Position numbers and translations under genes: made by a program. From Marinilabilia salmonicolor (GTDB lineage: Bacteria > Bacteroidota > Bacteroidia > Bacteroidales > Marinilabiliaceae), in NCBI RefSeq assembly GCF_003003035.1, contig NZ_PVTS01000003.1, positions 1 to 64,000 on the forward strand: a stretch of DNA of 64,000 bases, written 5' to 3'. The notes beneath the pieces are model-generated. The model was not told where the DNA came from, made no database searches, and saw only the letters and a program-made list of their open reading frames with translations. Positions 1-64,000 of the stretch are shown piece after piece (the first letter of the stretch is position 1; each line of letters opens with the position of its first letter).

Positions 1-100
1 CCTCTGGGACACCCAAATTTACACCTAAAAATACATTAAAAATTTGATTTAATGAAAGTTAAGTTTTTTACATGAAAAAAAGTGCGGAACTCAGGAAAGA

Positions 101-140
101 GGGGAGTAGTTTTCAGTTGAACGAAAACCACTCCCCACTT
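101..140 (+). terminator. Hairpin, possible terminator at left edge
   Basis: GGGGAGTAGTTTTC (101-114) pairs with GAAAACCACTCCCC (123-136) with one mismatch, followed by ACTTTTATT. It could end a plus-strand gene lying left of the window, or act for mgtE on the minus strand. The T-tract is imperfect. The rest of 1-254 is AT-rich and shows no credible gene. Confidence 0.45.
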
Positions 141-254
141 TTATTATATAGATTGTCTATTCCTAAGGTTTTGAGTCAATATTTTTTCTTCTGCCTTCTG
201 CCTCTCAAACTTCTGCCTTTGATATACTATATCAAAAAACCTAACGGTCTATTA

Positions 255-1619
255 TCACACCAGCATTTGATAAAAAAATGTCCCAATGGTAAGATAAATA
301 CCCATACCGATGATATCGTTCAGCGTTGTAACAAACGGACCGGTAGCAACAGCCGGGTCAATCTTAATTCTATTCAGCAATAAAGGAACCAGCGCTCCAA
401 ATAACGAGGCAAAAATTACTACCGAGAACATAGCTCCTGAAACGGTTAGCGTAAGCGCATCAGGCGAACCAATAAGATAGTTGTAGGCAAATGCAAGGAC
501 AGAAAGTACGGAGGCATTCAAAAAAGCAACACTGAATTCCTTGAAGAGGCGCCGAAAAGGAGAATCCAGACCCATGGTTCCCGCAGCAATGGATTGCACC
601 ACAATGGCCGACGATTGAATCCCCACGTTACCTCCCATCGCCGCTATCAACGGCATGAAAAAGGCAAGCTGCGGGTATATATCCAACACCCCTTCGAAAC
701 TACCAACCACCCTCGATCCAAACAATCCGCCAAGTAAACCAATGAGCAACCAGGGAATCCGCGCACGTGTAAGCAACCATACACTGTCTGATGATTCCAC
801 ATCGCCGGTAATACCGGAAGCTAACGCATAATCCTTCTCAGCTTCTTCACGCATCACATCCATCACATCATCCACAGTAATTCGCCCAACAAGGCGCCCC
901 ACAGGGTCAACGACCGGCAATGCTACAAGGTCATATTTGGTCATGATGTTACTAACCTCCTCCGAAGTGGCATCTACCCCAACCGAGATAACGTCTGAAT
1001 AGTAAATATCTTTCACATGCCTGTCCACCGGACTAAGCAGCATTTTCTTCAAAGAAAGGGTCCCTTTGAGTACCCCGTTATTGTCAACCACATAGACATA
1101 ATAAACCTCATCCACATTTACAGCCTGTTGCCGCATACTACGCAAACACGTGGGAATAGACCAGTTTTCTTTAACCTTGATGAGCTCTTTGGCCATCAGA
1201 CCACCCGCAGAATCTTCATCGTAATTCAGCAGGTCCACAATATCTCCGGCCACATTGACATCTTCAATGTAGGAGAGTACCTCCTGCTGTCTTTCGGTAT
1301 CAAACTCGGAAATAACGTCGGCGGCATCATCCGAATCCATCTTATCGATGAATCTTCGGGCAATCACCTCACTTGGCAACGCTTTAAGGAACTTTAGACG
1401 ATCATTTTCGTCCAGTTCAATAATCATATCCGCTGCCTTGTCATCATCGAGCAGAAAATAGATATACTTTGCCTCGTCCATATTGAGCTCCTCATAGAGC
1501 TCAGCAATGTCGGCGGGGTGTAACTCTTCCAGAACGCGGGATACCGATTCGTTGTCCTGATTTTCAATCAGCAACTTCAGTTCATCCACAAATTCTCTGG
1601 TCAGTTCAAAATTGGCCAT
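255..1619 (-). CDS. mgtE: Magnesium transporter MgtE
   Basis: 454 aa, normal MgtE length. It is a homodimeric inner-membrane Mg2+ channel/transporter gated by cytosolic Mg2+. The N-terminal third is the acidic helical MgtE_N superhelix (about residues 10-125, many LxxLxxDDxAD-type turns). A CBS-domain pair follows (about 130-255, with VALPVVDPVGRLVGRITVDD typical of CBS). The C-terminal pore domain has five membrane segments (about 283-454), including the conserved PLIAAMGGNVGIQSSAI stretch. The start ATG directly precedes the MgtE_N domain and lies 31 bp downstream of the rsmA stop codon, so the two minus-strand genes may be cotranscribed. Regulation by Mg2+ is through the protein domains; no RNA switch was seen. 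Confidence 0.95.
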   Translation of the reverse strand: MANFELTREFVDELKLLIENQDNESVSRVLEELHPADIAELYEELNMDEAKYIYFLLDDDKAADMIIELDENDRLKFLKALPSEVIARRFIDKMDSDDAADVISEFDTERQQEVLSYIEDVNVAGDIVDLLNYDEDSAGGLMAKELIKVKENWSIPTCLRSMRQQAVNVDEVYYVYVVDNNGVLKGTLSLKKMLLSPVDRHVKDIYYSDVISVGVDATSEEVSNIMTKYDLVALPVVDPVGRLVGRITVDDVMDVMREEAEKDYALASGITGDVESSDSVWLLTRARIPWLLIGLLGGLFGSRVVGSFEGVLDIYPQLAFFMPLIAAMGGNVGIQSSAIVVQSIAAGTMGLDSPFRRLFKEFSVAFLNASVLSVLAFAYNYLIGSPDALTLTVSGAMFSVVIFASLFGALVPLLLNRIKIDPAVATGPFVTTLNDIIGMGIYLTIGTFFYQMLV

Positions 1620-1650
1620 ACCCCTTAGTTTTTGAAGTTCAACAATACAT

Positions 1651-2427
1651 CTACAACGATGCAGCGACTATATTCGTAAGTTCAACAAACTCCGCAACAC
1701 TTAGTTGTTCGGGTCGTTTTTGAAGCAGTTCCTGCGTTCGCTCATCAGTAGCCTGAACGCCAAAAGATTTAATGCTGTTACGGAGTGTTTTTCTTCGTTG
1801 ATTAAAGGCAGTTTTCACCACTCTTAAAAACAGTTTTTCATCACAGCCGATATCCGAGACATCATTGCGTGTAAAACGAATTACTGCTGATTTCACTTTA
1901 GGAGGCGGTGTGAAAACATGTTCATCAACGGTAAACAGATATTCAGGATGATACCAGGCCTGCATCAGCACACTCAGAATACCATAATCTTTATTTCCGG
2001 GTCCGGAGGTAAGTCTTTTCCCTACTTCCCGCTGCACCATCCCTGTAATGTACTTAACCTGATTGCGATGCTCCAGCACTTTAAAGAATATCTGACTGGA
2101 GATATTGTAAGGGAAATTGCCAATAATCGAAAATTCACCGGAGAAATATTCCGATAAATTCATTTTCAGGAAATCAGCAGAAATAATTTTTGAAGAAAGA
2201 GCCGGATAGTGAACATTCAGATAGTCCACAGATTCAGTATCGAGTTCTACCAACCAAAGATTAATATCACGGATTTTTGAAAGATGTTCGGTAAGCACAC
2301 CCATGCCGGGCCCGATTTCCAGCACCTTATGAGGTGGGACGGGCAACGACTCCACAATCTGCATGGCAATATGCTGATCGTTGAGAAAATGCTGGCCTAA
2401 ATATTTTTTGGGTTTGACTCTCCTCAT
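1651..2427 (-). CDS. rsmA: 16S rRNA (adenine1518/1519-N6)-dimethyltransferase
   Basis: About 258 aa from the preferred start at MRRVKPKKYLGQHFL; an in-frame ATG five codons upstream (2442) is possible, but the family normally begins next to the KKxLGQHFL motif. RsmA (KsgA) dimethylates two adjacent adenines in helix 45 of 16S rRNA late in 30S assembly, using S-adenosylmethionine. Visible motifs are the SAM-binding LEIGPGMGVLTEHL loop (about 36-49), the acidic VELD strand end, and the catalytic NFPYNISSQIFF motif (about 104-115). The C-terminal helical domain carries FNQRRKTLRN, as in KsgA. A minus-strand TACCTTTG promoter element lies about 90 bp upstream. Confidence 0.95.
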   Translation of the reverse strand: MRRVKPKKYLGQHFLNDQHIAMQIVESLPVPPHKVLEIGPGMGVLTEHLSKIRDINLWLVELDTESVDYLNVHYPALSSKIISADFLKMNLSEYFSGEFSIIGNFPYNISSQIFFKVLEHRNQVKYITGMVQREVGKRLTSGPGNKDYGILSVLMQAWYHPEYLFTVDEHVFTPPPKVKSAVIRFTRNDVSDIGCDEKLFLRVVKTAFNQRRKTLRNSIKSFGVQATDERTQELLQKRPEQLSVAEFVELTNIVAASL

Positions 2428-2515
2428 CTTCCATGATAACAAACAACTTTGATAAAAAACAAAACTTTTGGCAAAAAGGGCCGTATTTTGTAAAATTGTA
2501 AATTGTTTTACGTGG

Positions 2516-2523
2516 CAAAGGTA
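2516..2523 (-). promoter_or_regulatory. Putative rsmA promoter -7 element
   Basis: On the minus strand these bases read TACCTTTG, a match to the Bacteroidota -7 consensus TAnnTTTG. The rsmA start is about 90 bp downstream, in a region free of genes. Confidence 0.5.
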
Positions 2524-2683
2524 AAATTTTTATGCAGGAGACGATTATTGACCACCATTTATTTTATGTCGTGTTTCTCTGACAAGTCATTTTTTTCATT
2601 TCGACAGGTCCAATTGCACGGTTTCATCTCTTTCATAAACAACGCCTTTTCCATTCCTAATCGCGATGTGACAACCAAGAAAA

Positions 2684-3670
2684 ATGAATAAATCCATACA
2701 TAAAGGATTGCGTATCCTTCTGTTTTTATCGATAGGAATTGTAATTCTCTGGTGGCTTTACAGAGATATGAATCCTGATGAGCTGCTCAGAATCATAAAA
2801 AATGACGTGGGATACGGATGGATTATTCTTTCTCTGATATTGGGTTTATTAAGTCACATTAGCCGGACCATCCGGTGGCAAATGCTCATTGAGCCGGTGG
2901 ACAAACGCCCGGGAGTTGTCAACACTTTCCTGGCTGTCATGATCGGATACCTGGCCAACCTGGCCATTCCCCGAATGGGCGAAATCTCCCGTTGTGGTGT
3001 CCTCAGCAAATATGAACAGGTCTCCTTTTCGAGACTGGTGGGTACCGTCGTCACGGAGCGTGTTCTGGATCTCATCATGCTGCTGCTTGCGCTTGCTCTA
3101 ATGATTGCCGTGCAGTACAATGTTTTTGTCGATTTTGTAAATAACAAAATGGATATATCAGGAATCGTCAATTTTTTCTCCTCCTGGTGGTTCGGATTGA
3201 TTGTTCTTTTTGCAGCAGGAGCCATTATTGTTTTCAGACAGAACATTCTCAACAGTCAGATGTATTTTAAGCTGAAAGGATTGTGGCTGAAATTCAAAGA
3301 AGGTCTTTTCTCTTATCGAAATGTAAAGAACAAACCGCTCTTTTTCATCCACACCCTTCTGATCTTTGTGCTTTATTTCCTGATGATTTACGTTTGCTTT
3401 TTCGGATTTCCTTTTACCCGGGAGCTGGGGCCGGGGGCAGGTCTGGCCGTTTTTGTACTGGGAAGCTTCGGGATGGTGGCTCCGGTGCAGGGAGGCATAG
3501 GCCCATATCATTTCATGGTCATCTCCACATTGCTCTTTTTTGGTGTTGGCGCTCCACAGGCAGCAGCCTTTGCATTGTTGGTCCATGGCTCGCTCAACGG
3601 CATGATTATCATTACCGGACTTTTATCACTGGTAGCCATCCCTCTGGTCAACAAGAGCGAGCAGCCATGA
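2684..3670 (+). CDS. Flippase-like membrane protein, AglD/MprF-type (first of pair)
   Basis: 328 aa integral membrane protein of the lysylphosphatidylglycerol synthase TM-region / UPF0104 family, which contains proteins thought to flip lipid-linked substrates. It has about eight hydrophobic segments. Family hallmarks are the early LSHISRTIRWQML stretch (about residues 56-68), the loop RMGEISRCGVLSKYE (about 96-110) with the conserved Arg-Xaa-Gly-Glu, and the late segment SFGMVAPVQGGIGPYHFM. The stop codon overlaps the start of the next gene, which encodes a second family member, by ATGA, so translation is probably coupled. The lipid substrate cannot be read from sequence. Confidence 0.85.
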   Translation: MNKSIHKGLRILLFLSIGIVILWWLYRDMNPDELLRIIKNDVGYGWIILSLILGLLSHISRTIRWQMLIEPVDKRPGVVNTFLAVMIGYLANLAIPRMGEISRCGVLSKYEQVSFSRLVGTVVTERVLDLIMLLLALALMIAVQYNVFVDFVNNKMDISGIVNFFSSWWFGLIVLFAAGAIIVFRQNILNSQMYFKLKGLWLKFKEGLFSYRNVKNKPLFFIHTLLIFVLYFLMIYVCFFGFPFTRELGPGAGLAVFVLGSFGMVAPVQGGIGPYHFMVISTLLFFGVGAPQAAAFALLVHGSLNGMIIITGLLSLVAIPLVNKSEQP

Positions 3671-4689
3671 TTTTCGGAAAAATAAATATCAGGCAAATAC
3701 TGGTAATGCTATCAGCTGTTGCCCTGATATGGGTAGGCTATAAACTGTGGTCTTTTGGTGAGTGGAACACATTTCTTGATTACCTGCATACAAACCGGCA
3801 TCACCTTCCTGCCCTGTTATCCGTCCAGTTTTTGCTAATGAGTCTGAATCTGGCGTTAGAAACACGAAAGTGGCAGATTCTGGTACGTCCTGTACAATCC
3901 ATCCGACTCAAAGAAGCATTTATTCAGGTGGTAAAAGGTATTCAGCTGGGCATGATGACACCTGCACGAACAGGAGATTCCATTGGCAAGGCAATATTTT
4001 ACCCGTCCGGGGAAAAAACCAAAGTGATTGTCTTGTCCCTAATGGGAAGTATTATTCAAAACCTCGTTATTCTTCTGGCGACTGTATGGGCCCTGGTTTG
4101 GACGGCCCGGTATGACGACGGCCCAGTGTCTCTATTTATCAACGCAGCATCCCGGTCCACCACTTTATCAACAATCCTGTTGGTTTTGATCATTGGATTA
4201 ACATTTTGGCTGATCATCAGAAAAACCGGATTTTTCAGGAAGTTTCTGGATTTAGCAAAAGACAGACTCTTCATACTAAAACAAACCCGGTGGAACACCC
4301 TCGCACACATTTTTTTGCTTACGGCAGTCAGATATTCCGTTTTCTCTTTGCAATTCCTCATATTGCTAAACTTCTTCGGGCTCACTGATATCCGCGGCGG
4401 ATTATACGCCATTTTTATTTTCTACGGGGCCCTGTCGTTTCTCCCCTCGGCGGGAGCAGGCGACCTGAGTATCCGGGCCACACTTGCAATTATCATTCTG
4501 GGAAGCACCAACATTGCTGAACCGGGAATTGTAATGTCCTCATTGGCCTTGTGGTTCTTCAACCTTGCTATTCCCTCCCTAATACCGGTCTTTGGTATTT
4601 TTTCCAAACGATCCGGTTTTTTTAGCCCGTTCCATTCAAAGACTAATATTCTCAAAACAATTTTCTATATTTGTTTACTATCCGGATGA
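3667..4689 (+). CDS. Flippase-like membrane protein, AglD/MprF-type (second of pair)
   Basis: 340 aa, read from the ATG at 3667 inside the ATGA overlap with the preceding gene; a longer reading frame opens at 3283 but would run inside the upstream gene. It belongs to the same UPF0104/LPG-synthase-TM family as its neighbour, with multiple hydrophobic segments. The equivalent of the family loop is MMTPARTGDSIGKAIFY (about 98-114), and the late PSAGAGDLSIRATLA stretch corresponds to the PxxGGxG region. The two copies are clearly diverged. They may form a heteromeric or sequential flippase system for a cell-envelope lipid; this is inference from their pairing. Confidence 0.8.
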   Translation: MIFGKINIRQILVMLSAVALIWVGYKLWSFGEWNTFLDYLHTNRHHLPALLSVQFLLMSLNLALETRKWQILVRPVQSIRLKEAFIQVVKGIQLGMMTPARTGDSIGKAIFYPSGEKTKVIVLSLMGSIIQNLVILLATVWALVWTARYDDGPVSLFINAASRSTTLSTILLVLIIGLTFWLIIRKTGFFRKFLDLAKDRLFILKQTRWNTLAHIFLLTAVRYSVFSLQFLILLNFFGLTDIRGGLYAIFIFYGALSFLPSAGAGDLSIRATLAIIILGSTNIAEPGIVMSSLALWFFNLAIPSLIPVFGIFSKRSGFFSPFHSKTNILKTIFYICLLSG

Positions 4690-4792
4690 CGCATCAGGAG
4701 CAACAGCCTTTTACCGGACTTAATCAATCGAGTACCAGCAAAACAAGGAGGTATAACGATGAAATACCGGGAAGTATGAAATCAGAATATTT

Positions 4793-5395
4793 ATGGACAA
4801 AACAAAAATCAAACTAAACATATTAGGGCTTTCTTACTCACAAACACAATCAGGAGCTTACGCTTTGGTATTGGCAGAAGAAGAAGGCGAGCGAAGAATT
4901 CCCATCATTATAGGTGCTGTTGAGGCGCAATCCATTGCCATAAAACTCGAAGGGCTGGAGCCTCCCCGGCCACTTACACACGATCTGTTTTTGAACTTTG
5001 CACGTGCTTTTAAAGTTAACATTCTTGAAGTAGTCATTTACAAACTGGAAGAGGGTATTTTCTATTCGGAACTGGTTTGTTTATACAATGACGAGATTGT
5101 CCGAATTGATTCCCGAACCTCAGATGCCGTATCTCTGGCCCTCAGATTCAACTGTCCCATCTTTACCTACGAAGAGATCATGCAAAAAGCAGGAATAGTC
5201 CTTGACTTTGGCGATCAGGATGAAGCAAATCCCACACCGGAGAAAGAGCAAAAATCGCCCTCACAAAAAACGTCCAACCCACTAAAAAACAAAAGCATAG
5301 AAGAACTCAACAACCTTTTAAACGAGGCCATTGAGCATGAAAACTATGAAAAAGCCTCAGAAATTCGTGATGAAATACAACGGCGCGAGAAATAG
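4793..5395 (+). CDS. DUF151 bifunctional-nuclease-type protein with UVR motif
   Basis: 200 aa. Residues 8-140 match the DUF151/BFN family (for example LGLSYSQTQSGAYALVLAEE, RRIPIIIGAVEAQSIAIKLEG, and SRTSDAVSLALRFNCPIFTYEEI), plant members of which were reported to have RNase and DNase activity. A linker rich in Pro, Lys and Ser follows. The C-terminal 35 residues form a UvrB/UvrC-type motif (LNNLLNEAIEHENYEKASEI, then RDEI), usually a protein-protein contact helix pair. This domain combination is common in Bacteroidota. The gene follows the flippase pair by about 100 bp. The molecular role is unproven. Confidence 0.85.
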   Translation: MDKTKIKLNILGLSYSQTQSGAYALVLAEEEGERRIPIIIGAVEAQSIAIKLEGLEPPRPLTHDLFLNFARAFKVNILEVVIYKLEEGIFYSELVCLYNDEIVRIDSRTSDAVSLALRFNCPIFTYEEIMQKAGIVLDFGDQDEANPTPEKEQKSPSQKTSNPLKNKSIEELNNLLNEAIEHENYEKASEIRDEIQRREK

Positions 5396-5420
5396 TTTTT
5401 TTAATCAGCAGAAAATATTC

Positions 5421-5444
5421 ACAGGCCTTTACCGGCCTGTTTTA
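5421..5444 (+). terminator. Weak intrinsic terminator after DUF151 gene
   Basis: ACAGGCC (5421-5427) and GGCCTGT (5434-5440) form a 7-bp stem with a 6-base loop, followed by a short T run. Confidence 0.45.
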
Positions 5445-5552
5445 CTAAGATAAATCCCCAAATGCCTGAAACAACCGGATCGTTAAGCCAAACCTAAATC
5501 CCGGTTACCAGGGCAGCACATACATAACCAAATAAAAAAGACACCAAACGAA

Positions 5553-6956
5553 ATGAAGAAAACTATTCTGAGGTTTTTGCCTGTCATTATACTGCTTTTT
5601 GCTTCGCCGGCAGCATTAATGGCCAATAATAATCCGGTGGTAGCCACCGGAGGAGGCTTTGGTATAGAAAGCCTTTTCAGAGGGATGCTGGGAATGGCAT
5701 TCATCATGTTTATTGCCTGGGTATTCAGCACCAACCGCAAAGCCATATCATGGCGGGTGGTGGGAACCGGACTAATCATCCAGCTGATCCTGGCACTGGC
5801 CATTCTTTATGTTCCCTTTGTGCAATCGATATTCGATGTTTTAGGAAAAATATTTGTAAAAATTCTTGGTTTCTCTGATGCCGGAGCAAAGTTCCTTTTC
5901 AAGAGTCTGGTAAGCGGAGAAATAGAGCAACCCTTACTCAACTTTGCCATTACCATATTGCCAACCATCATCTTTTTCTCAGGTCTAACGAGTATTTTGT
6001 TTTATTTCGGGATCATTCAGCGAGTCGTTTTCTGGCTGGCAAAAGGGATGACCAAACTACTTAAAATATCAGGAGCAGAGAGTCTTTCTGTGGCAGGTAA
6101 TATCTTTCTGGGACAAACGGAAAGCCCTTTAATGATTAAGGCCTATCTGGAAAAGATGAACCGTTCGGAAATAATGCTCGTTATGTCTGGCGGTATGGCC
6201 ACCCTGGCAGGAGGAGTTCTGGCGGTTTACATCAAGGTGCTGGGCGGAGGAGACCCGATACAGGAACTTATTTATGCCAAACACCTGCTGGCCGCATCCA
6301 TTATGGCAGCGCCGGGAGTTATCATCATCTCCAAAATGCTTGTTCCCCAAACCGAAAAGATTAGTAAAGAGGTGGAAGTGCCCAAAGACAAAATCGGGAA
6401 AAACGTATTGGATGCAATTTCCAATGGAACCACTGAAGGCATTAAACTGGCGGTGAACGTGGCCGGGATGTTGCTGGTCTTCATTGCACTCATTGCCATG
6501 ATGAATTTCATTCTGCTGAAAATCGGAGACTGGACCACCCTTAACACAGTAATTGCTGCTGCCACTGACGGACAATACAGCGGTTTGTCACTCGAATTCA
6601 TCCTGGGATACATATTTGCCCCGCTGATGTGGGTCCTGGGCGTAGGCAGTCAGGACATCGACCTGGTAGGACGTGTGCTGGGAGAAAAGCTCATTATGAC
6701 CGAGTTTATCGGGTATGTAAGTCTGGGAGAACTCAAAGAAGCAGGAGCTTTTATGCACGAAAAATCTGTAATCATGGCCACTTACGTTCTTTGCGGCTTT
6801 GCCAACTTTGCTTCCATCGGCATTCAGATCGGAGGTATCGGAGCTCTGGCCCCCGGAAAGCGGGTGCTGCTCTCTCAGTTGGGTGTACGGGCCCTGCTGG
6901 CAGGTACTCTGGCATCTTTACTGTCAGCAACGGTGGTGGGAATGATTCTTGGGTGA
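5553..6956 (+). CDS. Concentrative nucleoside transporter, NupC/CNT family
   Basis: 467 aa inner-membrane symporter expected to import nucleosides with H+ or Na+. The protein starts with a hydrophobic, signal-like segment ending near LMANNN (about 1-26), which many NupC proteins lack. Then come the Nucleos_tra2 N-terminal region (FIMFIAWVFSTNRKAISW), the gate domain with NIFLGQTESPLMIKAYLEKM (about 190-209), and the C-terminal domain with GSQDIDLVGRVLGEKLIMTE and CGFANFASIGIQIGGIGAL. The QTESP and NFxSIG elements form the substrate and cation site in CNT structures. It is transcribed toward trxA, with a bidirectional terminator between them. Specificity among nucleosides is not predictable here. 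Confidence 0.9.
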   Translation: MKKTILRFLPVIILLFASPAALMANNNPVVATGGGFGIESLFRGMLGMAFIMFIAWVFSTNRKAISWRVVGTGLIIQLILALAILYVPFVQSIFDVLGKIFVKILGFSDAGAKFLFKSLVSGEIEQPLLNFAITILPTIIFFSGLTSILFYFGIIQRVVFWLAKGMTKLLKISGAESLSVAGNIFLGQTESPLMIKAYLEKMNRSEIMLVMSGGMATLAGGVLAVYIKVLGGGDPIQELIYAKHLLAASIMAAPGVIIISKMLVPQTEKISKEVEVPKDKIGKNVLDAISNGTTEGIKLAVNVAGMLLVFIALIAMMNFILLKIGDWTTLNTVIAAATDGQYSGLSLEFILGYIFAPLMWVLGVGSQDIDLVGRVLGEKLIMTEFIGYVSLGELKEAGAFMHEKSVIMATYVLCGFANFASIGIQIGGIGALAPGKRVLLSQLGVRALLAGTLASLLSATVVGMILG

Positions 6957-6999
6957 CCTGTATATAGAAATTGGTTTATAGAGTCAAAGACAACAAAAA

Positions 7000-7038
7000 A
7001 GCGGGTCGGTTCACTGATTGAACCGACCCGCTCTATTT
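7000..7038. terminator. Bidirectional terminator between nupC-type gene and trxA
   Basis: A 13-bp perfect stem (GCGGGTCGGTTCA at 7001-7013 and its complement at 7019-7031) has a T run on the plus-strand side and an A run on the other side, so it can stop convergent transcription from both genes. Confidence 0.9.
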
Positions 7039-7055
7039 TTTTAACACTCTTCTTA

Positions 7056-7373
7056 CTATATAATGGCATCAAGTTTAGATGCAAGCGCAGCTTTTGGCAC
7101 AGCACCAACCTGCTTATCAACAACCTCACCACCTTTAAAGAACAAAATGGTTGGAATATTTCTGATTCCAAACTTCACAGAAGTATCCGGATTTGAGTCC
7201 ACATCCATCTTGGCCAGTACCGCCTTATCCTTGTACTCTTCGGCCAGCTCGGCAACAATAGGTGCCACCATTCGGCAGGGACCGCACCACTCTGCCCAAA
7301 AATCAACCAACACAGGTTTGTCTGATTTCAATACCATTTCTTCAAAATTGGCATCTGTTACTTCAACAGTCAT
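7056..7373 (-). CDS. trxA: Thioredoxin
   Basis: 105 aa, the classic size of cytosolic thioredoxin, which reduces protein disulfides using electrons from thioredoxin reductase. The WCGPC active site is intact (Cys30 and Cys33), followed by the family pattern of conserved Asp in VDFWAEW, MDVDSNPDTSVKFGIRNIPT with the cis-Pro, and FFKGGEVVDKQVGAVPK. There is no signal peptide. It lies 3' of dnaE on the same strand, separated by about 180 bp holding its own promoter element. Confidence 0.97.
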   Translation of the reverse strand: MTVEVTDANFEEMVLKSDKPVLVDFWAEWCGPCRMVAPIVAELAEEYKDKAVLAKMDVDSNPDTSVKFGIRNIPTILFFKGGEVVDKQVGAVPKAALASKLDAII

Positions 7374-7476
7374 AACTTATTCTTTTTTAATTATATCAAT
7401 AAAATAAACTCACTCTAAAAGGGGATTTCCCCGTCAGAAAGCAATAAACTATTAACAGACATTTATTGCTCTTGTT

Positions 7477-7484
7477 CAAAGATA
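7477..7484 (-). promoter_or_regulatory. Putative trxA promoter -7 element
   Basis: The minus strand reads TATCTTTG, an exact TAnnTTTG match, between dnaE and trxA. It gives an untranslated leader of roughly 100 nt. No clear -33 box was seen. Confidence 0.5.
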
Positions 7485-7555
7485 AAACTTTTTTGGAATT
7501 CCATTTACATATTACTACCCGGAGTAATCCAATACATCAACTCTGATGAATGCCT

Positions 7556-10500
7556 CTATCCAAGCTTTATTTGTAACTCCGGATGCTCATCAAAAAACTG
7601 AAGAACATCCTTGTGCGATAAATCAATTCGGGCCGATCTGGAAAGCATCTGGACACGATAATTCTCATTGGCCGGATCAAAAACATTAAACCGCAACGAA
7701 ACATGACCTCTGTTTTCAAGCATCACATTGGCCAGTTCGTTCACCAGATCATCGGTAATCTTATCCAATGCGATATTCAGCGACAAACTTTGCACCTGGG
7801 TTTCCAGCACCTCATTCAAAAATGAAATAGAATTGATTTTGGCTTCCAGTTCTTCAGGTCTGTATTTTTTAGGTTGTACTTTACCTTTTACAAGCAGAAA
7901 TATACTGCCATCCTCAGGTACATTATGATATTTACTGTAATCGGTATAATCACGCCCAAAAAGTGGAAATTCGTGTGAACCGGAATAATCTTCAATGGTA
8001 ATAATGGCAAAGGGGTTCTCTTTCATTCGGGTAACTCCCCTGCGGATACCTGTTACCATTCCACCCACTATAAAACTTCTCCCATTAATCAGCGTCAGGT
8101 CATCAAGGTCGCTAAGAGACATATTACAATAGTGCTTCAGCTCCAGCTTATAACGATCCAGCGGATGAGCAGAAAGATAAATACCAATCAGCTCCTTCTC
8201 CCTTCCAAGTTTCTCAATACTGGTAAATTCCGGAACATTGGGTGGGGTGGGTTTTTTAACCGCCCCGGTCATATCAGCAGCCCCAAACAATGACACCTGG
8301 TTACTGGCCTTATCGGCCTGGTAGCGGTTGCCATAGCGCAGCAGACGCTCAATAAAGGTGCCATCCTCCCCATCTGAAATTGCAAAATACTGTGCCCGGT
8401 TAAACTCATCCAGGTTATCAAAAGCGCCTGAAGCCGCCAGTCCTTCAAAGTTCTTTTTATTCACAGTCTGAAGATTCACTCTTTCCACAAAATCGAAAAT
8501 TCCCTTAAAGGGTCCTCCCTCTTCACGTTTACGGATTACCTCTTCCACAGCTCCTGCACCAACACCCTTAATTCCTGCCATTCCAAAACGAATAGCTCCC
8601 TGAGCATTTACGGTAAACTTCCGGAAACTCTCATTCACATCCGGCCCAAGCACTTCGAGTCCCATTCTCCGGCACTCCTCCATAAAGGTGGTAATCTTGG
8701 TAATGTCAGTAAGGTTGCGACTCAAAACCCCGGACATAAACTCGGCAGGATAGTGTGCTTTCAGGTATCCAGTCTGATATGCCACATACGCATAACAAAC
8801 AGAGTGTGACTTGTTAAATGCATAACTGGCAAAGGCCTCCCAGTCTTTCCAGATTTTTTCAATCAGCTCTTCAGGATTTTTATTTACCTGTTTGCACCCT
8901 TCCACAAACTCTTCATTCTTCAGACAGCCATCATGGAACTTGTCCTTCAGCTTGGCCATCATATCCAGGAGCTTTTTCCCCATCGCCTTACGCAGGGAAT
9001 CAGATTCACCACGGGTAAATCCACCCAGGGCCCGCGACAAAAGCATCACCTGCTCCTGAAAAACCGTAATTCCATAGGTATCCTTCAGATAGGACTCCAT
9101 CATCGGATGATCGTAATTGATCTCCTTGCGCCCGTGCTTACGATCGATATAATCCGGAATGTATTCCATTGGCCCCGGTCGATACAAGGCATTCATTGCC
9201 ACCAGATCCTCGAATCGGTTTGGCTCAAGTGCGCGCAAATGTTTTTTCATTCCGGGCGATTCAAACTGGAAAATAGCTGTCGTATCTCCCCGGGCGAAGA
9301 GTTCGAACGTCTCCTTATCATCGGGGGGCAGTGTTTCCACATCCACATCAATTCCCTTGGAGAGTTTTATATTTTCGAGTGTTTCCTTAATGATGGAAAG
9401 CGTTTTCAGACCCAGAAAATCCATCTTCAACAGCCCGATAGCTTCCACATATCGTCCGTCGTATTGAGTGGTCATCAAATTCTCTTCCTTGGTAGGGATG
9501 AGCGGAATATGCTGCTCCAGCGGATCGCGCCCAATCAGCACGCCACAGGCATGAACACCGGTCTGGCGCACCGACCCTTCCAGACGGCAGGCCAGCTCCA
9601 TCGTTTTCAAGACCCTCTCCTCACCCCGTGATCGTGCCTCGCGGATGCGCTCTGCAAAAATCTTATATACTTCGAGCTTTCCTTCAAGCTTCCCATTTCC
9701 GGCATTACGAGCGGCTCTCAGATCAGCTTCAATTTTTGAAATCGCCCCATCGATACTTCCTGTCCCCTTTTCCCGGTCCAGCACTTCCTGGTATGCATTG
9801 GCCAGTTTGGTGCCGGGTCTTTCCGGAATCAATTTGGCCAGTTTATCGGTATCCGGCAGAGGCAGTTTCAACACCCTCCCCACGTCACGAATAGCCAAAC
9901 GTGCAGCCATGGTTCCAAAGGTACAGATATGAGCCACCTTATCGCGGCCATACTTTTCTGTCACCCAGTCGAGTACCAGCTGGCGTCCGTCATCGTCAAA
10001 GTCGATGTCCACATCAGGCATGGAAATACGGTCCGGATTAAGAAAACGTTCAAACAGCAAATCGTGCTTTATGGGATCAATATTGGTAATTCCCACGCAA
10101 TAAGAAACCGCGGCACCGGCTGCCGAGCCACGGCCCGGCCCTACCAGAACACCCATTTCGCGAGCCGCATTTATAAAGTCCTGCACAATCAAAAAGTATC
10201 CGGGAAAACCCATTGTTTTGATGGTATTCAACTCAAAATCGAGCCGCTCCTTCACATCATCGGGAATGGGATCTCCATATCGAACCGGATCTTTGGCACC
10301 TTCATACGCGAGGTGTGTGAGGTAATCGGATTCCAGCTTCACCCGTATCAAATGTTCATAATCGCCTCCCAGCGCATCATAACGATCGCCGAACTCCTCC
10401 CGGAGGTTCTCTTCCGGAAACTGTTCCTTGTAACCTTCGAAAGTCCCAAAATCAGTAGGAATGGCAAAGAAAGGCATAATGGGGGCAGAGTTCAACTCAT

Positions 10501-11356
10501 AGACCTCCACCTTATCGGCAATTTCGGCTGTATTTTGCAAGGCTTCGGGAACATCCTTAAACAGATCGTTCATTTCAGCTGTGGTTTTAAACCACTCCTG
10601 CCGGGTATAACGCATCCGGTTTTCGTCATCAAAATCCTTTCCGGTATTCAGGCAGATTAATAGGTCGTGCGCTTCAGCATCAGCAGCATTGGTAAAGTGC
10701 ACATCATTGGCAGCAATTACCTTCACGCCCAGCTCTTTGGAAAACTCCAGCAATTTTTCATTTACCAACACCTGATTGTCATAAACATCATGACGCGACT
10801 TAGGATCCTCAGCAGGATGTCTTTGCAGTTCCAGGTAATAATCATCTCCAAACACACGCTTAAACCATAAAACACTCTCTTTCGCTCCCTCCAGGTCTCC
10901 TGCCATAATTTTCTGGGGAACTTCCCCCCCGATACAGGCAGAAGTCACAATCAGTCCTTCACTATGCTGTTCCAATAAGTTTTTGTCAATCCGGGGCTTA
11001 TAGTAAAACCCCTCCACATTGGCAATAGAGATCAGTTTCAGCAAATTACGATACCCTGTCCGGTTTTTGGCCAGCAATATAAGGTGGTCGCCCCGACCGT
11101 CGAGCTTGCTGTCTGTTTTATCGTGAATGGTCCGGGCTGCAACGTAAGTCTCACATCCAAGAATGGGCTTGACATCATTTTTCTTGCAGGCATCAAAAAA
11201 CTCCTTAATGCCAAACATGGTTCCATGATCGGTAAGTGCCAGAGCTTTCATCCCGTCGTTCTTAGCCTTAGTTACCAAGTCGTTAACGCTGGCAGCGCCA
11301 TCAAGTATAGAGTATTGGGAGTGAACGTGTAAGTGTGTAAAAGGTATTAAATCCAT
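7556..11356 (-). CDS. dnaE: DNA polymerase III subunit alpha
   Basis: 1266 aa, replicative DNA polymerase of the DnaE1 type. The PHP domain is at the N-terminus (FTHLHVHSQYSILDGAASV, ALTDHGTMFG). The polymerase core includes GPGRGSAAGAAVSYCVGIT (about 405-423) and the catalytic Asp triplet PDVDIDFDDDGR (about 448-459). The fingers region holds TVFQEQVMLL and YAFNKSHSVCYA. A helix-hairpin-helix tandem (GIKGVGAGAVEEV) and a C-terminal OB fold (about 1070-1160) follow. The length is greater than in E. coli DnaE, as usual for Bacteroidota. A minus-strand promoter element lies about 30 bp before the start. Confidence 0.97.
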   Translation of the reverse strand: MDLIPFTHLHVHSQYSILDGAASVNDLVTKAKNDGMKALALTDHGTMFGIKEFFDACKKNDVKPILGCETYVAARTIHDKTDSKLDGRGDHLILLAKNRTGYRNLLKLISIANVEGFYYKPRIDKNLLEQHSEGLIVTSACIGGEVPQKIMAGDLEGAKESVLWFKRVFGDDYYLELQRHPAEDPKSRHDVYDNQVLVNEKLLEFSKELGVKVIAANDVHFTNAADAEAHDLLICLNTGKDFDDENRMRYTRQEWFKTTAEMNDLFKDVPEALQNTAEIADKVEVYELNSAPIMPFFAIPTDFGTFEGYKEQFPEENLREEFGDRYDALGGDYEHLIRVKLESDYLTHLAYEGAKDPVRYGDPIPDDVKERLDFELNTIKTMGFPGYFLIVQDFINAAREMGVLVGPGRGSAAGAAVSYCVGITNIDPIKHDLLFERFLNPDRISMPDVDIDFDDDGRQLVLDWVTEKYGRDKVAHICTFGTMAARLAIRDVGRVLKLPLPDTDKLAKLIPERPGTKLANAYQEVLDREKGTGSIDGAISKIEADLRAARNAGNGKLEGKLEVYKIFAERIREARSRGEERVLKTMELACRLEGSVRQTGVHACGVLIGRDPLEQHIPLIPTKEENLMTTQYDGRYVEAIGLLKMDFLGLKTLSIIKETLENIKLSKGIDVDVETLPPDDKETFELFARGDTTAIFQFESPGMKKHLRALEPNRFEDLVAMNALYRPGPMEYIPDYIDRKHGRKEINYDHPMMESYLKDTYGITVFQEQVMLLSRALGGFTRGESDSLRKAMGKKLLDMMAKLKDKFHDGCLKNEEFVEGCKQVNKNPEELIEKIWKDWEAFASYAFNKSHSVCYAYVAYQTGYLKAHYPAEFMSGVLSRNLTDITKITTFMEECRRMGLEVLGPDVNESFRKFTVNAQGAIRFGMAGIKGVGAGAVEEVIRKREEGGPFKGIFDFVERVNLQTVNKKNFEGLAASGAFDNLDEFNRAQYFAISDGEDGTFIERLLRYGNRYQADKASNQVSLFGAADMTGAVKKPTPPNVPEFTSIEKLGREKELIGIYLSAHPLDRYKLELKHYCNMSLSDLDDLTLINGRSFIVGGMVTGIRRGVTRMKENPFAIITIEDYSGSHEFPLFGRDYTDYSKYHNVPEDGSIFLLVKGKVQPKKYRPEELEAKINSISFLNEVLETQVQSLSLNIALDKITDDLVNELANVMLENRGHVSLRFNVFDPANENYRVQMLSRSARIDLSHKDVLQFFDEHPELQIKLG

Positions 11357-11387
11357 AGTGCGTTTGTGAACGGTTTCGATGAACCTA

Positions 11388-11395
11388 CAAAATTA
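11388..11395 (-). promoter_or_regulatory. Putative dnaE promoter -7 element
   Basis: The minus strand reads TAATTTTG (TAnnTTTG match) about 32 bp upstream of the dnaE ATG. A T-rich stretch about 20 bp further upstream could serve as the -33 region. Confidence 0.5.
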
Positions 11396-11508
11396 TCCAA
11401 ATTCATCGGGAAAAAAACTAATCGGTCCACCGCTTGATGAAAATTACTAAACGATGGATAAATGGTATTTGTTTTATGGGACTTTTCTATTTTAAAGGAA
11501 CCCTTGAC

Positions 11509-11600
11509 AATAGATCGTTAGATTTTAGAGATTAGAAAAAATCGTATAACATTGACATTCTAAATTTTATCAAAAACACTCATTTCAACTTAAAAAATTA
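11509..11600 (+). repeat. Dispersed repeat, copy A (second copy at 55060)
   Basis: About 92 bp in the dnaE-rpsP intergenic region closely match 55060-55160 upstream of leuC, including the shared words TTTTAGAGATTAGA, ACATTGACATTCT and AATTTTATCAAAAA. There is no reading frame. The two copies differ by small indels, so this is an old dispersed element rather than an assembly duplicate. Confidence 0.75.
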
Positions 11601-11811
11601 ATTAAGTTGGCATTTATAGGATATCGGGCCTTTCACAGTTTTATTTAAGAATCGATGAGATTGAGCAATAAACAGGAGAGATTCCAAAAGAACATACCAG
11701 GACAAGCAATTAACAAACACGCAATTACAACCCAAATCAATTCCAAAGCAGATTTCAGGGAATGTTCTAAAAATAAAGTTGAAGGATGTTTCGTAAATAA
11801 ATAAATCGCCT

Positions 11812-11819
11812 TATATTTG
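11812..11819 (+). promoter_or_regulatory. rpsP promoter -7 element
   Basis: TATATTTG matches TAnnTTTG exactly, and TTTC lies about 20 bp upstream as a near -33 box. rpsP starts 44 bp downstream. Apart from this and the repeat, the 507-bp gap 11357-11863 shows nothing recognisable. Confidence 0.65.
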
Positions 11820-11863
11820 CAGTCTCAAAAAAGTAGGTTGTTTAATTATAATTATTTAGAAAC

Positions 11864-12487
11864 ATGCCCGTAAAAATCAGATTAGCGAGACACGGACGAA
11901 AAAGGTATGCTTACTACCACATTGTGGTAGCAGATAGCAGGGCGCCACGAGATGGTAAATACATCGAGCGGATTGGATCATACAATCCCAACACAAATCC
12001 TGCTACGATCGAACTCGATTTCGATAAAGCCTTAACATGGCTTGGCAAAGGCGCCCAACCTACTGACACAACCCGTGCAATCCTGAGTTACCAAGGGGTA
12101 CTCATGAAAAAACACTTGCTCGAAGGTGTAAAAAAAGGTGCTTTTGATGAAGCCGAAGCTGAACGTCGCTTCCAAAAATGGATGGAAGAGAAAGAAGCTA
12201 AGATTCAGGCTAAAAAAGACCAGCTTTCTTCTGAATCAGAGAAAGATCGGAAAGCCCGTCTCGAGCAGGAGGCCAAAGTAAATGCTGAAAGAGCAGAAAA
12301 ACTGGCCAAGAGAAATGCCGAGTTGGCTGCCGAAGCTGAAGCTGAAACAAAAGAAGAAGAAGCTGCTGACACTGACGAAGCTACTGAAGAAGCCGCAGAA
12401 GAAACTCCCGCTGAGGAAACCAAAGCTGAAGAAGCTGAAGAGCCCAAAGCTGAAGCCTCTGACGAAGAGACTAAAAAAGAAGAGTAA
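11864..12487 (+). CDS. rpsP: 30S ribosomal protein S16 with long acidic C-terminal tail
   Basis: 207 aa. Residues 1-80 are canonical S16 ([34 protein letters not shown]), a 30S assembly protein that binds 16S rRNA. The remainder is about 125 residues beyond the usual E. coli length: a charged helical stretch ([18 protein letters not shown]...) followed by a low-complexity Ala/Glu/Lys tail rich in EEA repeats. Such extensions are common in Bacteroidota S16, and their role is unknown. The gene is not linked to rimM or trmD here; rimM lies 26 kb away. Confidence 0.95.
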
Positions 12488-12513
12488 ACCTTCTGGTTTC
12501 ATTCATGACAAAA

Positions 12514-12546
12514 TAAAAGCTGCCCCAAAAAGGGTGGCTTTTTTTG
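12514..12546 (+). terminator. rpsP intrinsic terminator
   Basis: AAAGCTGCCCC pairs with GGGTGGCTTT around an AAAAA loop and is followed by a seven-T run. It lies about 30 bp after the rpsP stop. Confidence 0.85.
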
Positions 12547-12731
12547 TTTCTATCTATCCCCAAAAACCTCCATTAATTATTTTTAAGCAAAAATAACATC
12601 ACATCAAATATCTTCTTCAACCCGCTGAAATCAATAAAGAAATAAATCTCTATTTCTTTGTAATGATTTTAAATATGCTCTAAAACAGGTTACAATGCTG
12701 TGTGGTAACAGGAAAAGTAAAGTAAAAAGAC

Positions 12732-12739
12732 TACTTTTG
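12732..12739 (+). promoter_or_regulatory. Promoter -7 element of the CoA-transferase gene
   Basis: TACTTTTG matches TAnnTTTG and lies 52 bp before the start codon, with only AT-rich sequence between the rpsP terminator and this site. Confidence 0.55.
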
Positions 12740-12791
12740 CAGCGATTTTCAGGAATAAATTAAAACAACACTTTATAAAAATTGTTTCGAC

Positions 12792-14093
12792 ATGCAGTAT
12801 AAAACAGTAACCGCCGAAGAGGCAGTTAAAGTAATCAAATCGGGAGACCGCATCCACATGAGTAGTGTGGCTGTTACTCCTCATGCTCTCATCAATGCAA
12901 TGGTTGAGCGTGGCAAGAAAGGCGAATTCAAAGATGTAAAAATTCAGCACATCCATACCGAAGGTCCTGCTCCTTATGCAGACCCCGAGCTGGAAGGCAT
13001 TTTTCAACTTGAATCATTCTTTGTAGGTGGCAACGTACGCAAGGTAACTCAGGCAGGATATGCCGATTACATTCCTGTATTCCTGAGCGAAACGCAGAAA
13101 CTCATACGCGAAGGTTATCTAAAAGTCAATGTGGCCATGATTCAGGTATCCACTCCTGACCGTCACGGATATGTTTCTCTGGGAACTTCGGTAGATGCAA
13201 CACTGGCTGCAGTGGAATGCGCCGATATTGTTATTGCACAAATCAACAAGTACGTACCACGTACCTGGGGTGATGCACAGATCAACATGCGCGATATCGA
13301 CTATTTTGTTGAGCATGATGAACCGCTCTTTATCCACAACAATGCACCTCTTTCGGATATTGAACGTGCCATTGGCCACAACGTGGCAGAATTGGTAGAA
13401 GACGGCGCTTGTTTGCAAATGGGAATTGGTGGTATCCCCAATGCTGTTTTAGCAGAACTGGGCAACCACAAAGATCTTGGCGTACACACCGAAATGTTCT
13501 CTGACGGAATTCTTCCCCTGGTAGAAAAGGGAGTGGTTAACGGAAAGAAAAAGCAATTGGACAAAGGGCTGATGGTAGCTTCATTCCTCATGGGGTCGCA
13601 GGAACTTTACGACTTTGTAAACGACAACCCGCAGGTAGCCATGATGGATGTGCAACACACCAACAGTGTTAATGTAATACGCAAGCAAAAGAAAGTGACT
13701 GCGATTAATTCTGCTCTTTCTGTGGATATTACCGGTCAGGTATGTGCCGATTCTATCGGAACCACTCACTACTCCGGAGTAGGCGGTCAGATTGACTTCA
13801 TCCGTGGTGCAGGATATTCCGAAGGTGGAAAACCCATCATTGCCATGCCTTCAGTTACCGGAAAAGGCGTTTCGAAGATTGCTCCCGTACTAATGGAAGG
13901 TTCAGGCGTAGTTACCACCCGTGCCAATATGCACTGGTTAGTTACCGAATATGGCGCAGTGAACCTTTACGGAAAAACCTTGCAGGAAAGAGCCCGACTC
14001 ATCACTTCTGTGGCACATCCCGACCATCGTGAGATGCTGGAAAAAGCAGCTTTCGATCGTTTCGGATCTCATTACCACTTTGTTTCCAAATAA
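12792..14093 (+). CDS. Acetyl-CoA hydrolase/transferase family protein (acetate CoA-transferase type)
   Basis: 433 aa, full length for the family that moves CoA between acetate and other short acyl groups (acetyl-CoA hydrolase, butyryl-CoA or 4-hydroxybutyrate CoA-transferases). Family signs are the N-terminal VIKSGDRIHMSSVAVTPHAL, the middle MGIGGIPNAVLAELGNHKDL followed by GVHTEMFSDG (region of the catalytic Glu), and GVGGQIDFIRGA near residue 330. In a fermentative or facultative bacterium it would link acetate to acyl-CoA pools. The exact acyl donor cannot be settled from sequence. It is monocistronic, with its own promoter element and terminator. Confidence 0.85.
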   Translation: MQYKTVTAEEAVKVIKSGDRIHMSSVAVTPHALINAMVERGKKGEFKDVKIQHIHTEGPAPYADPELEGIFQLESFFVGGNVRKVTQAGYADYIPVFLSETQKLIREGYLKVNVAMIQVSTPDRHGYVSLGTSVDATLAAVECADIVIAQINKYVPRTWGDAQINMRDIDYFVEHDEPLFIHNNAPLSDIERAIGHNVAELVEDGACLQMGIGGIPNAVLAELGNHKDLGVHTEMFSDGILPLVEKGVVNGKKKQLDKGLMVASFLMGSQELYDFVNDNPQVAMMDVQHTNSVNVIRKQKKVTAINSALSVDITGQVCADSIGTTHYSGVGGQIDFIRGAGYSEGGKPIIAMPSVTGKGVSKIAPVLMEGSGVVTTRANMHWLVTEYGAVNLYGKTLQERARLITSVAHPDHREMLEKAAFDRFGSHYHFVSK

Positions 14094-14110
14094 GAAACCG
14101 TAATCATATA

Positions 14111-14150
14111 ATAAAAGCCGGGGACATGATCTGTCACCGGCTTTTATTTT
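14111..14150. terminator. Bidirectional terminator after the CoA-transferase gene
   Basis: AAAAGCCGGGGACA pairs with TGTCACCGGCTTTT (one mismatch) around a short loop, with T tracts on both strands. It separates convergent genes. Confidence 0.9.
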
Positions 14151-14164
14151 ATATGAAAATTTTC

Positions 14165-15187
14165 CTATTTAAAAATCTGGTTGCCCGAAGTGCTCGAACC
14201 ATTGACAAAGATCTCTCCTCCGGAAATTTCCAGCTTGTCGTCAGCCGAAGAGTTACCTGCCATCAACCTCCCGGAATTTGATTTCAATCTGAAACTTAAA
14301 GACTCTATCTCATTTAAGACATCCATTTCTACGTCTCCCGAAACAGAGCGAAAATGACTATCCCCGGTAAGCATTATACCGGTGCCCGCCTGATCTCCAC
14401 TGGTGGAAGAAATTTTCAAACTACCGGTAACATCCATTAATGTAACACTTCCGGATACAGTCTCACACTGCAAATCCCCTTTAAGTATATTTACGCGAAT
14501 GCTCCCTGAGGTTGTTTTTGCCGAAGCTCCGCTCATCAAACTTTCCAATACAAAATCTCCGGAAGTGGATCCGAGAGAAACAACTCCTTCGACCATTTTC
14601 GCGGAAATATTCCCAGAGGTGCTATTTCCGGTAAAACCTCCCTTAACATCTGATACACGAACATCTCCACTTACTGAATTCGCTTTCAACTGACCACTTA
14701 TAAGGGAGGCCTCAATCTCCCCCGAAACCGATTTCAGCCGGCAACCAGAACCTGCTCCGGAAACCCGGATGTCCCCTGAAACAGAAGCAAGCGACATATC
14801 ATCACTCCCTATGTTAAGAACTTCCACATCCCCCGATACATTTTCTATGGTAAGCATCACGTCTTCCGGGGCATCAAAAGACAAAAGTCCTTTAGCAATA
14901 CCCCTCATCATGGTAGGATGTTCCACCCAAACTTTAAGCAAATTACCTTCCCGCAAAGTTTTAATTGCATAATCTTCAATACTGCGAGTCACTCTGATTT
15001 CCCCGGTCAGATGGACCTCATCAGAAGTCCCTGCATTAACGGAGACATCACAAAATACACCTTTAACCTGAATGGCCTGAACTCCCGAAAAACGTTCATC
15101 CACCTGGTCTGCCAATTGCTGAGCGACTGCCAACTGGCACCCTGCAAGCAGGAGAAGAAAGATGGAAAGAGACAAGAAGTGTTTCAT
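14165..15187 (-). CDS. Exported DUF4097-type beta-repeat protein
   Basis: 340 aa. The N-terminus is a hydrophobic signal (FLSLSIFLLLLAGCQLAVAQ). LLAGC fits a lipobox, so it may be a lipoprotein, or signal peptidase I may cut after AVA. The mature part is made of many 15-25 residue repeats of the form SxSGDIxV / TSGSIRV / SVSGDVEM, the pattern of DUF4097 (putative adhesin) proteins predicted to form a right-handed beta-solenoid. No catalytic motif is visible. It is probably an outer-surface or periplasmic structural protein. It stands alone on the minus strand beside mpl. Confidence 0.8.
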   Translation of the reverse strand: MKHFLSLSIFLLLLAGCQLAVAQQLADQVDERFSGVQAIQVKGVFCDVSVNAGTSDEVHLTGEIRVTRSIEDYAIKTLREGNLLKVWVEHPTMMRGIAKGLLSFDAPEDVMLTIENVSGDVEVLNIGSDDMSLASVSGDIRVSGAGSGCRLKSVSGEIEASLISGQLKANSVSGDVRVSDVKGGFTGNSTSGNISAKMVEGVVSLGSTSGDFVLESLMSGASAKTTSGSIRVNILKGDLQCETVSGSVTLMDVTGSLKISSTSGDQAGTGIMLTGDSHFRSVSGDVEMDVLNEIESLSFRLKSNSGRLMAGNSSADDKLEISGGEIFVNGSSTSGNQIFK

Positions 15188-15265
15188 AATTTCATAATTA
15201 GATTAGATGAGTAAAAACTGTTAACACCTAAATGTGACGCCTCTCCCATGAAAATAGTTACAATA

Positions 15266-16621
15266 TTAACTTAAAACTTCTTCTGCAAGAGCATTCACAT
15301 CAATCCCTGCCAAATTGCCGGAGGTCATCAGCAGCAGATTTGAATTTTCCAATCTTTTGCCGGCAAGAAACTGATGCAATTTATCACCATCTGTAAACAC
15401 TTTCAACCCTTTTTTTGCAAATGCATGTTCCACATCTTTAATGGTAACTTCCTCCAGCTTTTTATGCGCAACAACCTCAGGATCGAAGAAAACAACCGCT
15501 TCGTCGGCATTCTCCATCGCACCCTCGTATTGCGGTAAAAACTCCCTGTTAAGGCTACTGAATGTGTGCAACTCAACCACCGCCAGCAACTGCCGGTGTG
15601 GGTACTGATCTTTAACAGCAGCCACCGTTGCTTTTACTTTTGAAGGAGCATGTGCAAAATCATAAAAAACAGAAGCATTCTCATTTTCAGAAAGCACCTG
15701 CAGTCTCCTGGCAGCCCCTTCAAAATACTGCATCGATTCCCAGAAATCTTTTTCTGTAACACCAAGATCTTTTGCCACCAGTAAAGCTCCGGCCAGATTC
15801 TGAAAATTATGATGCCCGAAGATCTTTAACACATAGTTCCTTTCATCACAAACAACAAGGGTTTCTCCGTTAAAAGACTCCGTTTCCACCTCATTGTATG
15901 ATAAAGCATTAAGCTCCGGGTGCCTGTGGGCAATTGCCTGAAGCACCGGATCCTGCTGATAAAAAATAAAGCTGCCTCCCGGCTCAAGTGTTTGTGCAAA
16001 AAGTTCAAACTGATGATTGTATTCCTCTTCGGTGGGAAACACATTGACATGGTCCCATGCAACACCTGTAACCAATGCTATCCGGGGTTTGTACCACAAA
16101 AACTTTGGACGAAGATCAATGGGGGAGGAAAGGTATTCATCTCCCTCAAAAACAGCAATATCCGACTCATCCGAAAGCTCTACCATTGTATCAAAGCCCT
16201 TTATGTGAGCACCTACCATAAAGTCAAACTTTCGCCCCGTCTCTTTAAGCACGTGCAAAAGCATGGAGGTGATGGTTGTTTTGCCATGACTGCCGGCAAT
16301 CACCACCCGCTTCTTGTTTTTTGTTTGCTCATACAAATACTCGGGATATGAATAAACCTTAAGATTAAGTTTTTGAGCTTTCAACAACTCCGGATTATCA
16401 GATCTGGCATGCATGCCAAGGATCACGGCATCCAGATCTTCCGAAATAGTGTCGGGCGACCATCCTTCCTTGACAGGAAGCAGCCCATGATTCTGCAACC
16501 TGGATTTACTGGGTTCAAAAATCTTATCATCCGAGCCTGTAACATGAAATCCTTTTTTGTGAAGGGCAATGGCAAGGTTGTGCATTGCGCTTCCTCCTAT
16601 CGCTATAAAATGAACTCTCAT
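15266..16621 (-). CDS. mpl: UDP-MurNAc:L-alanyl-gamma-D-glutamyl-meso-DAP ligase (murein peptide recycling)
   Basis: 451 aa Mur-ligase family protein. Mpl reattaches recovered tripeptide from peptidoglycan turnover to UDP-N-acetylmuramate with ATP. Visible are the N-terminal Rossmann motif HFIAIGGSAMHNLAIALHKK, the ATP loop VVIAGSHGKTTITSM (about 109-123), AVFEGDEYLSS, VAWDHVNVFPT, and the C-terminal ligase domain with YDFAHAPSKVKATVAAVK. The AGSHGKTT loop and HAPxK element separate Mpl from MurC. meso-DAP murein also fits dapD and ddh in this window. Confidence 0.92.
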   Translation of the reverse strand: MRVHFIAIGGSAMHNLAIALHKKGFHVTGSDDKIFEPSKSRLQNHGLLPVKEGWSPDTISEDLDAVILGMHARSDNPELLKAQKLNLKVYSYPEYLYEQTKNKKRVVIAGSHGKTTITSMLLHVLKETGRKFDFMVGAHIKGFDTMVELSDESDIAVFEGDEYLSSPIDLRPKFLWYKPRIALVTGVAWDHVNVFPTEEEYNHQFELFAQTLEPGGSFIFYQQDPVLQAIAHRHPELNALSYNEVETESFNGETLVVCDERNYVLKIFGHHNFQNLAGALLVAKDLGVTEKDFWESMQYFEGAARRLQVLSENENASVFYDFAHAPSKVKATVAAVKDQYPHRQLLAVVELHTFSSLNREFLPQYEGAMENADEAVVFFDPEVVAHKKLEEVTIKDVEHAFAKKGLKVFTDGDKLHQFLAGKRLENSNLLLMTSGNLAGIDVNALAEEVLS

Positions 16622-16897
16622 TCGTTATTTATTATTTCGTAACCAATTAATCTAACCTGCATTATTTACAAATAATCTCTTCCGATAATTCATGAATCGA
16701 AAATTGACGAAGTCAATAAAGCAGGGAAAATAAAAGGGAAAATTAATCATTTTTTCATAAAGCAACCATAAAATGAAAATTGCATGACTTAGAACTGAAT
16801 ATGCAGGATTTTATAAATACCGGATAAAAAGACTTTATACAAAAATAGCGTTCTCAGATATCCCGAAAACGCCATTCAAATAAAATACAACAATCTA

Positions 16898-17602
16898 TTA
16901 CATCTCCATTGGGAGGATATTGGCCCCCCGTTCTTTGAGCCGCCACTGCCAGGAAGCGTAAAGATCAAAATCTGAAGACCTCGAGTTTCCTTCAGTTTGG
17001 ACCAACCGGTTGCGACGGGCCACGGCAAAGGATTTGTCTGGTAACTCATCCCATCCCCCAATAAAATAATCCACAGCTCCATTGGTTCTGTCATGAATTT
17101 TATCTACGGAAGAAGTACAGTAGATAATCAATTCGATCTTCTTCACATCAAGTAACGGACGAAGATGCCTGATGTACTGATCAATATCAGAATCATCTCC
17201 ATCCATAACCAACACAATGTGAGAAACATTAATCTGTACAGACACAAGAGTTTCCATCAATGTCAACTCTTCCACCGGAGAGTGAAAAACAATATGAGGA
17301 ATATCGAAAAAAGAAGCAGCTTCTGTAACAGCTGACAAATTACCGGTCCCTGCCACTATTATTTCCTTTTCAGCCGGAACAACGGAAGACAAAACACATC
17401 TCAATGCAAGATTACGGTTTGTTTCAAAAAATATGGTTTCAAATCCGGTCCGATAAAACTGTTCAGGATGAATGGGCATATGCGTCCACATATTTATAAC
17501 ACTCTGATTGAGATGCTCAGGTATTCTCCCCTCTTTAGAAAAATCAACAACGCTCATAGTAAAGGTTTTAGCAAGAAAAAAATTCTGCAACAAAGAAATC
17601 AT
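16898..17602 (-). CDS. Shortened PhnW-like (2-aminoethylphosphonate transaminase fold) protein lacking the catalytic lysine
   Basis: 234 aa, against about 365 for 2-aminoethylphosphonate:pyruvate transaminase. From memory of PhnW proteins, collinear matches are LRCVLSSVVPAEKEIIVAGT (PhnW VEAVLGSxxxxxDKVLIVSN), VSHIVLVMDGDDSD (ISHIAMVHSETTTG), FAVARRNRL (FVIAREQKL) and RSSDFDLYASWQW (RSLSLDLYAQWR). The PLP-lysine segment (SSANKCIQG in PhnW) is replaced by GGWDELPDK with a small deletion. The C-terminal small domain is missing; the protein ends RLKERGANILPMEM. It probably cannot act as an aminotransferase. The frame is intact over the whole length, so a regulatory or structural role is possible. 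The start at 17602 is uncertain; MSVVDFSKEGRIPEH, 15 codons in, is an alternative. No phosphonate genes are nearby. Confidence 0.6.
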   Translation of the reverse strand: MISLLQNFFLAKTFTMSVVDFSKEGRIPEHLNQSVINMWTHMPIHPEQFYRTGFETIFFETNRNLALRCVLSSVVPAEKEIIVAGTGNLSAVTEAASFFDIPHIVFHSPVEELTLMETLVSVQINVSHIVLVMDGDDSDIDQYIRHLRPLLDVKKIELIIYCTSSVDKIHDRTNGAVDYFIGGWDELPDKSFAVARRNRLVQTEGNSRSSDFDLYASWQWRLKERGANILPMEM

Positions 17603-17763
17603 GCAGTTATTAACTGTAAATTAAAAGTACATTACCAAACCCTTAAAACCCCTTATATCTATTTGACAATCATACAAAGATAAACACGTATCCGCAAGGG
17701 AAATTATTTTTCTATGGCATCAAGAACTCTTTTAATAACTTTACGGCGTCAAAAGAAAAAAAG

Positions 17764-20235
17764 ATGACTGTTCCCGAAACGTTTGTTGATGTAATACTGC
17801 CTGTACCGCTGCCACGGTTGTTCACTTATTGTGTTCCGCCCGAGATGGCTGAAATTCCTGAACCGGGAATCAGAGTGGTTGTTCCCTTTGGTAAAAAGAA
17901 ACAGTATTCGGGAATAGTTTTCTCGGTCCACCAGAACAAGCCCAAAGATTACGAAACAAAACCTATTCTCTCTATTCTCGAATCAAGCCCTATTGTAACG
18001 TCAGCCCAACTTGCCTTTTGGGAGTGGATGGCCGAATATTACCAATGCACACTGGGTGAGGTTTACAAGGCAGCATTGCCCTCGGGACTAAAACTGGAAA
18101 GTGAAACACGGGTCTATTACAACCCTGATTATATTCAATTGGATGATCTTCCCGAAAAAGCAACCAAAACACTTCTGTTCCTTTCCGAAAAAAAGGTCTG
18201 CACAGTACAGGAGATCAATACTTTCCTGGGACAAAAGAGCAGCATGCCTCTGTTGCATAAACTCATGGAAGAAGGAGCGGTATTTGTAAGTGAAAGACTA
18301 AAAGAGAGCTACAAAGCAAAAACAGAAAATCATCTGCGAATTGCAGAGCCTTACCGAACCGAGCAAAAACTCCACGAGGCATTCAATGTTTTAGAGAAAG
18401 CCCCACGACAGCTTAATTTATTGATGACGCTCATCCAAAAAGCAGGAGGTGCAGGCAATGCTTTGAAGGGGCAGTCCGTTGCCCGAAAAGAGCTGTTGGA
18501 AGAAAACAGCAGTGCCACTGCCGCTCTGAACGAGCTCATCAAAAAAGATATTTTTGAACAGTTTCCGATGGAAATTGGGCGACTGGATCTCTCAAAAGAC
18601 AAAATACAACAAAAGAGTTCCTTTTCACCGGCTCAGCATAAAGCTTACGAGGAAATCGAAAAAGCTTTCGAACAACAGACAGTGGTTCTTTTTCACGGGG
18701 TTACCTCCAGCGGGAAAACGGAGATTTACATTCATCTCATCGAGAAGCATCTGAGTCGCGGAGAACAGGTACTTTATCTGCTTCCGGAAATTGCACTTAC
18801 CACACAAATTACCACCCGGCTGAAACGCCATTTCGGCAACAAACTGGGAATTTACCATTCAAAATTCAGCAGCGAAGAACGTGTGGAAATTTATCGTGAC
18901 TTACTGGAAAACCAAAATTACCAAGTCATACTGGGTGTACGATCTTCCATTTTCCTACCCTTCAACAATCTGGGGCTGGTAATTGTGGATGAGGAACACG
19001 AGCATTCCTTCAAACAGTTTGACCCCGCTCCCCGCTACCATGCGCGCGATGCGGGAATTATGCTTGCACACAAACACAAAGCAAAAGTACTGCTGGGAAC
19101 AGCAACCCCTGCCATAGAGAGCTATTACAACGCCCAAAAAGGGAAATATGCTCTTGTTGAGCTCAAAACCCGCCATGAAGACATTCAACTTCCGAGGATA
19201 CTGGTGGCTGACACCCGTGAAGCCCGGCGTAAAAAACAAATGAAGTCGCATTTCACCCCTCTTCTGCTGGAACATATTCAGCAAAGTCTGGACGACAAAC
19301 AACAGGTCATCCTTTTCCAAAACCGGCGGGGATTCTCACCTTTTCTGGAGTGCAATGTCTGCTCATGGGTTCCCAAATGCAATTATTGCGATGTGAGTAT
19401 GACTTACCACAAAAAAATGAATCAGTTGGTTTGTCATTACTGCGGACACACAGTGACAACACCCTCTACCTGCAATGCATGTGGCAGCCCTGCCCTTTCC
19501 ACACAGGGATTTGGCACCGAAAAAATTGAAGAAGAAATAAAACTGATGTTTCCGGAATCCCGCGTATCCCGTATGGATCTGGATACCACAAGGTCAAAAA
19601 AATCTTATCAGAAAATCATCTCCGACTTTGAAGATGGAAAGGTGGACATCCTCATCGGGACCCAAATGATTACCAAGGGACTCGACTTTGACAATGTAAG
19701 CGTGGTAGGGATACTGAATGCAGACAATATGCTCAATATTCCTGACTTCAGAGCTTTTGAGCGTGGCTTTCAGATGATGGCCCAGGTAAGCGGGCGTGCA
19801 GGAAGAAAAAACAAGCGGGGCACAGTTGTTCTGCAAACCTCATCGCCGGATCATCCAATTATAGGCTATGTAGTGGAAAATGACTACCAGACCATGTACC
19901 GGACACAGATAGAGGAACGACAACTTTACAAATACCCGCCCTATTACCGACTTATCAACCTCACACTCAGACATAAAAACAAGGGAGTGGTGGAAAAAGC
20001 CGCAGACGAACTGGCTGCCAGGCTTCGGGCCATATTCCGCGACCGTGTCCTGGGCCCGCAAGAACCACCGGTTGCCCGGGTACAAAATCTGTACCTTACA
20101 CGAATAATTCTGAAGTTTGAGAAAGGCCACGCTCCGTCTTATGTAAAACAGCTCATGAATGATGCCACCAATGCCATCCTCAGCCAGCCGCAATGGAAAT
20201 ATGTCACCATCCAGACCGATGTGGATCCTCTTTAG
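17764..20235 (+). CDS. priA: Primosomal protein N' (replication restart helicase)
   Basis: 823 aa. PriA recognises stalled forks and reloads the replisome with its 3'-5' DEXH helicase. The N-terminal 3'-DNA-binding domain (VDVILPVPLPRLFTYCVP) is present. Walker A is GVTSSGKTEIYIHL (about 312), motif II is VDEEHEHSFKQF (about 407), and a zinc-binding insertion with paired Cys begins near 529 (CNVCSWVPKCNYCD, then CHYCG, CNACG). Helicase motifs V-VI include GTQMITKGLDFDNV and QVSGRAGR. The start ATG follows AAAAAAG. TAACTTTA near 17734 resembles a -7 box. It is slightly longer than E. coli PriA. Confidence 0.96.
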   Translation: MTVPETFVDVILPVPLPRLFTYCVPPEMAEIPEPGIRVVVPFGKKKQYSGIVFSVHQNKPKDYETKPILSILESSPIVTSAQLAFWEWMAEYYQCTLGEVYKAALPSGLKLESETRVYYNPDYIQLDDLPEKATKTLLFLSEKKVCTVQEINTFLGQKSSMPLLHKLMEEGAVFVSERLKESYKAKTENHLRIAEPYRTEQKLHEAFNVLEKAPRQLNLLMTLIQKAGGAGNALKGQSVARKELLEENSSATAALNELIKKDIFEQFPMEIGRLDLSKDKIQQKSSFSPAQHKAYEEIEKAFEQQTVVLFHGVTSSGKTEIYIHLIEKHLSRGEQVLYLLPEIALTTQITTRLKRHFGNKLGIYHSKFSSEERVEIYRDLLENQNYQVILGVRSSIFLPFNNLGLVIVDEEHEHSFKQFDPAPRYHARDAGIMLAHKHKAKVLLGTATPAIESYYNAQKGKYALVELKTRHEDIQLPRILVADTREARRKKQMKSHFTPLLLEHIQQSLDDKQQVILFQNRRGFSPFLECNVCSWVPKCNYCDVSMTYHKKMNQLVCHYCGHTVTTPSTCNACGSPALSTQGFGTEKIEEEIKLMFPESRVSRMDLDTTRSKKSYQKIISDFEDGKVDILIGTQMITKGLDFDNVSVVGILNADNMLNIPDFRAFERGFQMMAQVSGRAGRKNKRGTVVLQTSSPDHPIIGYVVENDYQTMYRTQIEERQLYKYPPYYRLINLTLRHKNKGVVEKAADELAARLRAIFRDRVLGPQEPPVARVQNLYLTRIILKFEKGHAPSYVKQLMNDATNAILSQPQWKYVTIQTDVDPL

Positions 20236-20441
20236 CCCAATGGATTAACTAAACTCAACTCCCCCTATATCCACCGGTATAAAATTTATCTTCAAAAGCA
20301 TCAAGGGCTGTTCTACAGCATTCTACATACACCGTTGACGATGATTTATAATAACGTTTTTACAATTTGAGATTGCTTCAGGCAAGGCCCTCTCAATGAC
20401 CAGATCTCCAACTTACCACCAAAAAGATTAAAGGATTTTTA
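20236..20441. other. Gene-free stretch after priA
   Basis: About 200 bp between the priA stop and the first parA promoter-like element. I see no clear terminator, RNA gene or reading frame here. I did not find a convincing parS-type palindrome in it. Confidence 0.4.
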
Positions 20442-20549
20442 TAACTTTGCGGGATGACCCGCAACCCCCTTTAAATTAGCTTAATACCTGTTTATTAAAC
20501 AAATATATGCCCATTTGGGCGGTATTTTTTCAATAAAAGTATAACTTTG
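20442..20549 (+). promoter_or_regulatory. Two tandem promoter-like -7 elements upstream of parA
   Basis: TAACTTTG occurs at 20442-20449 and again at 20542-20549, exactly 100 bp apart, each preceded by a T- or A-rich run. Both match TAnnTTTG. The second would start transcription about 50 bp before the parA ATG. Confidence 0.5.
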
Positions 20550-20608
20550 GCTGTTGCCAAAAAATGGGTATATTCCCGCTTTCTGTACACAGATAAATTT
20601 TGATTTAT

Positions 20609-21409
20609 ATGGCTAAAATTATTGCTTTAGCAAACCAAAAAGGCGGTGTTGGAAAAACCACGACAGCCATTAACCTGGCTGCAAGTCTTGCAGTACTCGA
20701 ATACAACGTACTCGTCATTGATGCTGATCCACAGGCAAACGCCACATCGGGACTGGGGTACGATTTACGTGAAGTTGAAACAAGCATTTATGAATGCATT
20801 GTGGATGGGGCAGATCCTCAGACTGCAATTCAAAAAGGTGAGATTGAACACTTATATCTGTTACCTTCACACATAGATCTGGTAGGAGCTGAAATTGAAA
20901 TGCTCAATATGCCCGATCGTGAAAAGGTGCTGAAAGGTGTCATCAACAAAATTCAGGATCAGTTTGATTTTGTACTGATTGACTGCTCTCCTTCACTGGG
21001 TCTTATAACTGTTAATGCCCTGACGGCAGCCGATTCAATAATAATACCCGTGCAATGTGAATATTTTGCACTGGAAGGACTGGGTAAACTATTGAACACC
21101 ATCAAAATCATCCAAAACAGATTAAACCCCGACTTGGAAATTGAAGGTTTCCTGCTGACCATGTACGATTCACGCCTGCGTCTTTCAAATCAGGTTGTAG
21201 AAGAGGTGCAGAAGCATTTTCAGGACATGGTATTTGAAACCCTTATTACCCGTAACATCAAGCTGAGTGAGGCTCCCAGTTACGGTAAAGCAGTGGTTAT
21301 GTACGATGCATCTTCAAAAGGCGCCATGAATTATTTGAATCTGGCCCGGGAATTGTTACAAAAGAATAACATGACCAAAATCGACAGCAAGAAAAAATCA
21401 GCCAAATAA
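20609..21409 (+). CDS. parA: Chromosome partitioning ATPase ParA/Soj
   Basis: 266 aa from ATG 20609 (a TTG three codons upstream is less likely because the family begins at MxKIIALANQKGGVG). It is a deviant Walker ATPase that moves ParB-parS complexes on the nucleoid. Walker A is QKGGVGKTTTAINLA (about 9-23). The Walker A' region is DADPQANATSGLG, and Walker B is VLIDCSPSLG. It lies 23 bp upstream of parB, the standard pair. The next genes (DUF5683, lytic transglycosylase) follow as in many Bacteroidales. Confidence 0.96.
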   Translation: MAKIIALANQKGGVGKTTTAINLAASLAVLEYNVLVIDADPQANATSGLGYDLREVETSIYECIVDGADPQTAIQKGEIEHLYLLPSHIDLVGAEIEMLNMPDREKVLKGVINKIQDQFDFVLIDCSPSLGLITVNALTAADSIIIPVQCEYFALEGLGKLLNTIKIIQNRLNPDLEIEGFLLTMYDSRLRLSNQVVEEVQKHFQDMVFETLITRNIKLSEAPSYGKAVVMYDASSKGAMNYLNLARELLQKNNMTKIDSKKKSAK

Positions 21410-21432
21410 CAGAGCAACTACAATACAATAAG

Positions 21433-22317
21433 ATGGCAAGAAAAAACGCATTGGGAAGAGGACTGGGAGCATTGATTGACAACTCGGAAGATTATGGGCA
21501 AAGCGCCCCGAAACCCGAGGCCGCAATCAATGAAATTCCTGTAGATAAAATTGAAGGAAACCCCTGGCAACCCCGTTCCCGCTTCGACGAAGAGAAACTC
21601 AATGAACTGGCAGCATCCATAAAGGAGATTGGCATTATTCAGCCACTTACACTTCGTAAAGCAGGTAATAAATTTCAGCTGATTGCCGGAGAACGTCGCT
21701 TCAGAGCTGCCAAATTATCCGGTCTGGAGACCGTGCCTGCCTACGTACGAATGGCTGAAGATGACACCATGCTGGAAATGGCATTGGTTGAAAACATTCA
21801 GCGTGAAGATCTCGACCCCATCGAAGTTGCCATCAGTTATCAGCGTTTGATGGATGAGTGTGATCTCACTCAGGAGAGTATGTCGGAAAGAGTCGGAAAA
21901 AAACGCTCCACAATATCAAACTACCTAAGACTGCTGAAACTTCCGGCAGAAATACAATTAGGCCTGCGTGAGAAACAAATTACCATGGGACACGCCAGGG
22001 CACTCATCAATCTGGATGACCAAAAAGCGCGCATCAAAATTTTCAACCAGACAGTGAAAAACGACTTGAGTGTTCGAAAGGTTGAAGAGATGGTGCGGGA
22101 ACTTGCCCAAGGCGAAGAGTCAAAGAAAAAAGAGAAGAAAAAAGAAGAGCTTCCTGCTGAATATGAGCAGTTACGCCAACAACTGTCCAACTTCTTCAAA
22201 ACCAACATTCAATTTTCCCGTGGAAACAACGGGAAAGGCAAGATAGTCATCCCTTTCCGTTCGGATGAAGAACTGGAAAAGATTATCAATGAGTTGGACA
22301 AAGCAAAAAACCAATAA
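21433..22317 (+). CDS. parB: Chromosome partitioning protein ParB/Spo0J
   Basis: 294 aa. ParB is a CTP-dependent DNA clamp that loads at parS. It starts with the typical ARKNALGRGLGALI tail that stimulates ParA. Next come the NPWQPRSRFDEEKLNELAAS box, the CTPase/arginine-patch motif GERRFRAAKL (about 79-88) and ENIQREDLDPIEVA. A helix-turn-helix follows (LTQESMSERVGKKRSTISNY, about 139-158). The C-terminal dimerisation segment lies after a Lys/Glu-rich linker. The frame ends 17 bp before the next gene. Confidence 0.96.
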   Translation: MARKNALGRGLGALIDNSEDYGQSAPKPEAAINEIPVDKIEGNPWQPRSRFDEEKLNELAASIKEIGIIQPLTLRKAGNKFQLIAGERRFRAAKLSGLETVPAYVRMAEDDTMLEMALVENIQREDLDPIEVAISYQRLMDECDLTQESMSERVGKKRSTISNYLRLLKLPAEIQLGLREKQITMGHARALINLDDQKARIKIFNQTVKNDLSVRKVEEMVRELAQGEESKKKEKKKEELPAEYEQLRQQLSNFFKTNIQFSRGNNGKGKIVIPFRSDEELEKIINELDKAKNQ

Positions 22318-22334
22318 CGCACAACAAGGTGAGG

Positions 22335-23042
22335 ATGGATTTAAAGTTGTTGCGTGAAGCCGGAGCCCCAATCACAATTGCTATTGTGTTGCTGTTCCTG
22401 CCCGCATTTCACGGAGCAAAAGCCCAGCTCAGACAAGTTGCTGACACGACTCAAACAGCTGTCAGCCAAACAGACACAGGGGACTTTCAACGTGGAGAGT
22501 CGATGCGGGATATTCTTCCGGATAAAAAAGAGGAAAAAATCCACTCTCCACACAAAGCCACTTTCTATTCAGCTATTTTCCCTGGTCTGGGCCAGATTTA
22601 CAATAAAAAATACTGGAAGCTCCCTATTGTTTACGGAGCCATAGGCGGATTGGGGTATGCAATTCATTTCAACTCCACCAATTATCAGAAATATAAAAAC
22701 GCTTACCGCGATTTCCTCATACAAGACCCGGGCAATACATCATACCTGGAAGTGCTTCCGGTAACGCTTACCATGGAAGAGATAGAGGCAAACCCTAATT
22801 TATCCAGCTGGTTCCGAAATGCACTGGAAAAGAAACGCGACTATTACAAACGATACCGCGACCTGAGTTATATAGGCATGGCTGCCATTTATGTTCTGAA
22901 TATGATAGATGCCACTGTGGATGCCCATTTCTACAACTTTGATGTAAGCGATGATCTTTCCATGAAAATTCAGCCGGTCATATTGGAACATGATCCCGTC
23001 AAAGGGAACAGTTTTGGCATTCAACTGGCCTTACAGTTCTGA
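22335..23042 (+). CDS. DUF5683 membrane protein
   Basis: 235 aa from ATG 22335, preceded by AAGGTGAGG; a GTG two codons upstream is also open. The N-terminal hydrophobic segment ends at HGAKAQ, as in a signal peptide. A Ser/Thr/Asp-rich stretch follows, then the DUF5683 core with HKATFYSAIFPGLGQIYNKK and KLPIVYGAIGGLGYAIHF, and a further membrane segment LSYIGMAAIYVLNMIDATVD. The family has no known function. Its place between parB and a murein hydrolase gene is conserved in Bacteroidales and suggests an envelope role (inference). Confidence 0.8.
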   Translation: MDLKLLREAGAPITIAIVLLFLPAFHGAKAQLRQVADTTQTAVSQTDTGDFQRGESMRDILPDKKEEKIHSPHKATFYSAIFPGLGQIYNKKYWKLPIVYGAIGGLGYAIHFNSTNYQKYKNAYRDFLIQDPGNTSYLEVLPVTLTMEEIEANPNLSSWFRNALEKKRDYYKRYRDLSYIGMAAIYVLNMIDATVDAHFYNFDVSDDLSMKIQPVILEHDPVKGNSFGIQLALQF

Positions 23043-23169
23043 AAAACACACCTGACTGAAACCTAATCAAGCCATTAGCGTAGGAGGTATCATCCGCGGA
23101 CAGAACCGGCCATTTCTGATGCCGCATAGTACTACATTGCATAAAAGACACATCTAAAAGGGAATAAAC

Positions 23170-24732
23170 ATGATTAAGAAACTGTTTCACAGCTTCAAAC
23201 TGATATCTGCTACAGTCGGCATTCTGATTTCGGCAACGGCAGAGTCGTCCACCCCTCAAACCATTGACAGCGACACCACCCTCACCGTTACCACCGAAGC
23301 AACCATCGAACAATTTGCAGAATCACTCGACAGTCTGGTCGGAATCTGGTATATGAATTCCAATCCGGGACTGGTAATGGATACCATATACAACAGCGAC
23401 CTGGTGGAACAGGCAGATTTGTCGGACTCCGTTTACATAAAACGACTGGAGAATATCATTTCACCATTTAAACTCAACTACAACAGCCACGTAAAGGCCT
23501 ATATCAACTTATACACCAACAAACGCCGTGAACAGGTTGAAACCATGCTGGGGTTGTCGGATTATTATTTTCCGATTTTTGAAGCAGCCCTTGATGCCAA
23601 AGGACTTCCGTTGGAGCTAAAATACCTCCCGATTATTGAATCTGCACTAAATCCAAGGGCATTTTCGCGGGCAGGAGCCTCCGGGTTATGGCAGTTTATG
23701 TATTATACAGGAAAACAATACGGATTGGAAGTCAATTCGTATGTGGACGAACGTCGGGATCCCCATAAATCAACACAGGCCGCAGTTGAGTTCCTGGACG
23801 ACCTGTACAATATTTATGGTGATTGGCAGTTGGTAATTGCCGCTTACAACTGTGGCCCCGGAAATGTTAACAGAGCCATTCGTCGAAGCGGGGGAAAAAG
23901 AAATTTCTGGGAAATATTTTATCTGCTGCCCCGGGAGACCAGGGGCTATGTACCTGCCTTCATTGCAGCAACCTATGTATTTACCTACCACCGGGAACAT
24001 AACCTCAGACCTGTAGCAGCCAATCTGCCTGTTGCATCCGACACGGTGATGATATCAAAACCACTCCATTTTTCGCAGGTTTCTGACATTTTGCAAGTGC
24101 CCATAGATGTGATCAGACACCTAAATCCGCAATACCGTAAAGACATCATTCCAGCGCAAAAAGACAGTTATCCGCTCCGACTGGCATTTAATCTCTCAAC
24201 CCAGTTTGCCTCCCTCGAAGATTCTGTCCTTAGCTATAACAGAGAAAAATATTTCCCGGAAAACCAACTGGTCATAAAGCCGGGAAACACATCAACAAGC
24301 TCTTTCTCACCTCCTCCGGGAAAAGAAAAGATTTACTACACAGTGAAATCAGGAGATGTGGTAGGTCTCATTGCCGATTGGTTTGATGTTTACTCCTCAA
24401 GCCTGAGATATTGGAACAACATCAGAAGAAATGTTATCCGGGTAGGTCAAAAACTGGTTATATACGTGGACAAAGACAAAGTAGATCATTACCAGAGAAT
24501 TGCCCAACAAAAAAGCGGCTATACGGCATCAGCCTCAACCGCCAACCAACTGGCGGATACCGGCAATGATGGCGATTACATCTACCACACTGTTGGCCGG
24601 GGAGACAGCGTTTGGTCTATCGCCCGCGAATATCCGGGTGTAACCGATTCGGACATTCTTCGTTTAAACAATATTACCAATGCCCAGAAAATAAAACCCG
24701 GGCAACGACTTAAAATAAAGCCTAAGTCTTGA
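23170..24732 (+). CDS. LysM lytic transglycosylase, MltD-type
   Basis: 520 aa exported murein hydrolase that would cleave MurNAc-GlcNAc bonds with 1,6-anhydro product formation. The hydrophobic N-terminus is a probable signal peptide. The SLT domain (about 130-270) has the catalytic Glu in LKYLPIIESALNPRAFS, then SGLWQFMYYTGKQYGL, AYNCGPGNVNRAI and TRGYVPAFIAATY. Two LysM repeats bind glycan at the C-terminus: YYTVKSGDVVGLIADWF (about 392) and YHTVGRGDSVWSIAREY (about 475), the latter ending KPGQRLKIKP. It is the last member of the apparent parA-parB-DUF5683 run. The symbol mltD would be by analogy only. Confidence 0.9.
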   Translation: MIKKLFHSFKLISATVGILISATAESSTPQTIDSDTTLTVTTEATIEQFAESLDSLVGIWYMNSNPGLVMDTIYNSDLVEQADLSDSVYIKRLENIISPFKLNYNSHVKAYINLYTNKRREQVETMLGLSDYYFPIFEAALDAKGLPLELKYLPIIESALNPRAFSRAGASGLWQFMYYTGKQYGLEVNSYVDERRDPHKSTQAAVEFLDDLYNIYGDWQLVIAAYNCGPGNVNRAIRRSGGKRNFWEIFYLLPRETRGYVPAFIAATYVFTYHREHNLRPVAANLPVASDTVMISKPLHFSQVSDILQVPIDVIRHLNPQYRKDIIPAQKDSYPLRLAFNLSTQFASLEDSVLSYNREKYFPENQLVIKPGNTSTSSFSPPPGKEKIYYTVKSGDVVGLIADWFDVYSSSLRYWNNIRRNVIRVGQKLVIYVDKDKVDHYQRIAQQKSGYTASASTANQLADTGNDGDYIYHTVGRGDSVWSIAREYPGVTDSDILRLNNITNAQKIKPGQRLKIKPKS

Positions 24733-24867
24733 GATACTGATGTCAATATCACCGCTCAAGGATCTTCTGGGTCTTCTACAGACCGGTTCAAAATGACCTG
24801 ACTTGTGGTGCTGACATCATTCCCTTGTCGAGGAAATGCTCAAGCCTTAGAACTAACCAGACTCCGG

Positions 24868-26274
24868 ATGATACGTCCGATAAAGATATTTTTATATTTT
24901 CTGCTGATCTCACTCCTGGTCGTTCTTTTCGACCAGTGGCTGGGACGTGTCAACTTCCCGGTTACCAACACGCTGAGCAATATCCTGGAACCTCAGAATA
25001 ATGATTCAGTCTCAGGATTACTAATTACCGAGGCCGAGCAAACAGACACAAATGTTACAATAACGTTACCGGACTCTTTGCCTCCAAAAGACACTCTTCC
25101 GAGAATCAACAAACCAATTATTGTTTCCGATTCTGTATTGACGGCTCCACCTCTTTTTCAGGAATTGTACAGATCCTTTTGTCAAAAAGCTCAAACTGCC
25201 GACAGTCTGAGGCAGGTGGTCAGAGTGCTGCACATCGGGGACAGCCAGATAGAGGCAGACAGAATAACAGCCATCCTAAGAAAGCATTTTCAACAGTTGT
25301 ATGGCGGCTCAGGCCCGGGATTTGTCATGCCTATTGACCCGCTTCAAATAAATGCCAACGTATCCGTTTCTCATTCCGACAACTGGACTCTCTCCTACAG
25401 CTACAAGAAAAAGAGGGCCCCGGTTCCGGTCCGGTATGGAATTTCGGGAAAAGCAACCTGGTTTTCCGACTCTGCTGCCACCTTTACCATTCAACCAATA
25501 GCATGGAAATCTCAGCGACTAAGAAAATTCCCCAATATCCGGCTCCTTCTCTCCGCCCCCGATGCACCATTGTACATCAAATCCGAAATAGATGATCATT
25601 CCCGATATGATACTCTCGCCAGGAGAACGGATATCCTTCAGTTGTTAAGTTTTCAGGATTCTGTCTTTCCTAGAAATATCAGGTTTTATTTCTCCGGAAC
25701 TACAAGTCCTGTAATCCATGGCATCACCCTCGACAATACGGGAGGTGTTGCGGTGGACAACCTGGCTATGCGAGGTCGCCCCTGGCCCGGCCTTAGAATA
25801 TCCGATCATAAAATGGTTCGGGAAATGGCTCAACAATTGAATACCGGTTTCGTTATCCTCCAGTTTGGCACCAACGTACTGCCTACCAAAACAGACAATT
25901 ACAACTTCTATCGCATCCACTTTCTGAAGGAATTGCAGCTTCTGAAAGAACTATTGCCCGGGGTGCCTGTACTGGTTATCGGAGTTCAGGCGGCAGCCGA
26001 ATCCAAAGATGGGAAACAAATCGCAATGGAACATGCCCGACTCATCAGCGAGGCTCAGAAAGCAGCAACCCTGGCTTGCGACATGGCCTTCTTCGACCTC
26101 CATAAAGCCATGGGAGGAACCCGGGGAGCCATTGACTGGGCCAACGAAACACCCTCGCTGATGTTGTCGGATCTGATGCATTTTAGTGGACGGGGAGCAA
26201 GGGTTGTGGGCGACCAAATCTGGATAGCACTGGACTCTCTTCGGAATCACCTGCAAAAACCTGTAGCTCCATGA
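24868..26274 (+). CDS. SGNH/GDSL-family O-acetyl transfer or esterase partner protein
   Basis: 468 aa from ATG 24868 (the open frame runs further up, but MIRPIKIFLYFLLISLLVVL is a clean membrane anchor start). One N-terminal membrane segment is followed by a periplasmic domain. SGNH blocks are visible: VLHIGDSQIEADRI (block I, catalytic Ser), FVILQFGTNV (block III, Asn) and SDLMHFSGRG (block V, Asp-x-x-His). It overlaps the MBOAT gene by ATGA. Such SGNH/MBOAT pairs move acetyl groups across the membrane to polysaccharide or peptidoglycan (AlgI/AlgJ/AlgX, PatA/PatB). The acceptor is unknown. Confidence 0.8.
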   Translation: MIRPIKIFLYFLLISLLVVLFDQWLGRVNFPVTNTLSNILEPQNNDSVSGLLITEAEQTDTNVTITLPDSLPPKDTLPRINKPIIVSDSVLTAPPLFQELYRSFCQKAQTADSLRQVVRVLHIGDSQIEADRITAILRKHFQQLYGGSGPGFVMPIDPLQINANVSVSHSDNWTLSYSYKKKRAPVPVRYGISGKATWFSDSAATFTIQPIAWKSQRLRKFPNIRLLLSAPDAPLYIKSEIDDHSRYDTLARRTDILQLLSFQDSVFPRNIRFYFSGTTSPVIHGITLDNTGGVAVDNLAMRGRPWPGLRISDHKMVREMAQQLNTGFVILQFGTNVLPTKTDNYNFYRIHFLKELQLLKELLPGVPVLVIGVQAAAESKDGKQIAMEHARLISEAQKAATLACDMAFFDLHKAMGGTRGAIDWANETPSLMLSDLMHFSGRGARVVGDQIWIALDSLRNHLQKPVAP

Positions 26275-27779
26275 ATGAACTCGCGCAAATATGGAGTTAT
26301 GAAGCCGGGGAACCATTCATGTTTACCTCGGCCCTGTTCTGGATTTTCTTTGGCATAGTCCTTTTAGGTCATGCCCTGATATCCAGGCAAAGGATTGCGC
26401 GCATCGGATTTCTGTTTCTGGCAAGTTTGTTTTTCTATTATAAAGCAGGAGGATATTTCTTTTTCCTGCTGGTCATTTCCACGCTAACAGATTTCTTCAT
26501 CGGTCTGGGGCTGGAACATTTTACCCGTCACTGGAAACGTAAGTTACTACTGATACTCAGCCTGATTGTCAACCTCGGCATGCTGGGATATTTCAAATAT
26601 GCCTGGTTTGTTGCTGATGTATGGGGAGACATTACAGGTCAGGCTGTGGAAACAAAAGACTGGTTGGCAATCTTCTCCAATGCAGTATTCGGGAGTTCTT
26701 TCGAGGTGGATGACATCGTACTTCCGGTTGGAATATCTTTTTTCACCTTCCAGACCATCAGCTACACCATGGATGTTTATCGTCGTCAGTTGGCCCCTGT
26801 ACACAACATCCTCGACTTCGGTTTTTACGTCTCTTTTTTCCCGCAACTGGTTGCCGGGCCCATCGTCAGGGCACGCGATTTTGTCCCTCAGCTCTATCGT
26901 CAGTTCTCCCTGACGGAAAAACAAGCGTGGCATGCCACATTTCTTATCCTCTCAGGCCTGTTAAAGAAAATTGTTTTTTCTGATTACATCGCCGTCAATC
27001 TGGTGGACAGAATCTTTGAAAGCCCGTTTCTCTATTCCGGTTTCGAGGTGCTTAGCGCCATTTATGGTTATACCCTCCAGATTTACTGCGACTTCAGCGG
27101 CTATACCGATGTAGCCATAGGATTGGCACTACTTCTTGGATTTAGGCTTCCCCTCAACTTCAACAGCCCATACAAAGCTTTGTCTATAAGCGAATTCTGG
27201 CATCGATGGCACATTTCTCTCTCCAGTTGGTTACGTGATTATCTATACATTCCGTTGGGTGGCAACCGCAAAAGTAAGTTCCGCACCCATCTCAACCTGA
27301 TGATCACCATGACACTTGGAGGCTTGTGGCACGGAGCCTCCTGGCGCTTTGTATTATGGGGTATCTGGCATGGTCTGGGCCTGGTAATTGACAAAATATT
27401 CAAACCACTGACCCGCCATCTGCCCCAATGGTTAGCAAAACCAACAGGTTTCTTCATTACATTTCATTTTGTAGTAGCCGGATGGATCCTTTTCCGGGCC
27501 AATAACCTCATCGTAGCCAGAGAAATGACCAAACGTATTTTTTCTGCATTTCATGCCGATTTGATATGGCCCGCTCTACAATCCAATATCTGGTCCTACT
27601 TACTTATTACACTTGGGTTCATACTTCATTGGCTTCCGGCGAAGCTAAAAGAGAACCTGAGAGGTTGGTTCATTACCTTGCATTGGACTGCCAAAGTGGC
27701 ACTGGTGGCGCTGGCGGTTGCCCTTCTGCTGCGATTCAGAACAACCGAAGTAGTGCCGTTTATTTATTTCAGATTTTAA
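26271..27779 (+). CDS. MBOAT family O-acyltransferase, AlgI/DltB/PatA-like
   Basis: 502 aa with about ten membrane segments. MBOAT signature elements are VLPVGISFFTFQTISYTMDV, FFPQLVAGPIVRARDFVPQL, LQIYCDFSGYTDVAIGLALL, SEFWHRWHISLSSWLRDYLY with IPLGG, and GGLWHGASWRFVLWGIWHGL, which holds the conserved catalytic His. These proteins pass acyl (mostly acetyl) groups from the cytosol to a periplasmic acceptor. The start is taken in the ATGA overlap with the SGNH gene; an ATG one codon pair downstream (26275) is out of frame. Joint translation with the SGNH protein supports one O-acetylation machine. Confidence 0.9.
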   Translation: MNELAQIWSYEAGEPFMFTSALFWIFFGIVLLGHALISRQRIARIGFLFLASLFFYYKAGGYFFFLLVISTLTDFFIGLGLEHFTRHWKRKLLLILSLIVNLGMLGYFKYAWFVADVWGDITGQAVETKDWLAIFSNAVFGSSFEVDDIVLPVGISFFTFQTISYTMDVYRRQLAPVHNILDFGFYVSFFPQLVAGPIVRARDFVPQLYRQFSLTEKQAWHATFLILSGLLKKIVFSDYIAVNLVDRIFESPFLYSGFEVLSAIYGYTLQIYCDFSGYTDVAIGLALLLGFRLPLNFNSPYKALSISEFWHRWHISLSSWLRDYLYIPLGGNRKSKFRTHLNLMITMTLGGLWHGASWRFVLWGIWHGLGLVIDKIFKPLTRHLPQWLAKPTGFFITFHFVVAGWILFRANNLIVAREMTKRIFSAFHADLIWPALQSNIWSYLLITLGFILHWLPAKLKENLRGWFITLHWTAKVALVALAVALLLRFRTTEVVPFIYFRF

Positions 27780-27793
27780 ATAAAGAACCGGAA

Positions 27794-27856
27794 GGCTGAG
27801 GTTAAGGCTGAGGTTGAGGCTGAGACGTGAGAAGCTAGCCTGCACGCCTCAACCTA
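27794..27856 (+). repeat. 12-bp tandem repeat (three units) with inverted arm
   Basis: Units of GGCTGAGGTTAA type start at 27794, 27806 and 27818. AGGTTGAGGC (27811-27820) is perfectly complementary to GCCTCAACCT (27847-27856), so the region can fold. It lies just after the MBOAT stop codon and could act as its terminator, though no T run follows. Confidence 0.7.
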
Positions 27857-27929
27857 AAACGCTCAACTCAATCCCATGGCACTCTTTTTGATAAGAATCT
27901 CCTATCTTTATAGTCTAAAACTTTAAACT

Positions 27930-28622
27930 ATGCTATTAGTAATATTTCTGTTTTTCCTGATTGCCAGCTGGATTGTCAGCGCTCAGTTGAAGAGCCGTTT
28001 CAAAAAATATTCGAAGACCCCGCTTGACAGTAATTTGTCTGGACGCGAGGTAGCCGAGAAGATGCTTCACGACAATGGCATTTATGACGTAAAAGTATTG
28101 CCATCGCGCGGGCATTTATCGGACCATTACAATCCGGCAAACAAAACCGTCAACCTAAGTGAGAATGTGTATCATGGGCGCAATGTAGCAGCAGCATCAG
28201 TCGCTGCTCATGAGTGTGGACATGCTGTTCAACATGCCCGCAGCTATGCACCACTGAAGTTACGCTCCGCCCTGGTTCCGGTTCAAAATGTCAGTTCCAA
28301 AATACTGAACGCCGTGTTCATCATGATGTTTCTGGGAGCTTTTATGCTGCCAACAGTTGTCTCTTTCGACCTTGCTTTGCAAATCATCATTGCCTGTTAC
28401 GCAGTTTTCACTGCCTTTGCATTCATTACTCTGCCGGTGGAGATCAACGCCACCCAGCGTGCTCTGGCCTGGTTGCATTCAGCCAATATTACCAGTGGAC
28501 GAAACCACAATCAGGCTCGCGATGCCCTGAAATGGGCTGCCTACACCTATGTGGTGGCTGCACTTTCAGCTCTGGCCACTTTGGCTTATTATGTGATGAT
28601 ATTTTTGGGAAACCGGGATTAA
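27930..28622 (+). CDS. Membrane zinc metallopeptidase, YugP family
   Basis: 230 aa. The N-terminal membrane anchor (LLVIFLFFLIASWIVSAQL) is followed by the peptidase domain. The zinc motif is AAHECGHAVQH (about 91-101, HExxH with Glu as catalytic base), then further membrane segments (FIMMFLGAFMLP, ALQIIIACYAVFTAFAFITL). LPVEINATQRAL supplies the third metal ligand region typical of YugP/neutral zinc metallopeptidases. The substrate is unknown. A TATCTTTA box about 25 bp upstream is a possible promoter. It appears monocistronic, with its own terminator. Confidence 0.88.
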   Translation: MLLVIFLFFLIASWIVSAQLKSRFKKYSKTPLDSNLSGREVAEKMLHDNGIYDVKVLPSRGHLSDHYNPANKTVNLSENVYHGRNVAAASVAAHECGHAVQHARSYAPLKLRSALVPVQNVSSKILNAVFIMMFLGAFMLPTVVSFDLALQIIIACYAVFTAFAFITLPVEINATQRALAWLHSANITSGRNHNQARDALKWAAYTYVVAALSALATLAYYVMIFLGNRD

Positions 28623-28646
28623 AAAATAATTCATACCTCATTAAAA

Positions 28647-28681
28647 GCTCCGAAGTCTATTTTTGATTTCGGAGTTTTTGT
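28647..28681 (+). terminator. Terminator after YugP-family gene
   Basis: CTCCGAA (28649-28655) pairs with TTCGGAG (28668-28674), followed by a T-rich tract. It is 25 bp after the stop codon. Confidence 0.75.
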
Positions 28682-28979
28682 TTTTACGACAGATTATTAA
28701 CTCCGCAGAAAGGAACAAAAAAGGATGATTTATAGCGTATTCAGAAAGAGTTAAAAAAACATTATCCTCTGAAATAGTAATAAAGCAAAGCTTAGATCTT
28801 TCCATTTGCAGAAAATAAAACAAGGAAAGTTAACTTGATCAATTGGATTTCATCGGTTCAGAAAGAAGAGGTCTTAGCACGATTAGAGTAACTGCCAGAA
28901 CCACCATTAACCTATAAAACGAGGACCTTAAACATTCAAATTTAAGAAATTTAAGAAGTCTGTTTTTGGGGGGTAATAC
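28682..28979. other. Gene-free stretch before the ABC ATPase 3' end
   Basis: About 300 bp of AT-rich sequence between convergent genes. I found no supported reading frame, RNA gene or repeat here. Confidence 0.4.
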
Positions 28980-29678
28980 TTAAAAAATAGCAAAATAACT
29001 CTCCAGTCTCATCATCGTTTCGTCACTTGTTTTCACATCATCCACCACTTTCCCTTTTTCCAGAATGACAATGCGGCTACACACCTCAGCCACATGATTT
29101 AAATCGTGACTGGAAATCAGGAAGGTGCAGTTATTTTGTTGCTGAAAATCGTTAATAATCTGACGCAACCGGTATTGAGAAGTAGGATCCAGGTTACTAA
29201 AGGGCTCATCCAACAGAACAATTTGTGGATTGCCAATCAATGAGGCCACAATCCCTATTTTCTGTTGATTGCCTTTTGAGAGGTTCCGGATATATTTTCG
29301 TTTATTGTCTATTTCGCCATTAAAAAACGCTCTAAAGCCGGATATAAACTCCTGAACATCCTCGGAGGAATATCCTTTTAAGCTTCCTACCAGGTTAAAA
29401 TACTCATCGGGTGTGAGGTAGTCAATAAGAAATTTTTCATCCAGATAAGAGCTGGTATATTTTTTCCATTCTTCAGATTGATTTACACGTTGCTGATTGT
29501 TTTCGATGTATCCGTCAGACAGTTGAATTAAATCCAGAATGGCCGAAAACATGGTTGTTTTTCCGGCTCCGTTATTACCCACAACACCCACAATTTCTCC
29601 TCGCTGAAAAGTGAGATTATCAATAGCTAATACAACATTTCCATTGTATTTCTTTTCTGCATTTTTTAATGTGATCAT
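28980..29678 (-). CDS. ABC transporter ATP-binding protein
   Basis: 232 aa single nucleotide-binding domain. Walker A is GVVGNNGAGKTTMFSA (about 32-47), the signature motif is NLSKGNQQKIGI (about 133-144), and Walker B with D-loop is IVLLDEPFSNLDP (about 152-164). The switch His is in FLISSHDLNHV. The divergence of the signature (SKGNQQK) is typical of exporters of the NatA/CcmA type. It lies 11 bp downstream of the DUF5687 membrane-protein gene on the same strand, its likely permease partner. The cargo is unknown. Confidence 0.9.
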   Translation of the reverse strand: MITLKNAEKKYNGNVVLAIDNLTFQRGEIVGVVGNNGAGKTTMFSAILDLIQLSDGYIENNQQRVNQSEEWKKYTSSYLDEKFLIDYLTPDEYFNLVGSLKGYSSEDVQEFISGFRAFFNGEIDNKRKYIRNLSKGNQQKIGIVASLIGNPQIVLLDEPFSNLDPTSQYRLRQIINDFQQQNNCTFLISSHDLNHVAEVCSRIVILEKGKVVDDVKTSDETMMRLESYFAIF

Positions 29679-29689
29679 ATCATGTAAGG

Positions 29690-31168
29690 TTAAGAGGTTT
29701 GGCGATAACTATAAAGCATCCGGTGTTTATTTTTTTTATATCGAATCAGAATTTTCCTCATGATGGATTCGTGAAATACAATGCCACCAATGCCGGTCAG
29801 TCCAAAAATCAAATAACTCCAGATATCCTGAAGCAGCAGACTTAACAGACCAAAATAGAGTATTGGCCCAAGAATAATGACGAACGCCATCATCCAAACG
29901 GAAGCTCCGGTGCCCTGATAATTAAAAAATGAACTTTGAGATAAATCAATAGGTTTACTACTGAATGAACCCATCCACAATACAATATGACTGGTAATTC
30001 CAATATTGAAGATGGCACTCAAAAAATTAAAGAATAACACTTTGGCACCATATATCAAGTAAATGGTGGAAAAGATAAAGGCAATAAGTGTAGAGGCAAT
30101 AAAAAGGAAATACTGGGCATTCAGCATATTTTTGAGTCCAAAATCCCGAGTCATCAAAAAGGGAAAATATTTTGAGTGCCAGGCCGGGGTAAACTGGCCG
30201 TAGCTAACACTAAAACTACCGGTAATCAATATCCCTATAAAAATCAGAGAAACGTCGTGATTTGCCATACTCGAATTACCGTAAACAATAAAACCATATA
30301 AAAGCAAAAAAACGACACTCATAAAAGCACTTCTGGTCCTCTTGTTACGGGTAATCATCTTTAGTTCAAGAGAGAGATATTTACCAATGGATCCAAACTT
30401 ATCCGTCCAGGAAAAAGCATGCAAACTCACATCCTTTTCAACCGGCATCAACCGACTATCCAAATACATTCCTTTGGCAATCTCTTTTATATTGAAGCGG
30501 TACAACAATACGATAAAAATAAGCGGAACTGCAGCCAGCACGGGATATCCTAAAACAGCATCGAAATAGTGACCAATCCAAATGGAGACGGGAATGATAC
30601 TAAAAAAGGAAACGACAAACAGACCAACACCCACCCCTGAAATTATGGCGGACATTTTTTCTTTGTAGAAAGAGAATCTTTTCAGCCAAATGCCAATCAT
30701 GTGATCTATTAAGATAAGCCCTACAAGATTTATCAGCCACCCCAGGGTATTGCCTACTGAATATTCCTCCAATACGGTATCAAAAGCAAAAGGGACCAGA
30801 AATAAAAGGGGAAGAAAATTAAAGAAATGAAAGAAAGATTTATTGACCAGGTGTCGGGCGATCTTCTTCTTCTTAAAAGGCAGTACAAGCAGCGGAATGC
30901 TGTTTACAACCGGAATTTCCTGGAAAAGTTGCCGAAGTATGGCACTGAAGATAAAAAAATATAACAAATTCTGGTTGAAGGCACTTATCACCTCTTGCTC
31001 CGGGAAGTAAGCCTGAAGAATTTCAGGCAGGGTAAATCCCATTATCAACAAACTAATCGAGAGGTAAAAGACAAAAAAACCAACCAGTATTTTTTTGGCA
31101 ACACTCTTTTGCCAATAGGTGGAGCGATAAAAAGATTTTCGATTTAACGAATTTATGATCTGACTCAT
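29690..31168 (-). CDS. DUF5687 family ABC permease-like membrane protein
   Basis: 492 aa with about ten to twelve hydrophobic segments. It resembles the Bacteroidota DUF5687 family, usually encoded next to an NatA-like ATPase as here. It starts MSQIINSLNRKSFYRSTYWQ, a basic cytosolic N-terminus before the first membrane segment. LSLELKMITRNKRTRSAFMS (about 265-284) is a cytosolic loop that probably contacts the ATPase. No extracellular domain is evident. The function of the pair is probably export of lipid, peptide or drug, but cannot be fixed. Confidence 0.75.
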   Translation of the reverse strand: MSQIINSLNRKSFYRSTYWQKSVAKKILVGFFVFYLSISLLIMGFTLPEILQAYFPEQEVISAFNQNLLYFFIFSAILRQLFQEIPVVNSIPLLVLPFKKKKIARHLVNKSFFHFFNFLPLLFLVPFAFDTVLEEYSVGNTLGWLINLVGLILIDHMIGIWLKRFSFYKEKMSAIISGVGVGLFVVSFFSIIPVSIWIGHYFDAVLGYPVLAAVPLIFIVLLYRFNIKEIAKGMYLDSRLMPVEKDVSLHAFSWTDKFGSIGKYLSLELKMITRNKRTRSAFMSVVFLLLYGFIVYGNSSMANHDVSLIFIGILITGSFSVSYGQFTPAWHSKYFPFLMTRDFGLKNMLNAQYFLFIASTLIAFIFSTIYLIYGAKVLFFNFLSAIFNIGITSHIVLWMGSFSSKPIDLSQSSFFNYQGTGASVWMMAFVIILGPILYFGLLSLLLQDIWSYLIFGLTGIGGIVFHESIMRKILIRYKKNKHRMLYSYRQTS

Positions 31169-31320
31169 GGGATAGGATTTTGACCATAAAAATATAAAAT
31201 CAAATCAGGGAAAACAATAGTTATTAGAGATTTACCTGAATTTAATGAATTCTATGAGATCAAACCTAAAAAATCCCCTCATCTCTCCATGTTGTTTAAA
31301 CAGAAACTACCTTAATTAGA

Positions 31321-31536
31321 GTCCGTCTATAAAGTCAGGAAAAATGGTAATTGGAGCTGTGTCGGTTCAGAAAGTTGCGTTTGCAAGGCTTGGCATTCCC
31401 GAAAATGCGGAGGCCCGAATTAGCTTTTGTAAGGTTTTTGAACAAAAAGCACAATCGGGATGAGTACTTTTCGGGAATGGCGCAACAGCCTGCCCCGATC
31501 CTTCGGGGAAACAAACGTGACTTTATGGACAGGCAC
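31321..31536. mobile_element. MITE-like dispersed element, copy 1
   Basis: The right end at 31522-31536 is a perfect TTTATGGACAGGCAC. The left end at 31321-31334 (GTCCGTCTATAAAG) is a degraded inverted copy. Bases 31422-31463 are the reverse complement of an internal part of the 36.1-kb copy. It has no transposase frame. It lies just after the glycosyltransferase stop codon and upstream of the DUF5687 gene, and fills most of the 400-bp gap 31169-31568. Confidence 0.65.
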
Positions 31537-31568
31537 TAATTAAGATCCTCTTCATTGGGCGGATAATT

Positions 31569-32615
31569 TCATCCGCCCATAACACCAACCAACCGGGGTA
31601 TCAATCTTTTTTGACTGACCATCTCTCGTGCTTGGGCCATCTCCATCATTTTTTCCACTACAAGCAATACATTGTCAGGATAATTAACGGGAATAACTTT
31701 AGAACTTGTAACCCAGTTTTGCAAGTGAGGAACTACACCGGATGACAGGTTTTGCAAAACAGTCACGCCCATTTCACTGAGCATAGCAGCATTGCAAGCC
31801 TGTTCATACTGATGTTTCATAGGAATCACACACAATTTCTTACGCAAGTACAATGCTTCCGAGGGAGTTTCAAACCCGGCGTTACAAAGGACCCCAACGC
31901 TGTTGGCCAAACTTTTCACAAAGGCATCACTCTCCACTGGTCGGACAATAATATTATTAAAAGAGTAGCGAGCCTTTGAGTTTTTCGAAAACACCTGCCA
32001 CTTCACGTCTCTTATTTCTGACAAAACACTGATGATGGTCAAATCGGAATAGGCAGGGAGATAAACGGTATAATGTCCCTGATTTACACAAACAATATCC
32101 CTGATCGACTTTCTAATCACCGGGGTAAAAATATGCCCGTTTAATCTGCGAAAATGAAATCCCAGATTCTCTGCAACCGGAGCATAATGTTTCAGAATCA
32201 CTCTTCCCCACCAGTCTCCCGCATCAGGTACAGGTGCTTCAGCATCAATCACCGCTGATTGATGACTCATCCCCATACATGGCTTCCCTGTTATGCGGCA
32301 GGCCCAGGCTGAAACCGGTTCAAAATCAGAAATAACCAAATCATACTCCTGAACAGGCAACTTTATGACTTCCCTAAAGAATCGGCTCAGCGAATTTTTA
32401 CGCCATGTTTTTTTTAAGTCTATCCCTCCATTTTGTCCAAAAAAAAAGCCAAAGCCCTGTAAACGGTATTTTACGGCGAAAGGCAGATTCAGTTCACTGT
32501 GCTGACCGCTCAACAAAACATCAACCTCACCATATTTTCTGAATTCCGGAACCAGATCTATCGCCCGTGCCACATGCCCGTTCCCGGTTCCTTGTATAGC
32601 ATATAATATTTTCAT
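31569..32615 (-). CDS. Glycosyltransferase, MJ1255/VC2487-like family
   Basis: 348 aa, GT-B-like. The N-terminal ILYAIQGTGNGHVARAIDLV (about 3-22) is the family hallmark, followed by LSGQHSELNLPF and the central DLVISDFEPVSAWACRITGK. The C-terminal nucleotide-sugar half has VGVLCNAGFETPSEALYL (about 258-275), and IPMKHQYEQACNAAML resembles the donor-binding segment of MurG-like enzymes. The donor and acceptor are unknown. The remnant metallophosphoesterase gene just upstream on the same strand belongs to a family often paired with this one, which suggests a former lipid/saccharide operon (inference). Confidence 0.8.
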   Translation of the reverse strand: MKILYAIQGTGNGHVARAIDLVPEFRKYGEVDVLLSGQHSELNLPFAVKYRLQGFGFFFGQNGGIDLKKTWRKNSLSRFFREVIKLPVQEYDLVISDFEPVSAWACRITGKPCMGMSHQSAVIDAEAPVPDAGDWWGRVILKHYAPVAENLGFHFRRLNGHIFTPVIRKSIRDIVCVNQGHYTVYLPAYSDLTIISVLSEIRDVKWQVFSKNSKARYSFNNIIVRPVESDAFVKSLANSVGVLCNAGFETPSEALYLRKKLCVIPMKHQYEQACNAAMLSEMGVTVLQNLSSGVVPHLQNWVTSSKVIPVNYPDNVLLVVEKMMEMAQAREMVSQKRLIPRLVGVMGG

Positions 32616-32646
32616 TCGTTTAAAATTCTGTAATTATCTAATAAAA
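32614..32646 (-). repeat. 33-bp shared upstream element, copy 1 (second at 45026)
   Basis: Matches 45026-45058 upstream of dapD at 28 of 33 positions, with all differences being transitions. Both copies have the same orientation relative to the downstream minus-strand gene; this copy abuts the glycosyltransferase start and the other is 30 bp from dapD. It may be a regulatory or repeat element. Confidence 0.55.
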
Positions 32647-32689
32647 AGCTAATTAAAAATTTGAGAACGAATGGAACCGCTTCGCTCTC

Positions 32690-32912
32690 GCATAATATTT
32701 TTTAAACATGTTCTCTTGTGATTTATATTTAAAAAATATCATGCTCGTTTCATCAGTATAAAAATTAATTTTAAGGTCTAATGGAACTCGCATGCAGGAA
32801 CTTATACATATTCTCTTGAGGCAATTGTTGCCATGCTCGTTTCATTCGCACAAAATAGAGTTAACTTATTGGCTGAATGAAACTCAAGATAGATTTCGCT
32901 CATGCTCTTTTG
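32690..32912 (-). repeat. Imperfect repeat units replacing the metallophosphoesterase 3' end
   Basis: On the minus strand GAGCATG occurs three times (near 32901, 32832 and 32750). AAACGAGCATG is shared by two, CAAGAGAAnATGT by two, and GTTCCATT by two, with units about 70-80 bp apart. It carries no reading frame. It begins exactly where the phosphoesterase homology stops. Confidence 0.5.
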
Positions 32913-33133
32913 ATAATTTGGCGCACCACCTTCAAATGAGAAGCCGGGAAATAGGATCTTGTAAATTGCCAACCGTCCACAATATCCCCGTTAAGGACAA
33001 GCGTTTCGGGTTCAATACCCTGCAAATAATCCAGTATTTGTGGCGCTTTACACCCATAAGTGCCAAGGTGCAAATCGGAAATTACCGATGCTTTCATTTT
33101 GCGCCTGGAGATGTGTTTTACTTTTTGCATCAA
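32900..33133 (-). pseudogene. Truncated metallophosphoesterase (UDP-2,3-diacylglucosamine diphosphatase-like)
   Basis: 77 codons. It has only the first part of a calcineurin-like phosphoesterase: KASVISDLHLGTYGCKAPQI with the metal-binding DxH, and ETLVLNGDIVDGWQFTRSYF with the GDxxD motif. The expected GNHD motif and the rest of a roughly 250-residue protein are absent in all three frames after the stop codon (TGA at 32900). The replaced region is repeat-like. The start may be ATG 33097 (KMKASVISD). It is probably a remnant of an operon with the downstream glycosyltransferase gene. Confidence 0.75.
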
Positions 33134-33310
33134 AATTCTGTAATGATTTCTGATGCAAGATTAATCATGCAGCAATAATTAAATGTAACCGATAGGAAAA
33201 CAAATTGTTAAGAAACAAAACATTCAATCTTTAACTGAGCAGTTATGATTCATTGATCAGGAATTGTTGAAAATGATTTGTGGATGCAGGGAGAAATCAT
33301 AAAGGCATTC
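33134..33310. other. Gene-free stretch upstream of the phosphoesterase remnant
   Basis: AT-rich, with no supported gene. ATTACAGAATTTT just upstream of the remnant start (minus strand) resembles part of the 33-bp element at 32614. Confidence 0.35.
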
Positions 33311-33312
33311 AC

Positions 33313-33351
33313 AAAAAACCCCGAAAGCATAAAAGAATTTTGCTTTCGGGG
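33313..33351 (-). terminator. gnd terminator
   Basis: CCCCGAAAGCA and TGCTTTCGGGG form an 11-bp stem (33318-33350) followed on the minus strand by TTTTTTG. It lies about 80 bp beyond the gnd stop codon. Confidence 0.85.
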
Positions 33352-33429
33352 GATGCTGCTCGCTTAAATTTAATCCTTATTATGGACCAAAGATTCAAAT
33401 ATCATTTTTGATAAGCCACTACAGTAAGC

Positions 33430-34884
33430 TTACACCTGATAAGTGGAAGAAGCCGTATCGCCTCCACGACCGGTCCAGTTGGTATGGAAAAACTCACCAC
33501 GATCTTTATCAACCCGCTCATAGGTATGGGCTCCAAAATAGTCACGTTGAGCCTGAAGCAGATTGGCAGGCAGGTTGGCCGTTCGATATCCGTCGAAATA
33601 GGCAAGCGCTGAAGAGAACGTTGGCACAGGAATACCAATGCGTGCAGCAACCGACACCACTTTGCGCCATCCCTCCTGAGCAGCCTGCAATTTATCATGG
33701 AAATAACTGTCAAGAATCAGGTTTTCCAGTTCGGGATTGTGATCGAAGGCATCCTTAATCTTTCCCAGGAATGCTGAACGAATAATGCAACCACCTCTCC
33801 ACATGAGAGCGATTCCACCATAATTTAGGTTCCAGTTGTTCTCTTTGGCTGCTTCGCGCATCAGTACATAACCCTGCGCATAAGAAACAATCTTGGAAGC
33901 AAACAACGCATCGTGAATGGCATTTACAAACTCCTCCTTCTCTTCATCGAGTTGAGACACCTTGGCCTTTATAATTTGAGCCGCTCTCAACCGTTCCTCC
34001 TTTTGTGATGAAAGAATTCGTGAATACACCGCTTCTCCGATGAGCGTCAGGGGGACACCTACCTCGAGTGAAGAGATCGCTGTCCATTTTCCGGTACCTT
34101 TCTGTCCGGCAGCATCCAAAATCTTCTCCAGCAGTGGCTCACCGTTTTCATCGCGGTAGCCCATAATATCCCTGGTGATCTCTATCAGGTAACTGTCCAG
34201 GTCTCCCTGATTCCAGAGGTCAAAGATATCGTGCATCTCATCGTGAGAGAGTTTGAGATAGTCACGCATCAGGTGATAAGCCTCACTGATGAGCTGCATA
34301 TCACCATATTCGATGCCATTGTGAACCATCTTCACAAAGTGGCCGGCTCCATCTTCACCAACCCAGTCGCAGCAGGGAGTACCATCATCCACTTTGGCGG
34401 CAATACTCTGAAAGATATCTTTGACCAATGGCCATGCTTTGGGAGATCCGCCCGGCATCATTGAAGGTCCCTTTAAGGCTCCTTCCTCACCTCCGGAGAC
34501 TCCGGTTCCGATATACAATAAACCTTTGCTCTCCACATATTTAGTTCGGCGTATGGTATCAGGAAAATGGCTGTTTCCCCCATCGATAATCACATCGCCC
34601 TCATCCAGCAAAGGAATAAGCTTTTCAATAAAATCATCCACAGGTTGACCCGCTTTCACGAGCATCATTACTTTCCGTGGGCGTTCAATATTCTGCACCA
34701 ATTCCTCGAGTGAGTGTGCACCAATAAAGTTCTTCCCTTTTCCCCGGCCGTTCACAAATTTGTCAACTTTCTCTACACTGCGATTGTAAACCGCAACAGT
34801 ATAGCCGTGACTTTCCATATTTAAAACCAGGTTCTCGCCCATCACGGCAAGACCTATCAGTCCGATGTCTGCTTTCTTTGTCAT
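33430..34884 (-). CDS. gnd: 6-phosphogluconate dehydrogenase, decarboxylating
   Basis: 484 aa. Converts 6-phosphogluconate to ribulose 5-phosphate with NADP+ in the oxidative pentose phosphate pathway. The Rossmann motif is IGLIGLAVMGENLVLNM (about 8-24). GGNSHFPDTIRRTKY and GVSGGEEGALKGPSMMPGG are the substrate-binding segments, and KMVHNGIEYGDMQLISEAYH (about 185-204) holds the catalytic Lys and Asn. GTGKWTAISSLEVGVPLTLI and the C-terminal tail AHTYERVDKDRGEFFHTNW are typical. It forms a minus-strand pair with pdxB. tkt nearby on the other strand is also a pentose phosphate enzyme. Confidence 0.97.
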   Translation of the reverse strand: MTKKADIGLIGLAVMGENLVLNMESHGYTVAVYNRSVEKVDKFVNGRGKGKNFIGAHSLEELVQNIERPRKVMMLVKAGQPVDDFIEKLIPLLDEGDVIIDGGNSHFPDTIRRTKYVESKGLLYIGTGVSGGEEGALKGPSMMPGGSPKAWPLVKDIFQSIAAKVDDGTPCCDWVGEDGAGHFVKMVHNGIEYGDMQLISEAYHLMRDYLKLSHDEMHDIFDLWNQGDLDSYLIEITRDIMGYRDENGEPLLEKILDAAGQKGTGKWTAISSLEVGVPLTLIGEAVYSRILSSQKEERLRAAQIIKAKVSQLDEEKEEFVNAIHDALFASKIVSYAQGYVLMREAAKENNWNLNYGGIALMWRGGCIIRSAFLGKIKDAFDHNPELENLILDSYFHDKLQAAQEGWRKVVSVAARIGIPVPTFSSALAYFDGYRTANLPANLLQAQRDYFGAHTYERVDKDRGEFFHTNWTGRGGDTASSTYQV

Positions 34885-34943
34885 CTATTTTTTCTATTTT
34901 AATTTTACAAGCTTCGTTTTCACTTAGACCCCCTGAAATCGAT

Positions 34944-36065
34944 CTATTGTATCTTAAACCCCAAAAGACTCAATGACTTTTTCAACTCCGGATTTTCTTT
35001 GGCTCCGCTAATGGTCCAGGCCGGAAACTCCCTTCGAACGGGATAATTACCTCTGATGGTTTCAAAATTCCCCGGATCTTCCACCAGTCTTATTGCATCG
35101 TCTTTCACATCGTATGTGGAAATAACGGCTTTGGCCAGCTTAAGGTTCAATCGCTCATCAACATCACTTACTATCAAAGACATATCATCAAGAACCGGCA
35201 GTTCTGAAGGCTGCCAGTTATCCAGATCAAAGCCAAACTGCCGGCTCATAAACTGCACGGCAGCAGCAGTTCCGTTGGCTTTACCATCCACCGAGTACCC
35301 GGCAACATGCGGAGTCCCAATCATCAAACGTTCAAGCAATTCAACGGAAATATCAGGCTCATGCTCCCACACATCAAGAATAGCCCGGTCAATTAAACCC
35401 GAACTGATCCCCTTCATCAGCACGCGTTGTTCCACCACTTCACCCCGAGAGGAGTTAATCAGCACACTTCCCCGCTTCATCATCATAAGTGTTGTGTCAT
35501 TAAGTAAATATTCCGTTGCATACATACCATCGCGGGTAAGAGGTACGTGGAATGTAACCACATCCGACATTTGCAACAGTACATTCAGATCCACATTCCG
35601 AAAATCAGTTTCCACAGCAGCTCTTGGAGGGTCATTGAGCAACACCTTCATTCCGAAAGCCTCTCCGACTTTAGCCACTTTGCTGCCTACATTTCCAACA
35701 CCGACGACCCCAAGTGTTTTTCCTCTCAAAGGAAAATAATCCATCTCTAAAGCAGCAAAAACAGAGGCGACATACTGTTTTACAGATCCCGAATTGCATC
35801 CCGGAGCATTGGCCCACGCTATACCATTCTCTTCCAACCAGGGAAGATCCATATGATCGGTCCCGATGGTCGAGGAGACCACGGCCTTTACATTGCTCCC
35901 CTCCAGCAACGATTTGTCAACTTTTGTCCGCGTACGAATGATAAGCCCGTCTGCCTCCTTAACATCTTCAGGCCCGATGTCAATTCCCGGGATATAAACC
36001 ACACGTGCATAGGGTTCCAGCACTCCTTTCAGAAAAGGAATTTTATCATCAGCAACTATCAGCAT
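34944..36065 (-). CDS. pdxB: 4-phosphoerythronate dehydrogenase
   Basis: 373 aa. Second step of DXP-dependent pyridoxal 5'-phosphate synthesis. It is a D-2-hydroxyacid dehydrogenase: the N-terminal substrate domain has LIVADDKIPFLKGVLEPYA, the NAD Rossmann loop is TLGVVGVGNVGSKVAKV (about 115-131), and the catalytic Arg, Glu and His lie in INSSRGEVVEQRVL, DVWEHEPDI and IGTPHVAGYSVDGK. The last element plus the C-terminal dimerisation domain distinguishes PdxB from SerA. It lies 59 bp upstream of gnd on the same strand. Confidence 0.93.
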   Translation of the reverse strand: MLIVADDKIPFLKGVLEPYARVVYIPGIDIGPEDVKEADGLIIRTRTKVDKSLLEGSNVKAVVSSTIGTDHMDLPWLEENGIAWANAPGCNSGSVKQYVASVFAALEMDYFPLRGKTLGVVGVGNVGSKVAKVGEAFGMKVLLNDPPRAAVETDFRNVDLNVLLQMSDVVTFHVPLTRDGMYATEYLLNDTTLMMMKRGSVLINSSRGEVVEQRVLMKGISSGLIDRAILDVWEHEPDISVELLERLMIGTPHVAGYSVDGKANGTAAAVQFMSRQFGFDLDNWQPSELPVLDDMSLIVSDVDERLNLKLAKAVISTYDVKDDAIRLVEDPGNFETIRGNYPVRREFPAWTISGAKENPELKKSLSLLGFKIQ

Positions 36066-36130
36066 AATTTTCCAGAATTTGATTTACGGATACCAATGTA
36101 ATAATAAATAGTGAAAAGCGTATCAGTTCA

Positions 36131-36327
36131 GTGCCTGTCCATAAAGTCCAACTTCTGCGTTGTTGCTAAAAATCTAAATCTTCATCCCGATTGTGCTTTT
36201 TGCTGGTTTTTGTTCAAAAAACCTTATAAAAGCTACTTCGGAACTGCGGTTTAGTTTCTTTCACACGCCTTGAATTTTAACTTTCTAATTCAAACACGTG
36301 AAAAACGCTTAGTTTATGGACAGGCAC
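36131..36327. mobile_element. MITE-like dispersed element, copy 2 (most complete)
   Basis: 197 bp bounded by perfect 15-bp terminal inverted repeats, GTGCCTGTCCATAAA (36131-36145) and its complement (36313-36327). It has no coding capacity. It is in the divergent pdxB-tkt gap. Its left 50 bp recur at 58911 and an internal block recurs inverted at 31422-31463. I see no clear target-site duplication. The remainder of the 498-bp gap holds only the tkt promoter region. Confidence 0.75.
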
Positions 36328-36490
36328 AATTTATACTGATCCCGTCTCTTTTGCAATTAGATACAAAAAAGCACAGAAATTTAAAAGTATTTTTTACGTT
36401 TATTTCTCCAGTGCTAAAAATTTTCCTTACTTTTGTCATTGAAAAATAATGATTAAGTGTTTTTTAACTCAAAAAAATAAGTTGTTTTTA

Positions 36491-36498
36491 TATATTTG
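36491..36498 (+). promoter_or_regulatory. tkt promoter -7 element
   Basis: TATATTTG matches TAnnTTTG exactly, 66 bp before the tkt start codon. The -33 region is a T-rich run without an exact TTTG. Confidence 0.6.
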
Positions 36499-36563
36499 CA
36501 ACTCAAACAAACAAAGAACAGACCAGAACAGATAGAGTCTTAAAACTAAAAATCAACAATACT

Positions 36564-38591
36564 ATGAGTACAGACATCGCAAAAAGAGCCGCAGACAACA
36601 TACGCGTGCTTTCGGCTGCCATGGTCGAAAAAGCCAAATCAGGACACCCAGGTGGAGCCATGGGGGGCGCCGACTTCATTCACATCCTCTTTTCCGAATA
36701 TATGGAGTTCGATCCCACAGACAGAGGATGGGCTCTCCGTGACCGCTTTTTTTTGGATCCGGGACACATGTCACCTATGCTATATTCGCAACTCGCATTG
36801 ACAGGAGCCTACACCATGGAGGAGCTGGCCAATTTCCGTCAGTGGGGAAGTCCTACTCCGGGACACCCTGAAGTGGACTTTGACCGCGGGGTAGAAAACA
36901 CTTCCGGTCCTTTGGGGCAAGGTCATACCATGGCAGTAGGTGCAGCTATTACCGAACGTTTTCTGGCACAAAAATTCGGACTCTGGAGTGCTCATAACAT
37001 TTACACCTTTATCTCTGACGGAGGTATTCAGGAAGAAATTTCACAAGGAGCAGGTCGTCTGGCCGGTTATCTGGGGCTTGGAAACCTGGTAATGTTTTAT
37101 GACTCCAATGACATCCAGTTGTCAACAGAAACCAACGCGGTAACTGTTGAAGACACTGCTAAAAAATATGAAGCCTGGGGATGGGTGGTTAAAACCATTG
37201 ATGGTCACGATCACGCTCAAATCCGGGAAGCACTGGAAGAATCTAAAAACATAACTGATCAGCCTTACCTTATCATCGGTAAAACAGTGATGGGAAAAGG
37301 TGCTTTAACTGAAGAAGGCGAATCTTTCGAGCGCAAAGTTTCTACCCACGGACAACCTCTTGGTGCCGCAGGTGCTTCTTTCCGCAAAACCATTGAAAAT
37401 CTTGGCGGAGATTCAGATCAGCCATTTGCCATCTTCCCTGATGTGGCAGAATACTACAAAAAATGCATGGAAGAAAAGGCGGTTCAGGCCAATCGCAAAA
37501 AAGCCGAGCAGGAAACCTGGGAAAAAGCCAACCCCGAACTTGCGGAGCAATTCCACAAATTTTTCTCAAAAGATGCTCCTAATGTGGATTATGCATCCAT
37601 CGAGCAAAAGGCAGATGCTGCTTCACGCGGATCTTCAGGAACCGTATTGGCGCACTTTGCCGATCACGTGGAAAACATGATTGTAATGTCTGCCGACCTC
37701 AGCAACTCTGACAAAACAGACGGATTTCTGAAAAAAACCCAGCCCATGGTAAAGGGTGATTTTTCAGGTCAATTTGTACACACAGGCGTTTCTGAATTAA
37801 CAATGGGGGCACTTGCCAACGGTATGGCGCTTCACGGAGGTGTCATCCCCGTATGCGGAACCTTCTTTGTGTTCTCTGATTATATGAAGCCTGCTGTTCG
37901 CCTGGCCGCTCTCATGCAGCTGCCCGTAAAATACGTTTGGACACACGACGCATTCCGAGTTGGTGAAGACGGCCCTACACACCAGCCTGTTGAGCAGGAA
38001 GCTCAGATAAGACTGTTGGAAAAACTGAAAAATCACCACGGCAAAAACAGTATGCTGGTCATGCGCCCTGCTGATGCCAACGAATCAACTGTTGCGTGGC
38101 AAATGGCCATGGAAAATACCGACACACCTTCGGCATTGATTTTGTCACGCCAAAACATACCCAATCTTCCGGGAAGTTCTTATGAAAACGCACTGAAGGC
38201 TAAAAAAGGTGCCTACATCGTAGAAAAAGATCAAGGCAAACTGGATCTGGTAATGGTTGGAAACGGATCTGAAGTTTCCACCATGGTAGAAGGTGCTGCC
38301 ATGTTGCGCAAGGAGAAAGGTCTCAAAATACAGGTGGTATCTGCCATCTCAGAAGGACTGTTCCGCAACCAGCCGGCAGAATACCAGGAGGAAGTTCTTC
38401 CTGCCGACGTACCCCGCTATGGACTGACTGCCGGACTGCCAGTTACCATTGAAGGACTAACAGGTGCCAACGGACTGGCCAACGGATTGGATCATTTTGG
38501 ATATTCAGCTCCTTACAAAGTGTTGGACGAAGAATTTGGATTTACCGGAAAGGCAGTTTACGAAGCGGTTTGTAACTTCCTGAAACTGTAA
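36564..38591 (+). CDS. tkt: Transketolase
   Basis: 675 aa, full length. Thiamine-diphosphate enzyme that moves two-carbon ketol units in the non-oxidative pentose phosphate pathway. The N-terminal AAMVEKAKSGHPGGAMGGAD, LDPGHMSPMLYSQLALTG and TSGPLGQGHTMAVGAAI match. The ThDP/Mg motif is FISDGGIQEEISQGAGRLAG (SDG in place of the common GDG, a form seen in Bacteroidota). The pyrimidine domain has HTGVSELTMGALANGMALHG, with the catalytic Glu, and VWTHDAFRVGEDGPTHQPVE. It has its own promoter element and a strong terminator. Confidence 0.96.
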   Translation: MSTDIAKRAADNIRVLSAAMVEKAKSGHPGGAMGGADFIHILFSEYMEFDPTDRGWALRDRFFLDPGHMSPMLYSQLALTGAYTMEELANFRQWGSPTPGHPEVDFDRGVENTSGPLGQGHTMAVGAAITERFLAQKFGLWSAHNIYTFISDGGIQEEISQGAGRLAGYLGLGNLVMFYDSNDIQLSTETNAVTVEDTAKKYEAWGWVVKTIDGHDHAQIREALEESKNITDQPYLIIGKTVMGKGALTEEGESFERKVSTHGQPLGAAGASFRKTIENLGGDSDQPFAIFPDVAEYYKKCMEEKAVQANRKKAEQETWEKANPELAEQFHKFFSKDAPNVDYASIEQKADAASRGSSGTVLAHFADHVENMIVMSADLSNSDKTDGFLKKTQPMVKGDFSGQFVHTGVSELTMGALANGMALHGGVIPVCGTFFVFSDYMKPAVRLAALMQLPVKYVWTHDAFRVGEDGPTHQPVEQEAQIRLLEKLKNHHGKNSMLVMRPADANESTVAWQMAMENTDTPSALILSRQNIPNLPGSSYENALKAKKGAYIVEKDQGKLDLVMVGNGSEVSTMVEGAAMLRKEKGLKIQVVSAISEGLFRNQPAEYQEEVLPADVPRYGLTAGLPVTIEGLTGANGLANGLDHFGYSAPYKVLDEEFGFTGKAVYEAVCNFLKL

Positions 38592-38611
38592 TTTTTTTTC
38601 TGATCTATATA

Positions 38612-38658
38612 AATAACAAGGCCTCCTCAATTCATTTTGGGGAGGTCTTGTTATTTTT
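38612..38658 (+). terminator. tkt terminator
   Basis: AATAACAAGGCCTCC pairs with GGAGGTCTTGTTATT (one mismatch) around a loop of about 14 bases, followed by a T run. Confidence 0.88.
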
Positions 38659-38728
38659 GCATGATTCATTTTCAGAATTATTGAAACCTAAAAGTTCCCG
38701 GACCCGACAAAAATTGTAAATTTACCTC

Positions 38729-39259
38729 ATGTTAGATAAGTCAGAATTCACATACATCGGCAAACTTGCCAAGCCCCATGGCGTTTCAGGAGAAACTGCC
38801 ATCAGACTGATTCCCGAAGTTGCTGAATCGGAGTTTGATCCCACATTTATTTTTCTATACATTGACAACGGGTTGGTTCCCTTTCGTGTCAGTGAATTTC
38901 GATACAAGGGAGAAGACGTGTTACTCGTAAAGTTGCCTTTACTGAAGACTGAAAAAGAGATCAGAAAACTTATGAATACGGACATTTATATTTCACCACA
39001 GGAGGTTTCAGTCCCTTCAGCCAGCACCAATAACATTAATGCTTTTAACGGATTTAAGGCCATCGACATTAACGAAGGCGAACTGGGAATAATAGATAGC
39101 ATTCAGGATATTTCGGGTAATCCGCTTTTTATTATCAATGGCAAAAAAGGGGAGCTATTGATTCCTGTGGCTGAAGAATTTATTGTTAATATTGATGAGG
39201 AGAAGAAAACTATTGAATTAGATATTCCGGAGGGACTATTGGATTTAAATGAGGAATAA
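38729..39259 (+). CDS. rimM: Ribosome maturation factor RimM
   Basis: 176 aa, normal size. Binds S19 and helps 30S head maturation. The N-terminal RimM domain starts FTYIGKLAKPHGVSGETAIR. The PRC-barrel C-terminal half (about 95-176) has LGIIDSIQDISGNPLFIING, LLIPVAEEFIVNIDEEKKTI and the typical ending IPEGLLDLNEE. In many bacteria it is encoded with rpsP and trmD; here it stands alone between tkt and an unknown gene. Confidence 0.92.
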   Translation: MLDKSEFTYIGKLAKPHGVSGETAIRLIPEVAESEFDPTFIFLYIDNGLVPFRVSEFRYKGEDVLLVKLPLLKTEKEIRKLMNTDIYISPQEVSVPSASTNNINAFNGFKAIDINEGELGIIDSIQDISGNPLFIINGKKGELLIPVAEEFIVNIDEEKKTIELDIPEGLLDLNEE

Positions 39260-39462
39260 ATCGGTAGATCTTTCGGTAGAAGGTTCCAACCCAATCCGTT
39301 GGAATTGACAACAGGACCATTAACACAAACAGACGTCCCAATCTGTAGGCAATTTTAAGACTAATGTAATTACAAAAGATTTTACGAACTATTGATTACA
39401 GGAGTTTTCATAAAACCTTTTCACCGTTGATAGTAAACGTATTAAGACTAACCCCTTAAGTT

Positions 39463-40137
39463 ATGAAAAACCACTTCCTTACCCGTTTCATAGCAGGCCT
39501 TTTTGCTCTTTTAGCAAATTCCCTTTTTTGTGGCATAGGAATTCTCCTTGTTGGCACATCGCAATCAATATTGTCACTCATTTTTGCCACGATAATCATA
39601 GCTACGGGCTTCTTTCTGGGATACAAAATCTACAGAACAGCTCTTAGCCGGGGAATCATTTCCTTTATGACATCGGTAATTGCATCCCCTGATCTTGATA
39701 ACCTGGAACCCTCCGTAAATTCGAATCACAAAAAATACGATATTTTACAATTTATCTCGGCATTTCAAAAGAAAGAAAACCTTTTTCCCAAGGGAACAAG
39801 ATTGAGAGTCTGGGGCAATTATAAATTCCCGGGCTTTAATTCCTATCATGAAATTGAATCTGTCCAATCTCCAGATAAAAATTTGTTAGAAATTTCTTTT
39901 AGGGACGAAAAGTCATTGAAGATCTGGAATCCACAATACATTCTGGAAGGAAAAAGCTATTTTAAAATAGTCAATTGCGACAAAGTTGAATGGAAAGACA
40001 CTAACACCTCAGATGACAAACCAGTCACAGCTCTTTTTGAGCTAAAAAACAATCACATTAAGGTAGCTACTCAACCAAACATTCCCGTTAGTAAGGATAG
40101 TTTCCAACCAGGCGAACCGGCTGTTATATTGCTTTAA
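39463..40137 (+). CDS. Hypothetical protein with two N-terminal membrane segments
   Basis: 224 aa, not recognised. Residues 8-58 contain two hydrophobic segments (FIAGLFALLANSLFCGIGIL and SLIFATIIIATGFFLGYKIY). The rest is a soluble domain of about 160 residues, mostly predicted beta (GTRLRVWGNYKFPGFNSYHE, LLEISFRDEKSLKIWNPQYI), ending with EPAVILL. It has a single Cys in the soluble part and no enzyme motif. It is preceded by a roughly 200-bp gap after rimM and looks monocistronic. The topology suggests a small inner-membrane protein with a cytosolic domain. Confidence 0.65.
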   Translation: MKNHFLTRFIAGLFALLANSLFCGIGILLVGTSQSILSLIFATIIIATGFFLGYKIYRTALSRGIISFMTSVIASPDLDNLEPSVNSNHKKYDILQFISAFQKKENLFPKGTRLRVWGNYKFPGFNSYHEIESVQSPDKNLLEISFRDEKSLKIWNPQYILEGKSYFKIVNCDKVEWKDTNTSDDKPVTALFELKNNHIKVATQPNIPVSKDSFQPGEPAVILL

Positions 40138-40219
40138 AAGGAAAGGAGAACTTAGCTCGAAGTAATGACAAATAATCTATTACGAAAACTCATGAATCGA
40201 CCAGGTTAGAAACTGTTTC

Positions 40220-40642
40220 TTAACCTTCGTAAATTTCAATCGCCTTCCGCCACTCATCAGGCAACACAAAAGAAGTACCTGTACTTCGCTGAAAACCGGC
40301 CATCACCGACTCACAAACGGAGAGTGGTTCTTCTGCATCTTGTTCAATAACCCACTGAATCATCTTCAGACTTTTATTGCCAAGCGATACCACCCGGGTG
40401 AGTACTTCAATGGATTGCCCCAACAAAATCTGTCCAATAAAATCGGTTTTTGTATTCACCACCACCAGTTGATTGTCTCTCTGCGAATCTCCCGGAAGCC
40501 ATCCCAGCACATCACGCATGTAATACATCCGCCCGATGTCATAATAATCGTTGTAAACGCCATTATTCACATGTCCAAAACCATCCACGTCACTGAACCG
40601 CATTTGGACAGGTACACTATGTTTAAAATCTTCTTTCTTCAT
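40220..40642 (-). CDS. Acyl-CoA thioesterase, hotdog fold (4HBT-like)
   Basis: 140 aa, the standard size for a single hotdog domain. VQMRFSDVDGFGHVNNGVYN (about 12-31) contains the 4HBT-type active site Asp and the HVNN signature. TKTDFIGQILLGQSIEVLTR forms the central strands. It hydrolyses an acyl-CoA or acyl-ACP thioester; chain length is not predictable. It stands alone on the minus strand. Confidence 0.85.
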   Translation of the reverse strand: MKKEDFKHSVPVQMRFSDVDGFGHVNNGVYNDYYDIGRMYYMRDVLGWLPGDSQRDNQLVVVNTKTDFIGQILLGQSIEVLTRVVSLGNKSLKMIQWVIEQDAEEPLSVCESVMAGFQRSTGTSFVLPDEWRKAIEIYEG

Positions 40643-40804
40643 TAGTTTTTTTGTCGAAATAGATCGTTTACACTTCTGTAACTGATTAATATTAAAACAC
40701 TAATCACAGTGAGTCTTTTTGTTTTAACAATAAGATTATCAGCTTTTTATAGCATTCATCTTAAATCTTGTATCTTAAAAGTTAAAGATCTCATTTTGCC
40801 AAAT

Positions 40805-41374
40805 TCACTCCTTAATTATTTGAACCTGTCCGTCCACCTCAAGTTTGATTATTCCGAAGGGGACAGGACTTTCCACCTCATCCTGACGGTAATTAACCAC
40901 GTAATCCACTCCCCCAAGAATCGTTTCACTGATTTCGTCGAAACCCCCTGGAGAAGCCTCTCCTTCAACATTTGCTGAAGTCCAAATTACAGGTTTACGA
41001 AATTTCTGACACAATGCCCACGAAAAAGGCTCCTTGGTGACACGGATTCCAATGCTTCCATCCTCATTCAACAAATTATCAGGCAAGTTCTTTCCTCCGG
41101 AAAAAATAACCGTCAAAGGCTTTACCGCCAGCTCAATCAGATCATAAGCTATTTCGGGAACTTCCTCAACATAAGAATTGAACCTGACATCACTATCTAC
41201 AAGCATCGTCATACTACTTCGATCTTCCTGTTTCTTTAATTCATAAACTTTCCTGACAGCTTCTGCATTGGTGGCATCACACCCTATTCCCCAAAATGTA
41301 TCGGTGGGATAAAGAATTAATCCTCCTTGCTGAAGTACTTCAACTGCTTTTTTTAAATCTTCCTGATAGTTCAT
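40805..41374 (-). CDS. L-threonylcarbamoyladenylate synthase (Sua5/YciO/YrdC family)
   Basis: 189 aa. Makes threonylcarbamoyl-AMP for the t6A37 tRNA modification. The YrdC core shows GGLILYPTDTFWGIGCDATN (about 17-36), VRKVYELKKQEDRSSMTMLV (nucleotide-binding Lys/Arg region), the LAVKPLTVIFSGG strand, SIGIRVTKEPFSWALCQKF and PVIWTSANVEGEASPGGFDE. It lacks the C-terminal Sua5 domain, so it is the short TsaC/YciO type. Whether it is the TsaC or the YciO paralogue is uncertain. Confidence 0.88.
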   Translation of the reverse strand: MNYQEDLKKAVEVLQQGGLILYPTDTFWGIGCDATNAEAVRKVYELKKQEDRSSMTMLVDSDVRFNSYVEEVPEIAYDLIELAVKPLTVIFSGGKNLPDNLLNEDGSIGIRVTKEPFSWALCQKFRKPVIWTSANVEGEASPGGFDEISETILGGVDYVVNYRQDEVESPVPFGIIKLEVDGQVQIIKE

Positions 41375-41502
41375 ATACTTATGCTTGTGTTAAGGGCAAA
41401 TATAGAAGTTTTTTAAGGTTATAGGATAATCCACTATCATGAATAAACCAATCCCAGAAGCAAGAAAACACAGTTTGTCACCATTATCAGGTTAATATGG
41501 AT
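41375..41502. other. Gene-free stretch before the palindromic repeats
   Basis: The region between the tsaC-type gene and the first palindromic repeat holds no supported gene. With 41503-41778 it makes a 404-bp gap that leads into the peptide cassette. Confidence 0.35.
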
Positions 41503-41574
41503 GAGCCACGGCAGTGGTGATAGTATGGTAAAAAGGACCTCAACTTCTCAAATGCTAAGCCACGGCAGTGGTGA
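41503..41574 (+). repeat. Two direct copies of a palindromic motif upstream of the HTH gene
   Basis: AGCCACGGCAGTGGTGA occurs at 41504-41520 and 41558-41574, 54 bp apart. Each contains the inverted pair CCAC-n4-GTGG, so each is a candidate protein-binding dyad or small hairpin. Flanks also share a little sequence (ATG upstream). They lie about 200 bp before the HTH gene start and could be its operators. Confidence 0.6.
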
Positions 41575-41778
41575 CACTTTTCTGCCCCAAAGTAGTGAAA
41601 CCACCTTCAATTCCGTCCTCACCTCATGTTAAGATTCGGACAACAACCAAGATGCAAATCGGAAAAACTTTCGCTTTTCGAAAATACATTGTATAAGAGA
41701 AAATATATATCTTGCATACAATATTATAAAAGGAAAACAATGCTTTTCCTAATAGATTATTACCCAAAACCCTGATTT

Positions 41779-42135
41779 ATGAGCTTTAACAAACAACAGA
41801 CCCGTCTTCAGCAACTGGATCGTCTCATCCGGATGCGCTGTACCGGCAATGCCGGAGAATTTGCCCAAAAACTGGAAATCTCACAAAGTTCCCTTTTCTT
41901 ATTGTTACAGACTGCCAAAGAGCTTGGTGCGGAGATTCATTTTAACCATTACCGTTGTACATACGAGTATGAAAATCCCATGCGGTTCACTTGCGGGTTT
42001 GAGGTGATTGACCGCGAAAGGCTTCATCAGACCAGGGGAGATATTTCATGTGGTGAGTTGCCTAATCTTCCGGGAAAGAAAAAACATTCCTTTTTATTTA
42101 GAATTTCTAAAAATTACACCACTCCAAAATTTTAG
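41779..42135 (+). CDS. Small HTH DNA-binding protein of a peptide cassette
   Basis: 118 aa. Residues 5-60 resemble a small winged-helix/HTH unit: RLQQLDRLIRMRCTGNAGEF, AQKLEISQSSLFLLLQTAKE (recognition helix about 33-45), LGAEIHFNHYRCTYEYENPM. This layout (RLxRLDxLIRxxxTG...LxISxSxLxxxLxxxKxLG) is seen in small Bacteroidota regulators encoded beside bacteriocin-like peptides; that statement is from memory. The C-terminal half is unrecognised and has two Cys. The stop codon lies inside a hairpin (42119-42141). It is probably the local regulator of the peptides that follow. Confidence 0.7.
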   Translation: MSFNKQQTRLQQLDRLIRMRCTGNAGEFAQKLEISQSSLFLLLQTAKELGAEIHFNHYRCTYEYENPMRFTCGFEVIDRERLHQTRGDISCGELPNLPGKKKHSFLFRISKNYTTPKF

Positions 42136-42141
42136 GAGTGG
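42119..42141 (+). terminator. Hairpin spanning the HTH stop codon
   Basis: CCACTCC (42119-42125) pairs with GGAGTGG (42135-42141), and the AAAATTTT loop can extend the stem. The TAG stop of the HTH gene is inside it. No T run follows, so it may be an attenuating or mRNA-stabilising hairpin rather than a full terminator. Confidence 0.5.
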
Positions 42142-42242
42142 GCTGCCCTATTTTTACTCTGCATTTTAGTTATCCCGGCCGGAAAATGAATGTCCCGGAA
42201 GCCGAAAAAGGTATGAGTAGGCGGAGATTAAATTTAATTGTG

Positions 42243-42401
42243 ATGAAAAATTATGAGGTTTTATCTGTAACTGAAATGAATTCTTTAAAAGGAGGTCAGA
42301 GAATTGTTGTCAAAATAGATGTCGACGGGGATGGAAAGTGGGATGTAAAACGGGCAACTAATACTCGGACGGGCAAAACGAAGTGTAAAGTTAGGTTTTA
42401 A
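42243..42401 (+). CDS. Double-glycine leader peptide with EF-hand-like loop, copy 1
   Basis: 52 aa from ATG 42243 (the open frame extends upstream to 42138, but MKNYEVLSVTEMNSLKGG is a textbook bacteriocin-type leader start). The leader, residues 1-18, ends in Gly-Gly, the cut site of C39 peptidase/ABC exporters. The core of 34 residues is basic and holds IDVDGDGKWDVK. DVDGDGKWD matches the Ca2+-binding loop DxDxDGxxD of EF-hand and dockerin repeats. One Cys lies near the end (KTKCKVRF). The second peptide follows 18 bp downstream. No exporter or modifying enzyme is encoded nearby. It is possibly a secreted bacteriocin, signal or Ca2+-dependent structural peptide. Confidence 0.7.
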   Translation: MKNYEVLSVTEMNSLKGGQRIVVKIDVDGDGKWDVKRATNTRTGKTKCKVRF

Positions 42402-42419
42402 AGTATAGTAGGTGCAAAA

Positions 42420-42572
42420 ATGAAAAAATTGTGTAAAGATTTTATGAGAAACATCAAAGGAGGTAAAAGAGTTGTAAAAAAGTACGATTTGGATGGGGAT
42501 GGCAAATGGGATTTTAAAACTGTAACGAATAAGGAACGTGGAAAGTTTAAATCGAAAGTCCGCGTAAATTAA
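42420..42572 (+). CDS. Double-glycine leader peptide with EF-hand-like loop, copy 2
   Basis: 50 aa, from ATG 42420 to TAA 42570-42572; it is short enough to be skipped by length filters. It is a diverged tandem paralogue of the preceding peptide. The leader MKKLCKDFMRNIKGG (15 residues) ends in Gly-Gly. The core has KRVVKKYDLDGDGKWDFKTV, then TN, a GK pair and a terminal KVRVN. Positions shared with copy 1 are R-x-V, the whole DxDGDGKWDxK loop, TN, GK and KVR, which argues for coding selection. Here the Cys is in the leader and none is in the core. Confidence 0.7.
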   Translation: MKKLCKDFMRNIKGGKRVVKKYDLDGDGKWDFKTVTNKERGKFKSKVRVN

Positions 42573-42576
42573 TCAA

Positions 42577-42612
42577 TACCGAGGGCAGAACTATTTTCTG
42601 TCCTCAGTATGT
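42577..42612 (+). terminator. Imperfect hairpin after the peptide pair
   Basis: TAC-GAGG-CAGAA (42577-42590) pairs with TTCTG-CCTC-GTA (42596-42609), with single-base mismatches. A weak T-containing tract follows. It could end or attenuate the peptide transcript before the protease gene. Confidence 0.45.
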
Positions 42613-42642
42613 ATTTCTTAACCGTTCATTAATAACATCAGT

Positions 42643-43842
42643 ATGAATAAACAACCCTTTTTAACCCTGATTATTTTCCTAATCCTTGGAATAAATTGCG
42701 GTCATTGTGCTAATCTACCTCTATCCCCTGATAATGAAGTCTTCCCACTTTCTGTCAGTATCGAGAGGGGCAAGTACTTTGCTACCAATGTAAGCATCAA
42801 TGGCAGTCTGGTAGATGGTAAGTTTTTGATCGATACAGGATCGGAAACCATGGTTACTGACGATATCGCCCGTAAAACAGGAATAGCCGGTCGAAAGGAG
42901 AAAGAAATTACCGATGGCTATGAGAATGCTTCTGTTAAAATAGGAAAAGCTGATTTTTCTATTGATGGTGTTAGTTTTAACAAAGTGCGGGTTAATATTA
43001 TTGAGAATTATGATCTTGGCATGGGTATTTTTGATAATGTTTTTGGTATCATAGGTCATGATTTAATGAAAAATTGTGGCTGGAAATTCACGAATGAGTA
43101 CGTTCATATTTTACCTGATATAAAGAAGAAAGATGTTTTCTCCGGATTTGTTTCTGCCAGGCTGGATCTTCAGGCCCGTTCAATCCCCTATTTCGTTGCG
43201 TCTTTTGCCAAACCAAGGTTTACATGCCTGATGGACACAGGCGATGATGGTTTTCTGGAAATTTCAGAATTATTAAAGAATCATATTCCTAATGGGATGA
43301 CCCGCAGGGGATGGGGCAGCGCGGTAACAATGTTGCTTAGCAAGCAAAAAGCAGACAACACCTCGGTTTATGAAATAATAAAAACGGATTCGATGGAGAT
43401 TGCCGGTTATGTTGTGAAACAACCTGTCGCTTACGTGACAAACAATGATGAGGGAGCCTCCATGGGCAGTCAGCTTTTTAATTATTTTGATGTAATAATG
43501 GATTTTCCTAATAAACGGATGTTACTAAAACAAGTAAAAGATATGTATGATGTCCTGATATGGGAAATCTTTGGATTTAGCATTGAAGTGAAACAGGAAG
43601 GAGTGTTTGTGCAATTTGTTTGGGAATACTCTCCAGCATGGGTGGAAGGAATAAGACCCGGAAATCGGGTTCTATCTATAAACTCTTCTAATTACAGAGA
43701 ATTAACTGGAGTGTCCTCTTCAAAAATTTATTCCGAATTTGAAAAGGCAAGAAAACAGTTAGAAATGCAAGTGACTTTAAAAAATGAAAAAGGAGAGCAC
43801 GCGGAATTAATACTATATAAAAAGCAACTATTTTCTGAATAA
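42643..43842 (+). CDS. Exported retropepsin-like aspartic protease with two DTG motifs and a PDZ domain
   Basis: 399 aa. The signal peptide is FLTLIIFLILGINCGHC (cleavage near residue 22), so it acts in the periplasm or envelope. The first retropepsin-like unit has GKFLIDTGSETMVTDDIARK (Asp-Thr-Gly at 64-66) and NVFGIIGHDLM. The second unit has RFTCLMDTGDDGFLEI (198-200) and a matching SMGSQLFNYFDVIMDFPNKR. A PDZ domain follows (about 305-395), with EYSPAWVEGIRPGNRVLSIN. Two units in one chain could make a pepsin-like pseudodimer. It lies 70 bp after the two double-glycine peptides on the same strand. It may process or degrade those peptides, or give immunity; this is inference. Confidence 0.75.
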   Translation: MNKQPFLTLIIFLILGINCGHCANLPLSPDNEVFPLSVSIERGKYFATNVSINGSLVDGKFLIDTGSETMVTDDIARKTGIAGRKEKEITDGYENASVKIGKADFSIDGVSFNKVRVNIIENYDLGMGIFDNVFGIIGHDLMKNCGWKFTNEYVHILPDIKKKDVFSGFVSARLDLQARSIPYFVASFAKPRFTCLMDTGDDGFLEISELLKNHIPNGMTRRGWGSAVTMLLSKQKADNTSVYEIIKTDSMEIAGYVVKQPVAYVTNNDEGASMGSQLFNYFDVIMDFPNKRMLLKQVKDMYDVLIWEIFGFSIEVKQEGVFVQFVWEYSPAWVEGIRPGNRVLSINSSNYRELTGVSSSKIYSEFEKARKQLEMQVTLKNEKGEHAELILYKKQLFSE

Positions 43843-44117
43843 AGCACATCAAATGAAGATAACGCTCTATCGCTTTGTTTTATTGAAAAATTGCATGAAA
43901 CTTTTGCGTTATTCTTAGTTGTTTCGCAAAAAAAATATTGGATCTTAAGTATGGAAATCTCTTCCTTCTAAACAGATCCTTCCTCAATTCTACATTTAGG
44001 ATGTTTTGATGTTTAGAGCAAAAAAAATACTGGTATAATCAATTGTTTCTGTCTCCCTGTCAGACACCATGAACTAAAACCAATTCGCAAAGAGAAAAGA
44101 ACAAGAGAGTTATCAAC
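43843..44117. other. Gene-free stretch after the protease gene
   Basis: AT-rich, 275 bp to the dapD terminator. Only very short open frames occur (for example about 21 codons near 43853), none supported. Confidence 0.35.
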
Positions 44118-44146
44118 AAAAAAGGCCGGGCAAAAAAGCCGGCCTC
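44118..44146 (-). terminator. dapD terminator
   Basis: GGCCGGGC and GCCGGCC arms (44124-44144) flank an A-rich loop. On the minus strand a run of seven T follows. It lies about 30 bp beyond the dapD stop codon. Confidence 0.85.
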
Positions 44147-44177
44147 ATTTTGTATCTCAATTATTTTCATCTAATAA

Positions 44178-44996
44178 TTACACAACAACCCCAAAGTCAC
44201 GCAACGCATTATTCAATGATGTCTTTTTATCAGTTGATTCCTTTCGCTGACCAATAATCAATGCGGCAGGAACCTGATACTCTCCTGCAGGGAACTTTTT
44301 GGTGTAGCTTCCGGGAATTACCACCGAACGTGGAGGCACGTAGCCTTTATATTCTTTGGGCTCCGGACCACTCACATCAATAATTTTGGTGGAACCGGTA
44401 AGCACCACATTGGCTCCCAAAACCGATTCTTTTCCGACACGGCACCCCTCAACAACAATGCATCGTGACCCGATAAAAGCATTGTCTTCAATAATAACCG
44501 GCGCGGCCTGGATGGGTTCCAATACACCACCAATTCCTACGCCACCACTAAGGTGAACATTCTTCCCAATCTGTGCACAACTTCCCACTGTGGCCCAGGT
44601 ATCAACCATAGTACCGGAATCCACATAAGCTCCGATATTCAGGTACGAGGGCATCATTACCGCACCGCGACCGATAAAAGCACCATAACGAGCCACAGCG
44701 TGAGGGACCACCCGTACACCCAACTCCTTATAATTTCTTTTCAGTGCCATTTTATCATGAAACTCAAACGGCCCCAACTCAATGGTCTCCATCTCCTGCA
44801 TCGGAAAGTACAAGATTACAGCTTTCTTCACCCAGTCATTTACCTGCCAATCGTCCCCTTTCGGCTCAGCCACTCTCAGCTCACCCACATCCAGGCTTGA
44901 AATCACCTGTCGGATTGCATTTTTCGTTTCGTCTTTTTCAAGCAATGCACGGTCTTCCCATGCCTTCTCAACAATTTCTCTTATCGCTGCAGTCAT
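44178..44996 (-). CDS. dapD: 2,3,4,5-tetrahydropyridine-2,6-dicarboxylate N-succinyltransferase
   Basis: 272 aa, same length as characterised DapD. Transfers succinyl from succinyl-CoA to tetrahydrodipicolinate, the committed step of the succinylase route to diaminopimelate and lysine. The N-terminal helical domain ends near residue 100. The left-handed beta helix has hexapeptide repeats (GAFIGRGAVMMPSYLNIGAY, VDSGTMVDTWATVGSCAQIG with the active-site Asp/Glu region, KNVHLSGGVGIGGVLEPIQA, NAFIGSRCIVVEGCRVGKES). The C-terminal VIPGSYTKKF is typical. ddh, a competing single-step route, is the next gene upstream. Confidence 0.96.
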   Translation of the reverse strand: MTAAIREIVEKAWEDRALLEKDETKNAIRQVISSLDVGELRVAEPKGDDWQVNDWVKKAVILYFPMQEMETIELGPFEFHDKMALKRNYKELGVRVVPHAVARYGAFIGRGAVMMPSYLNIGAYVDSGTMVDTWATVGSCAQIGKNVHLSGGVGIGGVLEPIQAAPVIIEDNAFIGSRCIVVEGCRVGKESVLGANVVLTGSTKIIDVSGPEPKEYKGYVPPRSVVIPGSYTKKFPAGEYQVPAALIIGQRKESTDKKTSLNNALRDFGVVV

Positions 44997-45025
44997 AAAA
45001 CTCTAAGTTTTAATTGAATTATTTT

Positions 45026-45058
45026 ATTCGTCTAAAATCTTGTAATTGTCTGATAAAA
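45026..45058 (-). repeat. 33-bp shared upstream element, copy 2
   Basis: 28 of 33 bases agree with 32614-32646, in the same orientation to the downstream gene, 30 bp before the dapD start. See the first copy. The following 120 bp (45060-45180) hold nothing recognised. Confidence 0.55.
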
Positions 45059-45182
45059 ACACACCACCCCCGGCATCAGGTTCTCCTGAAGTAAGGTGAA
45101 ATCAGTCTTATCTAACGAGGTTTTGAACGGTGACTCTAACCTGATTCTGCTATTAATTATTCAGGTTAAAGTAAAGGAGGTA

Positions 45183-45222
45183 AAAGAGACAAGTGTTTTA
45201 TAAAAACCACTTGTCTCTCTAA
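45183..45222 (-). terminator. Hairpin downstream of ddh
   Basis: AGAGACAAGTG (45185-45195) and CACTTGTCTCT form an 11-bp stem, followed on the minus strand by TTTTA. It is about 210 bp past the ddh stop codon. The sequence between is AT-rich and shows no gene, so it probably ends the ddh transcript. Confidence 0.55.
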
Positions 45223-45428
45223 AAGTTTATTTAACCTGGATTATTCATAAATTATCTGTTACGATGTTCAACTGTCTGCTAAATTCAGGCCTCCTCAATA
45301 AAAGTAACTTGAAAATGGTTTACTATTTCCATCATCAATTTTATCTGCGGTTGCCCTAATTTATTGGCATTTCAACATCTCACAACAAAAACTTACGAAT
45401 AAACCAGGCTAAAAACAGATGGTATCAA

Positions 45429-46328
45429 TTATACCAGTCGCTTAAGCAAGTCTTCCTTATCTCCTGTAAGGTAGTCAATAGGAGCAATCTCAGGCATGGT
45501 ATATGAACCCGGTTGTTGCTTCAAAACAGCACGTGCACACGACACTAGAATCTGAGAGGTCAGCGCCGGATTGTTAATTTTCATTTTAAACTCAAACAAT
45601 TGATTTTGCGTCTCTCCGGAAACACCTTTGTGTTCCAGCAAAACACCGTGTCCCATATCTTTCAGTTCATCCACACTGGGAACGGCAAGAACATGCGTTT
45701 CATCATTGCTGAAATAGCTGTCTGCTTTTATTTCTTTGGTAACCTTCTCCACGCTTGCTCCATCTTCCAGCTCAACATATACCATACGACGATGAATACC
45801 TGTACCGGTAGGAATGGTCATAGACAAAGCATCCTTCACCCCATCTATTGCTTTAGCAGCAACCGAGTGTCCCATACTCATCCCGGGGCCAAAGTTAGTA
45901 TAAGTTAATCCTTTGGGAGCCATGGCTTTCAACAGCGTTCTCACTACAGAATCACTTCCGGGATCCCATCCGGCAGAGATAATCGCTTTTGAATTATGTT
46001 TTTTCCCGGTTTCATCAAGCATCCTGCGCAACTTCAACATCTCCTCGCCGTGAATATCAAAACTATCAACCGTACAGATGCCTTTCTCCATAATAGCTTT
46101 TGCCGTTGCGGGAATACTTCTGGTAGGAGAGCAGAGGATTGCAACATCAATCTTTCCAAGATCAGCGATGTCGGTAACAACCTTTACATCAGCCAACTCA
46201 GGAGGATTGTTTCCTGTGGAACGACGAACCACCCCGGCCAGTTCCATATCAGGAGCTGCATTCACTGCTTCTACTGCAAATTTTCCAATATTTCCGTAAC
46301 TAACTACTGCTACTTGAATCTTACTCAT
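45429..46328 (-). CDS. ddh: meso-Diaminopimelate D-dehydrogenase
   Basis: 299 aa. Reductively aminates tetrahydrodipicolinate to meso-DAP in one step with NADPH and ammonia. Rossmann start QVAVVSYGNIGKFAVEAV (about 4-21), AILCSPTRSIPATAKAIMEK, then the substrate-binding SAGWDPGSDSVVRTLLKAMA (about 117-136) and NFGPGMSMGHSVAAKAI, the strongest Ddh hallmarks. ddh is sporadic in bacteria and its presence next to dapD is notable. It has a near-perfect Bacteroidota promoter immediately upstream. Confidence 0.94.
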   Translation of the reverse strand: MSKIQVAVVSYGNIGKFAVEAVNAAPDMELAGVVRRSTGNNPPELADVKVVTDIADLGKIDVAILCSPTRSIPATAKAIMEKGICTVDSFDIHGEEMLKLRRMLDETGKKHNSKAIISAGWDPGSDSVVRTLLKAMAPKGLTYTNFGPGMSMGHSVAAKAIDGVKDALSMTIPTGTGIHRRMVYVELEDGASVEKVTKEIKADSYFSNDETHVLAVPSVDELKDMGHGVLLEHKGVSGETQNQLFEFKMKINNPALTSQILVSCARAVLKQQPGSYTMPEIAPIDYLTGDKEDLLKRLV

Positions 46329-46362
46329 ACTGTTTAATTTTGATTTATATTATTTCAAAGTA

Positions 46363-46394
46363 CAAATATACAAATTGTTAGCGAGGATTTCAAA
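46363..46394 (-). promoter_or_regulatory. ddh promoter (-33 TTTG, -7 TATATTTG)
   Basis: On the minus strand TTTG (46391-46394) is followed after 20 bp by TATATTTG (46363-46370), an exact TTTG-N20-TAnnTTTG Bacteroidota promoter. The ddh ATG is about 35 bp downstream. Confidence 0.8.
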
Positions 46395-46545
46395 TTATTG
46401 TTTTAGAACCAGAAACGCTTACATTCCGGTTTGTTTTCATTGATTTTTGTTAGCTTTTTTAATTTTACCTGGCATTTACTCCCTCAAATTATCAGATGGC
46501 ACATTTTTTGAAAAGAGTTAACCTGCTCCCATAAACACCCTCTTT

Positions 46546-47277
46546 ATGAAAATAATCGTTCTTATAATTGCCGGATGTTCTTTGCTTTGCTTACAATCAT
46601 TACAAGGACAGAAAAAAAATACAATCATTGCATCAGGCACACTATATAATATAGAGAACAAAAAATCGCTTGGTTACGTGCAACTGGTCAGCTTTAACAG
46701 CTACCTCTCCTACACTTCAGATTCAAACGGGCAATTCAGGATCTCTCTGCCTGCTGATGACTCAATCAGAATCGTCTCCATGGGGTTTGAACCCAGAACC
46801 ATGAAAGCCACTGATTTTATCAACCGACAGGCAACGGACAGCATTTTTCTTTCTCCTGCCAGTTATCTGTTGAAAGAGATAGTTGTCAGGGCAGAAGAGC
46901 GCGAAATGCGTCTCAATCTACCGGGAAACTTCGGAATTAACGTGGATCCGGACGCAGAACCGGACAAATCCATTCCAAAACCATCCGTTGGGATGATAAT
47001 GAGTCCGTTGACATTGGCCCACTCCGTTTTCAGCAAAGAAGGTAAAAGCCAAAGGAGATCACAAAAGGTGCTTAACAGTATGAACCAAAAATCGGCCTGG
47101 GAGAAGGTAATCGCATCAGGAATGCTCAATGACTGGATTGAAATTAAAGATCAGGAAATGGATTCATTCATCATCTTCTGTAATCAGAGAATGAAAATGT
47201 CAGAAAAGGACAACCTGCTCACGATTCGCAATAAAGTTTTAAGACTTTGGGAAGAATACAAAATGACAAATGAGTAA
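46546..47277 (+). CDS. Exported protein with carboxypeptidase-regulatory-like domain
   Basis: 243 aa. The signal peptide IIVLIIAGCSLLCLQSLQGQ is probably cut near GQ. Residues 30-110 form a CarboxypepD_reg-like beta-sandwich (IASGTLYNIENKKSLGYVQL, DSNGQFRISLPADDSIRIVS, MGFEPRT), the domain at the start of TonB-dependent receptors. Here it is followed by a basic/helical C-terminal part with no barrel, so this is a stand-alone member. Such proteins are abundant in Bacteroidota, with no assigned function. A MITE-like element starts directly after the stop codon. Confidence 0.75.
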   Translation: MKIIVLIIAGCSLLCLQSLQGQKKNTIIASGTLYNIENKKSLGYVQLVSFNSYLSYTSDSNGQFRISLPADDSIRIVSMGFEPRTMKATDFINRQATDSIFLSPASYLLKEIVVRAEEREMRLNLPGNFGINVDPDAEPDKSIPKPSVGMIMSPLTLAHSVFSKEGKSQRRSQKVLNSMNQKSAWEKVIASGMLNDWIEIKDQEMDSFIIFCNQRMKMSEKDNLLTIRNKVLRLWEEYKMTNE

Positions 47278-47278
47278 T

Positions 47279-47439
47279 TTCTGTCCATAAAGCACCACTT
47301 GCCTCATTAAGCTTGCCGCCAAAATACTCATTTACGATAAGTAAACTCCGTTTTTAGCGGCTTCGCAAGCCTGGCAATTGGCACTTTCTGACCAGAAACA
47401 GCTCTAAAAACAGAATTTGCTTAGTTTATGGACAGGCAC
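47279..47439. mobile_element. MITE-like dispersed element, copy 3
   Basis: About 161 bp. Right end TTTATGGACAGGCAC (47425-47439) is perfect. The left end CTGTCCATAAAG (47281-47292) lacks the outer bases. The interior read in reverse resembles the 31.3-kb copy (GAGCTGT, TCAGAAAGT, AGGCTT blocks). It starts within 2-4 bp of the preceding stop codon. The remaining 47440-47740 stretch has a 67-codon open frame at 47556 that I do not support. Confidence 0.6.
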
Positions 47440-47755
47440 TAAGTAGAACAAAACATTCCTTTCAGCTGTTTCCCATCATACCCAAAACTGAATATTTATT
47501 AATTCTCACAGAATAATAATCCATTGATCATAATGAAAAGAAAGGGGCAACTGCATTGTTCAATATTTTCAAGACCATCAATAAACACATCATACACATT
47601 ACAGACAAACACTTACAAGCAAAAAGCAACACCTTAAAACACCGAAACAAAAAAATGTTCAAATTTTTCACCTCCAAAAACTACGATTTCATCAGTCTTA
47701 GCGGGCAATTTCTCATTAAATTGCAAGAAAAATTCATTTTTTTGTTACAAAATGC

Positions 47756-47785
47756 TTGATGGTATTGTCAAAATATATACATTTG
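47756..47785 (+). promoter_or_regulatory. ilv-leu operon promoter
   Basis: TACATTTG (47778-47785) is an exact TAnnTTTG match. TTG (47756-47758) lies 19 bp upstream as a -33 box. The predicted start of transcription is about 20 bp before the leader-peptide ATG. Confidence 0.7.
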
Positions 47786-47814
47786 CAAAGAACAAATGAA
47801 TTTGAACTTTGAAT

Positions 47815-47895
47815 ATGAACCTTTTTCTATCACTCATTCTCGTCAATATTATTATTCTCGTGGGACAACCAGGCAGAAGTGAGAATGGTGTATAG
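47815..47895 (+). CDS. Branched-chain leader peptide (attenuation)
   Basis: 26 codons, ATG 47815 to TAG 47893-47895, starting MNLFLSLILVNIIILVGQ. Eleven of residues 3-16 are Leu, Ile or Val, the end products of the operon. This is the pattern of an ilv/leu leader peptide: a ribosome slowed by lack of charged tRNA would stall over 47821-47862. Its 3' part (47873-47887) is also the RNA segment that can pair with the terminator arm. It is too short to be found by standard gene calling. Confidence 0.8.
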   Translation: MNLFLSLILVNIIILVGQPGRSENGV

Positions 47896-47951
47896 CTAAA
47901 TAAAGCAACCGATTTTTAAACCCCTCTCACTTCTGCGTGAGAGGGGTTTTT
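47835..47951 (+). promoter_or_regulatory. Transcription attenuator of the ilv-leu operon
   Basis: Segment 1 CATTCTC (47835-47841) can pair with GAGAATG (47881-47887). Segment 2 GCAGAAGTGAGA (47873-47884) is perfectly complementary over 12 bp to segment 3 TCTCACTTCTGC (47925-47936). Segment 3's CCCCTCTCAC (47921-47930) pairs with segment 4 GTGAGAGGGG (47937-47946), followed by five T, an intrinsic terminator. Stalling in the leader peptide would free segment 2 to form the antiterminator. This is direct sequence evidence; the regulation is inferred. Confidence 0.85.
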
Positions 47952-47982
47952 AATTTATACAGAAGATTACAGTTTAATTATT

Positions 47983-49809
47983 ATGAAGCGACCATTAAGA
48001 AGTAATACCACCACGCAAGGCCGAAGAATGGCAGGAGCAAGAAGCCTGTGGCGTGCAAACGGCATGAAAGATGAACAAATGGGCAAACCACTGGTAGCCA
48101 TTGTTAACTCTTTCACCCAATTCGTACCGGGGCACGTTCACTTACATCACATAGGCCAGGAAATTAAGCAAATCGTGGAAAAACAGGGTTGCTTTGCTGC
48201 CGAATTTAATACCATTGCTGTGGACGACGGTATAGCTATGGGACACGACGGGATGTTATACTCCTTGCCTTCGCGCGATCTCATTGCCGACAGCGTAGAG
48301 TATATGGTAAATGCACACCGGGCCGATGCGATGATTTGCATCAGCAACTGTGACAAAATAACCCCCGGTATGCTCATCGCTTCCATGCGACTGAACATCC
48401 CCACCATATTTGTTTCCGGTGGCCCCATGGAAGCCGGCAACAACAATGGAACGGCCCTGGATCTTATTGACGCGATGGTAATGGCAGCCGATGACAATGT
48501 TTCGGACAGCGATGTGCTGGCAGTTGAACAGAATGCATGTCCCACCTGCGGTTCCTGCAGCGGGATGTTTACCGCCAACTCTATGAACTGCTTAAATGAG
48601 GCGCTTGGGCTGGCACTCCCCGGAAACGGAACCATCGTTGCCACACATGCCAATCGCAAAAAATTATTTGAAGAGGCCGCAAACAAGATTGTGAATCTGG
48701 CTTACCGTCACTACCGGGATGGAGATGACTCAGTATTACCCAAATCTATCGCAACAAAACCGGCATTTATGAATGCCATGACACTGGACATTGCTATGGG
48801 GGGATCCACAAACACCGTGCTTCACCTGCTGGCAATTGCCCACGAAGCCGGAGTTGATTTCACCATGCAAGACATAGACCAACTGTCAAGACATACCCCG
48901 GTTCTCTCAAAAGTTGCCCCAAACAGTCATTATCATATACAAGATGTAAACCGCGCTGGTGGAATTTTGGGGATACTGGCAGAATTGGCCCGCCACAAAC
49001 TTTTGGATACTTCGGTTCACCGGATAGATTATCCATCACTGGCCGATGCACTCAAAGAGTATGATTTGCTCAGCAAAGAGGTTACCGATAAAGCCAAAGA
49101 AAAGTACAAAAGTGCACCGGGAGGTTTCCGAAACCTGGTACTGGGCTCACAAAATGCCATTTATGAAGAATTCGATCTGGATCGCAAAAATGGATGCATC
49201 CGGAGCGTGGAAAACGCTTACTCTCAAGATGGCGGACTGGCAGTACTCTTTGGCAATATTGCATCCAAAGGGTGCATTGTAAAAACAGCAGGGGTAGATG
49301 AATCCATACTTCATTTCGAGGGCACTGCAAAGGTTTATGAGTCTCAGGACAGTGCCTGTGATGCCATCCTCGACGGGGAGGTTCAAGCGGGTGATGTGGT
49401 GATCATAAAATACGAAGGCCCTAAGGGAGGTCCGGGAATGCAGGAGATGCTTTATCCCACCTCATACATAAAATCACGTCATCTGGGCAAAGAGTGTGCC
49501 CTGGTTACTGACGGTCGTTTTTCCGGAGGTACTTCAGGCTTATCAATCGGCCATGTTTCACCCGAGGCTGCTGCCGGAGGAGAAATTGCACTCGTAGAGA
49601 CAGGCGACAAGATCGTAATTGATATTCCGGGCAGAAGCATCAATGTTGAAATATCAGAAGCAGAAATGGAAGAGCGCAGACAAAAAGAAATGGCCAAAGG
49701 AGACAAGGCTTTTAAACCGGGCCCGAGAGAGCGGCAGGTTTCAAAAGCTCTCAAAGCATATGCATCAATGGTCTCATCGGCAGACAAAGGAGCAGTAAGA
49801 ATGATATAA
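47983..49809 (+). CDS. ilvD: Dihydroxy-acid dehydratase
   Basis: 608 aa, full length. Dehydrates dihydroxy acids to 2-keto acids in valine and isoleucine synthesis using an Fe-S cluster. Conserved cysteines are visible in [17 protein letters not shown] (about 122) and [20 protein letters not shown] (about 186-205). [16 protein letters not shown] is lineage-specific. The late [20 protein letters not shown] (about 505-524) is the classic signature. It is the first structural gene of the operon, 32 bp after the attenuator. Confidence 0.97.
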
Positions 49810-49941
49810 AGAGGGTTGGGAGGTCAGTTGGCGATCACCATTTGTTAAACATCTTGACAACGAGTGAAATCTAACATAACCTTGTACCCCCTAAAAATAT
49901 GGAGAGCAGGTTTTTTTAATCAATTTTTCTCAAACGCAACC

Positions 49942-51687
49942 ATGAATGTTATGGAACCACAATCTCAATTACTAATGAAGGAAGAAAAAACCAAGGAGAC
50001 AAAAAGGATGAGCGGATCTGAAGCAGTGATGCAATCATTGATCAATGAAGGAACCACAATGATTTTCGGTTATCCTGGCGGGGCGATCATGCCAATTTAT
50101 GATGCTCTTTATAATTATCATGATCAGCTTCATCATGTACTTACCCGCCATGAACAGGGTGCTGTACATGCCGCGCAGGGCTACGCCCGTGTTACCGGGA
50201 AAGTGGGAGTTTGCTTTGCAACATCAGGCCCCGGAGCTACCAACACAGTTACCGGACTGGCAGATGCCATGATGGATTCAACCCCGCTGGTAGTCATCAC
50301 CGGACAAGTAGTCTCATCATTGCTTGGTACCGATGCTTTCCAGGAAACAGATGTTGTTGGAGTGACACAGCCTGTTACCAAATGGAATTACCAGGTTCGC
50401 AGAGCGGAGGATATTCCTGCAGCAATGGCAAGAGCATTCTACATTGCCCGTTCGGGACGTCCCGGGCCGGTAGTCGTGGACATCACCAAAGATGCCCAGG
50501 TAAATGAGCTGGAATATCAATATGAGCCGGTCAAAGCAATCCGCAGTTATTCTCCGGAGAGCCCCATCGATTTTCATCAAATAGAGGAGGCTGCCAAGTT
50601 AATCAACCTCTCCCGCAAACCACTGGCTTTGGTTGGTCAGGGCGTTGTACTGGGAAATGCCGAAAAAGAATTACTTGAATTTCTGGAGAAATCAGGTATT
50701 CCGGCAGCATGGACATTGCTGGGACTTTCTGCAATGCCTACCGAACACCCGCTCAATGTGGGAATGTTAGGAATGCATGGAAATTACGGCCCAAACATCA
50801 AAACCAATGAAGCAGATCTGATTATTGCCATCGGAATGCGCTTTGATGACCGTGTTACAGGCGACCTGACCAAATATGCCACCAATGCAAGGGTTATCCA
50901 CCTGGAAATTGACCCGGCAGAAATCAACAAAAATGTTCATGCAGATGTTCCTGTATTGGGAAATGTTAAGAAATCACTGCCCCTGCTTACAGGTAAAATC
51001 ACTAAAAATGAACATTCTGAATGGCTGGCCGAATTTGAAGCCTGCTCCAGAATTGAATACAAACGTATCATTGAAAAAGAAACAGCCCCCGATGACAAAG
51101 GTCTGAGAATGGGAGAAGTCATCTCAAAGGTATCCTCTATATTTAATGATGATGCCGTGATGGTTACGGATGTAGGTCAACACCAAATGATGGGAGCCCG
51201 TTACTTCCGGTTCAGGCAAAGCAGAAGTGTAGTCACTTCAGGCGGTTTGGGCACCATGGGCTTCGGTCTTCCGGCTGCAATGGGGGCCAAGTTGGGAGCG
51301 CCTGAGCGCCCGGTTTGCGTTTTTGTTGGTGATGGCGGTTTTCAAATGACCATACAGGAGCTGGGAACCATTTTCCAAACCAAAATTCCCGTGAAAATTG
51401 TTCTTTTGAACAACAACTTTCTGGGAATGGTACGTCAGTGGCAGGAACTCTTCTTCGACAAGAGATATGCTTCCACAGAATTAATTAATCCTGACTTCCA
51501 GACCATCGCAAAAGGATACCATGTACCTGCGGTTAAAGTTACCGAACGGGAGCAATTGGATGGCGCCATCAAACAAATGGCCGAAACAGAAGGCCCTTTC
51601 CTGATGGAAGTTTTGGTTGAAAAAGAAGGAAACGTATTCCCTATGGTTCCGGCAGGTGCCTCAGTATCTGACATCCGCCTGGAGTAG
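49942..51687 (+). CDS. ilvB: Acetolactate synthase large subunit
   Basis: 581 aa from ATG 49942 (MNVMEPQ); the open frame begins with GTG at 49864, and ATG 49951 is also possible. Thiamine-diphosphate enzyme joining two pyruvates, or pyruvate and 2-oxobutyrate. MSGSEAVMQSLINEGTTMIF and GYPGGAIMPIYDAL open the pyrimidine domain with the catalytic Glu in HVLTRHEQGAVHAAQGYA. The FAD-site region and the ThDP motif VGDGGFQMTIQELGTIFQ and IVLLNNNFLGMVRQWQELFF follow. ilvN is next, making the holoenzyme. Confidence 0.95.
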   Translation: MNVMEPQSQLLMKEEKTKETKRMSGSEAVMQSLINEGTTMIFGYPGGAIMPIYDALYNYHDQLHHVLTRHEQGAVHAAQGYARVTGKVGVCFATSGPGATNTVTGLADAMMDSTPLVVITGQVVSSLLGTDAFQETDVVGVTQPVTKWNYQVRRAEDIPAAMARAFYIARSGRPGPVVVDITKDAQVNELEYQYEPVKAIRSYSPESPIDFHQIEEAAKLINLSRKPLALVGQGVVLGNAEKELLEFLEKSGIPAAWTLLGLSAMPTEHPLNVGMLGMHGNYGPNIKTNEADLIIAIGMRFDDRVTGDLTKYATNARVIHLEIDPAEINKNVHADVPVLGNVKKSLPLLTGKITKNEHSEWLAEFEACSRIEYKRIIEKETAPDDKGLRMGEVISKVSSIFNDDAVMVTDVGQHQMMGARYFRFRQSRSVVTSGGLGTMGFGLPAAMGAKLGAPERPVCVFVGDGGFQMTIQELGTIFQTKIPVKIVLLNNNFLGMVRQWQELFFDKRYASTELINPDFQTIAKGYHVPAVKVTEREQLDGAIKQMAETEGPFLMEVLVEKEGNVFPMVPAGASVSDIRLE

Positions 51688-51693
51688 AAAGCC

Positions 51694-51735
51694 AAGGGAA
51701 CCCTGTAGAACCTTTATCAGACGTTCCCTTTTTGT
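51694..51735 (+). terminator. Terminator-like hairpin between ilvB and ilvN
   Basis: AAGGGAAC (51694-51701) pairs with GTTCCCTT (51723-51730), followed by TTTG. Being inside an operon it may reduce downstream expression or protect the upstream mRNA. Confidence 0.5.
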
Positions 51736-51767
51736 TTGTGGAAAAACCAACATAAAAGATCAAGAAA

Positions 51768-52322
51768 ATGAAGACACCAGATAAAGAAGAGTTCACACTC
51801 TCCGTATATTCCGAAAACCATGTGGGACTGCTCAACCAGATCACCACAGTGTTTACCCGGCGACATATCAATATCGAAAGCTTAACCACTTCCGAATCTG
51901 CCATCACCGGCATTCACAAATTTACCATTGTGGTGTTTGCTACGGCAGATCACATTGAAAAACTGGCCAAACAAATCGAGAAACGCATCGACGTATTAAA
52001 AGTGTTTGTTTTCAGAGCGGATGAAATCATCCATCAGGAGATCGCACTTTACAAAGTTTCGACCGGCTCATTGCTTGGCGGAAATGAAATAGAAAAACTG
52101 GTTCGTCGATATGGCGCACGTATTCTGGAAATCACCCCTGAATTTACGGTCATTGAAAAAACCGGACACAAAGAAGAGACCCAGGAGCTGTTCGAAAAAC
52201 TCGACCCTTACGGCGTTTCACAATTTGTGCGGTCAGGACGAATTGCAATTACCAAAACGAAGAAAGAGCTTTTAGAGAATTACCTTAAGAAGCTTGAAAC
52301 AGATCAAACTCAATTAAACTAA
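51768..52322 (+). CDS. ilvN: Acetolactate synthase regulatory small subunit
   Basis: 184 aa. The ACT domain FTLSVYSENHVGLLNQITTV and FTRRHINIESLTTSESAITG (about 7-50) binds valine for feedback control. The C-terminal ALS_ss_C domain (about 88-165) follows, with GRIAITK near residue 150. Length fits the IlvH/IlvN type with both domains. It follows ilvB by 80 bp and precedes ilvC by 23 bp. Confidence 0.94.
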   Translation: MKTPDKEEFTLSVYSENHVGLLNQITTVFTRRHINIESLTTSESAITGIHKFTIVVFATADHIEKLAKQIEKRIDVLKVFVFRADEIIHQEIALYKVSTGSLLGGNEIEKLVRRYGARILEITPEFTVIEKTGHKEETQELFEKLDPYGVSQFVRSGRIAITKTKKELLENYLKKLETDQTQLN

Positions 52323-52345
52323 TAACAGTTAACAACAGATTAATC

Positions 52346-53398
52346 ATGGCAAAAATTAACTTTGGAGGAACCGAAGAAAATGTGGTAACCCGCGAAGAGT
52401 TCCCATTGGCAAAAGCACAGGAAGTATTGAAAGACGAAACCATTGCCGTTATCGGTTATGGTGTACAGGGACCCGGACAGGCCCTCAATCTCAAAGACAA
52501 TGGCTTTAACGTAATTGTTGGTCAGCGTAAAGACTCTAAAACATGGGACAAAGCCGTTGCTGATGGCTGGGAACCAGGAAAAACCCTCTTCCCCATCGAG
52601 GAAGCCCTCGACAAAGGAACCATCATTCAGTATCTTCTTTCCGATGCCGGTCAGATTGCTGTTTGGCCGACTGTTGAGAAGTACCTGAAGCCCGGTAAGG
52701 CCCTCTATTTCTCACACGGATTTGGTGTGACTTACAAAGAGCGTACAGGTATTATCCCTCCCAAAGACGTTGACGTGATTTTGGTTGCACCTAAAGGTTC
52801 GGGCACAAGCCTTCGTCGCATGTTCCTTGAAGGACGCGGACTGAACTCCAGCTACGCCATCTTCCAGGACGCCACCGGCAAAGCATTTGACCGTGTAGTG
52901 GCCTTAGGTATTGGCGTAGGAAGCGGTTATCTTTTTGAAACCACTTTCCAGAAAGAGGTGTACAGCGACCTGACAGGAGAACGAGGTACGCTGATGGGAG
53001 CCATCCAGGGAATTTTTGCAGCTCAGTATGAAGTTCTGCGATCCAACGGACACTCTCCTTCAGAAGCCTTTAACGAAACTGTTGAAGAGTTGACTCAGAG
53101 CCTGATGCCACTGGTAGCTGAAAACGGAATGGACTGGATGTACGCCAACTGTTCCACCACAGCCCAAAGAGGAGCACTCGACTGGTGGAAAAAATTCCGC
53201 GATGCTTCCATGCCGGTATTCAAAGAGCTTTACAGCGAAGTAGCCAAAGGAAACGAAGCTCAGCGCTCCATCGATGCCAACAGCCAGAGCGACTATCGGG
53301 TAAAGCTCGAAGAAGAGCTCAAAGAGCTGCGTGAATCTGAAATGTGGAATGCAGGAGCTGCAGTTCGTCAGCTTCGTCCCGAAAATCAGAAAAAATAG
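52346..53398 (+). CDS. ilvC: Ketol-acid reductoisomerase
   Basis: 350 aa class I size. Mg2+-dependent isomeration and NADPH reduction of acetolactate or acetohydroxybutyrate. The NADPH loop is VIGYGVQGPGQALNLKDNGF (about 34-53) with VGQRKDSKTWDKAV. The knotted C-terminal domain has SDLTGERGTLMGAIQGIFAA (metal-binding Asp and Glu) and the later metal-site Glu in the NETVEELTQSLMPLV helix. CSTTAQRGALDW is typical of this family. It ends the ilv half of the operon. Confidence 0.95.
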   Translation: MAKINFGGTEENVVTREEFPLAKAQEVLKDETIAVIGYGVQGPGQALNLKDNGFNVIVGQRKDSKTWDKAVADGWEPGKTLFPIEEALDKGTIIQYLLSDAGQIAVWPTVEKYLKPGKALYFSHGFGVTYKERTGIIPPKDVDVILVAPKGSGTSLRRMFLEGRGLNSSYAIFQDATGKAFDRVVALGIGVGSGYLFETTFQKEVYSDLTGERGTLMGAIQGIFAAQYEVLRSNGHSPSEAFNETVEELTQSLMPLVAENGMDWMYANCSTTAQRGALDWWKKFRDASMPVFKELYSEVAKGNEAQRSIDANSQSDYRVKLEEELKELRESEMWNAGAAVRQLRPENQKK

Positions 53399-53410
53399 TG
53401 CAACGAATGC

Positions 53411-53518
53411 GTGAATGAGCCCCCTTTAACCCAATCTCCCGGCTCATTCACCATTCATGCCGACTAAACTTTAATCATTATGGTTCCGGAAACCGGAGAA
53501 ATCCATTTCCGGAACCAT
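53411..53518 (+). promoter_or_regulatory. Two strong hairpins between ilvC and leuA
   Basis: Hairpin 1 has an 11-bp perfect stem, GTGAATGAGCC (53411-53421) with GGCTCATTCAC (53441-53451). Hairpin 2 has a 13-bp perfect stem, ATGGTTCCGGAAA (53480-53492) with its complement (53506-53518). Neither has a T run, so they look like mRNA processing or stability elements rather than terminators. Confidence 0.75.
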
Positions 53519-53559
53519 TCATTAACCGGGAAATCACCGGACTGAAAAAACAATCAACC

Positions 53560-55056
53560 ATGAGCAATAAAGTCTATATTTTCGACACCACGTTGCGGGA
53601 TGGCGAACAAGTCCCGGGCTGCCAGCTGAATACCATCGAAAAAATTGAGGTGGCCAAGCAACTGGAGAAACTCGGAGTGGACATTATCGAAGCCGGATTT
53701 CCGGTCTCCAGTCCGGGAGACTTCAACTCCGTCGTCGAAATATCCAAAGCCGTCAGCACCCCAACCATTTGCGCTCTGACACGCGCAGTAAAAAAAGACA
53801 TTGAAGTGGCTGCCGATGCCCTTAAATTCGCCAAGAAGGGACGGATTCACACAGGTATCGGAACCTCTTTTTATCACATCAACTACAAACTAAAGTCCAA
53901 TCCCGAAGAAATTATTGAGCGAGCTGTTGAGGCAGTCAAATATGCCCGAAACTTCATCGACGATGTGGAGTTTTATGCCGAAGATGCAGGCCGTACCGAC
54001 AATGAATACCTGGCAAGGGTGGTGGAGGCTGTTATTGCAGCAGGAGCTACAGTTGTCAACATTCCGGATACGACCGGATATTGTCTTCCTCATGAGTATG
54101 GCGAAAAAATTGCCTTCCTGATGAACAATGTTCCCAATGTGGACAAAGCAATACTCTCCACTCACTGTCACAACGACCTGGGAATGGCAACTGCCAACTC
54201 AATGTCCGGAATTCTTAACGGAGCCCGTCAGGTGGAGGTAACCATCAACGGGATAGGCGAAAGAGCCGGAAACACCTCACTCGAAGAGGTCGCCATGGCC
54301 ATCAAAAGTCACAAGGACTTAGATCTGGAGACCGGAATCAACAGTAAAGAAATCATCAAAAGCAGCCGCCTGGTATCCGCACTTATGCGCATGCCGGTAC
54401 AACCCAACAAGGCTATCGTGGGGCGCAATGCTTTTGCACATTCATCCGGTATTCACCAGGACGGGGTTTTGAAAAATCGCGAAAACTATGAAATCATTGA
54501 TCCTGCAGAAGTCGGCGTCAAAGAATCTTCTATCGTACTGACAGCCCGCAGCGGACGTGCAGCATTGAAACATCGTCTGCAGGTACTGGGATATGATTTT
54601 GACCCCACCGAACTGGACGATGTTTATCAGAAGTTTCTGGAACTGGCCGACAAGAAAAAGGACATCACAGATGAAGATCTCCAGATTCTGGCGGGACGCG
54701 AGCAGGACAAATCCAATAAGCCTCTGCAGCTTGAACTGCTTCAGGTTGTCTGCGGAAAATCAACAGTCCCCACTGCCACAGTGCGTATCAGCTTCAATGG
54801 TGATGTATTTACAGAAACGGCAGCCGGAAACGGACCCATCGACGCTGCATTTACCGCAGTAAAAGCTCTGATCAAAAGAAGAGTTCGTCTGGAAGAATTC
54901 CTGATTCAGGCAATCACACGAGGCAGCGACGATTTAGGTAAAGTACATGTTCAGGTAGAGCACAAAGGCCAGATATTCTACGGATTTGCTGCCCATACCG
55001 ATATCATAACCGCATCTGTGGAAGCATTCCTCGATGCAGTCGGCAAAATTGCCTGA
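53560..55056 (+). CDS. leuA: 2-Isopropylmalate synthase
   Basis: 498 aa. Condenses acetyl-CoA with 2-ketoisovalerate, the first step of leucine synthesis. The HMGL-like TIM barrel starts [20 protein letters not shown], with [20 protein letters not shown] (metal His pair, about 204-223) and [38 protein letters not shown] joins to the regulatory leucine-binding LeuA dimer domain (about 375-498), so feedback inhibition by leucine is expected. Confidence 0.95.
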
Positions 55057-55059
55057 TAG

Positions 55060-55160
55060 CAATAGATTGTTACATTTTTAGAGATTAGAGGTTAGAAAAA
55101 TCGTACAACATTGACATTCTGAATTTTATCAAAAATATTCGCATTGTCTTAAAAAGTAGA
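55060..55160 (+). repeat. Dispersed repeat, copy B (first copy at 11509)
   Basis: About 100 bp directly after the leuA stop codon, matching the dnaE-rpsP intergenic repeat. Shared words include AGAGATTAGA, ACATTGACATTCT and AATTTTATCAAAAA. It occupies most of the 184-bp leuA-leuC gap, inside the operon. Confidence 0.75.
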
Positions 55161-55240
55161 ATTTTTAGAACCTTGGAATATTTCAACAAACTATTGTGAT
55201 ATAAATTAATTGATTTTGTAACCATTAAAACAACAATACC

Positions 55241-56641
55241 TTGGCAGGAAAAACATTATTCGAAAAGATATGGGACAAGCACGTGGTAACCAAAGTGGAT
55301 GGTGGACCAAGTGTTTTATACATCGACCGTCATTTTGTACATGAAGTGACCAGTCCCCAGGCTTTTGCAGGCCTCAGAGACCGTGGCATACAGGTAAGAA
55401 AACCTGAAAAAACAGTTGCAACGGCAGACCACAACATTCCAACGCTTAAACAAGATCAGCCCATTCAGGATGAACTCAGTCGTTTTCAGGTGAACAAGCT
55501 GGCGCTGAACTGCGAGGAATTTGGTGTGCCCCTTTACGGATTGAACCACAAGTGGAACGGAATTGTCCACGTAATAGGGCCCGAACTGGGAATTACCAAG
55601 CCCGGAATGACCATTGTCTGCGGAGACAGTCACACCTCCACCCACGGAGCTTTCGGAAGCATTGCCTTCGGAATAGGAACCAGCGAAGTGGAAATGGTAC
55701 TGGCTACTCAGACTTTGCTCCAGAATAAACCCAAAACCATGCGCATCAACATCGATGGTGAATTGGGCAAAGGGGTTGTATCCAAAGACATCGTTCTCTA
55801 CATCATTTCTCAGATTGGCACTGGTGGTGCCACCGGATATTTTGTGGAGTTTGCAGGTTCGGCCATCCGCAACCTGTCCATGGAGGCAAGAATGACCATT
55901 TGTAATATGAGTATCGAGATGGGTGCCCGTGGTGGTATGATTGCTCCCGATGAAACCACTTTTGAATATATAAAAGGTCGTGAGTTTGCACCCAAAGGAG
56001 CTGAGTGGGACAAAGCAGTTGAAGAGTGGCGACAGCTGCCTTCAGACGCAGATGCAGCGTTCGACAAGGAACTTGTCTTCAAAGCTTCGGACATTGAACC
56101 GATGATTACCTATGGTACCAACCCTGGAATGGGCATTGGCATCAGCAAATCAATCCCGACCTTCGAAGAGATTGAGAAATCTACGCAAGCCACCTTTAAG
56201 AAGTCTATGCAATACATGGACTTTGAGCCGGGTGATGCCATGATTGGCAAAAAAGTGGACTATGTGTTCATTGGTAGTTGCACCAACGGTCGTATAGAAG
56301 ACCTTCGTGCTTTTGCAGCTTTCGTTAAAGGAAAGAAAAAGGCTGATAATATTACCGCATGGATTGTTCCCGGTAGTCACCAGGTGGAAGCCCAGGCCGA
56401 GGAAGAAGGCATCCGGCAGATTCTGGAAGAAGCCGGATTTGAAATGCGTCAGCCCGGATGTTCTGCCTGTCTGGCCATGAACGATGATAAGATTCCGGAA
56501 GGTAACTATGCTGTTTCCACCTCTAACCGGAATTTTGAAGGCCGTCAGGGGCCCGGAGCCCGCACCATGCTGGCCAGTCCGCTGACAGCTGCAGCAACTG
56601 CCATTACAGGAAAGATTACTGATCCCCGTGATTTTTTGTAG
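55241..56641 (+). CDS. leuC: 3-Isopropylmalate dehydratase large subunit (TTG start)
   Basis: 466 aa aconitase-family subunit, isomerising 2- to 3-isopropylmalate with LeuD. The start is TTG at 55241: an in-frame TAA lies five codons upstream, no ATG is near, and the product then begins [15 protein letters not shown] as the family does. [20 protein letters not shown] holds the substrate site. Cluster cysteines are in [16 protein letters not shown] (about 345) and [14 protein letters not shown] (about 405-415). leuD follows by about 60 bp. Confidence 0.95.
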
Positions 56642-56703
56642 GTCCGAAAACACAGGAACAGATCTGATGTAAAAGATTGATAACATTTTTAAGAGAACAA
56701 ATT

Positions 56704-57297
56704 ATGCCAATAGATAAATTTGTAAAACTGGAATCGACCTGCGTGCCTGTGCCCATCGAAAATGTGGATACAGACCAGATAATACCTGCCCGATTCCTGA
56801 AAGCCACCACCCGCGAAGGATTCGGCGACAACCTGTTTGCCGACTGGCGGTATGACAAGTCCGGAAACCCCAAAAAGGATTTTGTACTGAATGACCCCAC
56901 CTACTCCGGAAAGATTCTCGTTGCAGGACAGAACTTTGGTAGCGGATCAAGCCGCGAACACGCCGCATGGGCAATCGCAGGCTATGGTTTTAAAGCTGTG
57001 GTCTCAAGTTTCTTCGCCGACATATTCAAAAACAATTCACTCAACAACGGATTGTTGCCGGTTCAGGTTTCCAAAGAATTTCTGGAAGAATTGTTTCAGG
57101 CCATTGAAAAAGACCCTGCAACAAAAGTGGAAATTGATCTGGAAAACCAGAAGATTACACTTCAGCCAAACGGCCCCAGCGAGTCATTCGACATCAATCC
57201 TTATAAAAAGAAATGTATGCTCAATGGCTTCGACGACATCGATTACCTGCTGAATATCAGCAATGAAATCGAGACCTGGGAAAAAGCAAACAGCTAA
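56704..57297 (+). CDS. leuD: 3-Isopropylmalate dehydratase small subunit
   Basis: 197 aa from ATG 56704 ([20 protein letters not shown]); an in-frame ATG nine codons upstream is less likely because LeuD proteins begin near this point. [20 protein letters not shown] is the typical N-terminal segment, and [20 protein letters not shown] (about 71-90) is the conserved swivel-domain loop that binds the substrate. It forms the active heterodimer with LeuC. Confidence 0.95.
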
Positions 57298-57317
57298 AAA
57301 GTCAGAATACAAACCAT

Positions 57318-57350
57318 CCCCGGCCACTGATTTTCTTTCAGCGGCCGGGG
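57318..57350 (+). promoter_or_regulatory. Strong hairpin between leuD and the second LeuA-like gene
   Basis: CCCCGGCC (57318-57325) pairs with GGCCGGGG (57343-57350), extended by CTGA/TCAG. There is no T run. It lies just before the next start codon (57361) and could limit its translation or protect upstream mRNA. Confidence 0.65.
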
Positions 57351-57360
57351 CTACCAACCA

Positions 57361-58911
57361 ATGCCGATGAGAACCATAGAAGTGATGGATACCACCCTCA
57401 GGGATGGAGAACAAACAACGGGGGTGTCGTTCAACGATGCCGAGAAACTGGCCATAGCCCGATTGTTGCTGGAGGAGGTAAAGGTTGACCGCATTGAAGT
57501 GGCCTCTGCCAGGGTTTCTGACGGTGAATTGAAAGCTGTCAAACGACTAACCAAATGGGCAGAATCCCACAATTGTCTGGACCGCATTGAGGTCCTGGGC
57601 TTTGTTGACAACAATATATCGTTGGACTGGATTCAGGAAGCCGGGGGCAGGGTGTTGAACCTGCTTACCAAGGGATCCCTGAAACACCTGACCGGACAAC
57701 TTCGAAAAACCAAAGAGCAACATCTTGGAGATATCGAAAAAGTCATTGAAGAGGCTGAAAGAAGAGGCATCATGGTCAATGTATATCTGGAGGACTGGTC
57801 CAACGGAATGTTGAATTCTCCAGAATATGTGGAGTTTATGGTCAACGGTTTATCAAAAACCGCTGTTCACCGGATTATGTTACCCGATACCCTGGGCATT
57901 CTTAATCCTGACCAGACTTATGAATTCTGTAAGTCCATGACCGACAAGTTTCCGGATGTTCATTTTGATTATCACTCCCACAACGACTATGACCTGGCTG
58001 TGGCCAATGTCTATTATGCCATCAAAGCAGGGGTAAAAGGCATCCACACAACAGTAAACGGTCTGGGAGAAAGAGCCGGAAATGCCCCTCTTGCAAGTAT
58101 CATAGGGGTTATGAATGATCACCTGAAAGTAAAGCCCCATATTGAAGAAAGTAAACTCACGAAAATATCCTCCATGGTGGAGACCTTTTCGGGAGTACGC
58201 ATCCCTGCCAACAAACCACTTACCGGCGAAAATGTCTTCACGCAATGCAGTGGGGTTCATGCAGATGGAGACAACAAGGACAATCTCTACTTCAACAACC
58301 TTCTCCCTGAACGTTTTGGCCGGGTGCGTCGTTATGCACTGGGTAAGACTTCAGGAAAAGCCAATATCAAGAAGAATCTCGAAGATTTAGGAATAGAGCT
58401 TGGTCCTGAGGACATGAAAAAGGTTACCAAACGGGTAATTGAACTGGGTGACAAAAAAGAAAATGTGACTCCGGAAGATTTACCCTACATCATATCTGAT
58501 GTATTAAAAACCGAACAGGTGGTTAAGCGCATCAAGCTGAAAAACTACCACCTGTCTCTGGTTCAGGGGCTGAAACCCGTTGCCACCGTCAGTCTTCAGA
58601 TAAACAAAGACACCTACAACGAAACATCCGTTGGAGACGGGCAGTACGATGCATTCATGAAAGCACTCTGGCTGATTTATGAAAAACTTGGCAAAGAGCA
58701 CCCTGTGCTTTCGGATTATGAAGTATCCATCCCTCCAGGAGGAAAGACAGATGCTTTGGTGGAAACGGTAATTACCTGGGAATACAAAAGCCAGGAATTT
58801 AAAACAAGAGGATTGGATGCCGACCAGACAGAAGCTGCTATCAAAGCGACACTTAGAATGCTCAACATCATTGAAAACAAGGAACACGGAGTGGTCATCA
58901 ATGGTAAATAG
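57361..58911 (+). CDS. Second LeuA-family synthase, likely citramalate synthase or IPMS paralogue
   Basis: 516 aa. HMGL-like barrel: [51 protein letters not shown] (metal His), GLGERAGNAPLASIIG. A C-terminal LeuA dimer/regulatory domain is present (about 390-510). It differs clearly from the leuA product (THCHNDLGM becomes YHSHNDYDL; KxSxP-like NKPLTGENVFTQCSGVHADG). Bacteroidota proteins of this type are annotated as alpha-isopropylmalate/citramalate synthase. (R)-citramalate synthase would feed isoleucine synthesis through LeuCDB, which fits a position between leuD and leuB with no ilvA in the operon. The exact activity is not proven. ATG two codons downstream (57367) is an alternative start. 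Confidence 0.75.
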   Translation: MPMRTIEVMDTTLRDGEQTTGVSFNDAEKLAIARLLLEEVKVDRIEVASARVSDGELKAVKRLTKWAESHNCLDRIEVLGFVDNNISLDWIQEAGGRVLNLLTKGSLKHLTGQLRKTKEQHLGDIEKVIEEAERRGIMVNVYLEDWSNGMLNSPEYVEFMVNGLSKTAVHRIMLPDTLGILNPDQTYEFCKSMTDKFPDVHFDYHSHNDYDLAVANVYYAIKAGVKGIHTTVNGLGERAGNAPLASIIGVMNDHLKVKPHIEESKLTKISSMVETFSGVRIPANKPLTGENVFTQCSGVHADGDNKDNLYFNNLLPERFGRVRRYALGKTSGKANIKKNLEDLGIELGPEDMKKVTKRVIELGDKKENVTPEDLPYIISDVLKTEQVVKRIKLKNYHLSLVQGLKPVATVSLQINKDTYNETSVGDGQYDAFMKALWLIYEKLGKEHPVLSDYEVSIPPGGKTDALVETVITWEYKSQEFKTRGLDADQTEAAIKATLRMLNIIENKEHGVVINGK

Positions 58912-58960
58912 TGTTTGTCTATAAAGTCCAACTTTTGCGTTGTTGCTCAAAATCTAAATA
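58911..58960 (+). mobile_element. Solo left end of the MITE-like family
   Basis: About 50 bp matching the left end of the 36.1-kb copy (GTGTTTGTCTATAAAGTCCA here, GTGCCTGTCCATAAAGTCCA there, then GCGTTGTTGC in both). No right end is found before leuB. Its first base is the last base of the preceding gene's TAG stop codon. Confidence 0.6.
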
Positions 58961-59044
58961 GACCCACGTTTTTGACAAAATAAATTTGAATCCAATTAAT
59001 CATACTCCCCCCGATTTACGTGAGGAGGAATAACAACTTAACAA

Positions 59045-60112
59045 ATGAAGTTAAACATTGCTGTATTGCCCGGAGATGGAATCGGGCCGGAAATTGTGGA
59101 ACAGGCCAAAAAAGTTCTGGACGCAGTCTTTGCTAAGAAAGGTCATGAAGCCATTTACACCGAAGCTCTTGTTGGTGCCACGGCCATCGATAAGACCGGG
59201 AATCCTTATCCGGATGAAACACATGAACTTTGCATGAAGTCAGATGCCGTTCTGTTTGGCGCCATTGGTGACCCCAAATACGACAATGACCCCAAAGCAA
59301 AAGTGCGCCCTGAACAGGGACTGCTTGCCATGCGTAAAAAACTTGGTTTATATGCCAATATTCGTCCCGTGGCAACATTCCCATCTCTGCTTCACAAATC
59401 CCCTTTGCGGGCCGATCTGGTTGAGGGAGCAGATTTTGTTGCCATTCGGGAACTTACCGGTGGTATCTACTTCGGACGTCCGCAAGGTCGCTCAGAAGAC
59501 GGTCAGACAGCTTACGACACCAGCGTCTATACTACCGAAGAGATTGAGCGAATTACACGGCTGGCATTCGACTTTGCCATGAAGCGTCGCAAAAAACTGA
59601 CCGTGGTGGATAAAGCCAACGTATTGGCAACCTCACGTCTGTGGCGTGAAACGGTTCAGAGCATTGCCCCTGATTACCCCGAGGTAGAAGTGGAGTATAT
59701 GTTTGTGGACAATGCTGCCATGCAGCTGATTCAGTGGCCCAAACGTTTCGATGTGATGGTTACCGAGAATATGTTCGGAGACATTCTCACGGATGAGGCA
59801 AGTGTTATTACCGGATCACTGGGACTGCTCCCTTCTGCATCCATCGGACTGCACACTTCGGTATTTGAGCCCATTCACGGATCATACCCGCAGGCCGCCG
59901 GAAAGAACATAGCCAACCCCCTGGCAACTATACTTTCAGGAGCGCTGATGCTCGAATCGGCATTTGAACTGAAAGAGGAAGCTCAAATGATCCGAAAAGC
60001 GGTGGATGCATCTCTGGAACAGGGAAAAGTAACCGAAGATCTGGATAAAGAAAATGCTATTTCAACCTCAGAAGTGGGTGACTGGATTGCTGAATACATC
60101 AAAAACATGTAA
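59045..60112 (+). CDS. leuB: 3-Isopropylmalate dehydrogenase
   Basis: 355 aa. NAD-dependent oxidative decarboxylation of 3-isopropylmalate; the same enzyme can act on methylmalate from citramalate. [66 protein letters not shown] and the NAD-site [20 protein letters not shown] are all visible. GGIYFGRP marks LeuB rather than isocitrate dehydrogenase. It is the last gene of the operon, with a strong terminator. Confidence 0.96.
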
Positions 60113-60142
60113 ATCAGAACCTCAATAGCCAAACGCAATGAT

Positions 60143-60176
60143 AAAAACCGGTGTCGCACAGATACCGGTTTTTTTA
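60143..60176 (+). terminator. ilv-leu operon terminator
   Basis: AAAAACCGGT and ACCGGTTTTT flank a loop of about 11 bases, followed by a run of T. It lies 31 bp after the leuB stop. Confidence 0.88.
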
Positions 60177-60198
60177 TGTCAAAATAAAAAAATAGCTT

Positions 60199-60206
60199 TA
60201 TCTTTG
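60199..60206 (+). promoter_or_regulatory. Promoter -7 element of the thioredoxin-fold lipoprotein gene
   Basis: TATCTTTG, an exact TAnnTTTG match, 16 bp before the first possible ATG (60222) and 37 bp before the second (60243). Confidence 0.6.
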
Positions 60207-60221
60207 ATTCCCTTATTTTAA

Positions 60222-61412
60222 ATGAAGTTTACAACAGAGCCAATGAGACCTTTTATCAACATTCTTTCAATTGCTTTTATCATCTTTACGCTTTCGGGCT
60301 GCTACAGCGACAACTACCGCATAAAGGGAACCATCACCAATGGCGACAACCGCACGCTGATACTTGAGAAGATGCAACTAGACAGAGATCTGGCCATTGA
60401 CAGTGTTCACCTCGATGAAGACGGAAGTTTTTCCTTTCATGGTGAAAAACTGAATATCCCCACTTTCTTTAAACTCAAATTATCGGAGAATAATTACATC
60501 ACGCTTTTGCTCGATTCCACGGAGCACGTCACCGTTACAGCGGATGCCAAAAACCTTGAAAACTCCTACCGTCTGGAAGGATCCATTGAATCCAAAAAAG
60601 TTCAGATACTTAATGAACGACTGAAAACATTAAGAAGTACCGTTGACAGCCTGCTGGATGTTTACGACTCCCTTCCGGCAGAAGGAGACACTCAAAGGAA
60701 AAATGAAATTGGTCAGCAGTTGTTGATTGCACTGGATGAACATAAAAGCTTCGTAGGCTCGTTTGTCATGGACAACCCCCGTTCATTTGCCAGCTATTAT
60801 GCCCTCTTCCAACGATTAAGCGATAATACCATGGTGCTGAATGTAATGGATAAGAAAGAACAGGTCTATTTCGCCACCATAGCGACCAGTCTAAATCTCA
60901 TGTATCCTGAATCGCCAAGGGTCAAACAACTTTACAATTACGTACTCAGTGCCAAAGCTCAGGAACGGAGACAAAGAATCACCCAGGAACTTCAGGAAAA
61001 TGCCGAAGAGACCATTCCTGAAATCAAGGAAAAGAATATTCATGGAGAAGAAGTTGCCCTTTCTTCCCTTAAGGGGAAAGTAGTGCTTCTGTCATTCTGG
61101 GCATCCTGGGATGAAGCCTCACGTCGCGCCAACGACCACATGAAAAAGGTATATCAGCAGTATAAGGACCAGGGTTTTGAAATCTATCAGGTTTCGCTCG
61201 ACAGAAGCAAAATACTCTGGGAAAATGCCGTTGTTAAAGACGAATTGCCATGGATCAATGTAAGTGATTTGCGCTACACCGACTCCTTCCCGGCACGTAT
61301 TTACAACGTCAACCAATTGCCCGCCAACTACCTCATCAGCAGGGATGGCGATATTATTGGAAAGAATCTGTTTGGCCATTTATTGGAAGAGAAGGTTAAA
61401 GAGGCGCTCTAA
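60222..61412 (+). CDS. DUF4369/TlpA-like lipoprotein without active-site cysteines
   Basis: 396 aa. A lipoprotein signal is visible: MRPFINILSIAFIIFTLSGC with lipobox LSGC. ATG 60243 (MRPF) may be the true start, giving 389 aa. An N-terminal DUF4369-like beta domain follows (YRIKGTITNGDNRTLILEKM), then a helical linker. The thioredoxin/AhpC fold starts about residue 270 (GEEVALSSLKGKVVLLSFWA). Where TlpA has WCxxC the sequence is WASWDEASRRAN (about 293), so both redox Cys are absent. The cis-Pro loop NQLPANYLISRDGDIIGKNL is kept. It is probably a binding or chaperone protein rather than a disulfide reductase. Confidence 0.85.
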   Translation: MKFTTEPMRPFINILSIAFIIFTLSGCYSDNYRIKGTITNGDNRTLILEKMQLDRDLAIDSVHLDEDGSFSFHGEKLNIPTFFKLKLSENNYITLLLDSTEHVTVTADAKNLENSYRLEGSIESKKVQILNERLKTLRSTVDSLLDVYDSLPAEGDTQRKNEIGQQLLIALDEHKSFVGSFVMDNPRSFASYYALFQRLSDNTMVLNVMDKKEQVYFATIATSLNLMYPESPRVKQLYNYVLSAKAQERRQRITQELQENAEETIPEIKEKNIHGEEVALSSLKGKVVLLSFWASWDEASRRANDHMKKVYQQYKDQGFEIYQVSLDRSKILWENAVVKDELPWINVSDLRYTDSFPARIYNVNQLPANYLISRDGDIIGKNLFGHLLEEKVKEAL

Positions 61413-61442
61413 AATGCATTGCAACCAGGTTAAAATATTAAT

Positions 61443-61478
61443 AAAAACCCCACTGGAAATTTTCCAGTGGGGTTTTTT
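61443..61478 (+). terminator. Terminator after the lipoprotein gene
   Basis: A long perfect stem (AAAAACCCCACTGGAAA with its complement) ends in six T. It isolates the following gene, which must have its own promoter. Confidence 0.92.
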
Positions 61479-61652
61479 AATGAAAAGACCTGACATTTCC
61501 ACACTGAAAGTCTCAGAGCGATGGAGTAGATGCAGGCAAATCTGCCTCACTCTTTCCAAATAGTTTCCGATCGCCTTTTCGAACAAGATATTCCACTAAT
61601 CCATAAACTACCGGAACTTGCCATTTTTTTGGCGAATCAAATTAAAAACAGA

Positions 61653-61660
61653 TATCTTTG
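61653..61660 (+). promoter_or_regulatory. Promoter -7 element of lpxH-like gene
   Basis: TATCTTTG, exact TAnnTTTG. TTGG lies about 20 bp upstream as -33 box. Transcription would start near 61668, which is downstream of ATG 61530 and supports the TTG start at 61692. Confidence 0.6.
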
Positions 61661-61691
61661 TCCGCTGAAACAGAAAACGGAAATTCCGGAT

Positions 61692-62447
61692 TTGGAGCAG
61701 AAAAAGAAAATATACTTTGCCTCGGATGCACATCTGGGAGCCCCTACTATCAGCGATCATCGTGCACATGAGCTTCGCTTTGTGGCATGGCTTGATCAAA
61801 TCAAGGCAGATGCACTTGAAGTTTATCTCATGGGCGACATCTTTGATTTCTGGTTTGAATACAAACATGTGGTACCCCAGGGGCACACCAGGTTTCTGGG
61901 AAAGTTATGCGAACTAACAGACAGCGGAATTCCGGTTCACTTTTTTACCGGCAACCACGATATCTGGGTGTTCGATTATCTCCCCCGAGAAACAGGTGTT
62001 ATCGTTCACAAAGGTCCTTATTTCCCTGTCATCGACGGAAAAAAATTCTTTCTGGCCCATGGCGACGGACTTACACCGGATGAAAAAGCATACAAAAGAC
62101 TCAAAGCACTGTTTACCAATAATCTGGCTCAAAAACTTTTCAAGTGGTTACATCCGGACCTGGGGGTGGGCATAGCTCATTTTTGGAGTCGTAAAAGCCG
62201 GGAAAGCAACCAGGAAGCCGAAACAGCAAAATTTCAGGGTGAAGAAAATGAATGGCTCATCAAATTTGCAAAAAACACCCTAAAGAAAGAACACTTCGAC
62301 TATTTCATCTTCGGTCACCGTCATGTGGCCATCAACCTAAAAATTGCAGAAAACAGCAGAGTATGCTACCTGGGCGACTGGGTACACCATTTCTCGTACG
62401 CTCAATGGGACGGGGAAACGCTGGAACTGAAATACTATCAAGGATAA
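61692..62447 (+). CDS. lpxH: UDP-2,3-diacylglucosamine diphosphatase-like phosphoesterase
   Basis: 251 aa from TTG 61692. ATG 61530 would add 54 residues of unconserved sequence and lies upstream of the predicted promoter. Cleaves UDP-2,3-diacylglucosamine to lipid X in lipid A synthesis, at the inner membrane. Metallophosphoesterase motifs are KIYFASDAHLGAP (DxH), LMGDIFDFWFEY (GDxxD), FTGNHDIWVFDYL (GNHD), FLAHGDG and FGHRHVA (GHRH). FWSRKSRESNQ is in the insertion typical of LpxH-like proteins. A second family remnant lies at 32900. Confidence 0.85.
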   Translation: MEQKKKIYFASDAHLGAPTISDHRAHELRFVAWLDQIKADALEVYLMGDIFDFWFEYKHVVPQGHTRFLGKLCELTDSGIPVHFFTGNHDIWVFDYLPRETGVIVHKGPYFPVIDGKKFFLAHGDGLTPDEKAYKRLKALFTNNLAQKLFKWLHPDLGVGIAHFWSRKSRESNQEAETAKFQGEENEWLIKFAKNTLKKEHFDYFIFGHRHVAINLKIAENSRVCYLGDWVHHFSYAQWDGETLELKYYQG

Positions 62448-62467
62448 TCAACCAATTACAAAACATC

Positions 62468-63553
62468 ATGAATACCAGAAATCTATATTCGGTCATCACC
62501 GGATCGGGAAGTTATCTGCCCCCGGTGGTTGTTCCAAACAAAAAGTTTGTGGGTCAATCGTTTTACAATGAAGACGGCACAAAAATAGAAACCCCCGGAG
62601 AAGAAATTGCTGAAAAGTTTGAACAAATTACCGATATATCGGAGCGTCGGATTGCAGAGGAACAATACACCACTTCTGACATTGCTGCCATTGCTGCCGA
62701 AAAGGCTCTTGAAGATGCCGGTTTCAACCGTGAAAAGCTGGATTACATCATCATAGCACATAATCTGGGAGATATGAAAAGCGGAAGCCTCTACCCCGAT
62801 ATCATGCCCACACTGGCATCGCGTGTAAAGAAGAAACTGGGAATAAAGAGTCATAAAGCCGTAGCCTATGACATGACTTTCGGTTGTCCGGGATGGACAC
62901 AAGCTATGATTCAGGCAAACTATTATCTCAAATCAGGAGATGCCAAAAGCGCCCTGGTCATCGGAGCCGACACACTAAGCAGGGCCATGGATCCTCACGA
63001 CCGTGATTCCATGATTTTTGCGGATGGCGCCGGAGCAGTAGTTCTGGAAGCTGTAGAAAGCGATGAGCCGGTGGGCATGCTCAAGCATGTGACCCGCACG
63101 GATACCGAAGAACATCTGGACCTTTTAATGATGGGCGATTCCTACAATCCGGAGTTGAGGCATGATCAAAAATACGTGAAGATGCTGGGCCGAAAAGTTT
63201 ACAACTACGGACTTACCTATGTGCCGCTGGTGGCGCAGGAATGTCTTGAAATAAATAATCTCACCCTCAAGGATGTCAGCAAGGTGCTTATTCACCAGGC
63301 CAACGCAAAGATGGATGAGGCTATTCTTAAACGTATCTTCAGATTATACGGAGAGAAAGAGGCTGATTTCAGCACCATGCCCATGACCATACGCACGCTC
63401 GGGAACAGCAGTGTGGCGACTGTACCAACTCTTTACGACCTGGTAACAAAAAACCAGATGGAGGGACATGCTCTAAATCCGGGAGACTATGTAATGATGA
63501 CCTCTGTGGGAGCCGGGATGAACATCAATGCATTTATGTACAAAATGCCCTGA
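62468..63553 (+). CDS. 3-Oxoacyl-ACP synthase III family protein (FabH-like)
   Basis: 361 aa from ATG 62468; the open frame continues upstream to 62252 but only inside the preceding gene. Thiolase-fold condensing enzyme. The catalytic Cys lies in DMTFGCPGWTQAMIQANYYL (about 138-157), the His in KVLIHQANAKMDEAIL, and the Asn in IRTLGNSSVATVPTLYDL. All three are present, so it should be active. It is longer than classic FabH (about 320-330) and has an insertion near DMKSGSLYPDIMPTLASRVK. This subfamily may make a branched or secondary starter, or act in lipid synthesis; the housekeeping fabH may be elsewhere. Confidence 0.85.
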   Translation: MNTRNLYSVITGSGSYLPPVVVPNKKFVGQSFYNEDGTKIETPGEEIAEKFEQITDISERRIAEEQYTTSDIAAIAAEKALEDAGFNREKLDYIIIAHNLGDMKSGSLYPDIMPTLASRVKKKLGIKSHKAVAYDMTFGCPGWTQAMIQANYYLKSGDAKSALVIGADTLSRAMDPHDRDSMIFADGAGAVVLEAVESDEPVGMLKHVTRTDTEEHLDLLMMGDSYNPELRHDQKYVKMLGRKVYNYGLTYVPLVAQECLEINNLTLKDVSKVLIHQANAKMDEAILKRIFRLYGEKEADFSTMPMTIRTLGNSSVATVPTLYDLVTKNQMEGHALNPGDYVMMTSVGAGMNINAFMYKMP

Positions 63554-63611
63554 GCCGAAACAGTCAGTAGTTTTTAGTCAGTAGCCAATAGAAGGATTGG
63601 GTTAGTTTTCT

Positions 63612-63648
63612 GAAAAGCAAAAAGGGAATTTCCCTATTTGCTTTTCAG
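63612..63648 (-). terminator. ispD terminator overlapping its stop codon
   Basis: GAAAAGCAAA-AGGG and CCCT-TTTGCTTTTC form a long stem around AATTT. On the minus strand a T run is inside and after the stem. The ispD TAG stop (63634-63636) lies in the 5' arm. Confidence 0.7.
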
Positions 63649-64000
63649 GAATGCTTCAGCCACCACAAGATCGAATGGTGTGGTAATTTTCACATTCTCC
63701 CGGTTTCCCTCAACCAATGTTATCTCATAGCCGGCAGCCTCCACTACAGAAGCGTCATCAGTAAAATCAGGGCTAAAGGGCAATTCGTAAGCTTTCTTTA
63801 GGACGGAAGTCCGGAAAACCTGAGGGGTCTGAATACTCCTGTAAGCATATCTGGGACGCATTTCACTGTTGGGTCCATTCACTTTACGGATAGAATCAAC
63901 CAACTCCATAACCGGGATTACCGCTCCGTATATTTCGGCTGCGTGAAAGCAACGTTTAATCGTTTCAGGAGCAACGAATGGCCGCACCCCGTCGTGAACT
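63634..64000 (-). CDS. ispD: 2-C-methyl-D-erythritol 4-phosphate cytidylyltransferase, C-terminal part
   Basis: Partial: about 122 codons, entering from the right edge. The reading frame at the edge reads VHDGVRPFVAPETIKRC, the IspD motif around the conserved Asp-Gly-Val-Arg. Then come VIPVMELVDSIRKV, AYRSIQTPQVFRTSVLKKAY (TPQ motif), FTDDASVVEAAGYEITLVEG and ENVKITTPFDLVVAEAFL. It activates methylerythritol phosphate with CTP in non-mevalonate isoprenoid synthesis. A GTG/ATG-like internal start near 63987 is not the real one. Confidence 0.92.
   Translation of the reverse strand, partial: VHDGVRPFVAPETIKRCFHAAEIYGAVIPVMELVDSIRKVNGPNSEMRPRYAYRSIQTPQVFRTSVLKKAYELPFSPDFTDDASVVEAAGYEITLVEGNRENVKITTPFDLVVAEAFLKSK

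Follow-up and report, generated by a model that had tools for sequence, protein, structure and literature searches.

A pared-down double-glycine peptide cassette with an aspartic protease partner in Marinilabilia salmonicolor, and leader-like tails in its regulator family

The cassette and its place among known systems

In the 64,000-nucleotide stretch of Marinilabilia salmonicolor DNA analysed here (the window; contig C3 of a 4.79 Mb genome, 99.99% complete), four genes on one strand encode a small helix-turn-helix (HTH) protein, two peptides with double-glycine (GG) leaders and an aspartic protease (Table 1). Judged by gene content, this cassette is a pared-down radical SAM (rSAM)/C39 double-glycine peptide operon with an unusual protease partner, because in a related genome (G068) the same peptide-protease pair lies, all on one strand, behind rSAM, C39-ABC and HlyD genes, and neither a C39 exporter nor an rSAM gene of that kind was found in the M. 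salmonicolor genome. An earlier note on this DNA had placed the four reading frames and their strand correctly and had called the cassette undescribed. The label suits the peptide family, measured against Pfam and NCBIfam, but not the kind of system, since rSAM/C39 double-glycine operons are known: the G068 pair follows such genes and congeners substitute an S41 protease, so that the cassette does not form a separate kind. The note's observation is thus partly confirmed, standing with corrections, and its interpretation is partly supported; what it overlooked was a control region at 42120-42221 and, in the HTH protein, a leader-like tail.

The GG leader is shared with the rSAM-modified precursors of TIGR04149 and with C39-HlyD RiPP operons, and rSAM, C39-ABC and HlyD genes stand in one run in G068, G003 and G011. 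The match to TIGR04149 itself is confined to peptide A, over the leader alone (17.6 bits against a cut-off of 25), and peptide B does not match. Differently from these operons, a protease gene belongs to the operon here, and the M. salmonicolor copy lacks maturase and exporter. The bacteroidetocins, as described in the parts of PMC6671954 available to us, are GG-leader peptides of Bacteroidetes with a C39-type exporter; they contain at least two cysteines, and their regions encode a transmembrane protein and an ABC transporter/peptidase and, in most cases, a thiol oxidoreductase. None of these region genes is present in our cassette, and there is one cysteine in core A and none in core B. Long-leader RiPP precursors (Nif11, nitrile-hydratase-like), in the portions of PMC10885120 used here, likewise place a protein domain before the GG site, whereas the domain here is a DNA-binding winged helix whose gene lies ahead of ordinary GG peptides.

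Table 1. Positions of the cassette features in the window, with the three regulator-control heads of G011
Feature	Position	Strand	Basis or remark
Winged-helix-like HTH protein, 118 aa	41779..42135	+	ORF; DNA-binding domain at about residues 1-70
HTH tail with degenerate double-glycine leader signature IDRERLHQTRGD	within 41779..42135	+	alignment and predicted model
Inverted repeat CACTCC-N9-GGAGTG	42120..42140	.	overlaps HTH stop codon; putative operator
Promoter-like -7 box TATTTTTA	42149..42156	+	alignment of 14 loci; TATATTTG in G017
Palindrome CCGGCCGG	42175..42182	.	CTGGCCAG in G068a and G072
DUF805b-like hairpin with GAGTAGG (42215-42221)	42192..42223	+	sub-threshold
Peptide A, 52 aa, GG leader, core IDVDGDGKWD	42243..42401	+	ORF, homologues
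Peptide B, 50 aa, GG leader, core YDLDGDGKWD	42420..42572	+	ORF, homologues
Aspartic protease PF13650, two lobes, C-terminal PDZ-like domain	42643..43842	+	Pfam, homologues
G011 heads	L077 14510-14988; L078 4076-4554; L078 8156-8634		near-identical

The peptides

Peptides A and B have the GG and the core motif in common, as had been noticed, and their leaders place hydrophobic residues at -12, -7 and -4 (L, M and L in A; L, M and I in B), the arrangement of C39-exported double-glycine peptides. Homologous peptides that keep GG and a D-x-(D/N)-GDGKWD core, each adjoining a homologous protease, are found in Marinilabiliaceae bacterium JC017 (G023; same family, phylum Bacteroidota; E 2.7e-6 for the peptide and 1.1e-38 for the protease in a search of 61 genomes) and in G068 (profile E 1.4e-19 among 71 family genomes). 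Peptide and protease recur in two other genera. The gene order that the earlier note proposed to look for in relatives, HTH-peptide-protease, is complete in JC017, whereas HlyD stands upstream of the peptide in G068.

Among the 71 family genomes a convincing peptide occurs in three (E about 1e-19 or better), and the protease follows it in all three; three weaker matches (E 0.02-0.05) lie inside ORFs of more than 400 aa. No further convincing member emerged when the profile was run on 393 genomes of the order: nine genomes besides our own matched at E 6.7e-4 to 9e-3, mostly inside long ORFs, and at L149, a weak match whose locus was inspected, no peptide is present. A scan of genome contigs returned ten loci, with JC017 the sole clear relative; the nine others, judged by title and match length, were short matches in other phyla and were discarded. 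The cassette is conserved, and peptide and protease travel together, though the loci with this peptide are few (three).

When the four peptides are aligned, 20 positions do not vary, KGG and GDGKWD among them. The synonymous sites of the core are saturated in six of six pairs while dN is 0.27-0.44; the cores are therefore coding, as the conservation between A and B had been taken to mean. The leaders are less constrained (dN/dS 1.11 for A against B, on few sites). The proposed calcium loop does not qualify as an EF-hand site, which leaves aside weaker calcium binding by DxDGDG. The EF loop is incomplete, with R in peptide A and T in peptide B where an acidic residue would stand at position 12, and EF-hand_6 is matched by peptide B alone (12.9 bits against a cut-off of 25). 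No Pfam family is reached by either peptide or by the HTH protein.

The protease

The protease passes the cut-off of PF13650 (Asp_protease_2; 32.3 bits, cut-off 24.3). It had been described as a dual-DTG enzyme with a PDZ domain. The aspartate is indeed invariant in both lobes, lobe 1 reading D(T/S)GS in the four proteases compared; in lobe 2, DTG is found in the M. salmonicolor and G068 enzymes but DLG in those of JC017 and G030. Similarity to PDZ is present, yet its 22.6 bits fall below the Pfam cut-off of 23.2. The N-terminus, judged by eye, is hydrophobic and signal-like and suggests export. The predicted structure (pLDDT 31) is unusable for the fold. Maturing, degrading or giving immunity to the peptides are all roles that the protease might play. 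Five distant proteases (L005, L006, L008, L010, L012) have no GG peptide alongside in the ORF lists; the protease family as a whole is therefore not tied to GG peptides.

Exporter and maturase

What would serve the peptides in this genome? The earlier note saw no C39 exporter, and none lies nearby; no C39-containing ABC exporter was found in the 99.99% complete genome. At E 0.001, 40 of the 71 family genomes have a C39 match, which exceeds the cut-off in 39, M. salmonicolor being among these solely through a 21.5-bit Pfam match in a 248-aa frame without a transporter part (L002, G000:C10:169745-169906), which stands alone beside a gene that looks ATP-grasp-like by eye. The C39 ABC exporter is present in G003, G011, G068 and JC017. 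In G003, of the same genus, the order in one direction is HTH, control region, GG peptide, S41 protease, rSAM, C39-ABC and HlyD; in G011 the rSAM, C39-ABC and HlyD genes precede HTH, control region and GG peptide. The cassette of JC017 and its one C39 exporter lie on different contigs, so linkage is not required.

An rSAM of the G003/G068 family is likewise missing from the M. salmonicolor genome at E 1e-20, a threshold at which G003-like enzymes are found in 10 of 71 genomes. TIGR04463 is the nearest family for the rSAMs of G003 and G068, but their 198 and 187 bits fall far short of its cut-off of 525. The rSAM ahead of the G068 cassette (L057:11200-12839, minus strand) looks interrupted, its two parts split by a stretch with stops.

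The state of the exporter can be compared with that of the regulator. In a seven-protein alignment (A6), six HTH proteins carry GG in the tail, and the M. salmonicolor protein has GD at the same place. No C39 was found in G004 (99% complete) or in G002 (89% complete, a contig ending near the operon), and the HTH protein of both keeps GG, so exporter loss alone does not explain the GD.

A fixed head with exchanged payloads

The HTH gene and control region are 83-90% identical to those of the congeners G002, G003 and G004, and the similarity ends at 42229, just before the peptide. Beyond this point the M. salmonicolor operon has the DxDGDGKWD peptides and the aspartic protease, and the three congeners have a different GG peptide and an S41 protease. 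On this alignment, the payload is swapped relative to the three congeners. Head (HTH and control region) and payload (peptide and protease) may behave as separate modules, a proposal that we hold at about even confidence as part of the explanation set out below. The head itself may have recombined, because its block identity to G002 is uneven (81-88% over the first 180 columns, 93-98% over the next 180) and the dS of the HTH gene is low in the tail (0.09 against 0.51 in the domain, on few sites). A protease also follows the GG peptide at other loci: S41 in G002, G003, G004, G031 and G011, and an M28-like enzyme, by eye, in G017.

Payload diversity is also seen inside one genome. G011 has three near-identical heads of HTH and control region within about 13 kb (Table 1), each with a different GG peptide.

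The control region

The interval between the HTH gene and peptide A is a conserved control region with an inverted repeat, a promoter-like box, a palindrome and a hairpin, whose GAGTAGG lies 21 nt ahead of the peptide A start codon. The arms of the inverted repeat vary together in relatives (CACTGC/GCAGTG in G072, for example); the repeat is decayed in G068a and absent in JC017, and the palindrome is missing from JC017 and G068b. The box at 42149-42156 is a putative -7 promoter element. Upstream of the HTH gene there is a direct repeat, GCCACGGCAGTGGTGA (41505-41520 and 41559-41574), which is itself partly palindromic.

A search for the hairpin/GAGTAGG pattern gave 17 matches in 13 of 71 genomes, against 7 with the pattern reversed. 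Downstream of the 17 there is a small GG-leader ORF in 12 cases, a GG leader fused to a larger protein in one and neither in four; these counts include L060, L061 and L066, which were set aside by eye for having neither the upstream part nor a GG peptide. In the fused case (L081:7156-8127, in G072) the GG leader continues in frame into a protein of 323 aa, which has a hydrophobic stretch shortly past the leader.

The hairpin resembles the DUF805b RNA (RF02914) in its CCGAAAA loop and in the GAGTAGG shortly before a start codon; that family precedes many kinds of genes. The M. salmonicolor copy does not reach the gathering score (17 bits, E 0.21, against 35.6 bits), has two of four standard pairs in the stem and, in a genome-wide search with the Rfam model, scores E 0.08, no better than chance matches. 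Three of eight related loci match RF02914 at the E 1 threshold (3.3e-4, 4.2e-4 and 0.079; best 28.0 bits), the M. salmonicolor locus not among them. Across the family the Rfam model matches 56 of 71 genomes at E 0.1 and 14 above the gathering score, and sub-cut-off matches also occur in 6 of 14 control genomes, so weak matches, that in M. salmonicolor (E 0.08) included, prove nothing alone. Over 56 cores, some of them retrieved by the Rfam model and so biased towards pairing, 172 of 224 stem pairs are standard (shuffle mean 101, maximum 131); the fourth pair, standard in just 25 of 56, is unsupported. Covariation support for the hairpin holds for the group, not for the single copy.

An ATG follows GAGTAGG within 40 nt in 54 of the 56 cores, and at L086-L115 such hairpins stand shortly before the start codons of many gene types, GG peptides included. 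The idea of an RNA element specific to GG peptides was dropped, five of the best 30 DUF805b matches preceding a clear GG leader. Cores do follow 16 of 76 HTH genes, and 7 of 67 once the nine HTHs found through the element or the cassette are left out; the other strand gives 0 of 76.

A working explanation and its rivals

Taken together, these features may describe a double-glycine peptide operon without an exporter of its own, whether lost or never present, an explanation that stands at the midpoint of our confidence. The HTH protein would bind the inverted repeat over the peptide promoter and control an operon whose transcript would carry the DUF805b-like hairpin in its 5' leader and encode both GG-leader peptides along with the aspartic protease, which would itself be exported. 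In relatives, cleavage of the leader at GG and export of the core would fall to the C39 exporter, possibly following rSAM modification; in the periplasm the protease would go on to trim or remove the exported core. Since an exporter and a maturase of the G003/G068 family are missing from the genome, the M. salmonicolor pair probably either is stranded or relies on an unlinked system. Gene order, conservation, exporter absence, the control region shared with congeners, the payload swap and the GG signature of the regulator family are seen at the level of sequence; the gene order of G068 need not be ancestral. The frequent position of HTH genes of this family ahead of small GG-leader-like ORFs also favours the explanation. 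On this explanation an orphan peptide-protease pair would be joined to a modular operon family with a fixed control head and exchangeable payloads.

Could the missing exporter mean instead that the cassette is a decaying remnant, with a recombined payload, no exporter and a regulator whose site is lost (GD), now without function? The genome has neither exporter nor maturase of the G003/G068 family, the tail has departed from the GG of the six other HTHs in A6, and the payload is unlike that of the three congeners. The four reading frames are all intact, however, the aspartate is kept in both protease lobes, and both peptides retain GG with the hydrophobic residues at -4, -7 and -12, and we consider decay somewhat unlikely. 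It is improbable, in our judgement, that the stand-alone C39-like protein of 248 aa (G000:C10) cuts the peptides inside the cell, with exit or action independent of a C39 exporter. The protein has a CGPTS stretch like that of C39 peptidases, and similar weak C39 matches occur in frames of 252 and 261 aa in G003 and G031; but its gene is unlinked, its neighbour (by eye) is ATP-grasp-like, it lacks a transporter part, and, given that G003 and G031 have such frames without having the peptide, it resembles a general enzyme.

An antagonist-antidote pair, in which the protease would be immunity against the exported peptides, agrees with the pairing in all three peptide-bearing genomes and with the S41 or M28-like proteases after GG peptides elsewhere. 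We think it quite unlikely; in the parts of PMC6671954 available to us, bacteroidetocin regions are without an immunity gene that their authors could find.

The regulator family and its double-glycine tail

The part likely to surprise the specialist is the regulator. The M. salmonicolor HTH protein, 35% identical to the one at the same place in JC017, is predicted to fold, over residues 1-70, into three helices and two strands (block pLDDT 69-84), followed by a disordered tail. The model has no match in the PDB at E 0.001, the best being winged-helix regulators (E 0.016-0.03). In four genomes of one genus, dN/dS is 0.32 in the tail and 0.12 in the domain.

A search of 344 genomes of the order with the A6 alignment matched 47 genomes at 78 places; 73 of these (leaving out G141, G387:C35, G134, G298 and G112, which were long frames or weak) and the element loci yielded 80 distinct HTH ORFs, of which some are closely related. 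GG stands 9-18 residues past the domain in 31 of 45 tails of at least 20 residues (shuffle mean 1.8, maximum 7), and in 23 of 36 without the nine HTHs found through the element or the cassette. In 32 GG tails, a hydrophobic residue (V, I, L, M or F) occurs at -4 in 21, at -7 in 23 and at -12 in 26; elsewhere it occurs in 1-4 at -5, -6 and -8 to -11, in 6 at -3 and in 13 at -13. This register matches the -4, -7, -12 hydrophobic register of C39 leaders given in a figure legend of PMC10885120, in the portion of that source used here.

Because the first search covered the GG columns, a second profile was built from the HTH domain alone (26 sequences, 23 from GG-tailed members). Over 395 genomes of the phylum it matched 66, the weaker matches mostly inside much longer ORFs. 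A long tail is present in 21 of the 29 listed loci besides our own (one of the 29, L220, being common to both sets), with GG in 15 of 21. In 16 GG tails of this set, hydrophobic residues occur at -4 in 13, at -7 in 5 and at -12 in 13; the register is less sharp because nine also have one at -3. At L199, L201, L206 and L217 the tail has AG where others have GG.

Genes of this family often stand ahead of GG peptides. Of 76 HTH genes, 30 have a small ORF with a GG-like leader downstream, and the other strand gives 1 of 76; leaving out the nine element or cassette HTHs, the figures are 22 of 67 and 1 of 67, and in the second set they are 17 of 27 and 2 of 27. GG tail and GG peptide co-occur: 21 of 32 against 9 of 44 (Fisher p 1e-4, uncorrected for kinship). 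C39 or HlyD frames occur in 9 of 94 HTH loci, at 8 places, and in none of the 36 control loci; as the control has a third of the bases, the excess is modest.

Tentatively, and at less than even confidence, we suggest that small winged-helix regulators of Bacteroidota bear their own double-glycine leader and C-terminal peptide, and that the C39 exporter of neighbouring GG peptides would cut and export the tail. One polypeptide might then be both DNA-binding switch and exported peptide, or the tail might be a leader mimic that senses exporter load; the M. salmonicolor protein would be a member changed to GD in an exporter-less genome. The tails point to a broad class of DNA-binding proteins that bear a putative cleavage site of the export type and, if the suggestion is true, gene control would be coupled directly to peptide export, a simple secretion-coupled route in Bacteroidota. 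The GG-tailed HTH may also serve as a handle for finding unannotated small GG peptides. The literature searched, including PMC10352776, PMC8939145, PMC6671954 and PMC10885120 in the parts available to us, contains no description of an HTH protein with a GG tail.

Many ORFs of 320-430 aa are matched by the HTH domain profile as well. WYL-type regulators would fit these matches, and such ORFs may be the origin of the small HTH proteins.
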